Below are positions 1 through 64,000 of a stretch of DNA of 64,000 bases, in pieces. Within the stretch, counting starts at the first letter, position 1, and every line of letters begins with the position of its first letter. Position numbers and translations under genes: made by a program. Source of the stretch: Tubulanus polymorphus (lineage: Eukaryota > Nemertea > Palaeonemertea > Tubulaniformes > Tubulanidae); contig NC_134028.1 in the NCBI RefSeq assembly GCF_964204645.1, forward strand, positions 23,906,153-23,970,152, read 5' to 3'. Below the pieces are notes generated by a model. The model was not told the DNA's origin and did no database searches. It was given only the letters and a program-made list of their open reading frames with translations.

Positions 1-145
1 GAGGGGGGAGGGGTAAGTGCAATTGCGTACTGTAATGCTTGATGTATATGAAAAAATGGCCGATTTTGCGTACAGGGAGGAGGGGGAGTTGAAGAAGTCA
101 AATTTCATGCGTACGTAATAAATGAATGATCCCTTTCTAGCTCAA
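1..145. repeat. MITE with TACGTACGCA-type termini, left end cut by window
   Basis: The block ends in TGCGTACGTAATAAATGAATGATCCC-like sequence and its interior (GCAATTGCGTACTGTAATGC, then TTTTGCGTACAG) recurs at 29531-29692. The full copy there begins with the inverted form of the same terminus, so this is a short non-autonomous inverted-repeat element. Only its right part lies in the window. It sits in an intron of the CLEC16A gene. No protein-coding content. Confidence 0.75.
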
Positions 146-538
146 CTTCTCTCAAAATGTCAAAAATACTTTCGAAATCCGAATTATTTCTAGTTCATTT
201 TCAATTAAATCACTATTTTGATGTCAAACTACTCACATTTTTTGGTAAAAACTACTACAATTAGAGATATTCAGGTTTTCTGGTCTGTTGTATACAGCTA
301 GCTCCAGAACTACGAACCTTCGTAAATAGTTGAGACTATTTCCATGAATATCATTGAGAGAAAACGGGTGGAACGATTCCACCCGAAACCTGAAAAGAAG
401 AAAACAAATTACAGTTGCTCGAATTGATATTGTGGGTTTCTCTCAATGATGCTGCGAACCTTGGTCCAGATCTGTAGAATTTGGCCTCTTAGGTTAAACT
501 GACTGTCTAGTGAATGATTGTTTGTTTGTTTATTGTAG
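146..538. other. CLEC16A intron sequence with a dispersed repeat
   Basis: No coding exon seen. Positions about 214-305 (CAAACTACTC...ACAATTAGAGATAT...TCTGGTCTG) are repeated at about 37230-37345 in an FLII intron, marking a dispersed element of unknown class. The stretch ends with the acceptor TTTATTGTAG at 538, which opens the first CLEC16A exon in the window. Confidence 0.5.
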
Positions 539-3500
539 TCATCAGAGTCGCGATCGTCTGGCCGATCTAGTCGCCGAACACCTCGATCATCTTCACTATT
601 TAAACGATATTCTATGTTTGAATATCGATTGTTTGAATGACGTTTTAACCGATCATCTGTTGAATCGACTTCTCATTCCTTTATACGTTTATTCGTTAAC
701 GAAGCGTAGGAAACACAGATCGGTCGTCATTGTTGTAAGTATGAAATTTCGACATTGATGATGAAACGTTTCGTCGTAACACAGGGTGGCGCTTCTGAAA
801 CTGGAACACTCGGGGAATTAGAAAAATTCGATTTAAAAAAAATCAGGGAATTTGACCGATTTTGGAAAACCTGGGAAACTCGGGGAATTTGGATAATGCT
901 ATTGACCACATTTATCAGTATGTGATTCACTGAAAAATGAATGAATTGTAACATTTTAAACCTAGAAATTTCTCTGATTCACTCAGGGAATTTTGTGTAA
1001 TCACATGGAAAAATCAGGGGAAGCTGTAAATTTGATTGTAAATGGGCGGAAAGTGGCCACACTGAATGATCATATAGAATCCCAGACTCGAAAAGAAAAA
1101 AGTCAGTGTTCCTGAAGGTGACTAATAGGATAAAGTCGAAAATAAATCATTACCGAAACTCAAGGAAACCTTTTCCTCTTTCTTTCCGAGTGTGGGATTT
1201 CTATATCATTCCCCGTGTGTAAGATTAATCTCTGAAACCATTTTGCTCGATTAATGAATTCGAATGTGACTGTATTTCAGGATTCCCGTCCGCACGTCAG
1301 TTCTGTTGTTTCGCTGTTTCTTCTGTCTCAAGTATTCCTCATACTGTCGCACGCGCCGCTCGTCAGGCAATTAGCCGATATTATATTCCACGGAGACATC
1401 AGCGTCACATCCGAGGAACCGCATTTACAACAGGTAAACAACTCGTTCACGACTTAGTTCCGGCCACGAGTTTGAGTTAGTCTAAAATAAGAATAGGACA
1501 CAAAGTAAATATCAGATATACCTGGTAGTCGCCTAAATTTGTCTCAATTAATTCCAAACGATAACCGTTGATGAAATGGTCTGTCCATGTTGTAATGAGC
1601 AATGTAGGAGCAAATTCCTCGATGCAAAAGGAAAACCGAGTCTGAAATTTTTCCTTAGTGCTTTTAGTTTATTTGATGTTTCTACTATATGCTAGTAGTC
1701 ATCTTAAGGAATACTAATGTTATATAACGAAATAATTAGGTACATATAAGTGTACAATTCAGAACGAAATGACTACGACCAACATGATGCAAATTATAGG
1801 TAAATACAACATAAAAACATTGACAAACTAAACAAACTGAAATACTTTTGGCGTTATATTTTGACCGATTTAATTCCTTTGAAAATGAACTACTGTACAT
1901 GTAATTTATATATAGAACTCAATCAGTGTAGTCGCTAAAATGCCAACATATCGGTCCAGCAGTGAGGCGCTATTCTTGTGGTTTTCACTTGTGTTTGTTT
2001 TGACTATTTCTCAGGGCCAGTGGAGCGGAGTACGTGGGTTCATCGCGCCTGATGAACCGCTCGCAATGCTGTTAGAACGAACAAGTCAAGAGCCGCGACC
2101 TCAGATCATGCCGCGTGGTCTCGAAGGATCCACGGCGAGTCTTTACACTGAAGTTTCAGGGCAACCGATCTCCGACCAGGCAACAGGTACCTGTATACAA
2201 TAACAGGCAGATGCTATCTTTCTATAGTTACTCCTACAGGCTGGCCACTGACCAGGGAATCAGAATAATCTAGAAAAAATCAGGGAAAATTTGGATATGT
2301 AATTGACCTCACGTTTCTTTATCTCTTTATGATTCATAAAGAATTAATAAATATTAACATTTTGAATCTAGAAAATCCTCAGATTTTCTCAGGGAATTTT
2401 GTGTTATATAACATGGAAAAATCAAGGAATTAATAAATTGGTGGAAAGTTCCCGCCCTGTCCTATGACTATGGTATTTCTAAATTGTTTTACCATATTTC
2501 ATTCTGTTATAGCTGTTGCTACTACTGCCGCTGCTGCTGCTGATGATGATGAAAGTTCAGTGAATATAACGGATGAAGAAAAACTACAAGCTTCAAACAA
2601 ACAACCGCCTACAGAACAAGAGTTTACACTTACTAACAGGTAATATTATAGAATTAACAGCTATATGTGATGAAAGCTGTTGAATTCAGTTTCTTAGGTC
2701 ATTTATGTAGAGCTCCAAATGATCACGGATGATATTCTATATCTCGATGTTTTCAGGCCATATTTAGAAGCGATTTTCAACGCTCTAGAATGCACCGAAA
2801 ATGACTACGAAGCCCTGTTCGCCTTGTGTTTACTTTACGCAATGGGACATAACGAAGGTGAGAGTGATTCGTGGTAAAATATAGCATCGAGTTAAAACAA
2901 ATCTTGAAATTTAAAAGAAAAGAGATTAAGTTTCGCTGAAGCCTTCTGTTCGAATTTTCAGTGCTTCGATGTTTAAATTTTTTACGTAAAAATTTCCTTC
3001 CTCGTGAAAAATATACAGGGCCTGCAGTTGCTCAAAAGTTGGTTTATATGGATAATGGGGGGTGAATAGTATAGAAACAATGAATTTTTAATTCAACTTT
3101 CGCGCAACTGGCCCCTGAAAGTTTGATATTGAATTCTATATTGTATCGACTGTTGATTATTGTGCGTTTGAGTATAATTTGTTATGTATTATTTTATCCT
3201 ACGTTCTTCTCTTCTGGTTACGGAATTCTGCAGACGGTATTCAAACAACGCTATAATTGTGTATATATTTGTGTGTGTGTGTGGATAGTGTGGAATTGTA
3301 TAACGATGCACACGAGTGAAAGTTGTTTATATTTGTTGTGTATTAATGTGTAGAAATGCTGGGTCAGGCTTAATTACCGTATATGCCGAATAAGTCGTTA
3401 TAGTTGTGACGATCATTGCTATGTCGAAGACTCGTCCAAGTGATGTACAAGTAGCAGTCAAACACGGAAACAGGAGACGGTAACACGTTGTCGAGCATTT

Positions 3501-6500
3501 CCCCGTGTCCTGTGCGTTTACGAGAAACATGGTTTCGGGAAACGATTATTCCGAGATCAAACATGTTTGATTATGTGTTTTCATGTTTCCGTGCGTTGCG
3601 TGCATTTTTAGTAAATTTAATCGGAAATACAAATTGATACTCAAAAATAGAGATGACGCATTTTTGATTCCAAATCAGTTCAATTTTGATATTTCGAATC
3701 CGGGAGTTAGATTTTGATTAATCCGTTCTGCAACTGGGACCCAGTATTTTAGATTATGAACGTTGTGTAGTTGATATATAGTGATTATGCACTGGTTTTA
3801 GGCATTAATGGTTCATACTGTTGTATTTACACATGTATTTCAAATGTATTTATTAGATCCAAAAAAAAAGAATTTAAGATTCTCTTCAAATTGTCCGAAT
3901 GCATGCTACTACTGTATGCGGTTTCATTTCATAGTATTGTACTGCATGAAAAAAATTCTTTAATCCGATCGCGACGTCACTTTGACAAGTTTCTTGGATG
4001 AATTTATTTCAGGAATCAATCAAGAGTTGTTAGATTCAGTGTTGATGCCGACTGATAAGTCTCAGGTAATCACTGGTATACAGTTATGCCATGTTAGTTG
4101 CAATGCATTACTTCTATTCCTGTTGGTATTTCATTTGCATAAATATCTCGCATCCAATTCCAGGGTAAAAGCCATTATAATGTATTACTGGTTGAAAAGC
4201 TCATCAAGATTATAAGTTTAAGTTGTCAGAATGGTATGTAATAAATAAACGCCATATTGGATGTTATTATGAACTAACTCAGTGTGTCAGCTTGCAGCTG
4301 TATTATTATAAAGCAACGTGGCAGAATAAAGTTTAAAATTGATGTCATGATTTACAGCTTAAACTGCATCTGCCAGTGGCCTAGAAATGGCATGATATCC
4401 ATGTTTTATTATGGAAAAAGCATCTATTAAACATATGCCTCATAGAAGAGATCGATATTTCGAATACCTTGAAGTTCTTATCCAGTCTTAGCAATTATAA
4501 CTTATTTCGTTGTTTTCAGGCAGTAAAGTTCGTTTGGCCACGCTGGAAATGAGCATTCTCCTGCTGAAACAGTTAGTGCATAAGAAAGGCATTACGTTTC
4601 TACAAGATCGACACCTGGCGTGTATAGAGGGCGCTAAAGAGGAGAGCGTCTTATTACTTCGAAATTTCTACAAGGTGAATAAGAAGAGAGATGATCTATT
4701 TTATGTCGTAATCTGATTGCAGAAATCCAGTAACCATAACCCTTTCACTACCACCAGTTTTCCACCCGATATTCCTGCTGAGAACTTGGAAAATTTTTGA
4801 GTATTCCACCATAGTGCAGACGTACTGTTACAATATCTCAACCCCACACTGCGGTATCTTTAGTTACTAATGTTTCACAGCGTTTGGTAGATTAAATATA
4901 GTGTTCTGGGTGAACTGTACACTGTACATAGCGGGGTACAGGAGGTTGAATTATTGCTCTATTGAAATTGGGTCTTCTATTATTGTTAAATAATTGAATT
5001 TCTGTAATTTCGCTCGATACTTTTCTTCAGAGCGAAGAAATATTTCTGGATATGTTCGAAGATGAATGTCGTGATATGCAGCTACGGCCGTTGAATGTGG
5101 AATATCTAACGATGGATGCGTCGATATTACTACCACCGACCGGGACGCCTTTAACCGGCATCGATTTCAATAAACGTCTGCCATGTGGCGAAGTCGAGCG
5201 AGCCAGACGAGTGAGTAATTATTGCGTCTCTAGTTACTAGATCTAAAGCAAAACTATCTTCCAACTTGCAAATTACGCTTAGGTCTTTTACCTTGTGTCT
5301 ATTCTGTAGATATTAAATCTAAACACATTTGCTACCAGTATGAGATATCTCACAGTTCATGGGCCAGTTTCTCAAAATTTAGTTAAAGATAACTGCTGGA
5401 TATAAATACCATCGTTACTACTATGAACTTATAATTGTCACTATATCAACTATCCACAGTTAAACTCTTACCAACTTTTGAGCAACTGCAGCCCCTGGTT
5501 CTGGTATCATCGCCACAAAAATTAACTTGTATCTGATCCTTCTTATTCGCTGTTTGATATTTGCACCAGGGGCGGACCCAGAGGCTAATTTGGAAGGACT
5601 TGTCACAACTCAAAAGGGCCCTTGATGTCCAAAAAGGCAATATGAGGTTCACTCCCGCATTGTAATGCGCCGATTACCTTTATTGACAAAATGAGAAAAG
5701 GGCAATCAAAAATATCTCACAAGTCCCCCCGCGAATCCGACCATTACACTTCAGCACATCGGAATCACACAGTTCCCTGATTGGCTGGCAGTGTGAACAA
5801 ACTGTGTTTCTCTTTTCCATACCTCATATCGCTGCCTTTGAGTCTGAAATTGGTTAGACTTTCTGACCAATTTTATGGTCGGCAGTTGGTGAGACTTTTC
5901 TGCTCAGCTCATCGTGTTATTCGTCGGCAACTCTGTTCTATTCTATTTCAGGCAATTCGTGTGTTTCTATATTTACGCGGTATTTCATTCGCTTTACAAC
6001 AAGAGAACGACATCGAACTACCTCTCACGAAACAGGACGAATGTATCAAAAATGGTGAAGTTCTTGATCTCAGTAAGTCATCTTTAAGTCTTATGAAATG
6101 TATATTGTGCACCGTGTACATGTACAGTAAAAAGTATACTCTGTTATCGATATATTTACAGATAACAGTGACCTTATTGCTTGTACCGTACTAACAAGAG
6201 ATAAGTAAGTTGATTTTTGTTTCAATGCTTCATTGGAAATACTCTCGCATTTCGTATGGACATTTATACCCTAATTCATATTTGAAAAAATCTTTTAAGT
6301 AAAACGTAGAAGTGTACAAGAACAAACTTTCTAGAAATTGCCCATAGTTTCTATATCACTCTTTGTTCAACTAGAATCAATCCGACGATACAATTTTCAT
6401 TTGTCCCCCCTTTTATTTGGGTAGAAATTACCATGTTTTCTCTCCACATCTACGGCTTCGATTCAATGTTGTTATAGTATCGATATTATTATTATTATTA

Positions 6501-9500
6501 TTATTATTGATGATGATTGTGATTTGTAGAATATTCGCTGGGAGTAACCAGGGAAGTGGTACTCCCACTAAACGTCGTGTACAGATGTAAGTCCAGTGAT
6601 GCGTGCGTGCATGGGTGTCTTGACACGTCCGTGCTGCAATTCACACAGCTTTTCGTGTTCCTTTCTCATTTTCCCGACTTAAAAATCCCTCGATTACAGC
6701 TTCCCATTTCGACCTATTAGATCAAGAATATTTCTGCACTTACAGTGAAATAATCGCGTAAATTATTCTGAATAATTTTCTCTACGAATTTTAAAACCAG
6801 CGCAATGATTACTCTAAGTACGAATCATAGTGGAAAGAATTTCAGAATTGATTTTCCCGATGATCGGGTATGGGAGAAAAAATACCTTTTAGCCCAATCA
6901 GTAGATGTTAGATTAGTTGTAGTGTAGTACGGCTGTTTTAGTGGTTTCAATGTATTCAGTTTATTTCGACGCCTCGTTGCTTCGCGAGTCATCGAAGCAT
7001 CGTCTTATTTCCATTTACGTAGCTTACCGTACATATATCACACGTTGCATTCGGATGTTTTGAAATATCGTTTTTCGAAATGTCGAATGAATGAGTTGTT
7101 CGAATGTTTTTCAGTAAACGCGAAAGAAGATTTCTAGTCATCGACGTGCTTCAGTTGATACTAGTTGAACCGGATAATAAGCGACTAGGCTGGGGAGTCG
7201 TCAAATTCGTCGGTTTTTTACAAGTAAGAAAACTTTTTGCCACTGTCAACTTCTCTTTATCTTACTATGTATATCACTATGTGGTATTGACTCTGTCAGC
7301 ATTCAAAGGACACTAATGGCATTTCTGTTCAAGTCATCACCTGTTTCTCTGGAGGGGTCTTTGATAAAAGTTCTGCTTACATGGCGCTAAACAAATTCAT
7401 ATCTTATCCTTTATCAAAAGTATTTTACTGTGATAGTTTTTAACCTTTGAGCTACGTACATTACTTCGCTCAGGACCCGGCCAGGTTCCCATATGTTCCT
7501 GGGCGGAGAGAGGGAAGTGGCATCTTCAGTTTAGTTGTCGGCCTGCGACCTCATAACTTCAAACACTCACATTATCACTCTCATAGATGAATATTTCGAA
7601 GGGTATAAGAATAAACCCTTTAATGTATTCTCCGTTTCTGTGTAGGATGTGGAAGTTTCCGGCGATAAAGAGGACAGTCGATCTCTGCACGTAACGATTC
7701 ATAAACCGGCTAGTTCGATCCACGCGAGACCGATTCCGCTTCTCGCCGCCAGATTCGTATTCGACGATCACATTCGATGCATGGCCGCGAAACAACGTCT
7801 GACGAAAGGTCGACTGAAAGCGCGACAGAAGAAAATGAACCAGATCGCGCGTTTGTTAGAGATGCCTACGCACCTGATGGATTCGATGTATAGCGGGGCG
7901 TACGGTGGCAGCACTAGTAGCGTATTCTCTACCGGATCAGCTTCACAGATCACAGCTATACCAGGTACGTTTTACTAACCAACATAAGACTCCTCCTCTG
8001 AAACTCACTACTGATTATAACAGCGAAGCGCTCGATGTTTCGGGTCAATATTTGCTCAAGAATCTTTTGCAAGGGAACTCGCTATGTGATGATCATGTAA
8101 AATCCACCACTAAGAAAAAAGGTCTGCTTGAGGTTCTCAAAGATGGCTATTAAGATATCGAAGAAACGTTGAAATAAATCATAAAACCTTTTCTTTATAA
8201 TTGTGGGATATTATATCATCGTTACAACACAATGTTTCATCAATCGTTATCTGGATGCTAAACCTTACTGAGTAACATGGAGTCTATACTATGCGTAGAT
8301 TTTAGGACCTCATATTGGATATTTTTTCTTAAATCTAAATTTCCTGATAAACGTATTGATGGCCAGTGTTTTTTGCCTAGATGGGCAATAACTTAGCTAT
8401 CAAACTTCTGAAGCTTTATGTTCACACAATCGCCAAGTGCAAAATTAGTCTATCTTTTCGTGCACTTTCATAGCACCAGTCACTCAGAAGAAATTATTAT
8501 TAGGTGTACACAATCCTAGATATCAGCGGTAATCCTTAATGGTTTGCCATCCCTAATCGCTACAATGGAAGTGAAATGAATCAGTTTTCCTGAAACTATT
8601 CTGAACTTATTTCTAATCTTAAACGCCGACAATAGGAAAGAAAATTCACATACAAGGTATACGTTGTGTATTTCATGTAATGATTATAAATCACTGCCTC
8701 CACAGCATTCCTCATTCTTTCAGCCTACAAAATACCTGTTGGTCGTGGATCTTATTTATGTTATTATTCATTTATATTATTTATTTGCTGCTATATGTAA
8801 CTTTATTTTCTCAGCATGTACTGTCTTGTATCTCCGTATGATACCTGTGTATTAAAATATAACCTTCGAGCGACTGATTCTAAAAAAGCTCCTTCCTTTC
8901 TGCGCAAAATGTGGTGAAATATTGCTTGTAATTGAAAGTTTTTTTGTTCTGCATCGCAGGAATAGCCGTCAAACAACAGAAATCATCAACTTCTCAATAA
9001 ATATTATCCCTCCTTCACTGTTCATTGTAAGTTCATCAATCTATAACAGACTTCGGCATGGATCCAGTAATCTGCACCATCTATACACATTCAGCTAGCT
9101 CAGAGTCACTTTCACACACACATAGTTTTATACAGACCAAGGCATTTCAATTCAAGAAAACAGCATTGCTCCGAGTCTATGCGGTTCAACGTAGTGTTTC
9201 TGAGCTAGCTTTCGCTACATCAATCATAATCTTGGTTTGCACTCATAATCCAGTTTTGTATCACATGGCGGCATCAGCAAAAATTACCTCAAATGTATAT
9301 ACGTGGATCCAACGAGAAGAACTTATGTTGTGCAATCATTCTATGATGGAAAATGATCTATAGTACCAGTAGATTCTTATTTCCAAAACCCTTAAACATT
9401 TTACCCGTATTTTATGACATTCTGTACCCGTTTTGATCTCAATATTTTCTACCTTCTGATTCTTTTAAACTTTTGTTTTGTTTTGCTTGAACTTTTTATC

Positions 9501-10707
9501 CTTCCCGAACTCAATGTCTGTCGATCTGTTTGCGTTTTGTCCTGCCGTGAACTCTGTTTCTGCTGGAAATGTTTAACAAATTTGGCTGCAAATTTCACAG
9601 TATTTTCCGTTTTGACTCTTAGGTCGCAGTCAACCGATATCGACGAGTCATCCGGGCGGAGCTCGACCGAAACAGCGTACCTCGTCGAACTCCTCGTCTC
9701 GATCTCACAGTAAAACGAAACCGACCCCGATTTCCGACGCGAGTCGAGCATTGAACGATCTTTCGCCGGATATAGAAATCGCGCAGGAAGCGACGTCCCC
9801 GTCGGCCTTCGCGTTTCACAGTTTAAACTCACACGTCGTAGAAACGAAGGGTCACACGAGAACCGGTTCGAACGGCAACGTGCCCGACGCGTCGCAGGAA
9901 ATACCGATGGAAGATCTGTCGAAAAAATCCAAAGAGAAATCGTCGCTGCATTCGGATTTGAAAAAGCTTCGTCAGCGACGGGACAGCGGTCCGAACGTCG
10001 AGATGGGTCGCAGTCGTAAAGTGACTCCGCCCGCGGGCGCGCCGGCCGCATTGAAGAAACGAAGCAGTTCGTATAGCCCGCGTCGAGGAGGCGTCGCCGC
10101 GACGACCGGTAATAAGTCGGGCAGCAGTCAGAATCTGTCGAACGTCGCGCGACGTGGAAGCGGGTCGGCGGGGATTCAGGATACGAGTTTATCGACTCCG
10201 GAGATCGTGAAGAAACGAGAGAGAAGCGCTTCGAGTCCTGTCGCCGTGAGTAAATCGACGTCTGCTAAGAGCGAAATCAAGAAATCAATACGCGGCGCGT
10301 CGAAACAACCAAAAACTTTAACCCCGGTCCCGACCGTTTCGCTCGTGCCCGATTCCGAAAAACATCTACCGCAACCGAGCTCCGATTCGCCGAAACTACT
10401 GCCTCCGAGCGACGCCGCAGCGGTCGTCCTAAAATTAGAATCGTCGAGTGAATCCGAAAGTTCGTCTGCTGCGAAACCTCCCGAATCAACAAAAGACAAT
10501 GCGCGTGCTACACCGACGCCCTCTACCGGCGGTGAGAAGGCACCGGTTGGTTCCGCGGCCGTCGAGCAGTTGACGAAATTAGCTCAAATCGTGCACAAAC
10601 ATTACAACTTCGGAAAGGACGACGATGGAAACAACTCAACGGCTGAAAGCTCCTCAGCGCCCGATCATCGCGAAGCAGCGCAAGAATCCGACGATAATCG
10701 AATATGA
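539..10707 (+). CDS. CLEC16A: CLEC16A (Ema/GOP-1 family) orthologue, 3' part, 14 exons in window
   Basis: Endosomal/lysosomal membrane-associated regulator of autophagy and mitophagy (known for CLEC16A, Drosophila Ema, worm GOP-1). Exons inferred: 539-734, 1281-1433, 2015-2186, 2513-2639, 2757-2857, 4013-4065, 4164-4233, 4520-4674, 5031-5210, 5952-6072, 6162-6204, 7115-7223, 7646-7964, 9623-10707; all phases join without a stop, giving about 960 residues to the TGA at 10707. Diagnostic family strings are LVAEHLDHLHYLNDIL, FDDHIRCMAAKQRLTKGR and RLGWGVVKF. Exons 4164-4233 and 6162-6204 are short and were placed by homology and phase. The last exon encodes a low-complexity Ser/Lys/Pro-rich tail, GC-richer than its surroundings, as in the disordered C-terminus of the family. 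The N-terminal domain exons lie left of the window. Stop is certain; the tail is the least conserved part. Confidence 0.95.
786..1065. repeat. Dispersed AATCAGGGAA-type repeat, copy 1
   Basis: Begins GGTGGCGCTTCTGAAACTGG and ends near GTGGCCACAC; the interior has repeated CAGGGAATTT words. Related copies lie at about 2236-2455, 34606-35065, 38709-38930, 40198-40410, 40670-41035, 45096-45335 and 46580-46830. Flanks suggest terminal words related to GTGGCCAC. No open frame is shared between copies, so it is probably non-autonomous. Class not identified. Confidence 0.6.
1105..1150 (+). repeat. Short stem-loop repeat GACT-loop-AGTCGAAA
   Basis: CCTGAAGGTGACT, a ten-base loop containing TAGGATA, then AGTCGAAAATAAATC. 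The same core recurs at about 29203-29247, 38130-38170 and 62094-62130, the last with one stem mutation. Four bases of each arm pair (GACT/AGTC), with GAAA following directly. Likely the conserved tail of a dispersed retroelement; function unknown. Confidence 0.5.
2236..2455. repeat. Dispersed AATCAGGGAA-type repeat, copy 2
   Basis: Same family as 786-1065: CTGGCCACTGACCAGGGAATC at the left, several CAGGGAA words, and GTGGAAAGTTCCCGCCC at the right. Lies in the CLEC16A intron between exons 2015-2186 and 2513-2639. Confidence 0.5.
3017..3118. repeat. MITE, GGCCAGTTGCTCAAAAGTT family, short copy
   Basis: Inverted-repeat element of about 100 bp. Left end GGGCCTGCAGTTGCTCAAAAG, right end is the degraded complement CGCGCAACTGGCCCCTG. 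Other copies: 5361-5498, 14341-14459, 21679-21805, 54601-54715. It sits in a CLEC16A intron and carries no coding sequence. Confidence 0.75.
5361..5498. repeat. MITE, GGCCAGTTGCTCAAAAGTT family
   Basis: Left terminus GGGCCAGTTTCTCAAAATTT, right terminus ACTTTTGAGCAACTGCAGCC. The interior TAAAGATAACTGCTGGATA with a matching downstream complement (ATATCAACTATCCACAGTTA) makes the element nearly palindromic. Lies in the CLEC16A intron before exon 5952-6072. Confidence 0.8.
7466..7550 (-). repeat. Truncated tRNA-derived SINE fragment
   Basis: GGCCAGGTTCCCATATGTTCCTGGG...GGAGAGAGGGAAG resembles the body of the fuller SINE at 41985-42133 (GGCCAGGTACCCATTTACTCCTGGGTGGAGAGAGGCAA). The tRNA-like head is missing here. 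Intronic in CLEC16A. Confidence 0.5.
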
Positions 10708-10762
10708 AAGTTTTACGAAGTTTAAAACAATACAAAAAACGTTGAAATTGTGCATCCTCCGT

Positions 10763-11060
10763 CGGCAGGGATTCGAACCCGATGACATTGAGACTTGCCA
10801 TGGCACGAAACCCAAGGTTACCTACATACGCAGCTCAGATGATGTCATTATTAGCCTATCAGAAATCCTGTTGTATTTTAGCCTGGGTTTTTCCAGTTTT
10901 AGGCTATCTGAGGAATTTGCCTCAGCATTTATACTACGGGCAATCTGATTGGTGCCGCAGTTTTCCTACGGTCAACCCGCGCACCCAGGCTAGTGTTGCA
11001 GGGTTTTGTATTGTGGCTGAGTTCAGCGATGCTTTCAGGTTCGAATCCCTGTCAGGATAG
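10763..11060. repeat. Element of about 300 bp with tRNA B-box-like inverted ends
   Basis: The left end contains CAGGGATTCGAACC and the right end its inverse GGTTCGAATCCCTG, about 280 bp apart. GGTTCGAATCC matches a pol III B box, but neither side has a convincing A box or cloverleaf. It falls in the CLEC16A 3' UTR. Likely a tRNA-derived or inverted-repeat mobile element, not a tRNA gene. Confidence 0.45.
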
Positions 11061-12787
11061 GATGAAAATAGTGATATTAAAACTGTTCAGAATCGGTCTC
11101 TTTTTCATCGATCATCAGATCGATGTATTGTATATAGATTCTCCGCCTTGTGTCGAACTAGTCTCCTCCGAGGTCATAATCTACCGAGCTTCGAACATCA
11201 ATTCTCGAAGCATTTTCAGTGTAGAAATGATGATTCCTGTTTTTCTAGAACTGTACATATCTGCTGATCTACAAGAGCTGATCTTCATTTCAGCTTTTTG
11301 GGGCTCATAGCACGTTTTTAACCGGATATTTCGTGTACGAAAGGTTTGGATTGAAAATAATGTTTACTTTGAAAGTATCTTAAAATATTGCGGGACCACA
11401 ATATCAATTCGATGGTATACTGTATTTCATTTCTTGCTCGCTGCATAGACGTTGTTGTACTAAGATGTTGCGGGCACAGCTCAGGCCAGTATCGCTTCTG
11501 ATATTTCTGTAAATTTGTTGAAAGTTGATATATTTTTATTATGTGTCTGTATCGTAGGGAATATGTATATCACATGTACGTGTATGCTAATAATACTTTA
11601 CTACTTCGGTAGATTTGTTGCCAATGCATTTCATATGTTTACTTTGTTGCCAGCCATGGAAATATACCTCAATGGGAAGTTTTGGTACTATGCTTTGTTA
11701 CATGGCAACTTGAAAGTTATGGGACCTCACAGACCGGAACTTTATCATGATGATTTAGGTTTATTGGTATAAGAGCTTTTCCGTCAGTAATATACAATGT
11801 GTATGGAAATCGTTTATTTATTTCGCTTAACCAAGATTTTTCAAATTTGAGATTTTTTTGTAGTTCGTGATTGATCACAATTCGGTATCTTTATGCCAAA
11901 CCATTTTTGATAGGTCTAGCTATTGGGTATATGATTGGGACTACAAAAAAAAATAACTTTCAAATATTTCTAGTCACTGTTTGTAGATATCCATTTTTTA
12001 GAGCAAACTATGATATATTGCACCATCTTCAATCAAATTGTAAAAGCACAAATTCATATATTTGTTTTATCAGGAATTCGGTTGAAATCTAACATCACGA
12101 TGAATGTAATATTACTCGTCATCCTTTTAGAAAATTCATTTCCAGGTTTGTTTTTCAAGAAATGTATTTTAACGCAATTTCCCGAAAAAAGGCTGGTTTT
12201 ATAGACCAACTGAGTTCAGGCTAAAAATGATCGGTAAAACTGGCACTGGCGGTTGATTTCGAATTTGGAGTTGAGAAGGATGAAAGCAATACGGTAATCA
12301 ATTTCTTTGGCAGTTTGCATAAAATATCAAATAATGAAGTTATATTATTTGTGCACCCAAATGCTTGAATTTGCGAGATACAGCCACAGTAGGTCAAGAC
12401 AGCTCCTAAATTTGCTCACTTTTAACTGGTATATTTTATCCAATCATAATAAGGCATTGTTACATAAATTATTTATATCGTGGGATACAAGTTACATGTG
12501 TATAAACTTAGAAATAAAGGAAATTGTTGATTTATATTAAAATCAATTTCATGATTCGATTTTTCTTTTTGATCGTTATTATAATTAGTGAATTAAATTC
12601 TTAATCAAATGGAGTTTGCTGCAAAACCTGCTTCAGTGGAGCGCCTTGTTTGAATGTTCAGCACATAGCTCACTTAAGTTAATGGCTCAATTTCTTAATG
12701 TTCAAATTTGTCAGTAACACTATATCCATTGGCCTGAAATTCCGTAACCGATCACTACATTCAGATTATCATCCAAATATCCACCAG

Positions 12788-12866
12788 AAGGGAACAGAGG
12801 AAACCATTGGAGAGGAACGGAGGAAACCATTGGACTGGAAAGGAGGAAACCATCGCAGGGGAACAA
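12788..12866. repeat. Tandem repeat, about 25-bp unit, three copies
   Basis: Three consecutive units share GAGGAAACCATTGGA with small changes (third unit GAGGAAACCATCGCA). Lies in the spacer between CLEC16A and ADSL. A small minisatellite; no coding role. Confidence 0.8.
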
Positions 12867-13020
12867 TCTAATATCAGAAAGGAGGATCGATCCAATAGGT
12901 CAACATTTCAACAAATTTAGACACAACCACAGTTATAGTAAGTAATCATACGTTAACATTTTAATGGCACTTGATTAGTATAATCATCATTGATCGCAAT
13001 AAAGGTTCTGTCATACATGA

Positions 13021-16000
13021 TCACAAATTCAATTCAGCGATTCCTTCGAACCCGTGCGCGTAAGAAGTCAAAGCTGGCTTCACGTCTTCTTCCAGGAATT
13101 TCGTAACCTTAAAAATAAAAGGCAAAATTTGTTGAATTGATGATTTCCAACTAACTACTACGGTATCCAGTTTTTTTGCGGCGAATTACCTGCTGTGGAC
13201 ATCGGCCGATGAATCCTTTAGGGTTCACGATCTCGTCCAACTGATCGTGCACCGGTCGAAAGTAATGAGAAGCTCTGATCAATTCTATCAAATTATTTTC
13301 TCCACCTTGTTCTTTGACTATCGCGGCCGCTTGCTGAGACAACTTTCGAATTTCTTCGTGACAAACCTTTTGAAACGAATACGCATAATGATTTGAGACG
13401 CATATGACAAAATCAGACACGATAAGGAAAAGTGAAGAATTAGAACAATTTCTAGAGGGACAGAGCGGAAAATTATATCTCACACAGAATGGATTTTCTA
13501 CAGCATCAAAACCACCATTAGGGACAGTTTAGGCATTTTCAGGGACTGTCCCTGACAATCAGGAAAATGTACATCAAAGACCCAAAATATTGAAATGATT
13601 TCACACTTACCTGTCGGTTTCCACCGGCCTTCACAACAGCCATCAGAATATTTTCGGTTGCCATGAACGGTAATTCTTGGCGTATGTGTTTCTCAATGAC
13701 TTTTGGATACACGACGAGTCCTTCGGAAATATTCTGTAGAGTATTCAACACGATATCAGCCGTTAAATAAGCCTCTGCTATACATATACGCCTGTGAAAA
13801 AAAATCAACAACAGATTCAAAAAGTTGATGAAAACTGCACTAGCTCAAAACTGTGGAACCGGGTCTAAGGTTCTTACAGGTCAGGGAATCGAATATACCG
13901 ATATTTCCTTGACCCTTGAACAAAAATTCCCCAATTGGATAATAAGATATCATCTATCATATCATCAAGTAGGGTTGTTTCTTTTCAAGAGTTTCTTTGC
14001 ACCACACAAAAGATTGCTCCCACGTCAAATCTGGAATTCTCTGATATCCTTGATCTGTAAGAACTATGTACGATGCTTATAGTGATTTACCTGTTAGCGC
14101 TGTCATCTAACGTGCGTTCCATCCACTGAACTGAAGCAGTCATCAGAGGATCTTGAATCAAACACATTAAATGTCTCGCTAAAGAGCAGCAACGTTCACT
14201 TCTCATCGGATTGCGTTTATACGGCATAGCACTCGAACCTAAAATCAGAATCAAACAGACATTCATGAATTACAGCTCCATGTTCCACTCAGAGAACTAA
14301 CAGAAAATTAAATCTCATATTATTCAACAAACTTTCTTCAGGGGCTGCAGTTGCTCAAAAGTTTGTTAAAGATAACCGGCGGATAAATACCACAGCAACA
14401 ATGAACTTTTAAATGTCACTATGTCAACTATCCACTAACTTTTGAGCAACTGACCCCTAAAGTTTGTAATCGGAAATAGAACACTTTACCAATTTGATCT
14501 TTTTCAAATGGTTCTTCAATTTCTTTCATACTCGCCAATAATCTTATATCCGAACAAATCTGCCAAAAATAAATCCATCATCAATCAATGACAGAGTGCA
14601 TAAGATAATAATCCAATCCAAGTTTAGGATAACAAACCTTGTGAATAGTAGCACCAAGATTTGATAGCACCATTAAACATTCTACATCTACTTTCCGTGA
14701 GTACGTCTGTCCAGTTACTGGATACGTTCTACAAAACGGCGAAAACGAAATGAACTAAAATCTGTAAACGTTGGTTTACATTTCAGTAGAATAGATGAAT
14801 GAACTCACTTTTTAAACCCTGCCATTTCTGCTACAAGTTTATCCAGCGTTTCAACCTAGAAATTAACGAAACCATATTTAACGAGTAACAATTGACTCCA
14901 CTCTGTATACCCTGGATTGCCTCAGATTATTGTGTGCCCCGGAAAGTATATTACAAATTTCTTACCCCAATTCACTATGATAACAACCTGTCCCTGCTCC
15001 GAGTGCCCGGGAATTCGAATTCCTCTGAGAGATTTTATTGTCCCCCTAGATGTTAGACGAACAGAGTCTACGGTAGTAAGAATCAAGAATTTTGATTACC
15101 TTTTCATGATTGCCCTCAAACAGCGCCAGGAAGCTCGCCTGCGTACCCGTCGTACCTTTTGCTCCACGGAATTTTATATTTTCCAGCGCATGTTCGATAT
15201 TATGTAAGTCCATGAGCAGATCATGTATCCATAAACTAGTTCGTTTTCCCACCGTTGTTAATTGTGCTGGCCTACAAACAACAATGTGGCAATAATTATA
15301 AACAAGCAATAGGCGACAACAGGCTCAGGCTCAAACTCCGAAATTACCACGCATTATTTCCCATGCATTTTGGAAATGTTTTATCTAGGGCCGATAGCTT
15401 AGTTTTTGTCAACTTTTTGAATTTCGACCCTGTTCTTCTTGAATTATGAGGTCATGTTGCTGACAGTGCCTAGTTCTGACGCCAGGGGGCGCACTAGGCC
15501 CATTCTTTGTACTCCACAACTAAACCCCCTTACTAACATTGTACCCAAGTTTCATAAAGATCGACCCCCTATTTATGAAGCTACGTCATTAAAAGACAGA
15601 GAGACAATACGAGAATAAGGGTCACATGGAAGCCCGAAAACCAATAATACATGTGTATGACTGATTGAATGATTTGTCCGAAAAATATTATTCAGATGAG
15701 ATACTTTTTCAATATTGTTGCCTTTGTTATTTCATTTCAGGTTTTTTTGTTCACTTTGACCCAGTTTTTTTGTTGTTTCTTTCAGAAAACAGGAATTCAA
15801 GCAAAACACCATTGATCAATAGCAACTCAATACTTACTGCATATGGGTGAACCCTAGCGTGGGTAAATCTTTGTGTTTTTCAGCGAACAGCGATAATCTT
15901 TGAATAACTCGCGCTAACTACAAAACAAAAACACATCAGTGAGGAGGGTACAGCAGGGATTTTGTATGAAACACGTTTGAACGACGTAACTTACTTTCGG

Positions 16001-18892
16001 AAGGAGGATCCCGTAACCATCTTTCATCATCATTAAATCCTGAAATTTGAGAATAAATTCTTTTTTCATGAACTAAACATATCACGCTGCTTACAGATCA
16101 GGGAATCCTAAATTCTTAAGGGATTAGCAAATCCGAAATTCCCTTAGCGGTGGCTGTTTCTTCTTAAGGGGTTTGTTGTGCCTCTCATCATCAGCAAGAA
16201 CAAGACACCAGTATTAATTCGGATTCCATGACTTTTCTCTGATTTTCAAGAATTCCTAGATTTTCCCTGCAGGGAAAAAAAAATATAACCAGAATCCCTG
16301 ATCTGAGAAATTATTCCTTCATTTGGGTTGAGATAAGGGAAATTGGTGTATATTTGCTAGTATTATTTCTATGCATATATTTGGATCTTTCATTTGTTGT
16401 GATAAATGAATAATAACTGATTATAAATTCTATTGAAATATTATTCTTAAACCGTCCCTCTTGCCAGTAGGTATAGGGCTTCATCTTGTCTATTATTAGA
16501 GATATTCCAAATACAATGATTTCTTTAACCCCTTCTGTGTGTCTACACCGCAGTGCGGTGTATATATAGGTGATGGACTTTGCTAGTACCCTGCATTGTG
16601 GTGTATTGATGTAATTAGTAATCAGTCTTTATCTCTATTGAAAGATGGCAGCACCTGTCAAACACAGTTGAATATTAGTTACTAATGATACACCGCGCCG
16701 CGGTGTAGAGGCAATATAGCTGTATTCAACACACTGGAGTCGAATTTCTAAACAATTTTCAAATTACCTCTAGCACTTTAGGGTATTAGTTAGTCAGCAC
16801 TGAAAGGGTTAAGTCAATATCAGTAAACTTTACGAGCCAGTGCGTCAATAATTCTTACCGTGTTGTCTCCGACGTACGCCGACGTCGCTCCGAGGTGAAT
16901 TATCGGAGCCGCTTTCGTACAAATCGCTCCGAACGTATGAACGTGAGCCATCACGTCGTGTCGAAACTTGCGTTCCTCGACAGCGGCTCGATCAAAATCG
17001 ATATTATCAACGTTCTCTTCCATTTCTGTTAACTGATCATCGGATATGTCGAGTCCTAAAGTCTGAAATATAAAAATCCAAACAGTCTACACAGCCACAC
17101 AGAGTTAATAAGGAAATGTGTACATCTTTCCTTCCTTGCTCCAGGGCACAGGGACTTGTCACGACTGATAATGGATGAGACCAATGATGGGGGTACCAGT
17201 ATCCCTGCAACTGTATAATAAAATAACAAGGGTGGCAACAAATTTTCAATCTGACAATGACTTCTCCACTTCAATCGACTGTAATTCCAAAAATTCTCAA
17301 CCGATTCACATGAAATAAGCTTTAATACAACCTAGTTGACTTTCTGCTTCGAACGAGCCTACAACCACTACTCTCCGACAATTATCTCACAACGAAATCA
17401 CCTTTTTTTGACGAGAGATAGCTCAAAATGGAGGTGTACCGATTCTATGGTGGACAGCAAAATGGTCGTTTTTTTCAATTCAAACGATGATTTCTATGTG
17501 AGATCTTAGAGAAAACCCCAACAAACCATACATTTTTAAAAACTACGCGGTCATACCTGTACGCTAATCTCATTTATTTGTATAATCCACGCGATGGGTG
17601 AGCTCACAAGCTCAAAATCGAAAATGAGGACGAACACGGCGTTCAACTTGTCATCAACTGGGCGGCCATTAATCACGTGATATCGTAGTAACGGGCTAAA
17701 TATTTCACGCGCATTGATTGGCTTAGAGATTTCGAAAAACATTACAAAATTTATTAAAAGTTCTGTTAATTAATAAAATATCCGTATTATGAAAATGTAG
17801 TGCAACATTCGTCTGAGGGGTGGTATTATTAGCAAATATTTCCTTTTTTCAAGTCTACAGACGTAGACTTGTCGCGGTTCTATTAACATAGCCCGAACCT
17901 GCACGTCACGTGATTAATGGCCGCCAGCGCGATAGTGCGAGGTGACTTTTTCGTATATTTGTTCGATTTTGAGCTTGCGAGCTCACCCATCGCGTGGATT
18001 ATACAAATAAATGAGATAAGCGTACAGGTATGACCGCGTAGTTTTAAAAAATGTATGGTTTGTTGGGGTTATCTCTAAGATTTCACATAGAAATCATCGT
18101 TTGAAGTGAAAAATACGACCATTTTGCTGTCCACCATAGAATCGGTACACCTCCAATTTGAGCTATCTCTCGTCAAAAAACGGTGATTTCGTTGTGAGAT
18201 AATTGTCCTAGAGTGGTGGTTAAAGGCTCGTTGGAAGCAGAAAGTCTTCTAGGTTGTATTAAAGCTTATTTCATGTGAATCGGTTGAGAATTTTTGGAAT
18301 TACAGTCGATTGAAGTGGAGAAGTCATTGTCAGATTGAAAATTTGTTGCCACCCTTGTTTTTTATATTATACAGGGATAGTGGACCTGGTCATTGATATT
18401 GGTTTTATTCATTCACTATCAATTGTGACAAGTCCCTGTGCTCCAGGGCCCATTTTCTAACCTTATTGAAAAAAATAATTTATCTATTATAAGAATTGGC
18501 GAAGTAGCTATGTTGGTACAAGAATGATGCAAAATATCCACCGATGTATAAGTTAACAGAAAATACACAGACTACTCGAAGTGACTTACCTGCTGCGCTT
18601 TAGCTAAATATAACCACAGTTTGCGCCATGTGGAAAACTTCTTCTGGTCGCTGAAGTTGAATGACATTTCCTGACTGGCGTATCGAGCCACCAGCGGTGA
18701 TCTGTACTTGTTGTGATCGGCATTACTGGTATTATCACTGGATGCTGCCGCGTGGACGCTAACTGTACTCACACCCGCCATTGCTGCTGCACCACCATCC
18801 ATGTTGCGCCGGTGTTTGGATGCTTCTTTCTGGCTCAGATAGTTATACACTTTTCTGTCACCCATTTTTGTAGCAGTTGTTATATCCGACAT
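13021..18892 (-). CDS. ADSL: Adenylosuccinate lyase, 12 exons, 534 aa
   Basis: Cytosolic purine enzyme that cleaves SAICAR and adenylosuccinate, releasing fumarate; homotetramer (family knowledge). Exons, in transcript order: 18892-18590, 17062-16859, 16039-15995, 15917-15838, 15271-15100, 14855-14809, 14728-14638, 14559-14490, 14238-14091, 13791-13611, 13366-13190, 13107-13021. All phases join to a TGA. Visible motifs: [11 protein letters not shown] (136-146), GFTHMQPAQL with the conserved His near 209, [10 protein letters not shown], and the fumarase/lyase signature [10 protein letters not shown] at about 339-348 with the catalytic-loop serine. Length is about 50 residues over the human 484; the surplus is an N-terminal low-complexity stretch ([15 protein letters not shown]... 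to HNKYRSPL). Intron 1 holds a 1.3-kb foldback (17141-18447). Head-to-head with MSRB1 2.2 kb away. Confidence 0.97.
14341..14459. repeat. MITE, GGCCAGTTGCTCAAAAGTT family
   Basis: GGGGCTGCAGTTGCTCAAAAG at the left, ACTTTTGAGCAACTGACCCC at the right, with the family interior (GTTAAAGATAACCGGCGGATA). It lies in the ADSL intron between exons 14490-14559 and 14091-14238. Confidence 0.85.
15440..15625 (+). repeat. SINE/LINE-tail-like segment
   Basis: Contains GCCAGGGGGCGCACTAGG and the phrase CCCAAGTTTCATAAAGATCG followed by ACGTCATTAAAAGACAGAGAG. Similar 'AAGTTTCAT-AAGATCG ... AAAGACAGA' phrases occur in tails of many animal SINEs and LINEs. It is in an ADSL intron. Family not identified. Confidence 0.35.
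16085..16310. repeat. Diverged copy of the CAGGGAA-type dispersed repeat
   Basis: TTACAGATCAGGGAATCC at the left and AGAATCCCTGATCTGAG at the right are inverse to one another. Interior words resemble the family at 786-1065. Intronic in ADSL. Confidence 0.4.
17141..18447. mobile_element. 1.3-kb foldback element with long inverted arms in ADSL intron 1
   Basis: The left arm, 17141 to about 17690, is repeated in inverse orientation from about 17880 to 18447. Outer ends read CCAGGGCACAGGGACTTGTC at the left and the complement GACAAGTCCCTGTGCTCCAG at the right. Further in, AAGGGTGGCAACAAATTTTC mirrors GAAAATTTGTTGCCACCCTT, and GATGGGTGAGCTCACAAGC mirrors GCTTGCGAGCTCACCCATC. The loop is about 190 bp. 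No transposase frame is seen, so it is a non-autonomous foldback or very large MITE. The arms look highly similar, which implies recent insertion or ongoing arm correction. Transcribed as part of the ADSL pre-mRNA, it would form a long RNA hairpin. Confidence 0.85.
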
Positions 18893-21125
18893 ACTTTACA
18901 AAAAGTGACACAGAACAAAGCCTTCTACAAGTAGAATATATTTCAATCTTTATTCCGAATACATTCTATGTTACATATCCCCGCGGAGCTCGGATTCGAA
19001 CCCCAGATCACCAACTCTCCCAGATATGCACCTATAGCTCATGTATTGTAGTTTTTAAGACCAGATATATTTTGAAAGTGTGAGAAATATTCATGAATAA
19101 TCATTTTCTCAAACACTAAGGGCTACGGCCTCGTTAAAGTGAGCGTGGGAATTGTTCACGGTCGGGTGAACAGTTTTATCATTTGCAGGCCGTCATGTGC
19201 TGCCCCTATGCATATCGCTGACGGTGAATGTGTGAACTAACTGGTTACTAACCTGCCACAGTAAGACTATAAATTGTATCAGATCAATCGTTCCATTACG
19301 ATATCAATATCGGATCGGGCTCAACCTTTACAAATTTCGTTTTGGCTATCTCCAGTTCACAATTTATATTGAACCGCAGTCCCCACATTAACAAGGCGGT
19401 CGAGATTTGCCGCGTTGACGTAGGGCCCTACGGTTGATTTAGCCTGAAGTAATCCTCGACCGGTAGTAGTTAGTATCCAGTCGCATTCTACCTTTGAGAG
19501 ATTGCCGGTTTATTTCTACGAATTTCATTAATGAATCAATTGCCGTTACGGACCACCGACGTGAAGACTTGTCTTCGAATAAGACACGCATGTCGTAAAG
19601 AATTTTCGTAAAGAACCCGGGAAATTTGAATAGATAATCAACATGCCGATATAGCTACGATCCTAATACATCCACTTTTCGAGGATCTATTAAGATCTTT
19701 ATCGCTACTAAAACAACAGAATTGCTTTATGGTGACAGCTATCCGGGAGCTAGTCAGCAGCCATAATATATCAAAAAAGCACTGGTCATTATAAATTGCG
19801 CGGGGTGTGACAAGTTGGCCAAGTCCACTGGGATCGCTGTTCTATTCAAACCACACATTTCTTAAATAAGTTCATAAATTGGCCATCAGTGACCACCACT
19901 GACCAATTCAAACTTCTCGAACATGAGAACGATATTCCGCGTTAGTGTCAGACTAAAAAGGATTCACCGTTGTAAATTCATAAATCGACCACACTGACCA
20001 ATTCAAACTTCTCGAATATGAGAAAGAGTCACCACTGACAAGTGATAAAAGTCAATATTATCTATTCGAAGAAAACTCATGGTAGAAACAACGATGAAAT
20101 AAACAAAGCAGCTAGGTCAAGCCCAAAGGGCTTCATTTGAGTCAACCTTTGATCTCTCGTGGTGACCGTGTTCTCGGCGTCTTGCGGCCGCATCATAGTG
20201 AGAATGCATGAAATTGCATGAATAGACGATGGACTGACGCCTCGACTGACCGTTAATTGATTTTTGTCATAATATGATCGACGTAATAGATTCATGATAT
20301 TATTGGACATGAACGTGGGAAATGTTACTTAATTTGTTTGTTTTGTAGACTTTTTATGTAGTTTCTATATATGATTTTTAGACATCTAACACGTGATTGC
20401 AACCCTGTATTATTGACTTAGTCATGGAATGACAGGCGCGTCACGTGTCGCGGTTGCAACATACGTAGTCGCAATTATGTTAGTTTTCATCAAGTGAATG
20501 GCTGTCCTTTCTGCAAAACAGGAATGAGGGTTTGAGACAGACCATGAAGACGCCGAATGGCAAGCGCAGAGTTCTGAGGCCCCGACCCCAGGGGCAGGCC
20601 GAGTACGTATCCCTTGGTAGGACTGAACGTGGACCAACATTTTCTTCAGTTTTAGCAATGAAAAGCTTGAAACGAGCCCACGTGTGACTGCTGATGTGGT
20701 TCATCTGGAAGAACCTAGGAACCTTAATCATTTTTATTTTCACGGGTAGGCACAAGGCCGTATCGTCGGTCGGGTGGCACTATTTTGCCGCACTTTCAGG
20801 ACATTATTTGCTCGGGCGAAATCAACGATCCCGGCCGTACGAATTATCCAATCGGGTATTTCCAGTACTGGGTCCAATTATTTCAGATCGTATTTTGGGT
20901 TCTCCGCCAATGATATGTTTTGGGGCAGGGGGCAGCAAGCTAAGCGCCGCGCGCCGCGAGAAATCCGACACAGGGCCACTTTTCTACTGTGGCATGCGAG
21001 TAATAGAGTCAAATTGATGCATTTCAAGGTCGTTGACCAGTTGTTACATCATTCAGTGCCCACGTATCTTAGTCCTTATGTTGTCCCGTGCATTGCATCA
21101 TTCCCGTGTGATAAACAGAAGACTG
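18893..21125. other. Divergent spacer between ADSL and MSRB1
   Basis: The two start codons face away from one another across 2.2 kb, so this interval should contain both promoters. No TATA box or CpG-dense block is obvious. A B-box-like GGGGTTCGAATCC on the minus strand (about 18991-19004) lies in a tRNA-derived-SINE-like patch just upstream of ADSL. Between 19600 and 20050 the phrases GACCAATTCAAACTTCTCGAA and TGAGAA are repeated twice. I see no supported gene here; open frames near 20700-21100 lack recognisable protein content. Confidence 0.4.
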
Positions 21126-21880
21126 ATGTCGTATTGTAGCTGGTCTTACGGTGAAAAATACAAGGACCATTTTGAAAATGGTAAAATTCATGCGTTTTAA
21201 TCTAAATCGATGTATTCTTCTCATTTTCTCTAGTCTGTCAAAATAACGTTCATTATTGACAACTTGTTTTTGTAGGTGTCTATGTATGCGTTAAATGCGA
21301 TCATCCTCTGTTCTCGAGCCAGGTGAAGTATGCACATGATTCAGCGTGGCCGGCATTCACAGAAACTATTCGTGAAGACAGCGTATCAAAATATCCGGAA
21401 CCTGATCAACCCAAAGCGCTCAAGGTAAGATGTGATCATTCGCACATGATTTGAACTGAACACTGTCTCTGGTTCCACATAAACTCCGATCTTCTATTAA
21501 TTGTTGTTTCTCAGTTATCGTGCGGTAAATGTTTTGCTGAATTGGGACATGAATTTCTCTGCGATGGACCGAAGGAAGGTCAGTCGCGTTTCTGAATATT
21601 CAGCGAATCGATGAAATTCCTACCTCATAATAAACCCGGTAAGAAATGATAATATTCTAATTCAATCAACATAAATCAGGGGCCAGTTCCACAGTTAACA
21701 TGTAAGTTAACATGTAACAGTAAGTGGACATGTAACAATAGAATTCCAATTGTCACTATACCTATGTGAACTATGTATAACCAACTTTGAGCAACTGGTC
21801 CCTGGTATCTTGACTATGTTTTCCAATTGAATGATTAACTTATTTAAATTCTTTTTTTGTATTACAGAGAAAAGCAAGTA
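21126..21880 (+). CDS. MSRB1: Methionine-R-sulfoxide reductase B1, selenoprotein with in-frame UGA
   Basis: Reduces methionine-R-sulfoxide in proteins, in cytosol and nucleus (family knowledge). Exons: 21126-21180, 21276-21424, 21515-21638, and probably 21869-21880, ending in a short tail with TAA. Start [19 protein letters not shown] aligns with the family N-terminus. Zinc ligands CVKC fall at residues 23/26 and CGKC at 71/74. GQSRF is followed by TGA at 21593-21595, which is residue 95, then [10 protein letters not shown] continues in frame. In vertebrate MSRB1 the zinc cysteines and Sec are at these same positions, so TGA is read as selenocysteine, not stop. The donor CCCG|GTAAGA at 21639 with the strong acceptor TTTTTTGTATTACAG at 21868 gives a 113-aa protein; retention of that intron would end at TGA 21647-21649 (112 aa). 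I did not find a convincing SECIS by eye. Confidence 0.92.
21679..21805. repeat. MITE, GGCCAGTTGCTCAAAAGTT family, in MSRB1 last intron
   Basis: Left end GGGGCCAGTTCCACAGTTAAC, right end CCAACTTTGAGCAACTGGTCC. The copy is diverged at its left end. It occupies most of the proposed last MSRB1 intron (21639-21868). Confidence 0.65.
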
Positions 21881-21973
21881 AATTGTCGCTAATTGCCTGT
21901 CCAAACTTCACAGCAAGATGCACCTCATTGTAGAGTGTTTTGGAATTTTAATCAGTTTTAACAGTGGTGCATC

Positions 21974-22040
21974 CAGAACATCGAAGTTCCCCCATGGGAT
22001 AAGCAAGCCCTTCAAAATTGGACTCTGGATCCGCCCCTGT
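21974..22040. repeat. Small element with GGATCCAGA-like inverted ends
   Basis: GTGGTGCATCCAGAACATC at the left and GGACTCTGGATCCGCCCCTG at the right are inverse to one another. A similar patch is in unit 2 at about 25021-25098, and isolated GGATCCA-rich pieces occur near 32505-32720. Falls in what would be MSRB1 3' UTR; AATAAA follows at 22060-22065. Confidence 0.4.
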
Positions 22041-22152
22041 TAAGCTTCCAATTGTCTGAATAAAAAGACAGATTTACTATATTCTAATAATTATGCATTA
22101 ATAGGTCCATCTCTGAGATCGATTTAACTTCTGATTTATTCAGTTGATTGAT

Positions 22153-22452
22153 TTAGGGCTCAGAGTGGATCCTTGTAAAGAAGTGTAATAATCTTGTATT
22201 GTTGAAGGATGATGGAAGATTTTTGTTGATTTTACCGAATTGTTGTGGACAAAAGTTCAGCAGTGTGTATGAAAGCTTGCAGCTCAAATCCCTCAACGGG
22301 ATCGCTGTATAATGGATGATTAACTGGCTGAACTTATTGTCCATTTTACAAACGGTGTCGACATCAATGTGAAGATACACAGACGATCTTAAATGTAGGT
22401 CGGTATCAGAAATTGTTTGTAGTTCATAACGTGAAAATTTTCGTTTTGACAT
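22153..22452 (-). CDS. Uncharacterised 99-aa open frame, copy 1 (tentative)
   Basis: Starts MSKRKFSRYELQTISDTD and ends FFTRIHSEP; ATG to stop without interruption. I do not recognise the family and see no signal peptide or membrane segment. The downstream duplicate keeps 75 codons of the same frame open (25211-25438) but has lost one base near its start, so the first 20 or so codons are out of frame there. It could be a small gene, the last exon of a longer minus-strand gene, or a fragment of a mobile element. Confidence 0.3.
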   Translation of the reverse strand: MSKRKFSRYELQTISDTDLHLRSSVYLHIDVDTVCKMDNKFSQLIIHYTAIPLRDLSCKLSYTLLNFCPQQFGKINKNLPSSFNNTRLLHFFTRIHSEP

Positions 22453-23263
22453 CAGTTTGAATTGTGTATAAAAACTTTGGTTTTTATATTAACTCAAACA
22501 AAAATCTGAAAATGGAAATATGTTGAATATTTTTTGTCAGGTTTTGAGCGAATATTTTTACAATACTAACGTCCTTACAGATTCTGTAAGTAGATATTTG
22601 TAAGATATATATGTGTAAATATTTTTGGGTTATACTGGTATTTTTACTGATCTCAATCGGAGTAGTTTTAGCTGTGTGTTCAGGGTATAATATACAGTTG
22701 TTTTTGACACAAATAAGCTTTTTACACAACAGATACATGTACCTGTACATTAGACATTAGTTCTTAGTGATAGCTTTATATTCGTTTGATACAGTATAAT
22801 TGTCAGATCTATGTAATACGCGTTTGCTTAGATTTGTCATACAAAAAGAATTATCTAAGGATATTTACATCTTAGTAACATTCATATATAAAAGGATTAT
22901 ACGATTAACTGTGCACCTAGTCACTGGATGTTTGGTGATAAATCGATAGATAAATGATATTGATGTATTTTACTCGTGTATCAGGGTAAATTGTATTGTA
23001 TTGTATTGTTAATAATGAATTCATTAAACTAACTAACGGGCCTGGGTGATGCAGTTCTTTGATCGAATTTAACCTTACAGTCTTCATTCAAATGGAACTT
23101 GGAGTTAAATGTGAGATTGGGTACCAGCATTTCCATTGAGGAATGGGGTTTTGGGAATTATCGAGTTTAAAGGACTCTATAGTTTCCACTGATAAGAAAT
23201 AAAATCTAGGAACACCATCCTTGCATCCGTGTAACAGCTGCGGTCCCGGTGTTGCATTTGTTA

Positions 23264-23300
23264 TTTGTAGTGTATATATGTATATATATATATATATATG
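23264..23300. repeat. TA microsatellite
   Basis: GTATATATG followed by an uninterrupted TA run. It lies in the segment present only in duplication unit 1. Confidence 0.85.
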
Positions 23301-23612
23301 TTATAGAATTTCTTGTGTGGATTAAATAAAATCATAGATTATAGAAAATGCAGTAAATCATCTTTTTTTCTCATCCATCTTTGTCGAGGATTTGTTTCAG
23401 CGAATGAGGCAGGCCGTGGGATAATTAACTATAGGATTGCCTAAAAGCCACCTGATAAAGTAAAATTGACAGTACCGCAATTCCATTATTAAAGAAATCG
23501 ATCTGATTTACGTGATTAGAGTTCAGCCAATAGGATTTTATCGCATTCCCAGATAAACTTCTCGTATCTCAAATGATCGAAGTTGATCTGCTGGATTCAT
23601 CGCGTCAGCGTC

Positions 23613-24689
23613 ATGAACCGAACTACACAGAGCGTTTTCTGGCTTTGCTCGGCTGCGACAAATCGCAATCTGGCAATAAAGTGGGATTATAAATTCAGCG
23701 TTTTAATGTACCTTTGTTTTTATTTCCCCGCTTGTTTACTCGGATTGTTTTGTAATATATTCACGTTGTTTATTTTACGACTGATGAAAGGTGCCGCGTA
23801 TTATTTGTTAAAGGTTCTCGCTATCGGCGACCTATCGTTCATGCTAGCCGCCTTCGTTATGTACCCGTTAAGAACCGCCTTCATCTACGTTTATTTGGGG
23901 GACGTTGTTTTTCGCATAGACGATTGGCATTTTGGAAAGGTGTTCATCGCTATCGCCTTGCCTCTTTTTTACACATTTCAAATGACCAGGAATTGGCTTG
24001 TTGTTTTGTTAAGCTTCGAACGAGTGATCGTCACGACGTTCCCACTCAAGTCCAGATTATTCTGGACGCGAAAGACTGTAAATCTAAGCATAAAGTTTAT
24101 CCTTTTGGTTTCGATTTCTGGGTATGCTTTGCACTTCGTCCCGTCCGCCATTCCAAAACCATTTTTATGCCGCGAAGAATGGCGGGATGTTCACATCAAT
24201 GGAAAGCCGATAATTCCACATACGACTGCGGACTCAATCCTTCTAGTCGAAATGTACGTCTACACGTTCGGAACTGTTATATTACCGATATTTCTCTTAC
24301 TCGTGATCAACGCGGTTCTCATCTTACAAATAATTGTTGCCAACCGCAATCGCCGAAACAAATTCGCAACAAACGTCGATGCGACGCAGGCGCGGGAACA
24401 GACGAGAGTTCTTAAAATGACGTTCGCTGTAGTCGGGGTTTATGTGTTTTGCGAGGGCCCGGGTTTGTTCGACAGGATGGTCTTATTGGGTTGGTTGAAT
24501 CGAATATCTGGGAAAGCAGATTTTGAGATGGTATTTAGAAAGATCTCGTTAGGGCTTACAATATGCGATTCGTGTGTGAACTTTTTTATTTACTGTTTTA
24601 CCAATGAGAGGTTTAAAGTCAAGGCTTTTGGTTATTTGTCTTGTTTCGTCATTAAAAACCAACCAGTTGTCAATTACGAAAGACAGTAA
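23613..24689 (+). CDS. Class A (rhodopsin-like) GPCR, copy 1, intronless, 358 aa
   Basis: Seven-helix receptor at the plasma membrane; the ligand is unknown, with overall character nearest to invertebrate peptide receptors (inference). The first in-frame ATG gives MNRTTQSVFWLC. Helix landmarks: TM1 FPACLLGLFCNIFTLF with the conserved Asn; TM2 LKVLAIGDLSFMLAAF with the conserved Asp; an ERV triplet at the end of TM3 in place of DRY; TM5 VILPIFLLLVINAVLIL; TM6 AVVGVYVFCEGPG, a variant of FxxCWxP; TM7 CVNFFIYCF, a variant of NPxxY. A Cys lies in the second outer loop (KPFLCREEW), but the usual TM3 partner is not seen. Open throughout, no introns, which suggests retroposed ancestry or an intronless receptor class. 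The neighbour at 26394-27470 is its near-identical tandem copy. Confidence 0.9.
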   Translation: MNRTTQSVFWLCSAATNRNLAIKWDYKFSVLMYLCFYFPACLLGLFCNIFTLFILRLMKGAAYYLLKVLAIGDLSFMLAAFVMYPLRTAFIYVYLGDVVFRIDDWHFGKVFIAIALPLFYTFQMTRNWLVVLLSFERVIVTTFPLKSRLFWTRKTVNLSIKFILLVSISGYALHFVPSAIPKPFLCREEWRDVHINGKPIIPHTTADSILLVEMYVYTFGTVILPIFLLLVINAVLILQIIVANRNRRNKFATNVDATQAREQTRVLKMTFAVVGVYVFCEGPGLFDRMVLLGWLNRISGKADFEMVFRKISLGLTICDSCVNFFIYCFTNERFKVKAFGYLSCFVIKNQPVVNYERQ

Positions 24690-25210
24690 TAAGTCTGATA
24701 CATGCATCCCACCAAAAAGGAATAACTTGAAGGTTCAATAATTGCTCATTGTCACATTCTTAATGTCATGGCAAATTTTCAAACTTATTTGCTCCCGACC
24801 ACTGTGCACGGCCAAATAATATGATGCAGAGCATGTGGGAGGAAGCCCGGACTCGGCACGATATGGTACACTAGATGCTATAGTCACAATTCTGATAATT
24901 CAACTTCGAAATACCACGAAAATTACTCAAGCAAGTAAATTGTCACTAATTGCCTGTCCAAACTTCACAGCAAGATGCACCTCATTGTAGAGTGTTTCGG
25001 AATTTTAATCAGTTTCAACCGTGGCGCTTCCAGAACATCGAAGTTCCCTTTTGGGATAAGCAAGTCCTTCAAAATTGGACTCTGGATCCGCCCCTGTTAA
25101 GCTTCCAATTGTCTGAATGTAAAAGACAGATTTTCTATATTCTAATAATTATGCAGTAATACGCCCATCTCTTAGATCGATTTAATTTCTGATTTCTTCA
25201 GTTGATTGAT

Positions 25211-25505
25211 TTAGGGCTCAGAGTGGATCCTTGTAAAGAAGTGTAATAATCTTGTATTGTTGAAAGATGATGGAAGATTTTTGTTGATTTTACCGAATTG
25301 TTGTGAACAAAAGTTCAGCAGTGTGTATGAAAACTTGCAGCTCAAATCCCTCGACGGGATCGCTGTATAATGGATGATTAACTGGCTGAACTTATTGTCC
25401 ATTTTACAAACGGTGTCGACATCAATGTGAAGATACACAGACGATCTTAAATGTAGGTCGGTATCAGAAATTGTTGTAGTTCATAACATGAAAATTTTTG
25501 TTTTG
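25211..25505 (-). pseudogene. Copy 2 of the uncharacterised open frame, frameshifted at its start
   Basis: From MYLHIDVDTVCKMDNKF to FFTRIHSEP the frame matches the open frame at 22153-22452 with a few substitutions. A one-base loss (TGTTTGT in copy 1, TGTTGT here, near 25476) breaks the N-terminal part. If the frame is a gene, this copy is damaged or starts at the internal Met. Confidence 0.3.
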
Positions 25506-26393
25506 ACATCAGTTTGAATTGTGTATAAAAACTTTGGTTTTTATATTAACTCAAACAAAAATCTGAAAATGGAAATATGTTGAATATTTTTGTCAGGTTT
25601 TGAGCGAATATTTTTACAATACTAACGTCCTTACAGATTCTGTTAGTAGATATTTGTAAAGATATATATGTGTAAATATTTTTGGGTTATACTGGTATTT
25701 TTACTGATCTCAATCGGAGTAGTTTTAGCTCTGTGTTCAGGGTATAATATACGGTCATAATATACAGTTGTAAAATAAGCTATTTACATAACAGACACAT
25801 GTACCTGTACATTAGACATTAGTGATTAGTGATAGCTTTATATTCGTTTGATACAGTATAATTGTCAGATCTACGTAATACGTTTTTGCTTAGATTTGTC
25901 ATAAAAAAGAATTTTCTAAGGATATTTACGTCTTAGTCACATTCATGTATATAACGATTATACGATTAACTGTGCACCTAGTCACCGGGTGTTTGGTGAT
26001 AAATCGATAGATAAATGATATTGATGTATTTTACTGGTGTATCAGGGTAAATTGTATTGTTATAGAATTGTTATAGAAATGTTATAGAATTTCTTGTGCG
26101 GATTGAATAAAATCATAGATTATAGAAAATGCAGTAAATCATCTTTTTTTCTCATCCATCTTTGTCGAGGATTTGTTTCAGCGAATGAGGCAGGCCGTGG
26201 GATAATTAACTATAGGATTGCCTAAAAGCCACCTGATAAAGTAAAATTGACAGTACCGCAATTCCATTATTAAAGAAATCGATCTGATTTACGTGATTAG
26301 AGTTCAGCCAATAGGATTTTCTCGCATTCCCGGATAAACTTCTCGTATCTCTACTGATCGAAGTTGATCTGCTGGATTCATCGCGTCAGCGTC

Positions 26394-27470
26394 ATGAACC
26401 GAACGACACAGAGCCTTTCTTGGCTTTGCTCGGCTGCGACAAATCGCGATCGGGCGATAAAGTGGGATTATAAATTCAGCGTTTTAATGTACCTTTGTTT
26501 TTATTTCCCCGCTTGTTTACTCGGATTGTTTTGTAATATATTCACGTTGTTTATTTTACGAATGATAAAAGGTGCCGCGTATTATTTGTTAAAGGTTCTC
26601 GCTATCGGCGACCTATCGTTCATGCTTGCCGCCTTCGTTAAGTACCCGTTAAGAACCGCCTTCATCTACGTTTATTTGGGGGACGTTGTATTTCGCATAG
26701 ACGATTGGCATTTTGGAAAGGTGTTCATCGCTATCGCCTTGCCTCTTTTTTACACATTTCAAATGACCAGGAATTGGCTTGTTGTTTTGTTAAGCTTCGA
26801 ACGAGTGATCGTCACGACGTTCCCACTCAAGTCCAGATTATTCTGGACGCGAAAGACTGTAAATCTAAGCATAACGTTTATCCTTTTGGTTTCATTTTCT
26901 GGGTATGCTTTGCACTTCGTTCCGTCCGCCATCCCAAAACCATTTTTATGCCGCGAAGAATGGCGGGATGTTCACATCAATGGAAAGCCGATAATTCCAC
27001 CTACGACTGCGGACTCAATCCTTCGATTCGAAATGTACGTCTACACGTTCGGAACTGTTATATTACCGATCTTTCTCTTACTCGTGATCAACGCGGTTCT
27101 CATCTTACAAATAATTGTTGCCAACCGCAATCGCCGAAACAAATTCGCAACAAACGTCGATGCGACGCAGGCGCGCGAACAGACGAGAGTTCTTAAAATG
27201 ACGTTCGCTGTAGTCGGGGTTTATGTGTTTTGCGAGGGCCCGGGTATGTTCGACAGGATGGTCTTATTGGGTTGGTTGAATCGAATATCTGGGAAAGCAG
27301 ATTTTGAGATGGTATTTAGAAAGATCTCGTTAGGGCTTACAATATGCGATTCGTGTGTGAACTTTTTTATTTACTGTTTCACCAATGAGAGGTTTAAAGT
27401 CAAGGCTTTTGGTTATCTGTCTTGTTTCGTCATTAAAAACCAACCAGTTGTCAATTACGAAAGACAGTAA
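26394..27470 (+). CDS. Class A GPCR, copy 2, intronless, 358 aa
   Basis: Same architecture and length as the receptor at 23613-24689; a dozen or so residues differ, for example LRLMKG/LRMIKG in the first loop, FVMYP/FVKYP in TM2, SIKFILLVSIS/SITFILLVSFS in TM4 and ILLVEM/ILRFEM before TM5. All helix motifs (LAIGD, SFERVIV, VFCEGPG, NFFIYCF) are retained, so both copies look functional. Promoter-proximal sequence is duplicated with it, except the 280-bp piece unique to unit 1. Very recent duplication is the simple reading; a merged allele in the assembly is the alternative. Confidence 0.9.
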   Translation: MNRTTQSLSWLCSAATNRDRAIKWDYKFSVLMYLCFYFPACLLGLFCNIFTLFILRMIKGAAYYLLKVLAIGDLSFMLAAFVKYPLRTAFIYVYLGDVVFRIDDWHFGKVFIAIALPLFYTFQMTRNWLVVLLSFERVIVTTFPLKSRLFWTRKTVNLSITFILLVSFSGYALHFVPSAIPKPFLCREEWRDVHINGKPIIPPTTADSILRFEMYVYTFGTVILPIFLLLVINAVLILQIIVANRNRRNKFATNVDATQAREQTRVLKMTFAVVGVYVFCEGPGMFDRMVLLGWLNRISGKADFEMVFRKISLGLTICDSCVNFFIYCFTNERFKVKAFGYLSCFVIKNQPVVNYERQ

Positions 27471-27711
27471 TAAGTCTGATACATGCATCCCACCAAAAAG
27501 GAATAACTTGAAGGTTCAATGATTGCTCATTGTCACATTCTTAATGTCATGGCAAATTTTCAAACTTATTTGCTCCCGACCACTGTGCACGGCCAAATAA
27601 TATGATGCAGAGCATGTGGGAGGAAGCCCGGACTCGTCACGATATGGTACACTAAATGCTATCTAGTCACAATTCTGATAATTCAACTTCGAAATACCAC
27701 GAAAATTACTC

Positions 27712-28155
27712 TAACAAAAAATGCCGAGAGACCAGTCACGCGTAAGCACGAAATACATAAAAATGACGCTTTCATGCGGAGTCGCTGTGCGACTCGCCGG
27801 CTCAGAGGAAATTTCAAGAGCAATCTTTTCATCAAAAAGTACGAAAATAATCTTTAGACTATGAGACTCATGGGCTATGGCCACTACGCCACTGAGCTGC
27901 GTTGTTAATCCGTTCGGAATTTAATGTGCTACGTTGACCAGTCAAGCGTGGTGACCGAGTGTGGCACAGGGAAGCGAGTATAATACAACTGGTTTGAATT
28001 GATTGTCCGGCTCTTAGTCCGCAAGTTGAATTTGAAATTAGTTCAATGTTCATTTTGAAAACTTCCGGGTTTGGTTTGGTGTTACTATCACTGATTAAAT
28101 CAATCAATCAATAGAGATAGTATGGTTTGATACGTAATGACAATGTGAATGAAAG
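27712..28155. other. Spacer between GPCR copy 2 and SLC25A17
   Basis: No gene seen. It should hold the SLC25A17 promoter and 5' UTR. No TATA box or known element is recognised. Confidence 0.35.
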
Positions 28156-30848
28156 ATGACGGCATCGAGTAATTTCACTAATGTAGCGCATGCAGTTTCG
28201 GGAGTGGTTGTAAGTTCATCTAAAAACTAAATATTCCCTCTAAATCACCACACGTCGTCAACAAATCAACTCAAAGAAATTTTATTACCGGTTTGAAATG
28301 AAAGTTGAACAACGCTGCGAATATTTTTTAGGGTGGAGCAACTGCGATGGTGATTCTGTATCCGCTAGAAATTGCGAGAACGCGATTACAAATTGATGAC
28401 TCCAAAAGCAGATCAACTCATAAAATCATTTTAGAAATACTTAAAAAAGAAGGCATGTAAGTTCTTCGAAAAGTTGATTGAAAATATCCTCATTTTAGAT
28501 AACATAACTCGAATTCAAAATAATTTAATTGATACCTAATATTTTCGAAGAGATTATCGGTTTTACAATTTGATTTAGTTAGTAGAAGTAAGGTAGTGTA
28601 GTAGTTATACAGTATGCCAAGCAATTTAGAAAGTTATTTTGGCATAATTAATTAAACAGTGAAAACATATGTTTACAAAAGAGTAGGAGGAGAGGGTTTT
28701 AGTACCAAAGAAAGAATTAAAAATGATTTATTTGTTTGTAAGCTATGATCATTAAATACTGTATTTAAATTACAGAAATGGTTTATACCGAGGACTCGGA
28801 CCGATGCTTACAACAATCGCTGTCTCCAGTTTTGTATATTTTTACACGTATAACGGTCTGAAATTAATCGTGCTCCGCGAAGCTAAAACTGATGTGTTAA
28901 CCGATCTCGTCCTTGCATTTGCTGCCGGTAGTTTCATAATCGTTTACAAGTTTACTAGATAAATGATATAAAATCCATTTCCGCCATTTGAACCAAATTA
29001 AAGTCCAAAATGTTCTCTTGAGCCAGTGGTTTAATTCGACGTTTTGAGTATGTCTTAATAGCTATCTTTGGAAATATTTAAGATACAACAAAATTAAAAC
29101 AATTAGGTCAGGTATAACCTCTAGTATGGTATCTTATCGCTTGATTAGTCTCTTTGTTCTGGATTGTGTATATATTTCATAATTTTATTGTAACAACACT
29201 CTTCCTAAAGATGACTACTAGGATATAGTCGAAAAGTTGAAATATAGCCTACCACTAGCTAGCGGAAACATCTCGCAATTTTCGTGCATGATTTTATATT
29301 TTACCTCTCAACGCAAACAGAGCGTTTCATTAATTAGTTCATTGAGTGATGGATTGTTTCTGTGTTACAGCTTGTGTGAATGTAATGGTGACATCTCCAA
29401 TGTGGGTAGTTAATACTCGCATGAAGTTACAAGGTGCAAAACTGACGAGAGAAGATGCTGCCAAACAAGCGAAAGTTCAATATAAAGGCATGTTAGGTCA
29501 GTATCACTAAGCTGTACTGAAAACTTTCTAGGGGTCATTCATTTATTACGTACGCATTCGGCGAAGGGGGAGGGGTCAGTGCAATTGCGTACTGTAATGC
29601 TTAATGTATATGAAAAAATTACCGATTTTGCGTACAGAGGGGGTTGAAAAATTCAAATTTTATGCGTACGTAATAAATGAATGATCCCCTATTTCATTAA
29701 CTGTGACTGATTTCTTGGCGCTTTGTTCTCCAGATGCTCTTTATAAGATATCACGCAACGAAGGATTAAAATCGTTATGGAGCGGTACGTTACCATCTCT
29801 AGTCTTAAGTACGAATCCAGCCGTACAGTTCATGGTTTACGGAGCGTTGAAGCGTTACATGCAGTTGTTATCAAATACAGCGGTAAGTTTGTAATTTCAT
29901 TGGGCTGCGTCGAGCTGGGAAAATATTAGGGTTCATTAGTTCTGAATCATCGAAGCATTATATGTAAATTGATGTAGTTGCTGAGTCGGCAATAATGACG
30001 TGCCAGATGTTGACACAGATGAAGAGATACCTCTGATTAGAACAGATGTGTTTTATTACTGTTCCATATTTATTATGACGATTGAAATGTGGAATCGCGA
30101 AAACTACTGCGGCAATCAAGGATTTCACTTATTGCAAGAAACGCTCAAATTCTTCTACATCTCGATTAGAATCAAATGAACTTTTCTGTTGAAAAAATAG
30201 ATTATTTATAAAGACTATACCAATCATTGAGTCGAAAAAAAGAATTTAATGTATATTTGGTAGGTCCTGTGATCATTTATGGATTTAGGTACATAAAAAT
30301 TCAGTCCAAAGTTGATTTCAACTAATTTTGGCAACATTAGACCGAGTACTTGTCATGAGTCGATGATTTTCACATTTCATTCTAGGAGTTAAGCGGTGCT
30401 ACATATTTCGTTATGGGAGCTGTCGCTAAAATGGTAGCTACATTCGTGACTTATCCTATACAGATAATTCAGACCCGTTCTCGAGTAAGTTAACGGTTTC
30501 ATTCTCAACCAGTCAATCGATAGATGCCATCTTCATTTAGACTTATTTAGACTTTATCACTATTTCAGTTCACCGAAGGCCATAAGGGACTATTTACAGC
30601 ATTAGTTGACTTAGTCAAGTGAGTATATTTCGCCTACTTTTGATACTTGTTTTCTGAGGCAGTTTCTGATATAGGGAATGACATGTTTTTGGTATTTCTC
30701 TTTCAGCGAGTATGGATTGTGTGGCCTCTACCGAGGATTAGGTGCTAAACTATCCCAAACAGTCTTGAATTCAGCGATTATGTTTTTGTTATATGAAAAA
30801 ATATTGCATTTCATCTTCCGCGTTATGGGTAGAACTATAGAAAACTGA
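28156..30848 (+). CDS. SLC25A17: SLC25A17-like peroxisomal nucleotide/CoA carrier, 8 exons, 298 aa
   Basis: Mitochondrial-carrier-family protein; the human orthologue (PMP34) exchanges ATP, CoA, FAD and NAD-type cofactors across the peroxisomal membrane. Exons: 28156-28209, 28332-28456, 28776-28927, 29371-29496, 29734-29882, 30386-30484, 30569-30618, 30707-30848. All phases join. The three carrier repeats are visible: YPLEIARTRLQ with NGLYRGLGP, SPMWVVNTRMKLQGAKL with GLKSLWSGTLPSL, and YPIQIIQTRSR with GLCGLYRGLGAKL. The phrase MWVVNTRMKLQGAK and the repeat-three form PIQ (not PxD) are typical of SLC25A17. Length is close to the human 307. AATAAA at 31014-31019 is a likely cleavage signal, only 174 bp before the FLII start. 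A MITE (29531-29692) sits between exons 4 and 5. Confidence 0.92.
29160..29290 (+). repeat. Dispersed element with GACT-AGTCGAAA stem-loop
   Basis: TGTGTATATATTTCATAATTT is followed by CTAAAGATGACT, the loop ACTAGGATAT, and AGTCGAAAAGTTGAAATA. The same two parts in the same order occur at about 61848-62130, interrupted there by another element. In an SLC25A17 intron. Confidence 0.5.
29531..29692. repeat. MITE with GATCATTCATTTATTACGTA termini, complete copy
   Basis: Left end GGGGTCATTCATTTATTACG and right end CGTAATAAATGAATGATCCCC are inverse, about 160 bp apart. The interior matches 1-145. It lies in the SLC25A17 intron between exons 4 and 5. Confidence 0.85.
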
Positions 30849-31192
30849 CATTCCTGTACGCTTTGAAATTAAGATAATTGTTATATTCATGATTTTACCA
30901 AGTTTTTTTTTTAATGTTCTAAAGAATTTAATACATGTATATGTGCTGTGTTGTCAAGAGTATCACTGAATGGTTGTCCCCATCAATCATACGTTTTTAG
31001 ACCAACGTTGAAAAATAAATATTTTATCCAATTTAGCAGATTCGCTTTGTTGTTTATCAATGAATTTTCGAGGCGATTTGAAAGGATGCCGAGGGTATTC
31101 ATGATTCATCGTTGGGCAGCGGTACCGGGTACCGCCGAAGAGCCGCGCTAAACAATTACCGTCAGGTGCTGCCACCTGCATATCTAGCAGCA

Positions 31193-34100
31193 ATGGCTGC
31201 CACCGGAGTTCTACCGTTCGTTCGAGGAATAGATTTTACCCGAAATAACTTCTGCGTAAGTTTAAATTGTCAGTTGGTTTACATCAAAATTACCGAAAAC
31301 TATATGTGAATATATTTAAATACAAGATGAGAATTTTCCTTTGCAATAAATTGTAAAAAACGCCTTCGAATCTCATCTGGCAATCCCTCCTCACTTGCCA
31401 GAGCCTCTCAGTTTTGACAGACAGTACTTTTTGTCTATTTTTTTTAGAATGGAAATCATCCCAATCATTTGCCGGACATGTCGGGCCTCAGATGGCTCCG
31501 TCTTAACCATTCAGCAATGGACAGTTTGCCTTTTGAGTTGACAAGTCTCAAGAAACTGGTAAGAAGGAGGCCCTCACAAAAATAATTGTTAGATAGGACT
31601 ATATACTCGGTCAACACTTGTCTGAGATGAGAGATCACTTTCACAATATTTAACTCTTTATTTTTCGGTTAAATTGCTACTAATTACTTCATATTTTCAA
31701 TTAGCATTTTAAGATTTAACTTTTTCCATCGAATCTTCATCGTACCCTGGACCTGTTTCTTTTGTTATTTGTTCTTTTTTGCTGACAGTTTTCTTTCTTT
31801 CGCAGGAACACTTAAGTGTCACCCACAACAAACTGGCCGACCTTCAGAATGTGAAATTCTCCGAGATGCCTTGCATTCGAGCGTTGGTCTTACGCCATAA
31901 CGACTTGACTTGCGATTCAATTCCATCCGACATATTCCACTTGGATGATTTGACTGTTGTTGTAAGCTGGCTACTTGCTGCGCCTAAATTTACAATTTAA
32001 AACTGCGATAAAATGTCGAATAAACTTGTGTCATTATTACAGGATTTGAGTCACAATAATTTGACGACTATTCCCACAGATATGGAACTCGCTACTGGAG
32101 TTGTAGTATTAAATCTAAGTAACAACAAGTAAGCATCGCATCCACTAGCGCCACCTAGTAGACACCGTTGATCGCGTAGATTATTGAAGAAATCAATGAA
32201 TTCTTTATTTCAGAATCGAAAATATCCACAATCAGCTGTTCATCAATTTGACAAATCTTTACTATTTGGATCTGAGCAATAATCTTCTAGGTAGATATGA
32301 AATTCATTTTTTCGAATAGGCCTATAACGATTAAACCGATTTATAACCGCAACTTGTTCATTTCTAGGAACGATTCCGCCACAGATTCGCCGGTTGTCCA
32401 GTTTACAAGTTCTTATTTTGAATAATAACCAGATAAACGCCTCACAACTCAGGTAAATAGGGCCTTATTGATTCATTATTATTGAATGCAGATGTGGATC
32501 CAGGGCTTTGGGTGCCGGAAAATTTCCATTGCATTATTTATTTCCAGTTTTTAAAAGCGACATCTCAAAGTGCATGTTACATTCACTTTAAACATATGAG
32601 ATGTTCAAACAGTACCTAAAAACGCTCAGATTTTCTCAGTGATGACCAGCAGAGCACCCCTGCCACACCCCCCTCCCCCTCCCCCTCCCCCAACCCACTT
32701 TGAAAATCCTGGATCCACCTGTTAAACCTGATTGCATTTTGTAAACAATATGCGGTGCGTGTTCATTGTAGGCAGATATCATCGATGTTATCACTGCATA
32801 CGCTTCACCTGAGAAATACACAGAGAAATTTGAGTAATTTTCCTGCTGGACTCGACAACTTACAAAACCTTACTGGTAAATATGTCGAGTAAAACTCGAT
32901 TATGAAATTGCAGTTGGGAGAATCGTCATACTATCGACTTATCCGAATGACACGACGTACACTTAGTTAATTGAATATTTTGATTAATAGAATATAATTT
33001 GACCAATAATTTGATGAAAAGCTGGTTTCCCTCGCTTGATTTCAGATTTGGATATATCGTGTAACGAATTGCCCGTCGTTCCTGAGAGTTTGTATAAAAT
33101 CAAAACTTTAAAACGACTGAATTTAAGCGGCAACGAAATCACTGAATTATCCCAGTTCGTTGGTAAGAATGAGAGAAATCGTGTATTACATCGTAGTTCA
33201 ATGTTCTCTGAATGGAAATTTCAAAGTAGTCGTTTTTTAATTTTCAGATACTTGGGAATTTATGGAATATTTGAATTTATCGCGAAACAAGATCTCAGAA
33301 CTACCAGTAAGTGTCATCAGTGTCATTACGTCTGAGATAGATTCAACTTAGATCAAATTGATGATGAACGAAATGATTTTCAGGCGTCGCTGTGCAAGTT
33401 GAGTTATTTGAAGAAACTGTTTTGTAACAGTAATCAGTTGGACTTCAATGGAATTCCAGCCGGAATCGGTAAAATACACGACCTGGAAGTATTCAGCGCA
33501 GCTAACAATAACCTAGAGATGATTCCGGAGGGTTTGTGCAGGTAAAACTCGAGCGAGCAATTTATTCATGTTTAATTTAATGATTAATGTACAGTAACCC
33601 TCATCTACTCAGACTTTGGTTAAAATTGACTCGGAGACAAAAATGAAATATTTTCTGACTCGTGATGACGTATTTCCAATCCTTATCCCTTTCATTGTGG
33701 CTAATTAATTCGCTAAAATGCTGAAGAAGATTTGAAAATTTTAAGAAAATTCCACCCCAGTGTTTTGTATTAAAACAGGCATTCTGCAGAACGGTGTCTC
33801 ATTCACTTATATTTCACTATGTTATGACCGGCACTGACATCTTTTGATAGAGATGAAAACTAATTAGGGCCTACTGATAACATCGATACGCCGCAGCGCT
33901 GTCCAATTATGCCAGTTCTTTTTTAAACCCAAGTAGGACTACTTGGAAAATGAATATTAAATTCATTTCCATTGTTTTGACTGAAAAAGAGTCAAATATA
34001 AACTTTTCATTTTCCGTAGATGTGGAAAACTGAAGAAGTTGATCCTGAATAAGAATCGTCTGATCACACTGCCGGACGCGATTCATCTGTTAACCGATCT

Positions 34101-37100
34101 CGAGGTGTTTAACGTCGATCAGAATCCCGATCTAGTCATGCCCCCGAAACCGGCCGAAATGCAAAAGGGAAGCGGCGTCGAATTCTACAATATCGATTTC
34201 TCGTTGAATCATCAGCTTCGCTTGGCCGGAGCGATGCCTCATCAACCTACTAGTCCTAGTCACAGTAAGTATACTACACAGGGTTGGCTCTGACCTGGTA
34301 GACTAACGAAATCGAAAAAATCTATTAAAAAAATCAGGGAAAAGCGAATGAATTTAGAAGCGGATGGACTGTGATCATTCTATTGTCATATATTCAGCCG
34401 CTAAGGATCCGATGGCTCGTAAGATGAGACTTCGTCGTCGTGGACGCGACACGAAGCAGGACGGCAGCGATCAGGTGTTGAAGGGAATGCGCGACATCGC
34501 TAAAGATAAAGCACGCGGTATCACGAGAACGCCGTCTACTGACGCTGAGGATGCTGAACCACTCAGGTACAGTCTCCGGCCATGCTCTGCTTATTGAATA
34601 AAACAGGGTTGTTACAGATCAGGGAAATCCGGGAATAACATTTTCCCCAGCTGGGACCTCGGGGAATTCTGACTTGAAAATCAGGAAATATTGAGGGAAT
34701 TTGATGAGTTTGATGTTTTGTCATCAATAACAATAATGATGATTTATATTCCACATTAAATTACAACATCTCATTAAGAGCTATACAAAAGTATACAAAA
34801 TATGAGATATGATATTGATACAATGTGGAGGAGATGAAATGAAGCCATCAAGGGCTTGTAAAAGTTTCTAATCCCCTAGCACGCACTGATTCACACTAAC
34901 GCGCATACGTGCATTTCATACACATATACAGTAATTCTTGCTGGTGATGAGTGGCACAAAGAACTTATAGAAAGCAACAGTACCCCGTGCGGGATATGTT
35001 ACGATTTAATCAGGGAATTTTTTTTCGAAGGTTAGGGAAATATCGGGGAATTTAGGATTCTCTGATCTGTAAGAGAAGCCCGAACGATATCGATTCTCGC
35101 AATTCGTCGGTGAAATCAGAGCATTTTAAGAAATATCAAATGGCTTAATGTGGTGTATTCATTCCCTAGCGAAACGGAGGACAAACAGTGTAACCCTAGC
35201 TACGATAGTAGTAGTCGTAATAGTAGTATAGTTAGTATAGATAGCGTTGAAGATGTAACGACAAAGTAAGAATATATTGTCTTCTGCGCGCTTCAGTTTT
35301 ACAGCTATTTTCTCTCTCGCGTAGTAGAAGTCATCACGCACTTTTCAAAAACAGTTCTCCTTTTACTTCTCGCATCTGCAATAATTATTTATTTTCTACG
35401 ACGGTACACACCAGATATCGGTCTTGCTACTATTTATCATCAGGGCCTGGTTTTATAGAAAGGTTCCTAACTGAAACTCTTATCGGACTGTTAACGTTTA
35501 AAGGCACCTTTCTTTTAAACCAGCCGTAAAGAAATTTTTACGAGGTAATTTTCAGTCTTGTATTTTACTTCAGAATTCGTATTTATGATTATGAAAATCA
35601 AGCCAGCTTAACAATTATTTATATCGCTCTGAAAATGAATGAACGTATTGAGCAATAATTGTGGAACTTGGTTTCAAGTCATTCACAACTGTAGCTCAAA
35701 ATATAAAGGGCATGAAGTTTGAATCGAGCCATTTCAATATTTTTAAACAGTTACTGGCCGCATCCAGTCATTTCGTTTTCTTGCCTGTTTCATTTTTAGG
35801 CCGAAGAAATGGAATGAAACGTTAGAAAAACCGAACTTAGATTACAGCGAAATATTCGAAGAAGACGTCGGTCAAATTCCGGGTTTGACTTGTTGGGAAA
35901 TCGAGAACTTTTTGCCGAATCCCCTCGACGAAGGTAAAAATTGAAGACGGCAAAACAAGCGAAGATTATCTCCGGATTACGTTTTAATGATTTACTAGAT
36001 TTTCACCCGTTTCGTCTGTTTTCGTTGAAGCTCTTCATGGAAAGTTTTACGAAGCCGATTGTTACATCGTATTGAAGACATTCATCGATGAAACGAACAG
36101 CCTCAACTGGCAAATATACTTTTGGATCGGAGAAAAAACTACCGTAAGTTTTTATACGATCAAAGATCCTCGACTGATATGCATTTGAGCCGTGAAAGTG
36201 AAAAAATTAAATTTGCACTGACCGCTGCAAAATGCATTGATTTTATCTATTGGAGAATTAGGCCCTGTCAAATTGACAGACCTGACTGCCGTTACGGTTT
36301 AAGAGTAGTTTATACTCTTTCAAAGGCGCAATTACTACCACAATTATCAAAATGCGTTCAAAATCAGACTGAGTTCTTGTTAATTTTCAATCACACTACT
36401 ATTTTCGAATTGAAATTACTGTTATTTGGACTGAAAACTACTACAAAGCAAGACCCTGAGTAGTTAGTTACCTAATCGTTGGTAAGCTTTTTATAATCGG
36501 ATGGGCTTATACCAACCATATTATAAACTGGTATGTGGTTTGTGAAAATATCCGATTGTGAAACTAAACCACAGACAGGTTACTGACTAGACCCTGAGGT
36601 ATTCGGGGCTTAGATCTTATTACATACATTTGGAGAACTCATATTATAATTTGATTATAACTGTAGTTGGATAAGAAGGCTTGTGCGGCGATTCACGCCG
36701 TAAATCTGCGTAATCTACTCGGCACCGAAAATCGTTGTATCAGAGAAGAGATGGCAGATGAAAGCGACGATTTCCTCGATTTATTCGAAAATGAAATCTC
36801 TTACATCGAAGGTGGTCGCACTTCGAGCGGTTTCTACTCGTCCGAAGAAGGGGTATGTCACCAATTCTCGTATTTTGTCACCTGGTTGTTTTACAGAAAA
36901 ATCATTGTTTCTCATTGTTGTTTTCTAGGAATCGTCTGTGCGTATGTACAGAGCTCAAGGTACACAGAAAATACACGTCGGCGGGGTACGTTACACTCTA
37001 GATATACCGATTAAACTTTTCCGTGTTTTCTGTGATTCTAGTGTGGATTTTATGTTTGTGTTTTTCAGGTGGAATTGAACAACAATCAGTTGGATTCTCG

Positions 37101-40100
37101 CTACGTATTTCTCATTGACGCCGGGCAGAATTTATTCCTGTGGATCGGACGAAAATCGAAAAATCTAACAAAATCTAAAGCGAGGTATCGATTACATTTT
37201 TGGCAGACGACTACTATTTTAGAGTAGTTTCTACTAAAATACTAATGCTAAACTACTCTAGAAAATATATTGCATAGCTATTTTTGTCAAACTACTCTCA
37301 ACTCCTGCAATTAGAGATATCAGGTTGTCTGGTCTGGTTTAGTCGAAATTAGCGAAGTAGTAAACATAATTTTGTTGTGTTTTTTCTTCAGATTAGTAGC
37401 TGAAAAAATCAACAAAAACGAACGCAAATCGCAGGCGAAAATCTTCATGGAATTCCAGGGTAAAGAGAGCGATGAGTTCTGGCAGACGCTCGGCGGTCAA
37501 AATAAAAACATCATCGATTGGGTGCCGGAAACCTGGACACCAGCACCACCTATACTTTACAATGTGAAACTAGGAATGGGTTATCTAGAGCTTCCACAGG
37601 GTAAGTACCGTATTTCAAAATTCTGAAGATTTTTGAATACTCGAAATTTGGAAGATTTCCTGACCTGTTGTGTCGATGTTATCAGCTGAAGTTCCACATC
37701 ATAAACTCGTGAAGACGATTTTAAATACGAAAAATGTCTACATTCTGGATTGTAATACAGATTTCTTCATCTGGTAAATACTACTTACATACTTAATCCT
37801 CTTCATCCCTACTGGGCCATGACAAACTTCTTCATCTTGGACTGGTCCTTAGCTCTGTAGCTGTGTGTTGAGCTTGGTCCCAAATGAGACCAGCGGAAGA
37901 CATTTCAGTGGTGATGGTGCGTCTCCATGTGGTTTTGGGGTGGTGAATAATACACCTATGTATAAAGACTGGGGCAAAAAAGGGTTAACTAACTTAATCC
38001 TTTGATGATGCGATGTTTTCTTGTTGTAGCATTATCTTATACGTACAAAATCCTCCTGCAACAAGATAGAAAAAAGTGTTTGAAATTTTTCCTTGAAATA
38101 ATATTTACGTAATGTTTCGACCAGTCGTATTCAGGAATGTGTGGATGACTGTTAGGATAGAGTCGAAAAATTGAATATTAGCTCATGGAAATATTTAGGA
38201 CTTGTACCTCGTTAATTGTGGGAGATTTTATGTAAGAGTTAACTCTTAATACCTGTCTACCCTACATTTATTGTGGGAGATTTTATGTTAACTCTAATAC
38301 CTGTCTTCCCCACACTTATTGTGGGAGTTTTATAGAAGATTTAAGAGATTCTAGTTTTAAAGAAGGGCTAAGGGCTTTAAGGCTAGTCCTTGAAAATGAT
38401 AATCTTGTTCGATGTGTAATGGTGTGATCTCGATAAATCGTGTTATTCGATTACAGGATCGGTAAGAAGTCGACTCGACTGGTGAGAGCCGCGGCGTTGA
38501 AACTCGCGCAGGAAGTTTTACGAGTCGTTCGTCGGCCGAGTTTCGTCTCGTTGACGCGATGCATCGAAGGCACCGAGCCGCAGGTGTTTAAAACGAAATT
38601 CACCGGCTGGGACGACGTGATCGCGGTCGACTTCACGAGAACGTCGGAATCGGTGCAGAGACGCGGCGTCGATTTAAAGGTTATTATTTCAACCTCCGAA
38701 TTAAACGCGGTGGCCACTTACCGTATCTGGAAATCAGGGAATTTTGTAACAAAAAAGCTAAAAATCAGTGATGAGTTGGGGAAATTTGTTGAGATTGCTA
38801 GATCATGCGTAAAATCTAACAGTTTTTGTCTATGTTGTACATATTTGACTGTGTTAATTGATTGGATTCTTAGCAGATCAAGTCAGGGAAGTCAACGTGC
38901 ATGTTTGGGAATAGTTGGGGAAAAGCAAGTCAAATGATGATTGATTTTTGATTGTGGTGGATTTTTTTAGGCAATTATGCAAAGAGACCAAATCAAGACC
39001 GATCTTTCGGCTCTGTTTATGCCCAGACAACCATCGATGGCTAAAGAAGAAGCTGTGAGTTTAGCGTTTATTATTATATAGAAATACCGGTAGATAGAAC
39101 GTATAATAACGTGATGATTAAACTGATCACTGTTTTGTAGGAGACGCTGATGACCGAATGGAATGAAGATTTAGACGGAATGGAATCGTTTGTTTTAGAA
39201 GGAAAGAAATTCGTTCGTTTACCGGAAGAAGAAATTGGTAAAGAATCGATTCGAAAACAAGTGAAATTTTTCGTTGTTATTTACCGTCAGTTCCGATTGT
39301 GTTATTGTTATATTTCGACCCGATTCAGGACATTTCTATACGAATGACTCGTACGTGTTTTTGTGTCGGTATTGGGTTCCGGTTGAGTTACCAGAGGGCG
39401 TTGACGAGGAAGACGTCGAGGATGAAGATTTACCCGAGGATGAATATAAATGCACGGTCTACTTCTGGCAAGGCAGACATGCCGGAAACATGGGCTGGTT
39501 AACTTTTACATTCAGGTAAGTTTAGGGGTTGGGGAATTACGAATTACTGGAGTTTTACGAGAAAGTTCAGTTCAAGAGGGTCCTCCCTGCAAACTATTTA
39601 ATTTGAACAAAGTGCCCAAAACTCCTTCAATTTTGAGAAATAGGCAATTACAAATTTTTGTCTACAGTTTTAGACCACCCCTATACCGATACAGTTGGGA
39701 CCTGGATTTTTTTTCCCCAATTAGGCAGTTACTGAATAGTTCAGTGTGTAATGAAAATTAATGGTTTACCAAGATAAACAGTACCGATTTAGGATATATG
39801 AGAGTGATACGGACACTTCCTTGAAATCTTCTCCTTTAAAGCTCCGTGAAAACTCCTTATATCCAGGAATGAGCAATCTGTAGAGAAACCCTGATCTAGA
39901 AATATGGCTAAAAGTTGCGTCTTCTTTTTCACAGTTTGCAGAAGAAATTCGAATCGTTATTCGGCGATAAACTCGAAGTCGTCCGAACTCATCAACAACA
40001 AGAGAATCTGAAATTCCTGTCTCATTTCAAACAGAAGTTCGTCATCCACAACGGAAAACGCAACGTTACTCCGGCGAAAATGCCGACGGAATTCTTCCAG

Positions 40101-42375
40101 ATCCGATCGAACGGTAGTCCTATCGCTACTCGATGTATACAGTGCAATCCATCTGCTAGTCTTCTCAACTCGGAGTTCTGGTGAGTTTTGTAATCGGCGC
40201 TCCTATAGATCAGGAAGATCAAGGAATTCTGAAAGTCAGGGAAAATTGATTTTTTGGTGTCTTCTTGTTCTTGTTGGTAGCGAATGGCCCTAGGAACCAA
40301 TTGATAATGAACAGCCCCCACTGGGGATATCTTTTCAATTCAATCAGATGGGTCTGGGAAAATCAGAGAAATATCTGGGTATTTTGGATTCTCCATTCTG
40401 TAAGAACTCTGTTATTATCAACTTAGTGCAGGTTTTTTTTTAATAAAAGGAATTGGGAAAGGTGAAATATTCTCAGTCAATCTTACAAGTATCAAAAGGT
40501 AGTCATTGAATTTTGTTCAATTTTCAGTTTTATTTTACGGGTGCCGTTTGAAGGCACAGATCAGGGTATTGTTTACGTATGGGCCGGTAAAAAGAGCGAT
40601 CCTGATGAAGCTAAACTCGCTGAAGAAATAGCTATGGACATGTACGGGGTAAGTAGAAGAAGGGTGACAACCAACCTGGAAATCTGGAAAAAGTCAGGGA
40701 ATTTTCATTACATTAAAAAAGTCAGGGGAAAGTCAGGGAATTTTGTGAAACAAAAACTAAAAATCAGGAAAAAGTCAGGGGAATTTGTTCAGATAGTAAG
40801 AGTCAATTCAAATAGGGTGGCCACATACCTGGAAATCAGGGAAAATTCTTTTCTAGTCAGGAAATTTTATAAAAAGGCTAAGTCAGGGAAATTTGTTGAG
40901 ATTGCTATATCATGCGTATAATCAAACTTCTTTCCAACTATGTTTTACAAACTTGACTATGTTAATTGATTGTATTCTTAGTTGATCAAGTCAGGGAAAA
41001 CTCAAGGGAAAGCAAGTCAAATAAAAGTGGCCACACCCTGAGAATATCCATTTTATTTTCCTCACATTTGTTGAAAGTTGAAATTTCAAATATTTTACTA
41101 GTTTTCTCTTTCTGTTCGTTCTGTGCAGAATAATCATTCGATTCAATTCATCTCGGAGGGCGAGGAACCGGAGAACTTTTTCTGGGTCGGAATCGGCGGC
41201 AGAAAGAAATACGAAGAGGTAATTAGTAAAAACCAGTTAAAACAGGTTACAGGTACTCAGTTCTATAGACAATCTTAAGACCGGTCTTTTTGATTCTGTA
41301 GCCAATCTAACAACTTCAGACCAGTCTATAAACTCATTGTGCTTCTATAGCCAACCTTAAACTTCAGACCAGTCTTAACTCATTTTGGTTCTATAGCCAA
41401 TCTAATAACTTCAGGCCAGTCTAAACTCATTTTGCTTCTATAGCTAACCTTTAACTTTAGGCCAGTCTAAACTCATTTTGGTTCTTTCAATCTAACAACA
41501 ATCAGTCAATCTAGTTGTTAGATGTGGCCCACATTTGGAGTAGTCCCAGCTGCAGCTGGGGACTCGATTTTATAACTAATGCCTACAATTTGTTTCACAG
41601 GGAGCTGATTATATGCGTAACGCTCGATTATTCCGTTGTTCGAATGAAAAAGGATATTTCACAGTGTCAGAAAAATGTTCCGATTTCTGCCAGGTGAGAG
41701 TCGTGTGGCAATCGAGATGCTTTTAGTTTCTCGCGTGTTTTGTGCGGATTTTGATAACGGTTTTTATCTGTTGATTCAGGACGATTTAGCCGATGACGAT
41801 GTGATGATATTAGACAATGGAGCTCAAGTTTTTCTGTGGGTCGGACGCAAAACAAGCGACGTGGAAATAAAATTAGCATTTAAAAGTGCACAGGTAATGA
41901 AAATCAGAGAGAATATCATGTATCAGTCATCTCTCCCTGGGGAGAAGTAACACCGAGCTGCTAACAAACGCTCAGGAGTCATCTATCAGGCCAGGTACCC
42001 ATTTACTCCTGGGTGGAGAGAGGCAATGAGGATAAGTGTCTTGCCCGAGGACACTACGGCAATGTACGGGGTTCGAACCCACGACCTGGCTTCACAGAGT
42101 CGAACGCTCTAACCGCTCGGCCACACCGCTCCAAATGCTCAATTCAGTTTTGAAAATGGTGCATAGGATTGATTCGAAACATCACGGCTCTCTATATTGA
42201 GTCTTTCTTCATAATTATTGTGGGTTTTCTTGTTTTATAGGTTTACATTCAACATATGCGCAATAAACAACCAGATCGGCCGCGGAAACTGCTGTTATGT
42301 CTGAAATACAAAGAGCCTCAACGTTTCAACAAGTGCTTCCACGGCTGGGATAAACATAAAGCAGTTATCGAATAA
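31193..42375 (+). CDS. FLII: Protein flightless-1 (LRR plus gelsolin repeats), 30 exons, 1272 aa
   Basis: Actin-severing/capping and nuclear-receptor co-activator protein. Exon starts-ends: 31193-31255, 31448-31558, 31806-31961, 32043-32128, 32214-32290, 32368-32452, 32772-32875, 33046-33162, 33248-33306, 33384-33541, 34020-34264, 34398-34566, 35170-35265, 35800-35933, 36031-36143, 36667-36852, 36929-36985, 37069-37184, 37392-37600, 37686-37773, 38457-38679, 38971-39054, 39141-39237, 39329-39515, 39935-40180, 40528-40648, 41129-41218, 41601-41693, 41780-41893, 42241-42375. Phases join throughout. It opens [20 protein letters not shown]. About 15 leucine-rich repeats occupy residues 1-400 ([24 protein letters not shown]), then a basic linker and six gelsolin-like repeats ([52 protein letters not shown]). 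Human FLII has 1269 residues, so length is normal. Exon 35170-35265 is a possible cassette. Confidence 0.98.
34606..35065. repeat. Dispersed CAGGGAA-type repeat pair in FLII intron
   Basis: TTACAGATCAGGGAAATCCGG at 34613 and AGGATTCTCTGATCTGTAAG at about 35053 are inverse ends about 450 bp apart, with GGGAATT-rich inner flanks. This longer arrangement suggests the family has an inverted-repeat structure with terminal GTTACAGATCAGGGAA. No open frame inside. Confidence 0.5.
35170..35265 (+). CDS. FLII: Probable FLII cassette exon (96 nt, Ser-rich)
   Basis: Acceptor TTCCCTAG|C and donor AAA|GTAAGA bracket 96 nt that read through in the FLII frame as a serine-rich segment, [19 protein letters not shown] and onward. 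It enters in phase 2 and leaves in phase 2, so exon 34398-34566 could also splice straight to 35800. It lies in the linker between the LRR and gelsolin parts, where the family is variable. Whether it is constitutive cannot be told from sequence. Confidence 0.6.
37781..37945 (-). mobile_element. 3' terminal fragment of a non-LTR retrotransposon (LINE)
   Basis: On the minus strand the sequence reads [12 protein letters not shown], then [15 protein letters not shown], and after a stop [12 protein letters not shown]. This is the usual C-terminal signature of LINE reverse transcriptases (TTWRRT ... DEED) followed by a short TAAGTATGTAAGTAG tail. It is a 5'-truncated, decayed copy in an FLII intron. 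No other part of the element is present. Confidence 0.75.
38709..38930. repeat. Dispersed GTGGCCAC/CAGGGAA repeat
   Basis: GGTGGCCACTTACCGTATCTGG at the left, several AATCAGGGAATTT words, and GTCAGGGAAGTC towards the right. It directly follows the FLII donor at 38680. Same family as 40670-41035. Confidence 0.55.
40670..41035. repeat. Dispersed GTGGCCAC/CAGGGAA repeat, two nested or tandem copies
   Basis: AACCTGGAAATCTGG starts one copy and GGGTGGCCACATACCTGG a second at 40814; the block ends AAAGTGGCCACACCCTG. Words such as AAGTCAGGGAATTT recur. Within an FLII intron. Confidence 0.55.
41255..41490. repeat. Tandem repeat of about 47-51 bp, four to five units
   Basis: Units share TTCTATAGCCAATCTAA, CTTCAGACCAGTCT and AACTCATTTTG. 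Starts are near 41294, 41345, 41390 and 41437. Unit length drifts by indels. In the FLII intron before exon 41601-41693. Confidence 0.85.
41985..42133 (-). repeat. tRNA-derived SINE with A and B boxes
   Basis: Read on the minus strand from 42133 it begins GCGGTGTGGCCGAGCGGTTA (A box TGGCCGAGCGG), then GTGGGTTCGAACCC (B box), followed by a body containing GGGCAAGACACTTATCC and CCCAGGAGTAAATGGGTACC. The head is leucine/serine-tRNA-like. It lies in the FLII intron before the last exon, antisense to FLII. A fragment of the same body is at 7466-7550. Confidence 0.8.
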
Positions 42376-44025
42376 GGTGCCAAATAATTATGTGTCTGTG
42401 ATAACAAAATTCTTGTCTTGTTTTGGAAAATTTAGAAATATACAGATATTTCTTGGACCCGAAGTGCGAAACGGTTAATGTTCTAAATGTTAAACTCATT
42501 CCCCATTGGTTTGCTATAGGAATAATTTAATAAGAACTAGACTCGAATTGACTCGTTTACTTAAGGTCCAAACAAAGTTGTTCTGATAATCTGTGTGTAA
42601 TGAAAGAGAAAATGAATAGCTCTATAAATTCTACTCGGAGATTGCTGCTTGTGTTAAACTAGTATTATCATATAGTATTGTATCGTATTTATTTTCATAA
42701 ACAAGTATCAGTTGTGCAGTTGAATACAAGACTGAAATCACAACAGATCCTGGTTCCAGTTGAATTCTTGAATTTTTTCATTTGTTCATGCGTAAACCGG
42801 AGTAAAATATCAGATACAAATAGACAGAGATTCTGCTGCTGAATCATGTGCCAAATATCAGTAATATCAATATTAATCAATGTGGATTGTAATGAATTTT
42901 AAGCTGTAGATTAGTGGCGATAACGGGCATATTCTCCGTTGAATTCTCACTTGCGTAAGGCTCAGACAATGTCGATCAATTTAATCTAAAAGTCATCTAT
43001 ATATTATTTGTTTGTATGTCCTTTTGGCTATGTAGTGCAGTCGAATTGAAATAACCCTATTCATATTTTCACCCACACTTCTATCTTCTAGTCTTAGCTA
43101 CATTTATCATCCGATCCCGTGCTAATAATAGCGTTCTTTGTTTCTGACTGAATTTGCTGCCGATGAAAATTATCCCTTATCTATCTTTAATTAGCTCGAT
43201 TTCATTCTAGAAAACGTGTAAAAATTTGTATAGCGAATGATTTTTTTTGTACGACTTATTTAAAACAATTGTATTAAACTAAAAGTAATTGAAATGTGTT
43301 TTCGTGCGTGTGTTTGTATGTTGCGAATAGCGAGGAACTTCGGAGCTTGAAAATCCGAATTGAGAAATGAATGGAAAAGAAAATATTTAGGGCAAACAAA
43401 ATAAAATTTTATTTACAGTTTACTGACAGACAATCGGTCAAAAAACCTACAGTCAATGAGTAATACACAGTAATAATTGATGTGACATAATTCATTATGT
43501 CTTAAATAGAATAGGTTTACATTATAATACAGAGTACATTATTCTAATTTCGTGGAAAATACATCGATTTACAATGACAAAAACTGTACCATCACATGGG
43601 TATCTGTATATATGAGTGGAAATTACTTTTTTTCGCGAAAATCAACGAAAATGGGAGAAAAAAAGTAACGCATTCATGTGGAATTCAGTGCGTCCGACCA
43701 CAAACACGGTCGGGTTGCCGAATTGTTTTATGGCCGGATGTCGATTCTACAGGGCAAAAATATCACAGCTACGCATCTTAAGCAACCGTTAAGATAATCA
43801 TTATTGCTTTATAAATAGAAGAAATTTCATGATTCATTCGTCGATAAAAAATTTTTCTAAGCACTGATTTAAGTTTTTAAAACAAAAATAAACTCAATTC
43901 GTGGTATGATAATAGCTCGTACTAAGATATTGCGGATTTTTTGTTACCATTTAAAAAGATTTAAATTTCAAATTCGACTTGGTTTTCGTTGAGCGTTGAG
44001 AGTATTTTAAAAGCTGGCAGTTCGT
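42376..44025. other. Convergent 3' UTR region of FLII and the CFAP96-like gene
   Basis: No coding exon seen. The palindrome AAATAAAATTTTATTT at 43399-43414 offers AATAAA (43400-43405) to the plus strand and AATAAA (complement of 43408-43413) to the minus strand, so one site could serve both genes. The rest is unique AT-rich sequence. Confidence 0.5.
43399..43414. terminator. Palindromic bidirectional polyadenylation signal (candidate)
   Basis: AAATAAAATTTTATTT contains AATAAA on both strands. It lies about 1.0 kb after the FLII stop and 0.6 kb after the CFAP96-like stop, where the two transcripts converge. Suggestive only: other AATAAA words exist in this AT-rich region. Confidence 0.4.
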
Positions 44026-46988
44026 TCATACACAAGTAACTGATCGAACGGTTTTATAATTTTGACAGTTCACCGATCTGAAACGAGAAATTTGTATTTA
44101 AAATTCAGTGATTTGTAACCCGAGTAATCTGGTATTCGCGGGTACGTATTTCACTTACCTAACCACATTTAGATCGATGACCGACGAAATCGGTGCAGAC
44201 TTTGGTCCCGGTGATGGCATGAATATTTTCCCGGTATTATTAACGACGTGAATCGGTCGTTTGACTTTGATTTTGAACGGATCGGCTGAATGTGTCGGGT
44301 ATTGATCAAACGTTCCGGCTTTCATTCCACCAGGCTACATTATTAGGAAATAATTATACAACATTTATAAGACGAATGCCTAGGTTTACAATAATACAAT
44401 TGACTGGAATCAATCAGAACGGCCGAGTTTGATACAATTTTATGTTAAGTTGAAGTAATATTTTTATTGTTCCAGTACTTTACAATGCCACTGTTGGGAC
44501 CAATGAAAAATATGGCGTTCATTGAGATTGAGCAGATTTGTTCTCTGAAAGATGGTGGCGTTAAAAGGGTTTGGAACGGACTTTGACTGTACTTACGAAT
44601 TTCGGCGGCGAACTCGGTTTAAACGGTTTTAAATCTTCTTTCTTTTTATCGCCGGATTTTTTCGGGGGTAAAGGTTTGTCGGTGTGATACGGGTTCAAAT
44701 CGAAGTAGGCTCTCGGATGCATGTTTAACTTGAATGAACCGCCCTTCATCGAGTTACGATGACTGTCAAAGTCTTTCTACAATTATTCGGTAAAAACATG
44801 TAGCTAAACTATGAAAGAATTCAAGCATTTCTGACTTTGAAATTGAGTCGAAAAGTCTATTTTTCATACCTTGGCAATTTCTCGCGCTCGTTCATAAGGG
44901 TCAGCTTGGTATTTATGATACGGTCCTATAGTAACTCCTACATAGCTTTGATCAAAAAGAGAAATGTGACATTAGATTGCACCGATATAAAATTGATGAC
45001 TACGATCTCTGTGAATAACAAAAAATCCCACACTAAAATTGAAAAAGTCTCCTTGAGCTAGAAGTTTATTTCAACTGTATTCTCATACAGGGCGGCTTCT
45101 GACCTGGAAAACTCAGGGAATCAGAAGAAATCAGGGAAATTGACAAATTTTACAAAAAAAAACCTGGAAAACTCTTGATTCGGACAATGCTATTGAATGC
45201 TTGTTTCTTTATCAGTATGTGATTCAATACAAAAATGAATGAATGATAACAGTTTGAATCTAGAAATTTCTCTGATTCACTAATGGAATTTTGTATAAAC
45301 ACAGGGGATTTCGAAAATGGGTGGAAAGTAACAGCTCTGTTAGAATCATTTTTAGGACAGTATTTTCTTCATTCTTAGTGTGAGACTTCATCACAAGGTG
45401 GACAGTGTTTCATCAATCGTTATCATACCCAAATCCTGTGCCTCTTTTAGCCGGATTCGTGGTAAAGTTTCGACCGCTCTGTCTCCGGGCTCGACCGCCG
45501 GTCATCGATGGACTGAATGCTTGAATCGGACCACTTAGCGTTCCGTAGTGATTTCCTAATCCCGACCTGAAATACAAATTTACTTTGTACCAGTTGGGAA
45601 AGCGCGTAATTCCTTATGAAAATATAATGATAACGACAATAACTTTATTTTCCCTCGAATTACAACACATTACAAACAGAATTATATGAAGGAATACAAG
45701 AGGATGCCATTACTAGTATGATCATTGACGTATAGACTAGGGTTAAACTCTAGTCTATACGTCCATAGGGTTAAACTCTAGTCTATGCGTCCATAGGGTT
45801 AAACTCTAGTCTATACGTCGATAATGATATTCATGTTGTAATAGAAGGGAAGGTTCTCGCAGAAGCAAAAGAATGCTTGCATTCGTAAGGCTCTTTCACC
45901 TATGCCAGACACACACTTATACATGTTCATTGCTACAATTACAATTTGAAAAAATGCGGTGACGTCACCTGGGGCCCAGATTCACAAAAGGGATTAAGGC
46001 CTAAATCGATTTAAGATAAACTGAATTAATGAAGAAATTAAATCGATTTAAGAGTTAAACCTTTTAGTGGAACTGGGCCCTGGGTTACAAAGTGCCATTT
46101 CTCAGGGTCTCTATCATATATACATGTAAGACTAGGATTGAACTCTAGATCAATGCTTATATACAAAAGGCCCTGATAAAATCAGTAACTATATTCACGC
46201 TATTCGGATGAAAAAGGAAGGACCACATTTTAACGTCCCTGAATTAACTTACTGTTTTTTTTCACCACTGCTCGGTAAAAACGCTTTACCGATATTTTTC
46301 TTTGATTCGTTCAGTCGTCTCTGACGTCGCGATTTAACCGGATCGCTGTACGCCTCGGCTTCCATTATACGATTGAATTTATCGGCGAAATATCCATCCT
46401 GTCTCGACGACCTCGTTTTACTGCCACCCGGCAACATCTGTTTACCTTTACCGGCCGCCTCGTTGAAAGACGCTGCAAATTAAAAATGACATTTAAATAT
46501 TGCCTTACCAATTGAACTCCCAGGATAGGGTATTATGAGTACATGTTTTGAGGTGTATGATATGGGGCTAGGTTTAGACCGAGTGGCCATTTACAATACA
46601 CGGAAATCAAAGAAAAGTCAGGTAAATTTGTTAACATGTAAAATCAAACGGTTTCCATCTGTGTTGTATGTTGGTTAATTGATCGGATTCTTAGCAGATC
46701 AAGTTAAGGGAAAAACGGCTAGTCTGAACACCAGTCGTTGTTACCGGTTCCCTTTGTGGAACGACGGCTAGGTACTAGACAAGGAAAACGGTGTGCAAGT
46801 CAGGGAAAGAGCAAGTCAAGTAAAAGTGGCCATCCTGTTAGTTCAAGAGGAGTGTAACTGCTTTCGTTTTAAAATTATTGATCCGACTTACAAGCATTTC
46901 TAGATTTATATCGGTCTCCGATCGTGTGGTATTCCATTTCTTGGAATAAACCGATTCTCTCCATATCTGTTTTCCCTGTTTTGTCCAT
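44026..46988 (-). CDS. CFAP96: CFAP96 (C4orf47) ortholog, ciliary microtubule-associated protein, 7 coding exons, 312 aa
   Basis: Small basic protein of cilia/flagella and centrosomes (family knowledge; exact role poorly known). Coding exons in transcript order: 46988-46892, 46472-46253, 45566-45429, 44945-44870, 44776-44597, 44334-44159, 44077-44026. Phases join to a TGA. It opens MDKTGKTDMERIGLFQEMEY. Family strings are MLPGGSKTRSSRQDGYF, ESKKNIGKAFLPSSGEKK, SFKLNMHPRAYFDLNPY and FKPSSPPKF, followed by GGMKAGTFDQYP. Length matches the human protein (about 309). The acceptor TATCTTTCAG at 47021 upstream of the ATG shows a non-coding first exon, and an RFX X-box lies at 47482-47495. Converges on FLII. 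Confidence 0.92.
45096..45335. repeat. Dispersed CAGGGAA-type repeat
   Basis: GGGCGGCTTCTGACCTGG, AAAACTCAGGGAATCAG, AAATTTCTCTGATTCACT and GGGTGGAAAGTAACAGC match the 786-1065 copy in order. Intron of the CFAP96-like gene. Confidence 0.6.
45732..45822. repeat. Tandem repeat of 31 bp, three units
   Basis: Unit AGGGTTAAACTCTAGTCTAT followed by ACGTCCAT, repeated three times with one substitution (TATGCG for TATACG). Intron of the CFAP96-like gene. Confidence 0.9.
45968..46083. repeat. MITE with GGGGCCCAG inverted ends
   Basis: CTGGGGCCCAGATTCACAAA at the left mirrors TTTTAGTGGAACTGGGCCC at the right, and ATCGATTTAA occurs in both halves. Related to the GGCCAGTTGCTC family in organisation but with a different interior. 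A similar copy lies at about 50820-50953. Confidence 0.65.
46580..46830. repeat. Dispersed GTGGCCA/CAGG repeat
   Basis: GAGTGGCCATTTACAATACACGG at the left and AAAAGTGGCCATCCTG at the right frame CAGGTAAATTTG and CAGGGAAAGAGC words. Same family as 40670-41035. Inside the first coding intron of the CFAP96-like gene. Confidence 0.5.
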
Positions 46989-48206
46989 TGTGTCGATTCT
47001 GTTTCACGGTTTTCAATCTGAAAGATAAAGCGATACAAGTTCAAAACTATCCAAGAATTCTGGGTCTATCTCCTGGAGCATCTCAAGCAAGGGTCAACAG
47101 TCATTTTTTCGCCTTCTCAATTAAATTTCATAAACAACCACAGGTTTAGTTTCATAAACAGACATGGGTGCCCAGACATGTTTTGATCAACTTCACAATA
47201 ACTGACTGCACTACAACAAAAACTTACAAAAAAGCAACTAATTATTTACTGCATAAAAAGAGTCCAGCAGACGTCTTCTGTCTGGAGAGAGAAGAACACA
47301 ATTTGCTCACCTCAAAAAGGATCTCTTTCTGTTGACGGTGCGATTTCCTCAAATCTCCTCTTAGTCAAATTATTTTCTACACAACTTCATTCCCGACCCC
47401 GATCACAATTTTTTTCAACTCGATAGTTATTTACGCTCAAACACATACATTTCGAGAACCAGGAAATGATTACGGTATCGCGTTGCCATGGAGACATAAA
47501 CTTCCGGCGACATGAACGAATACGGACACCGGCTCGGACTGGTTGATCACAATCAATTCGATTTTATTTTATTGACCTTTTTCACGCAACCGGCCAGTCA
47601 ACGCTATGAATCTTTAAATATCTCAACCCGGCACGGTTAATTGCCCTATGTTCGGGCACTGACTTCCCTAGACGTAGACCCCACCACCAACCCCTCCCCC
47701 GGTTGAAAGCCTCAGGGTCCAAAGGTTGCGGCCGCTGGTCACGAAGCGCAAACCGCCGCGACACAAGAAATGATTGTTTCAATTAACTTTTACAAAAATA
47801 AAGCAGGCGAATTTCTCCCAAAAATCAGCAGAATACTCAAAACAAAACAAATTTGATCTAAAATGTTTTTTGTAGAACCACATTCTAATAATCCATTGGG
47901 AGAATAAAAAGTTCATAGTATCCGTAATACTCATAAATATCACTAAAATAATATTGTATGTATATATTAGACATTGTATTACTTCTCTCTCTCCTTTTAT
48001 TGTTTTTCTTTTATTGCACATCCTTTTTGTTTTTTGTCTGTTTGTTGTTATTGTTGTTTTTCTTCATTCACAATCTTATACTTAGGATTTATGATGAACA
48101 AATTGAAATTTAAATTTAAATTGAACGTCCGATTTTGAAACATATTTTTCGTTTTTAACGGTTAACGGGTTGACGTATCTCGTGATATCGATTGTTTTTG
48201 TCCATT
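46989..48206. other. 5' region of CFAP96-like gene and 3' UTR of GT31 copy 1
   Basis: A non-coding first exon for the CFAP96-like gene probably lies at about 47309-47460 (donor TTTGAG|GTGAGC on the minus strand). The X-box follows. From about 48110 leftwards to 47780 is AT-rich 3' UTR of the galactosyltransferase gene, with AATAAA complements near 47996 and 48010. No other gene seen. Confidence 0.4.
47482..47495. promoter_or_regulatory. RFX X-box
   Basis: GTTGCCATGGAGAC is a full match to the RFX X-box pattern (RYYNYY, two-base spacer, RRNRAC). It lies about 490 bp upstream of the CFAP96-like start codon and just upstream of its probable first exon. RFX factors drive ciliary genes across animals, so the placement fits the predicted ciliary product. 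Confidence 0.7.
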
Positions 48207-50035
48207 TCAACATTTATAGCTACTCAACAAAGCTTTCCATATTTGCATAAGATCACGTGGTTTGTATCTAGTAGCAGTAATTTTGGTGCCGTTGACGATC
48301 TCACATTTTGTCGCCCTTGTGCCGCCAATGTTTGTAAAGCCCTTATGGAAAACTAATTGAATTTTAGCAATCTTAGCACAAACGCCAGTAATGTACGCGT
48401 CTTCGATGTTAAATATGGCCACGTGGAGGGATACGTCATACAAAATACTAGCGACCTCTAGTGACATAACGTAAGCGTTTCCGGACACGTACCGCGGGTA
48501 CTTAGAAAACGGAAAGCTCGACTTTGGAACGGCCCATTTTCCAATTCTCATCACGGGTCCCCCGGATAGAATATGACCCACTATCGAATTATTCAACTGT
48601 TTTTCCTTCGTTTCTAAGTACTTCATGAGGTCGTGAATATTGACAAACATATCGTCATCGCATTTCATCAGAAATCGAGCACCCGAACAGTTCCGAGCCA
48701 ATTTCAACGCCATTATTGACTTCAACGTTAGATTTACGTAACTATCATAAAAATCCTCTTGAATTAAGTCGTTATATTGAGCATTTTCCGAACGAAGTTG
48801 AGTTTCGTATTCTTTATTATCGGTGATTCCCAGTAGAAAAAACAAACTTACGGTTTTGCTAATAGTTCTATTGTTTGGCCACCGATTCGGTTGACCCGTC
48901 GCTACACTGCCCCAGGTTTTGCGTATGGAATCCCTGACATCTCTTGCCGCAGGCCGTGAAAGAACGAATATCAATAAATAAGGAGGATTATTCGAATTAC
49001 AAATCGGCGTCTGAATGCGATAGTTGAAGTCATGAGGATTAACAATCGCTGCATTCAGTTTGTAGTATTCCTTTTCGGTCATATTTTCGACGGAAAATAT
49101 GTTCGGCTGCTGTTTCGTAATTTTTACCGAAGGAACTGTCGGCATAGGCCGCTCATTCTCTGTCGTTGTCTCGTTTGAAGATGCTGATTTTTCCGTCGTC
49201 AATATGTCGCTGGTTGCTTCGTCACGGTTTTTAGAGATGAATTTCCTGCTTAGTTTCGAAGGTGAACATTGCCGCATGAAGTAGATGTCCATTACGATAC
49301 AGAACAACAATATTCCCACCAGTAAATGATGATATTTAAACATATTCAAATTACCAGTACCGAAACTAACAATCCTTTGAGTTAATACAACGTGTTCGTT
49401 TGAACCCGTTCTGTCCATCGAAGTCGGAGTTTTAAAAGCGTAAATGTTATTTCAAAATCGTTCACCAATCTGCGTTGACAGAGCTGCAAGCTTTAATTTG
49501 ATGTTTGAATATAATCAAGGATTTGCGAATGGTGACAGCCAGTAGCGGTCACACAGATGGCTAGAAATCGATCTGAAAACAGGGGGTGTCTAATGTAACG
49601 AGTTACTCTGTCCGTTAGTTATCCGTCAAAACCAGATTCTATATACAATAGACTGTATACTCGTATAATATCCATTATTCACTGTATATTTTCCTATCAC
49701 AAGACAGTGCTATAAGGCTTCAAATGGCATTTTACTTTACTGCGTCTTCAGCACAAAATCCAGAAATATCCTTATTCAAATATTCCGCCTTATTTTCTCC
49801 TATTTATTTGTTCCTGTCACGATACGAAATATCCCTCGATTTGGAAGAACCCAGTTCGCATCTTTCGATTCTTGCACCGCCATTCTCCAACTTCCATAAA
49901 GCTCCCCAAATTGCATCTTTGATGATTGACAACTACTCATTTTCATATCAACAGCGATTGTAACAACAAGCAACTGGCATGGCCGTCCATAATTCCGTAA
50001 ATCATGCCCTTCGCTTCGAGTCAACTTCTTTTTTA
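48110..50035. repeat. Left arm of an inverted gene duplication
   Basis: Complementary to about 51768-53505. Similarity covers the whole galactosyltransferase frame and extends about 600 bp upstream of it: CATGGCCGTCCATAATTCCG and CTTCGCTTCGAGTCAACTTC at 49979-50030 mirror CGGAATTATG-like and GTTAACTCGAAGCGATG in the right arm. The spacer between the arms is about 1.7 kb. Confidence 0.85.
48207..49418 (-). CDS. Beta-1,3-galactosyltransferase-like (GT31), copy 1, single exon, up to 403 aa
   Basis: Type II Golgi glycosyltransferase expected to add galactose or a related sugar in beta-1,3 linkage; acceptor unknown. A cytosolic tail is followed by a membrane anchor (HHLLVGILLFCIVMDIYF, about residues 30-48), a Ser/Thr-rich stem, then the catalytic domain. 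GT31 motifs: RDSIRKTWG, FLMKCDDDMFVN with the metal-binding DDD at 254-256, YPRYVSGNAYVMS, and EDAYITG near 339-345. NNRT, NLTL, NCSG and NNSI are N-glycosylation sequons. Reading from ATG 49418 gives 403 aa; the conserved internal Met (49343, MFKYHHLL) is the only start shared with copy 2 and gives 378 aa. Intronless. Forms an inverted pair with 52282-53400. Confidence 0.92.
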   Translation of the reverse strand: MDRTGSNEHVVLTQRIVSFGTGNLNMFKYHHLLVGILLFCIVMDIYFMRQCSPSKLSRKFISKNRDEATSDILTTEKSASSNETTTENERPMPTVPSVKITKQQPNIFSVENMTEKEYYKLNAAIVNPHDFNYRIQTPICNSNNPPYLLIFVLSRPAARDVRDSIRKTWGSVATGQPNRWPNNRTISKTVSLFFLLGITDNKEYETQLRSENAQYNDLIQEDFYDSYVNLTLKSIMALKLARNCSGARFLMKCDDDMFVNIHDLMKYLETKEKQLNNSIVGHILSGGPVMRIGKWAVPKSSFPFSKYPRYVSGNAYVMSLEVASILYDVSLHVAIFNIEDAYITGVCAKIAKIQLVFHKGFTNIGGTRATKCEIVNGTKITATRYKPRDLMQIWKALLSSYKC

Positions 50036-50819
50036 AGGCGAGGAATCATTCGACGCGATACCTGAACTGATTTTTCACACACGTCAATATTACGACACGA
50101 ACAACCACGTGGCACATTACGACTGAAGCCCGCGAGTAAACAACGATAGATAATAAACGAGAAGAGAAAAAAATCATGTATTCATTTCAATGAAATTAAA
50201 CGCGTTACAAAAAAGTCGATACAATTCTTTACAGCATTACGCGCAACCAGGCCTGGAACTGTATCTATACGGTTCCAGATCTGTAGTCTATAGACGAAAG
50301 ACGCATAGGAACAATCATCGTCGACACCTCGAAAGAAACCGTTAGTAATTATAACGATGCGGTCATAGAAATCAATTTTCGCTATGATGTTCCACAAAGA
50401 CAAATATTATAGGCGCACTACCGCTAAAATGCACCAATTGTCTTTGTTGACGAAATAGAATAGGGACACTCAAAAATTTAATGGACTAGAACAAGTCCAC
50501 AAGCCCCCTGGGTCCGCCACCGGGCTTTTCAGACTTGATGCTAAAACATATGTATAAATTGGTTCGCTGACCTTTACAATGTTGATTTAAAACATCTAAA
50601 GCAGCGATCAGAAATTCGTTCGCTAATACAATTTACGAATTCATGACAATGAATATTGGATGGTCACACCCTGTCCGCAAGTGATAAGCAACATTTAACT
50701 GATAGAGATGAACCCAGTTTTACAGGTAAGGAATTCAGATAGATTCCATGTTCATCCTCTTTTCGGCATGTAGAAACTCAGAATCGGTAACAATTACAAT
50801 TAGAATCGAACCTAGGGTA

Positions 50820-50953
50820 GCCCTGGACCCAGTTCTACAATTAAGAATAACGGTTAAGTTTAGTTAAGTTCGAATTGTTGAACACAATGGAAAAATGAAG
50901 TAAACAATTGCAATAATACCAAAAATTTGAGGTTCACTTTTTCATGAAACTGG
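50820..50953. repeat. Inverted-end element (TGGACCCAGTT family)
   Basis: CCTGGACCCAGTTCTACAATT at the left mirrors TTTCATGAAACTGGACCC at the right. AACGGTTAAG and TTAAGTTCG lie inside. Organisation like 45968-46083. Confidence 0.5.
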
Positions 50954-51134
50954 ACCCTTTATTCTATTCTATCGCGATGTACTCAAAAGATCTATTCTGA
51001 TTTTAGTTCGGTGAAAATCCGACAGATGACGACATTCCCGAAAATAAAGTAAACTGTCTTTAAAATTCATCTATAAATTCATAACCGTTTGAAGTTACTT
51101 GTAAGTTAGTTAATTAGGTAACGTAATTACTTTT

Positions 51135-51245
51135 GGACTATATATAGAAACGACTGTTTTATTCTCTGATTCCGACGGGATTTAGCGGTATTTCAGGTTG
51201 GCCAGGTATCTCTGGTTGGCCAGAGAAAATACAGTCGTTTCAATA
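51135..51245. repeat. Short inverted repeat with AAACGACTG arms
   Basis: ATATAGAAACGACTGTTTTATTCTCT at the left is mirrored by AGAGAAAATACAGTCGTTTCAATAT at the right, with GGTTGGCCAG repeated between. A small MITE-like hairpin in the GT31 spacer. Confidence 0.6.
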
Positions 51246-51767
51246 TAAGTTCAATAAACTTGGACAAATAATTACGTTGCGTGATTAACCAGTTCACGAG
51301 TAATTTGAACAGGTAAAGAATTCACGAATGTGTCTTGTTTATTTTCATTTCGAGCGGGTTTCAAGTTGTTCTTTAAAGGTTAAAAGGTTTTGATTTTCGC
51401 CATCTATCGAATTTTCCATCAACTAAACATACAAAAAAATCTTTCTATATAGATTGCGATAGAAATTTCTATATATACAACACAAGAAATAACTTTTACA
51501 AAATTTAAGCTACAAATTTCTCCCAATAAATTCAGCACAATACTCAACAAAATGGCCTTGTCTTTAGAACTGATGAGACTGATTTTGACGAAATCTTTGT
51601 ACACGCTTCCTGAAAGAACGATATTTAAACCAGTACTAAGGCAGAAACCTGTTGTGGCTGCTTTGCAGCTATATTTATCATTGTTTTGTTTCCTCACGGG
51701 CTTCAGTCGTAACCTGCCACGTGGTTGTTTATCTTGTTATGTCGACGCGTTATATGATTCAGCATTT

Positions 51768-53505
51768 TAAAAAAGATGTTAACTCGAAGCGATGCGTGAT
51801 TGATTTGCATAATTCCTGGACGGCCATGTCAGTTGCTAGTTGCTACAACCACGAGTAGTTGTCAATCGTCAAAGAGGCAATTTGGGGAGAGCTCTATTAA
51901 GGAACTAACTGGAGAATGGTGGTGCAAGAATCGAAAGTACGCGAACTAAGATCTTCCGAATCAAGGCATCTTTCCGCATCGTGACATAAACATCCAGCAA
52001 AAATAGGAGAAAACGTAGCACGACGGAATCTATTAGGATATTTCTGGATTGTCGAAGACTATAAAGCGACAAAGACTAAAACGACGGAAAACGCGTTTAA
52101 CATTTTTATCATTCAGGGTGAAAACGAATTACGAACGACGTATTGCATATATAAAACTTACAGTGACGTGCATGGAATGTGAAGTTTGAACAGACCATAT
52201 ATTGGCAAATTAACTGCCGTGTATAGCTCGGGTTTTCATAAAATTCAAAGGATTGTTAGTTTAGGTACTGGTTATTTGAATATGTTTAAATATCATCGAC
52301 TGATTGCTGGAATATTGTTGTTGTGTTTCGTTATGAACATCTACTTCTGGCGGCAATATTCGTCTTGGAAACTAAGCAGGAAATTCATCTCTAAAAACCG
52401 TGACGAAGCAACCAGCGACATATTGACGACGGAAAAATTAACGACGGAGAATGAGCGGCCTATGTCGACAGTTCCTTCGGTTAAAATTACGAAACAGCAG
52501 CCCAACAAATTTTCCGTCGAAAATATGACCGAAAGGGAATATTACAAACTGAATGCAGCGATTGTTAATCCTCATGACTTCAAATATCGGATTCAGACGC
52601 CGATTTGTAAATCGAATAATCCTCCTTATTTACTGATATTCATTTATTCACGGCCTGCGGCAAGAGATGTCAGGGATTCCATACGCAAAACCTGGGGCAG
52701 TGTAGCTACGGGTCAACCGAATCGGTGGCCAAACAATAGAACTATTAGCAAAACCGTAAGTTTGTTTTTTCTACTGGGAATCACCGATGATAAGGAAAAC
52801 GAAACTCAACTTCTTTCGGAAAGTGCTCAATATAACGACTTAATTCAAGAGGATTTTTATGATAGTTACGTGAATCTAACGTTGAAGTCAATAATGGCGT
52901 TGAAATTGGCTCGGAACTGTTCGGGTGCTCGATTTCTGATGAAATGCGATGACGATATGTTTGTCAATATTCACGACCTCGTGAAGTACTTGGAAACGAA
53001 GGAAAATCAGTTGAATAATTCGATAGTGGGTCATATTCTATCCGGGGCACCCGTGAGGAGAATTGGAAAATGGGCCGTTCCAAAGTCGAGCTTTCCGTTT
53101 TCTAAGTACCCCCGGTACGTGTCCGGAAACGCTTACGTTATGTCACTAGAGGTCGCTAGTATTTTGTATGACGTATCCCTCCACGTGGCCATATTTAACA
53201 TCGAAGACGCGTACATTACTGGCGTTTGTGCTAAGATTGCTAAAATTCAATTAGTTTTCCATAAGGGCTTTACAAACATTGGCGGCACCAGGGCGACAAA
53301 ATGTGAGATCGTCAACGGCAGCAAAATTACTGCTACTAGATACAAACCACGTGATCTTATGCAAATATGGAAAGCCTTGTTGAGTAGCTATAAATGTTGA
53401 AATGGACAAAAACATTCGATAGCACGAGATAAAATAATACTGCGGTTTTTTAGTACGTTAACCATTGAAAATGCAAAAGAAACGTTTCAAATTCGGACTT
53501 GCAAC
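51768..53505. repeat. Right arm of the inverted gene duplication
   Basis: Inverse of 48110-50035. The coding part is the best conserved; the 5' flank shows more indels, which suggests selection or gene conversion over the coding part. Confidence 0.85.
52282..53400 (+). CDS. Beta-1,3-galactosyltransferase-like (GT31), copy 2, single exon, 372 aa
   Basis: Same protein as copy 1 in inverse orientation, with a six- to seven-residue deletion in the stem (SASSNET region) and scattered substitutions. The frame is open from about 52186, but the first in-frame ATG is 52282 (MFKYHRLIAGILLLCF), giving a four-residue tail and immediate membrane anchor. Catalytic motifs RDSIRKTWG, KCDDDMFVN, VSGNAYVMS and EDAYITG are intact, so the enzyme should be active. 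AATAAA at about 53643 and 53651 can end the transcript. Upstream ATG at 52177 is followed at once by TGA. Confidence 0.92.
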   Translation: MFKYHRLIAGILLLCFVMNIYFWRQYSSWKLSRKFISKNRDEATSDILTTEKLTTENERPMSTVPSVKITKQQPNKFSVENMTEREYYKLNAAIVNPHDFKYRIQTPICKSNNPPYLLIFIYSRPAARDVRDSIRKTWGSVATGQPNRWPNNRTISKTVSLFFLLGITDDKENETQLLSESAQYNDLIQEDFYDSYVNLTLKSIMALKLARNCSGARFLMKCDDDMFVNIHDLVKYLETKENQLNNSIVGHILSGAPVRRIGKWAVPKSSFPFSKYPRYVSGNAYVMSLEVASILYDVSLHVAIFNIEDAYITGVCAKIAKIQLVFHKGFTNIGGTRATKCEIVNGSKITATRYKPRDLMQIWKALLSSYKC

Positions 53506-53769
53506 TTTCAACGCATATACATCAATCGATATTTGTCACTGTTGTTTTATCGCAGTCAGTATCTGTATTTGTATATTTTGTTGTGTCAACACTACTTCAT
53601 TAATTCACGCGTAATTACTCGTCAATTAATCGTACAAATTAAATAAATGAATAAAAAACATTTTAGATCAACTTTTGATTCGACTTGTTAGTGTTGTGTT
53701 GAGTGTTGTACTGAAATTGTTTGGGGGACATTTGTCTGATCCAATTTTAATGCCCCCTTATCGGATTCA

Positions 53770-53997
53770 ATGTTAAGATCGCGTAACTATCATAAAATCC
53801 TCTTGAATTAAGTCGTTATATTGAGCACTTTCCGAACGAAGTTGAGTTTTGTTTTCTTTATCATCGGTGATTCCCAGTAGAAAAAACAAACTTACGGTTT
53901 TGCTAATAGTTCTATTGTTTGGCCACCGATTCGGTTGACCCGTAGCTATACACTGCCCCAGGTTTTGCGTATAAAATCCCTGGCATCTCTCGTCGCA
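53770..53997 (-). pseudogene. GT31 galactosyltransferase fragment, frameshifted
   Basis: On the minus strand this matches the part of the catalytic domain from the KTWG region to YDSYVN. It has lost one base (ATAAAATCC for ATAAAAATCC) and gained two (GTAGCTATACACTGCC), so the frame is broken. Sequence choices such as GAGCACTTTCC and TTTATCATCGG are closer to copy 2 than to copy 1. No anchor or C-terminal half is present. It directly follows copy 2 in inverse orientation. Confidence 0.85.
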
Positions 53998-55068
53998 TGT
54001 GTATATATATATATTTCATCCTAAGATTGCCGTTTTGAGTCCATAACATACTTTAGCGTATTCACGTTAAAAAGTTAACTTTCATCCGGGAAGCCACGTT
54101 GATTAAACGAGTTGAAAAGTATAGCTGAAATCCGCCCATTAGCAACGGGAGTACCCAGCGCACCGGTTCAGCATCTCGATGGCTAAAATTCGTATCGAAA
54201 ATCGTATCGTATCGTTTTGCAATACACGAGGAAGGCGAAGTGTCGCGTTTTGATTTGCTGGACGTTGGCGGTTCAATCCACGATTGTAGAATTAAATGCA
54301 TGCACCGGGTAGTTCCAGCTGAGACTATAATCACCAAACAGGTATCTGAAAATATAATCCGCCAATATTGGACTGATTAAATCTTACCACGGACGTACCG
54401 ACATACTGAGTTTCCACAACCACAAATTTTGGTCCCTATCACTACATCGTGCACGAGTAAGAGTGATAATTGACTTCTTAAAAAGAAAGAACAATTTAAT
54501 CTATTCGTGAAATGTATTACTACAATGTAATCCGATATACAGGTTTATAACTAAATGCTCGAAGTCATTACAAATTAAACTTGTGCTTATGCTCCTTCCT
54601 GGGACCAGTTGCTCAAAAGTTGCACAGAGCTAACCAGTGGATAAATGCCGTTTATTGTTACCATATGGTATTTGTCCACCAGTAACTCAAAAAATCAACT
54701 TTTGAGCAACCAGCAGAGAATTAGCACAAGTTTGATAAAATAATGAAATTCCAAAGACCAAAGTTTATCTACACAGAAATCTCATAATGATATATCAGCA
54801 TTTAATAGCATTGGTGCAACTATAGCAAGAACTGATTATAAAACGTGTGCACATTTTAATCGTCTGAAAATAAAACGACCTATATCTCGAAACTAGTTCC
54901 TTTCAAAGAGTTTTTCCGGACCAGGGCGCTGACAGTACATCACGCACTGCACGGATATTTCAATGTATTTTAACTTCCTCATCTGCGATTGACGTCAATT
55001 GTGTTCTGTGTATAGTATATATACCCGCAACAACTCTATTCGTCGTCAAAGTGTACAAGAAGCAAGCC
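53998..55068. other. Spacer with MITE and possible promoter
   Basis: Contains a TA run at about 54000-54014, a MITE at 54601-54715, and at 55015-55022 a TATATATA-like box upstream of the candidate exon at 55069. No recognisable coding frame otherwise. Confidence 0.4.
54601..54715. repeat. MITE, GGCCAGTTGCTCAAAAGTT family
   Basis: GGGACCAGTTGCTCAAAAGTTG at the left, CAACTTTTGAGCAACCAGC at the right, interior AACCAGTGGATAAATGCC. The best preserved pair of termini after 14341-14459. Confidence 0.85.
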
Positions 55069-55155
55069 ATGTTACCGTCCGAAAGAGTCTTTCTGAACTG
55101 TTGTTTGTACCATAGACGTGGTATCGTTGATGGCAAACACAAACCGGATAAGAAG
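55069..55155 (+). CDS. Candidate orphan first coding exon (29 codons)
   Basis: ATG TTA CCG starts a frame [20 protein letters not shown] and onward to KPDKK, followed by donor AAG|GTAAGA. A TATA-like box (GTATAGTATATATACC, about 55010-55025) lies 45-60 bp upstream. It ends in phase 0, and the next possible exon in phase 0 starts at 56629 (acceptor ATTATTTTAG), in frame with the death-domain gene. The link is inference: phase agreement alone is weak evidence, and the 226-bp TA tract lies in the would-be intron. Confidence 0.3.
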
Positions 55156-55340
55156 GTAAGAGGACAGACATCGTAGAGTTCAGATTCATATACGTTCCTT
55201 CCACTAACGGCTTATACAGACTGGTCCGCTTATTTTTTAGTTCATTCCGAATATAATTGTCCGGGGTGTGACCGGTATTATATATATTATCACGAGTTAT
55301 CATAATATAATATGGACTAAGATTGCTTTTATATGAGTCT

Positions 55341-56628
<1,288 letters not shown>

Positions 56629-59600
56629 CGAAATATCGTTTTCGGTCAAAATTCAAAGGGCATAAAAGGTTTGTGGAATTTATATTGTATATTGCTAATG
56701 ATGATATCGCTAAAAATGATTGGAAAGTTTGATTCGGCTTCGAGCCTAAATTGTTCGTTTTTTCATCCTTCAGACACGCAGATATATTTCATCAAGTTTT
56801 TTAAGGGCGATGCAGCAAAACAAGACTGCAAAGCAAAGATTGTCTTTCCGCGACAGAACTTTTGTGGAATCACGGAATGGGTCGAGGCAAAAACGAAACA
56901 ATCGAGGTTTTCGTACACTGCCATCTTTACCAAAAACTCAGATCCATTCGTTATATATTCGCATTGTGGGTCTCTGATCGAATCCAATGATCATAAAAGT
57001 TTGATCGCAAAAATTCGAAGGGAAATGTCTATGAACGACCGAGAAGTTGTATGTAAGTATGCTACAGTTTCTGATAGTAATCGGTCCAGAAAGAATCCAA
57101 ACGATATTTCATCTATACGGTTTGACCTTCTATCGGTTAACGATTAATTTAAAAAAAAGTATTTTATCTAGATATCAACCGTAGCATATGACTATACCAT
57201 CATTGGAATTTGTGAAAATAAGGATGTGAAGTTTTGCATTGAGCAGATCGCCTGGTGTTTTTTACAGATCAATCATGGGATGTATGTCAAGGAGATAACT
57301 CAAATTCAACTCATTATCAACTTCATTTAACACCGTACAATCTTGCGTTGACAAACACGAATAATTACAATATAGACCATCACTCGTGGGTAACGTTTGT
57401 CTGGAGTTTAGGAGACATACAACAAGTAACTCAAGAGGAGACAACTATCCGTTTCACTTGCATACGCAACCTTACAACTAAAGGTGAGTGTATATACTTA
57501 GTACGGTCCAGCCTCGACTCCAACCTTACACCAACCACTTCGAGAAGCGGGCCCGTAATTCGAGAATTAAGTAAGTGCCACGTGCTTTTCTCTACAGATA
57601 AATCGGATTGTGATATTGTTCCACAAACATCTACGATGAGACTTATAGCAATAGGACGAGACGACGGAGCAAAGTGCATCATCGACTCAATTCATAAAGC
57701 ACAAAAGCATTTCCGTCAACAAGAGAAGCACCGAATACCAACTGCGCAGTACCACTTCGGGCCAGTGAAGGAAAACAGTCATCAGGATCCGCAGCAGGCT
57801 CAAGCCGCCACTTCTAAACAGCATAGCAAGCAACAGGGACTAATTGCACAAGCGGCAATTTGTGCAGACGACTTAGTTGGCGCTGCGACCGCTTCTTACC
57901 GAAATGCAATTCCAGAAGTTCCTCGGAAATGTCCCGGTCGTATTCACTTGCCAGAAAAACCGGCTCAAAAAACCTCAAATACCTCGTGCGCGACTAAAAA
58001 AGTGAAACCACTTCCCGAAGTGCCTGGTCCAGCGGAAAGCGTCAAAATACCGCCAATACCGCCAGCACCGGCAAATACCACACGACAGGAATTCGTTACA
58101 AATCAAGTGATTAAACCAAAAGTAACACAAAGAACTAAAACTCGCGATCAAAGCAGTGCCCAAGTTCATGAAAACGTCGAATTGAAAAAACAGTGTCCTC
58201 CAGTTCCACACCCATTGATCCTCAAAAAGTCTCAGTCAATTGATGATTCTGTTCACGAAAGAGTGAAAATACCAACCACGAGAAAACGTTCGTTTCCACA
58301 GGACAATCAATCTCAGGCGATGCCCGACGTGAGAGTGTTACTACGGAATAACCAGGCCGATCGGGCGACAAGGAAAAGTTCCGTTCGCAAAAGCGTCGTA
58401 GCTATCAAAGCGATGCAGAATCGCCGGTCGTCGTCTCTGGACTCAATCCATGACAAAATCGACGAAGAGAAACAATCGCCTTTTGTTGATATTTGTCCGA
58501 GCAAACAGCAGCAATCGCAACTGAAATACGCCATCGACAAATGCATTAAAGCGGCTCATATTATTAAAGCTATTAAACAAGAAGGATATACTAAAGAAGA
58601 TAAAGCAGGACTACCGCCATATTTGAAAGACATATTCAAAGAAATGGCTGAATTGTAAGTAAACGGTTTAAAACCCCTCGATCGATTGAATGAATAAAGA
58701 AATAATTTGTTATGACAATGGACCCCGAGTGACACGCATGCCCATGATAAATGTTAGTATTTTTCTAAATCATCAGCTACGACGCAGACCTCCTACCCTC
58801 AGCAGTGGACAAAGGATGCATCAGTGGCTGGGACCCGGTAAGTAACATTAACGGCTGCTGTAGGGCTGCAGCGGGTTTCAGGCCGGTTGGATCCAGCAGG
58901 GATGAACTTGAGTACGCACGAAAAAGGCATTCCGTTGAATAGGCAAAGTATGCACACAAAGCGAGTGTCGTAGGTGCGATGTCAAAACTTGTATGTGAAA
59001 AGTTTTTGAAATTTTAATGAATGCAATTTCCAGGCACAATGCGAGGGGAAAACTGCGCTTGTGCTCCCGCCTGGAGTTAGTGTGATATAAAACTATATAA
59101 GTTGTTTCTTTTAAACATGCCCCTGGGCACTGACCTATGATCATTGATCTCAAATTTCAAACTTGTTGAATTTATTTCTCTGTTTATGTCGTATCATGAA
59201 TACTTTAACCTCTTTATGTTTATATTAACAAATCTATTCGGTATTTAGAAAATTCTTTACTGGCGGAAATTATGTGCATGTATAATGCATACTGCGATGG
59301 TAAACACATTGTCATTTTTTGTTATTCTGAAAACAGGAAGTTGATCTCGCAATTGAAAATTGTATGATGGATGTATTACGCTATTAAACTCATTTCACTC
59401 GCTGTAGTAGTTTCCGTTCTGCAGTAAGAAAAGCCTTACAATATTACATTTAAAGTACACGACGTGTATTACAGCAGGGAAGTATTACACTTCCCTGATT
59501 ACAGGCACCAGCAGCTAAAAGTAGCGCATATTTGCCTTAAAAACTACAGACGACACATGGAACATGGAGTAAAATCGAAGTCCCACAATCACGAAGCCGA

Positions 59601-60727
59601 AAAACTTATGATAACGTATTATGTTGAATTCATCACGCTATCTTAAGTTTTACAGCTTTGTGATTGTGGGGCTTATATTTTACTCATCTTTCGCGATTCA
59701 TTGCGAAGTTTTACCTCGTCATCGTACACGGAGAATTACTTTTTTTGTAAAACTGTTCTTCATTCAATCATATTTTAAAGATATATTATACGTTGATGAA
59801 GAAACAGAACCGAACGCCGATTGGACCGGATACCCTGTATTTGAACATCATGCAACGTCCGCAGTTGTACTTCAGACTGTACGATCGTACCGGCGTCACT
59901 AAAAATTGGAAACATCTAGCCGGAATATTGGGTAAGCAGGACGATTTTATAGAAATCGTTCGAATAGTTCGTACAGGATAATTTTAGAAATCGTTTGAAT
60001 AGTTCGTACGAAAATTGTTGTCCTTACTTACGGAGAAGTGGTCAATTTTTTACCTGCTTTCCCCCTTGGATGCTAACGTATACCTTACTATTTGCCCCTT
60101 ATACAGTAAACCCAACCTTACTCGAAACCTTGATTAATTTGGACAAAAACGAAATAACTTTTCTGGCATCCTTATGTTTTTGCCTATCCTTAATTCTCGA
60201 CTTCGCTTGCCTCGGACCAATTTTGCCAGACCTGTGAGGTTTACTGTACAGTCAAATCTGCTTAATTCATCAAACAATATTTTTGCAGTCTGGTTCATTA
60301 ACATTTAAGAAAATTACTTTTGATTAATCCAGATTACCCATAGACTGGATGAACTTTGGAAAGAATGGAGCGGGTTGTACTGTATTTATCTTTTTGTCGT
60401 TCTGTGTGAAGTATCTCTTTGTTTTTAGTTCATTATATATATACGTGTTTGACAGGTTTATCGTGTGAAGTGATTGATCTGATCGAATCCATAGCGTTCA
60501 ACAGCGGATGCTCATTTACTCCTGCAGAATTACTCTTCAATCACTGGCAGTGTTTACACAACAAGTTTCAAAAAACACCGTTCGAACCGAAATACTTGTG
60601 CACCTTGGACAATTTGAAGCTGATCTTGGCGAAAATGAAACGCTTCGATCTGCTGGACATGTTAAAGGAAACGAAGATTCAGTCGCCGTCGAAGAAAGGT
60701 GAAAGCCATTCGGCGCCCGAGTTATAG
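56629..60727 (+). CDS. Tentative multi-exon gene with Pro-rich middle and C-terminal death domain
   Basis: Proposed exons: 56629-57052 (or start at ATG 56698), 57268-58654, 58777-58837, 59781-59931, 60456-60727. Phases agree at every joint. The first part has scattered cysteines (LNCSFF, DCKAKIVF, NFCGITEW, SHCGSL) and then VTFVWSLGDIQQVTQEE; I do not recognise it. The middle is disordered with SH3-ligand-like runs (KPLPEVPGPAESVKIPPIPP), then a conserved-looking block AIDKCIKAAHIIKAIKQEGY. The last two exons read PQLYFRLYDRTGVTKNWKHLAGILG and LSCEVIDLIES...FNHW...LDNLKLILAKMKRFDLLDML, a typical six-helix death domain. No clear membrane span, so an intracellular adaptor is likely. The first two exons and the death domain are well supported as coding; that they form one gene is inference, and 58777-58837 is the weakest link. 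Confidence 0.5.
60101..60251. repeat. MITE with TACAGTAAACC inverted ends, in the intron splitting the death domain
   Basis: TACAGTAAACCCAACCTTAC at the left mirrors GTGAGGTTTACTGTA at the right, about 150 bp apart; inside, AATTTGGAC mirrors GGACCAATTTT. TA flanks both ends, as in Tc1/mariner/pogo-type elements. CTGTACAGTCAAATCTGCTTAA to the right looks like a second related terminus. Related fragments at about 60806-60860 and 61183-61215. Confidence 0.6.
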
Positions 60728-62288
60728 CTTTGACATCCCCAGCCAGGAAACATGTTATTCCCACAACCGATGATGTAAAAAAGGATTGCGGGTTTATAAA
60801 CTAACAAAAAAAACGTTTAACTCGAACAAACTGGGACCGGCAAAATTGGTCCGAGCTAAGCGCAGAAAGTCCAAATGAAGGATTGGAAAATATGTTAGCA
60901 GGCCCGTGCCGAGCTTTTTTGAGGGGTAGTTCTATTTCAAGAAATAATTGGGACTTTTTACCACGAAAAGGGCCACTTTCCTGAAGAAAAAGGACAGCTC
61001 TTAAATACGAAGATTTCGTATTACTGCCCGAGTACCTGAATAAATTATTTGAGATTTTCAATTTCCATTAAAAAACATAAGTATTGTATCTAAATTTCGA
61101 AAAGTCTTGACCCAAATTTTAGGTAGTTCTGTCGCTACCCCATCGGCTCGGGCCAGTTTAGAAGGGCAGAAAATGATTTTGTTTTGTTTCCGAGTTGGTC
61201 AAAATTCCGAGTTAGCCATGCCCATAAACGCTGTAAATGTAATCACACGTAGATACAAATCAAATGTTTATTTATAAACAACTCGGAAAACGGCATTTGT
61301 AAATCACTTGTATGTACAAACATATATAAATTCATGAATATTGGATAAACTTCTTCTTGCGACGTTTCAATATTGTTTACTTCTCTTCAAAAATCCAATA
61401 GCTAAGTAGAAAAGAGAAAATCCGTGTGTTATAAACTGTATGTAGACGTTGAAGTATGTAAAGCATATTGTGGGTCGATGATGATAACCAGCGCGGAAAT
61501 GACTTACCAATTGAGGAAGTATTTTTTCGAAATGTTCAATGTCCACAACAGGGGAAGATTCGTGCTGAAAATAGAATATATACTATATGCATTTACGTGT
61601 ACAATTGAATACAATATATATTTCTTCAATGTGTTTACGGTTTATCATAAAACAATGTACATGTCCAAACTGTAAAGTCTGGATTACGGATAACGCCTGA
61701 TGAACACTGGGTATCGATCCACGTTGTAAATATATTAGAAAAGTCCCACGCTCGGAAAGAAACACGTGTCCCAAAAACGGTTTCTTTTAATGATATATTT
61801 TTGATATTTCGACTATATGATAAAAAACCACTTCTGTTCTTGGTTGTATGTATATTTCATAATTTTGTTTTAACTTTATTCAACCTGAAGATGCAGGGCC
61901 ATACCTAGCATTTAAAATTCGAGTGGGGCGCATTTAAAAGCCCAAAAAGGGCAGTCCCCTAAAGTAAAAAACTGGTACAGAAGATTCGTAAACGAAGTTC
62001 TACTGTATTACGACTTTTCTCATATACCCACAAAAAGAGAGCAGTTTCCAAAATTTCAGGGGGTGAGCTGCCCACGCTATGTGCAGCCCTGAGATGGCTG
62101 TTAGGATAAAGTTAAAATGTCAAAAATAAATCATTAACTTATGATAAAGCAACCCTTTCAATTCTTTTTAATCGGAGTTATGGACATTTTATCCCAAAAA
62201 TTTTAAGCTTCAGGAAAATATGTAAATAGAATTATCTTTTTTGAATGTTTATTCTAGACGAAAATACAAATAAACAAATGATGAATAA
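60728..62288. other. Spacer between the death-domain gene and CENPX, dense in mobile-element pieces
   Basis: Holds pogo/mariner-like pieces (about 60806-60860 and 61183-61215), an inverted element (61901-62093) nested in another repeat (61848-62130), and AT-rich sequence. A last CENPX exon may lie here but I could not recognise it. No supported gene of its own. Confidence 0.4.
61901..62093. mobile_element. Nested inverted-repeat element with a 5-bp target duplication
   Basis: The element begins CAGGGCCATACCTAGC and ends CTATGTGCAGCCCTG; the flanks are AGATG on both sides. Removing it restores CCTGAAGATGGCTGTTAGGATA, the motif seen uninterrupted at about 1111-1135 and 38140-38160. It therefore inserted into an older dispersed repeat. 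Confidence 0.7.
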
Positions 62289-63546
62289 TCATGAAAATTT
62301 TTTTGTTAGATTGTTTTTTTGTGTATTAGTCACCTTAGCTCGTTGAGCTGCTCTAGCTGCGCCTTCTGTAAAAAATAAGAAAAATAACTATAGCTCCAAT
62401 TCACAGATGCCTAAAACTGCTTCAGAGAAATCCAATCAATCATCGAGGATGATCATTCATAAATTACCCCTGGCAAAAATTCGGAGAACTTCACAAGTTA
62501 GTTTCAGAGTATCCTGACCAACTGAAAGACAAAAATTTAAAAATCATTAGTGTTTGAATGATAAAAGGCATTCAAATTGCAAGTGGGATATGTCAATTGA
62601 AAAGATAGTTCTGTTAAACATGGACTCTTAAACGATTTAGAGTCCAAGGTTAAACTTTGCAGGATTGATCCAAAGTAAACAGCGAGATGACAAACTACGA
62701 CAAACTTAGTTGCAAATGGGATCAGCAGGCATGGATAGGGAGCCGCCGTCAGATTAATGTCTATTTCAACCTGACTTGAGAGCATTCCGGGTGGCCTAGC
62801 TCGCTCATTTTTGGTAGTACATACCTGATAAAGGTCTTAATAGGACCAGAAAGGACAGGCAGTCGACCTAAATCATCATTTTTTAATCCATTTGAAACTG
62901 TATTGAAGGATATCCAAAAAATCTTCAATGAAAGGGGTTAAATGAAGAGAAGTGAATCCATGATTTGAAAGTTTAACAATATGTTTCCATGCCTACATAT
63001 CAAATTTCAGTTGGTAGGCATGGAGACATATTGTTAAACTTTCAAATCATGGAGTCTCTTTTCTCTCAGAAACCCCTCTCAATGCAGATTTTTTGGATAT
63101 CCTTCAATACAGTTTCAAATGGATTAAAAATGATGATTTAGGTCGACTGCCAATGCATTCTGGTCCTAATAAGACTTTAATCAGGTATGTACCACCACAA
63201 CTGACTGAGCTAGGCCACCCTGTATGCTCTCAAGTCAGGTTGAAATAGACATTAGTCTAGTACCTAGCCGTCGTTCCCCAAACAAGGGAACCCGTAACAA
63301 CGACTGGTATTCTGACTACCGTCAGACATGTCAGACTTTCGTACTCACTTTTAGTTTTTTCATCTTTGAATTGATTTTTCAATATCTTCTGAATCGTAGC
63401 CTGTAAAAATCAAAGGAATATAATGAGGTTGTGGCAAACTATTCCCGCTACCAAGAAAATATGCTGTGACTGGCTGTGATTGTACAATTCGAGACAAAAA
63501 AGCAAAGAAATACCTGTTTGAAACTAGCGCCCGAATCAGCTGCCAT
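62289..63546 (-). CDS. CENPX: CENPX (MHF2/STRA13) histone-fold protein, C-terminus unresolved
   Basis: Small histone-fold subunit of the MHF complex with CENPS, acting at kinetochores and with FANCM in replication-fork repair (family knowledge). Exons in transcript order: 63546-63514, 63400-63349, 62521-62468, and one starting at 62365. Joined, it reads MAADSGASFKQ, ATIQKILKNQFKDEKTK, GQDTLKLTCEVLRIFAR, EGAARAAQRAK. This follows the CENPX order FKDDKTK - alpha-2 helix - EAA-R--QAQ. The usual C-terminus (a helix ending LPQLLLDF) is not found: exon 4 either has donor AAG|GTGACT at 62333 leading to an unseen exon, or reads through to TGA at 62289 with an unrelated tail (71 aa). Intron 2 holds the palindrome 62756-63255. 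Confidence 0.8.
62756..63255. mobile_element. Near-perfect 500-bp palindrome in CENPX intron
   Basis: The left arm, 62756 to about 62995, is mirrored by about 63012-63255, with a loop of roughly 16 bp (ATATCAAATTTCAGTT). Outer ends AATGTCTATTTCAACCTGAC and GTCAGGTTGAAATAGACATT are exact inverses; inner ends ATGTTTCCATGCCTAC and GTAGGCATGGAGACAT nearly so. Mismatches are few and mostly single bases. No open frame inside. Either a hairpin MITE or a head-to-head duplicated element. Confidence 0.9.
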
Positions 63547-64000
63547 TTTATTTCCGGGTCGATGTCCTTGAGCGATCGCAAGAATGAAATGAAGATGGGA
63601 GTGAGACTGATGTCGAATCCCGAAAATAAGTCATTTTTAATCACTTGCCAGCGGAAGACAACCATTGACGCGGACGGCGCGCGCCAGGTTCCCACTAAAA
63701 TTCACCATAACTCCCTGAAACAAACGCGGATTACTTTCGACGGTTCGTAATGCCCCTGGGTTTGGTTGATAAACAATTCTTAAGTTAATAAGTAAAACAC
63801 ACAATTGATGATTAGACCATTTATTTTCTGACAGTTTTCGACAGTGGACAAACTCGGACTCGGAGAAACCAAATAATAGACATATATGTACGGAAGAAAA
63901 GTTAACTCAAGTAGGTCCTAGGCCTACATCAAACACATTGTCCCTCTCTAGTAGATCACCCTGCTCACATTTTACAACTAGCCCACAAAAAGGCCAGGTA
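63547..64000. other. CENPX 5' flank and window end
   Basis: The first 200 bp, GC-richer with GACGGCGCGCGCC at about 63673-63686, are a likely CENPX promoter. Beyond 63760 the sequence is AT-rich with no recognised gene before the window ends. Confidence 0.4.

Follow-up and report, generated by a model that had tools for sequence, protein, structure and literature searches.

A standard reading of the gene that begins at position 21126 of the window (the whole 64-kb stretch of DNA analysed here) is cut short at codon 95, a TGA. This raises the question of whether the UGA terminates a methionine-R-sulfoxide reductase B1 (MSRB1) or specifies selenocysteine (Sec), as the original prediction proposed. 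On the sequence data presented below, we consider it very probable that the locus encodes a working selenoprotein MSRB1 and that a hairpin at 22255–22334 serves as its SECIS.

Gene structure and family assignment

The gene was reconstructed on the forward strand from four coding exons, located at 21126–21180 (exon 1), 21276–21424 (exon 2), 21515–21638 (exon 3), and 21868–21881 (exon 4, including the TAA stop). Exon 1 was placed by splicing and by alignment to chains of solved structures; exon 2 by splicing, a SelR search, and alignment; exon 3 by splicing and alignment; exon 4 was predicted from the splice consensus. All three introns are intact and of the GT-AG type. The spliced exons form a 342-nt frame of the MSRB1 family, comprising 113 codons and TAA, without frameshifts. 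Its single internal stop is the TGA at 21593–21595, which splicing and alignment place at codon 95 and which we read as a putative Sec codon. Of the extent originally predicted, 21126–21880, the start was retained, whereas the end was moved to 21881, the last base of the spliced frame through TAA.

When codon 95 was rendered as Cys, the read-through product matched 21 chains of solved structures. The best two both carried the name MSRB1: 2kv1 at 159.7 bits (E = 3.2e-46) and 3mao at 143 bits (E = 4.6e-41), the mouse and human proteins, respectively. Comparison with MSRB1 proteins had been suggested together with the original prediction, and both alignments ran ungapped through the UGA. The third-best match, named peptide methionine sulfoxide reductase MsrB, reached 67.1 bits, and those to MSRB3 and MSRB2 reached at most 62.5 bits and 60.9 bits, respectively. 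Judged by these structure-match bit scores, the product is closest to MSRB1 rather than to MSRB2 or MSRB3.

The product is identical to 2kv1 at 71 of 109 residues. Its cysteines lie at positions 4, 23, 26, 71, 74, and 84, and two zinc CxxC motifs are present, one in exon 2 (codons 23/26) and one in exon 3 (codons 71/74), the exon that also carries the UGA. Cys4, the four zinc cysteines, and position 95 all coincide with 2kv1. The in-frame UGA occupies the catalytic position of the MSRB1 alignment, a position that in vertebrates is Sec. The numbering given in the original prediction, for the UGA and the zinc cysteines alike, was thus borne out. In these features the product resembles the vertebrate selenoprotein MSRB1 (SelR/SelX); it differs from the 2kv1 chain in its short C-terminus, KPEKSK, and in having Cys84, which 2kv1 lacks, and not the Cys58 of 2kv1.

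Family-like sequence was also expected beyond the UGA, and 7 of the 10 residues that follow it are the same as in 2kv1. The Pfam SelR score (PF01641, cut-off 24.9 bits) rose from 66.2 bits for the UGA-truncated product to 80.3 bits for the read-through product, a score to which the Cys written at codon 95 contributes, and this rise indicates that the sequence from codon 95 onward carries family signal. The NCBIfam MsrB model (TIGR00357) gave 88.6 bits, which is under its curated cut-off of 113.05.

A genome-wide SelR search returned, besides exon 2 of the window, three exons, all at one place on contig C9 (16008741–16012952, L001–L003). It missed exon 3 of the window, so its listing of exons is not exhaustive, and within that scope no Cys-type copy of MSRB1 was found. 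The C9 locus is MsrB2/3-like and Cys-type. It combines a single core exon with two consecutive, non-identical catalytic end exons, which read RYCINSASL and RYCVNSASL; both of the two carry Cys at the Sec-equivalent place. This pair may represent mutually exclusive exons or two genes.

A candidate SECIS downstream of MSRB1

A SECIS in the MSRB1 mRNA was part of the original prediction, and folding and a pattern scan located a SECIS-like hairpin at 22255–22334 on the forward strand, within the putative 3′ UTR. It comprises helix I, AUGA at 22269–22272, an apical AA at 22286–22287, a 5-bp mini-stem from 22288, and UGAU at 22317–22320. The AUGA lies 674 nt from the UGA in the genome and 445 nt from it with intron 3 removed. 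In the predicted fold of 22250–22344, a long basal stem leads into an open middle where AUGA faces UGAU, and a 6-bp upper helix comes next; the AA is unpaired and is followed by the mini-stem. The folding energy was −28.5 kcal/mol (z = −3.18), and none of 200 shuffles was as stable.

The scan was home-made. Its pattern consisted of AUGA or GUGA, AA or CC, UGA, and two helices, and its thresholds were set after the hairpin was known. On the forward strand of the 64-kb window it returned two rows, the hairpin and a duplicate of it, at −26.0 kcal/mol each, and four weaker rows at two places on the reverse strand (best, −16.1). In 30 dinucleotide shuffles, scanned on the forward strand with an allowed AA distance one base wider at each end than for the window, −26.0 was never reached; the best value was −19.7, and a weaker match occurred in 23 of the 30.

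The hairpin shares AUGA, AA, and UGAU, as well as a 5-bp mini-stem behind the apical AA, with eukaryotic SECIS elements that have an extra apical mini-stem (form 2). It differs from them in its poorly paired lower helix II, where five bases (22273–22277) and seven bases (22310–22316) adjoining the quartet are unpaired in the predicted fold, and in matching no Rfam SECIS family. Rfam searches of 19000–26000 and 22230–22360, with E up to 5 and 10, returned no SECIS family match, and SECIS_1 had no match genome-wide, nor any in 14 prokaryote controls, so the genome-wide result says nothing about absence. The matches that Rfam did return (four in 19000–26000 and seven in 22230–22360) were all below their gathering scores and probably arose by chance; the one with the lowest E value, mir-4922, scored 30 bits against a gathering score of 82. 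A scan of 22000–22600 for bacterial promoters and terminators, a method not meant for animals, gave nothing above shuffles.

The weak lower helix II and the lack of an Rfam match would both fit a selenoprotein MSRB1 whose working SECIS lies elsewhere, the hairpin being something else. The AATAAA at 22059–22064 (forward strand), found by motif search, points the same way: it precedes the hairpin and may act as an alternative poly(A) signal, in which case transcripts could stop short of the candidate. Poly(A)-type motifs also follow the hairpin on the same strand, ATTAAA at 23023, AATAAA at 23198, and ATTAAA at 23321. Against a working SECIS elsewhere, however, the core features of a SECIS follow one another correctly in the hairpin, which is the sole scan match in 21596–23400. 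Moreover, the surrounding 241 bases (22160–22400) were found genome-wide only at two tandem places, which rules out a dispersed repeat. We therefore regard a different location of the SECIS as very unlikely, and the hairpin at 22255–22334 as a strong candidate for the SECIS of MSRB1.

Sec-decoding machinery in the same genome

The assembly (267.8 Mb, 77 contigs) was searched for the Sec machinery that a UGA-encoded MSRB1 had been taken to imply. Two of the 23 tRNA-Sec matches exceeded the cut-off, one on C3 and one on C1, with 81.6 and 81.1 bits. ARAGORN, run on four of the eight fetched tRNA loci, identified the top two as tRNA-Sec with anticodon TCA and the other two as tRNA-Ser. For eEFSec, Pfam euk_SelB_III scored 135.6 bits, and the frame matched a solved selenocysteine-specific elongation factor with E = 8.9e-94. 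Among nine matches in the L7Ae search, two adjacent exons on C12 read as an SBP2-type RNA-binding domain; joined, they matched solved SBP2 with E = 1.3e-34 (next best, 1.6e-6), and we assigned them to SBP2/SBP2L. For SepSecS, eight exon-like matches clustered at a single site on C2, and each exceeded the cut-off. Three of these eight stretches contain a stop, which was taken as intron overrun.

Four exons on C31 matched SPS2, without any of them exceeding the whole-protein cut-off. An upstream exon (L019:3755) reads RLTKFADLKG-stop-GCKVPQ, and the stop is a TGA (LKG-TGA-GC). With Cys written at this TGA, the best two of three matches were chains named Selenide, water dikinase 1, and this SPS2 is itself likely to be a selenoprotein. 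The scan found no SECIS in the approximately 2.5 kb after its coding exons, the end of the coding part having been judged by eye, and a relaxed scan of the same stretch gave two weak SECIS-like sites (−7.1 and −5.2). That no convincing SPS2 SECIS was recovered makes the sensitivity of the scan doubtful. To judge from these matches, the genome encodes a set of Sec-decoding factors: tRNA-Sec (TCA), eEFSec, an SBP2-type domain, SepSecS, and a UGA-type SPS2.

This gene set also bears on whether the UGA of MSRB1 is a real stop, in a truncated or decaying gene that would be either a pseudogene or an assembly error for a Cys (TGC) codon. Standard translation does end at codon 95. However, the 342-nt frame has no other stop or frameshift and its GT-AG introns are intact; family residues go on beyond the UGA, which is aligned to catalytic residue 95; and a SECIS-like hairpin downstream is accompanied by the Sec genes elsewhere in the genome. 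A real stop is, in our judgement, highly improbable. Reading of the UGA as Cys or Trp, or read-through without Sec, has a close to negligible chance in a genome with tRNA-Sec, eEFSec, an SBP2-type domain, and a UGA-type SPS2.

With Sec at codon 95, SBP2/SBP2L would bind the SECIS and bring eEFSec with Sec-tRNA(UCA), and the ribosome would insert Sec at this codon. The two CxxC motifs would hold zinc, and the selenol would attack methionine-R-sulfoxide. Its selenenylsulfide partner would probably be the conserved Cys4, which we take to be the resolving residue of MSRB1. The selenol would then be recycled through the selenenylsulfide and thioredoxin, consistent with the account of MSRB1 in PMC10298544, in which a selenenylsulfide is formed and is reduced by thioredoxin.

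Relation to known SelR genes

A 2012 survey lists SelR as a selenoprotein in all six invertebrates covered, and describes almost all of its invertebrate SECIS elements, apart from the GUGA_AA ones of sponges, as AUGA_AA (PMC3473315). The MSRB1 described here would resemble the Sec-type SelR of sponge, Trichoplax, Nematostella, Lottia, Capitella, and amphioxus in being Sec-encoded and in its AUGA_AA-type SECIS, a likeness drawn from description rather than alignment. It therefore adds to a known gene type and leaves existing knowledge of MSRB1 unchanged. PMC3828610 reports SelR in many animal phyla and, for flatworms, only Cys forms. If Sec is inserted as proposed, the gene, correctly recognized in the original prediction, is a clean case in which standard annotation would yield a truncated product, and its presence marks the genome as keeping Sec decoding.

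Tandem duplication of the 3′ UTR and a GPCR gene

Self-comparison revealed two tandem units on the forward strand. Unit 1 (21872–24934) contains the end of exon 4, the 3′ UTR with the candidate SECIS, and a GPCR gene, and unit 2 (24929–27717) lacks MSRB1 exons 1–3 as well as any counterpart to most of 23012–23290. They are 94.4% identical over 1148 aligned columns and 97.6% identical over 1646. The duplication break lies inside exon 4 of MSRB1, and unit 2 contains the 3′ UTR with its hairpin and a second GPCR copy. The GPCR copies, of the rhodopsin family, lie at 23583–24689 and 26364–27470 (copy 1: 7tm_1, 50.1 bits).

The orphan SECIS-like hairpin of unit 2, identified by the scan and by unit comparison, lies at 25313–25392 on the forward strand. 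The two hairpins differ at 2 of 80 bases (22275 and 22295), neither of which belongs to the quartet, the AA, or the arms predicted to pair. The flanks differ at 53 of 1051 positions. The hairpins do not have significantly fewer differences than this (p = 0.42), and the comparison thus does not show that the SECIS is conserved beyond its surroundings.

Sec-reading of the GPCR was ruled out, as both copies end in TAA. The stop of copy 1 is at 24687–24689, and the second hairpin begins about 620 nt further. This duplicate would be a by-product of the tandem duplication, which also copied the neighbouring GPCR gene. It is unlikely that the duplication supplied the 3′ UTR of GPCR copy 1 with a folded SECIS, creating a natural mRNA with a SECIS and no Sec codon; if it did, such an mRNA could act as a competitor for the Sec machinery or as a sensor of it. 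Through the pair of hairpins, a SECIS that has a selenoprotein gene can be compared, on a small scale, with a natural copy that lacks one. Surplus duplicated SECIS elements are described in PMC3473315. The one after amphioxus Bf.DI_b is alike in being a duplication leftover that is apparently not needed; it lies directly behind its selenoprotein gene, whereas the copy described here lies beyond a GPCR gene.

Two other repeats were observed in the window: an inverted repeat of about 440 bases with 90% identity (17146–17583 and 18001–18441) and a perfect AT dinucleotide repeat of 112.5 copies (55344–55568).
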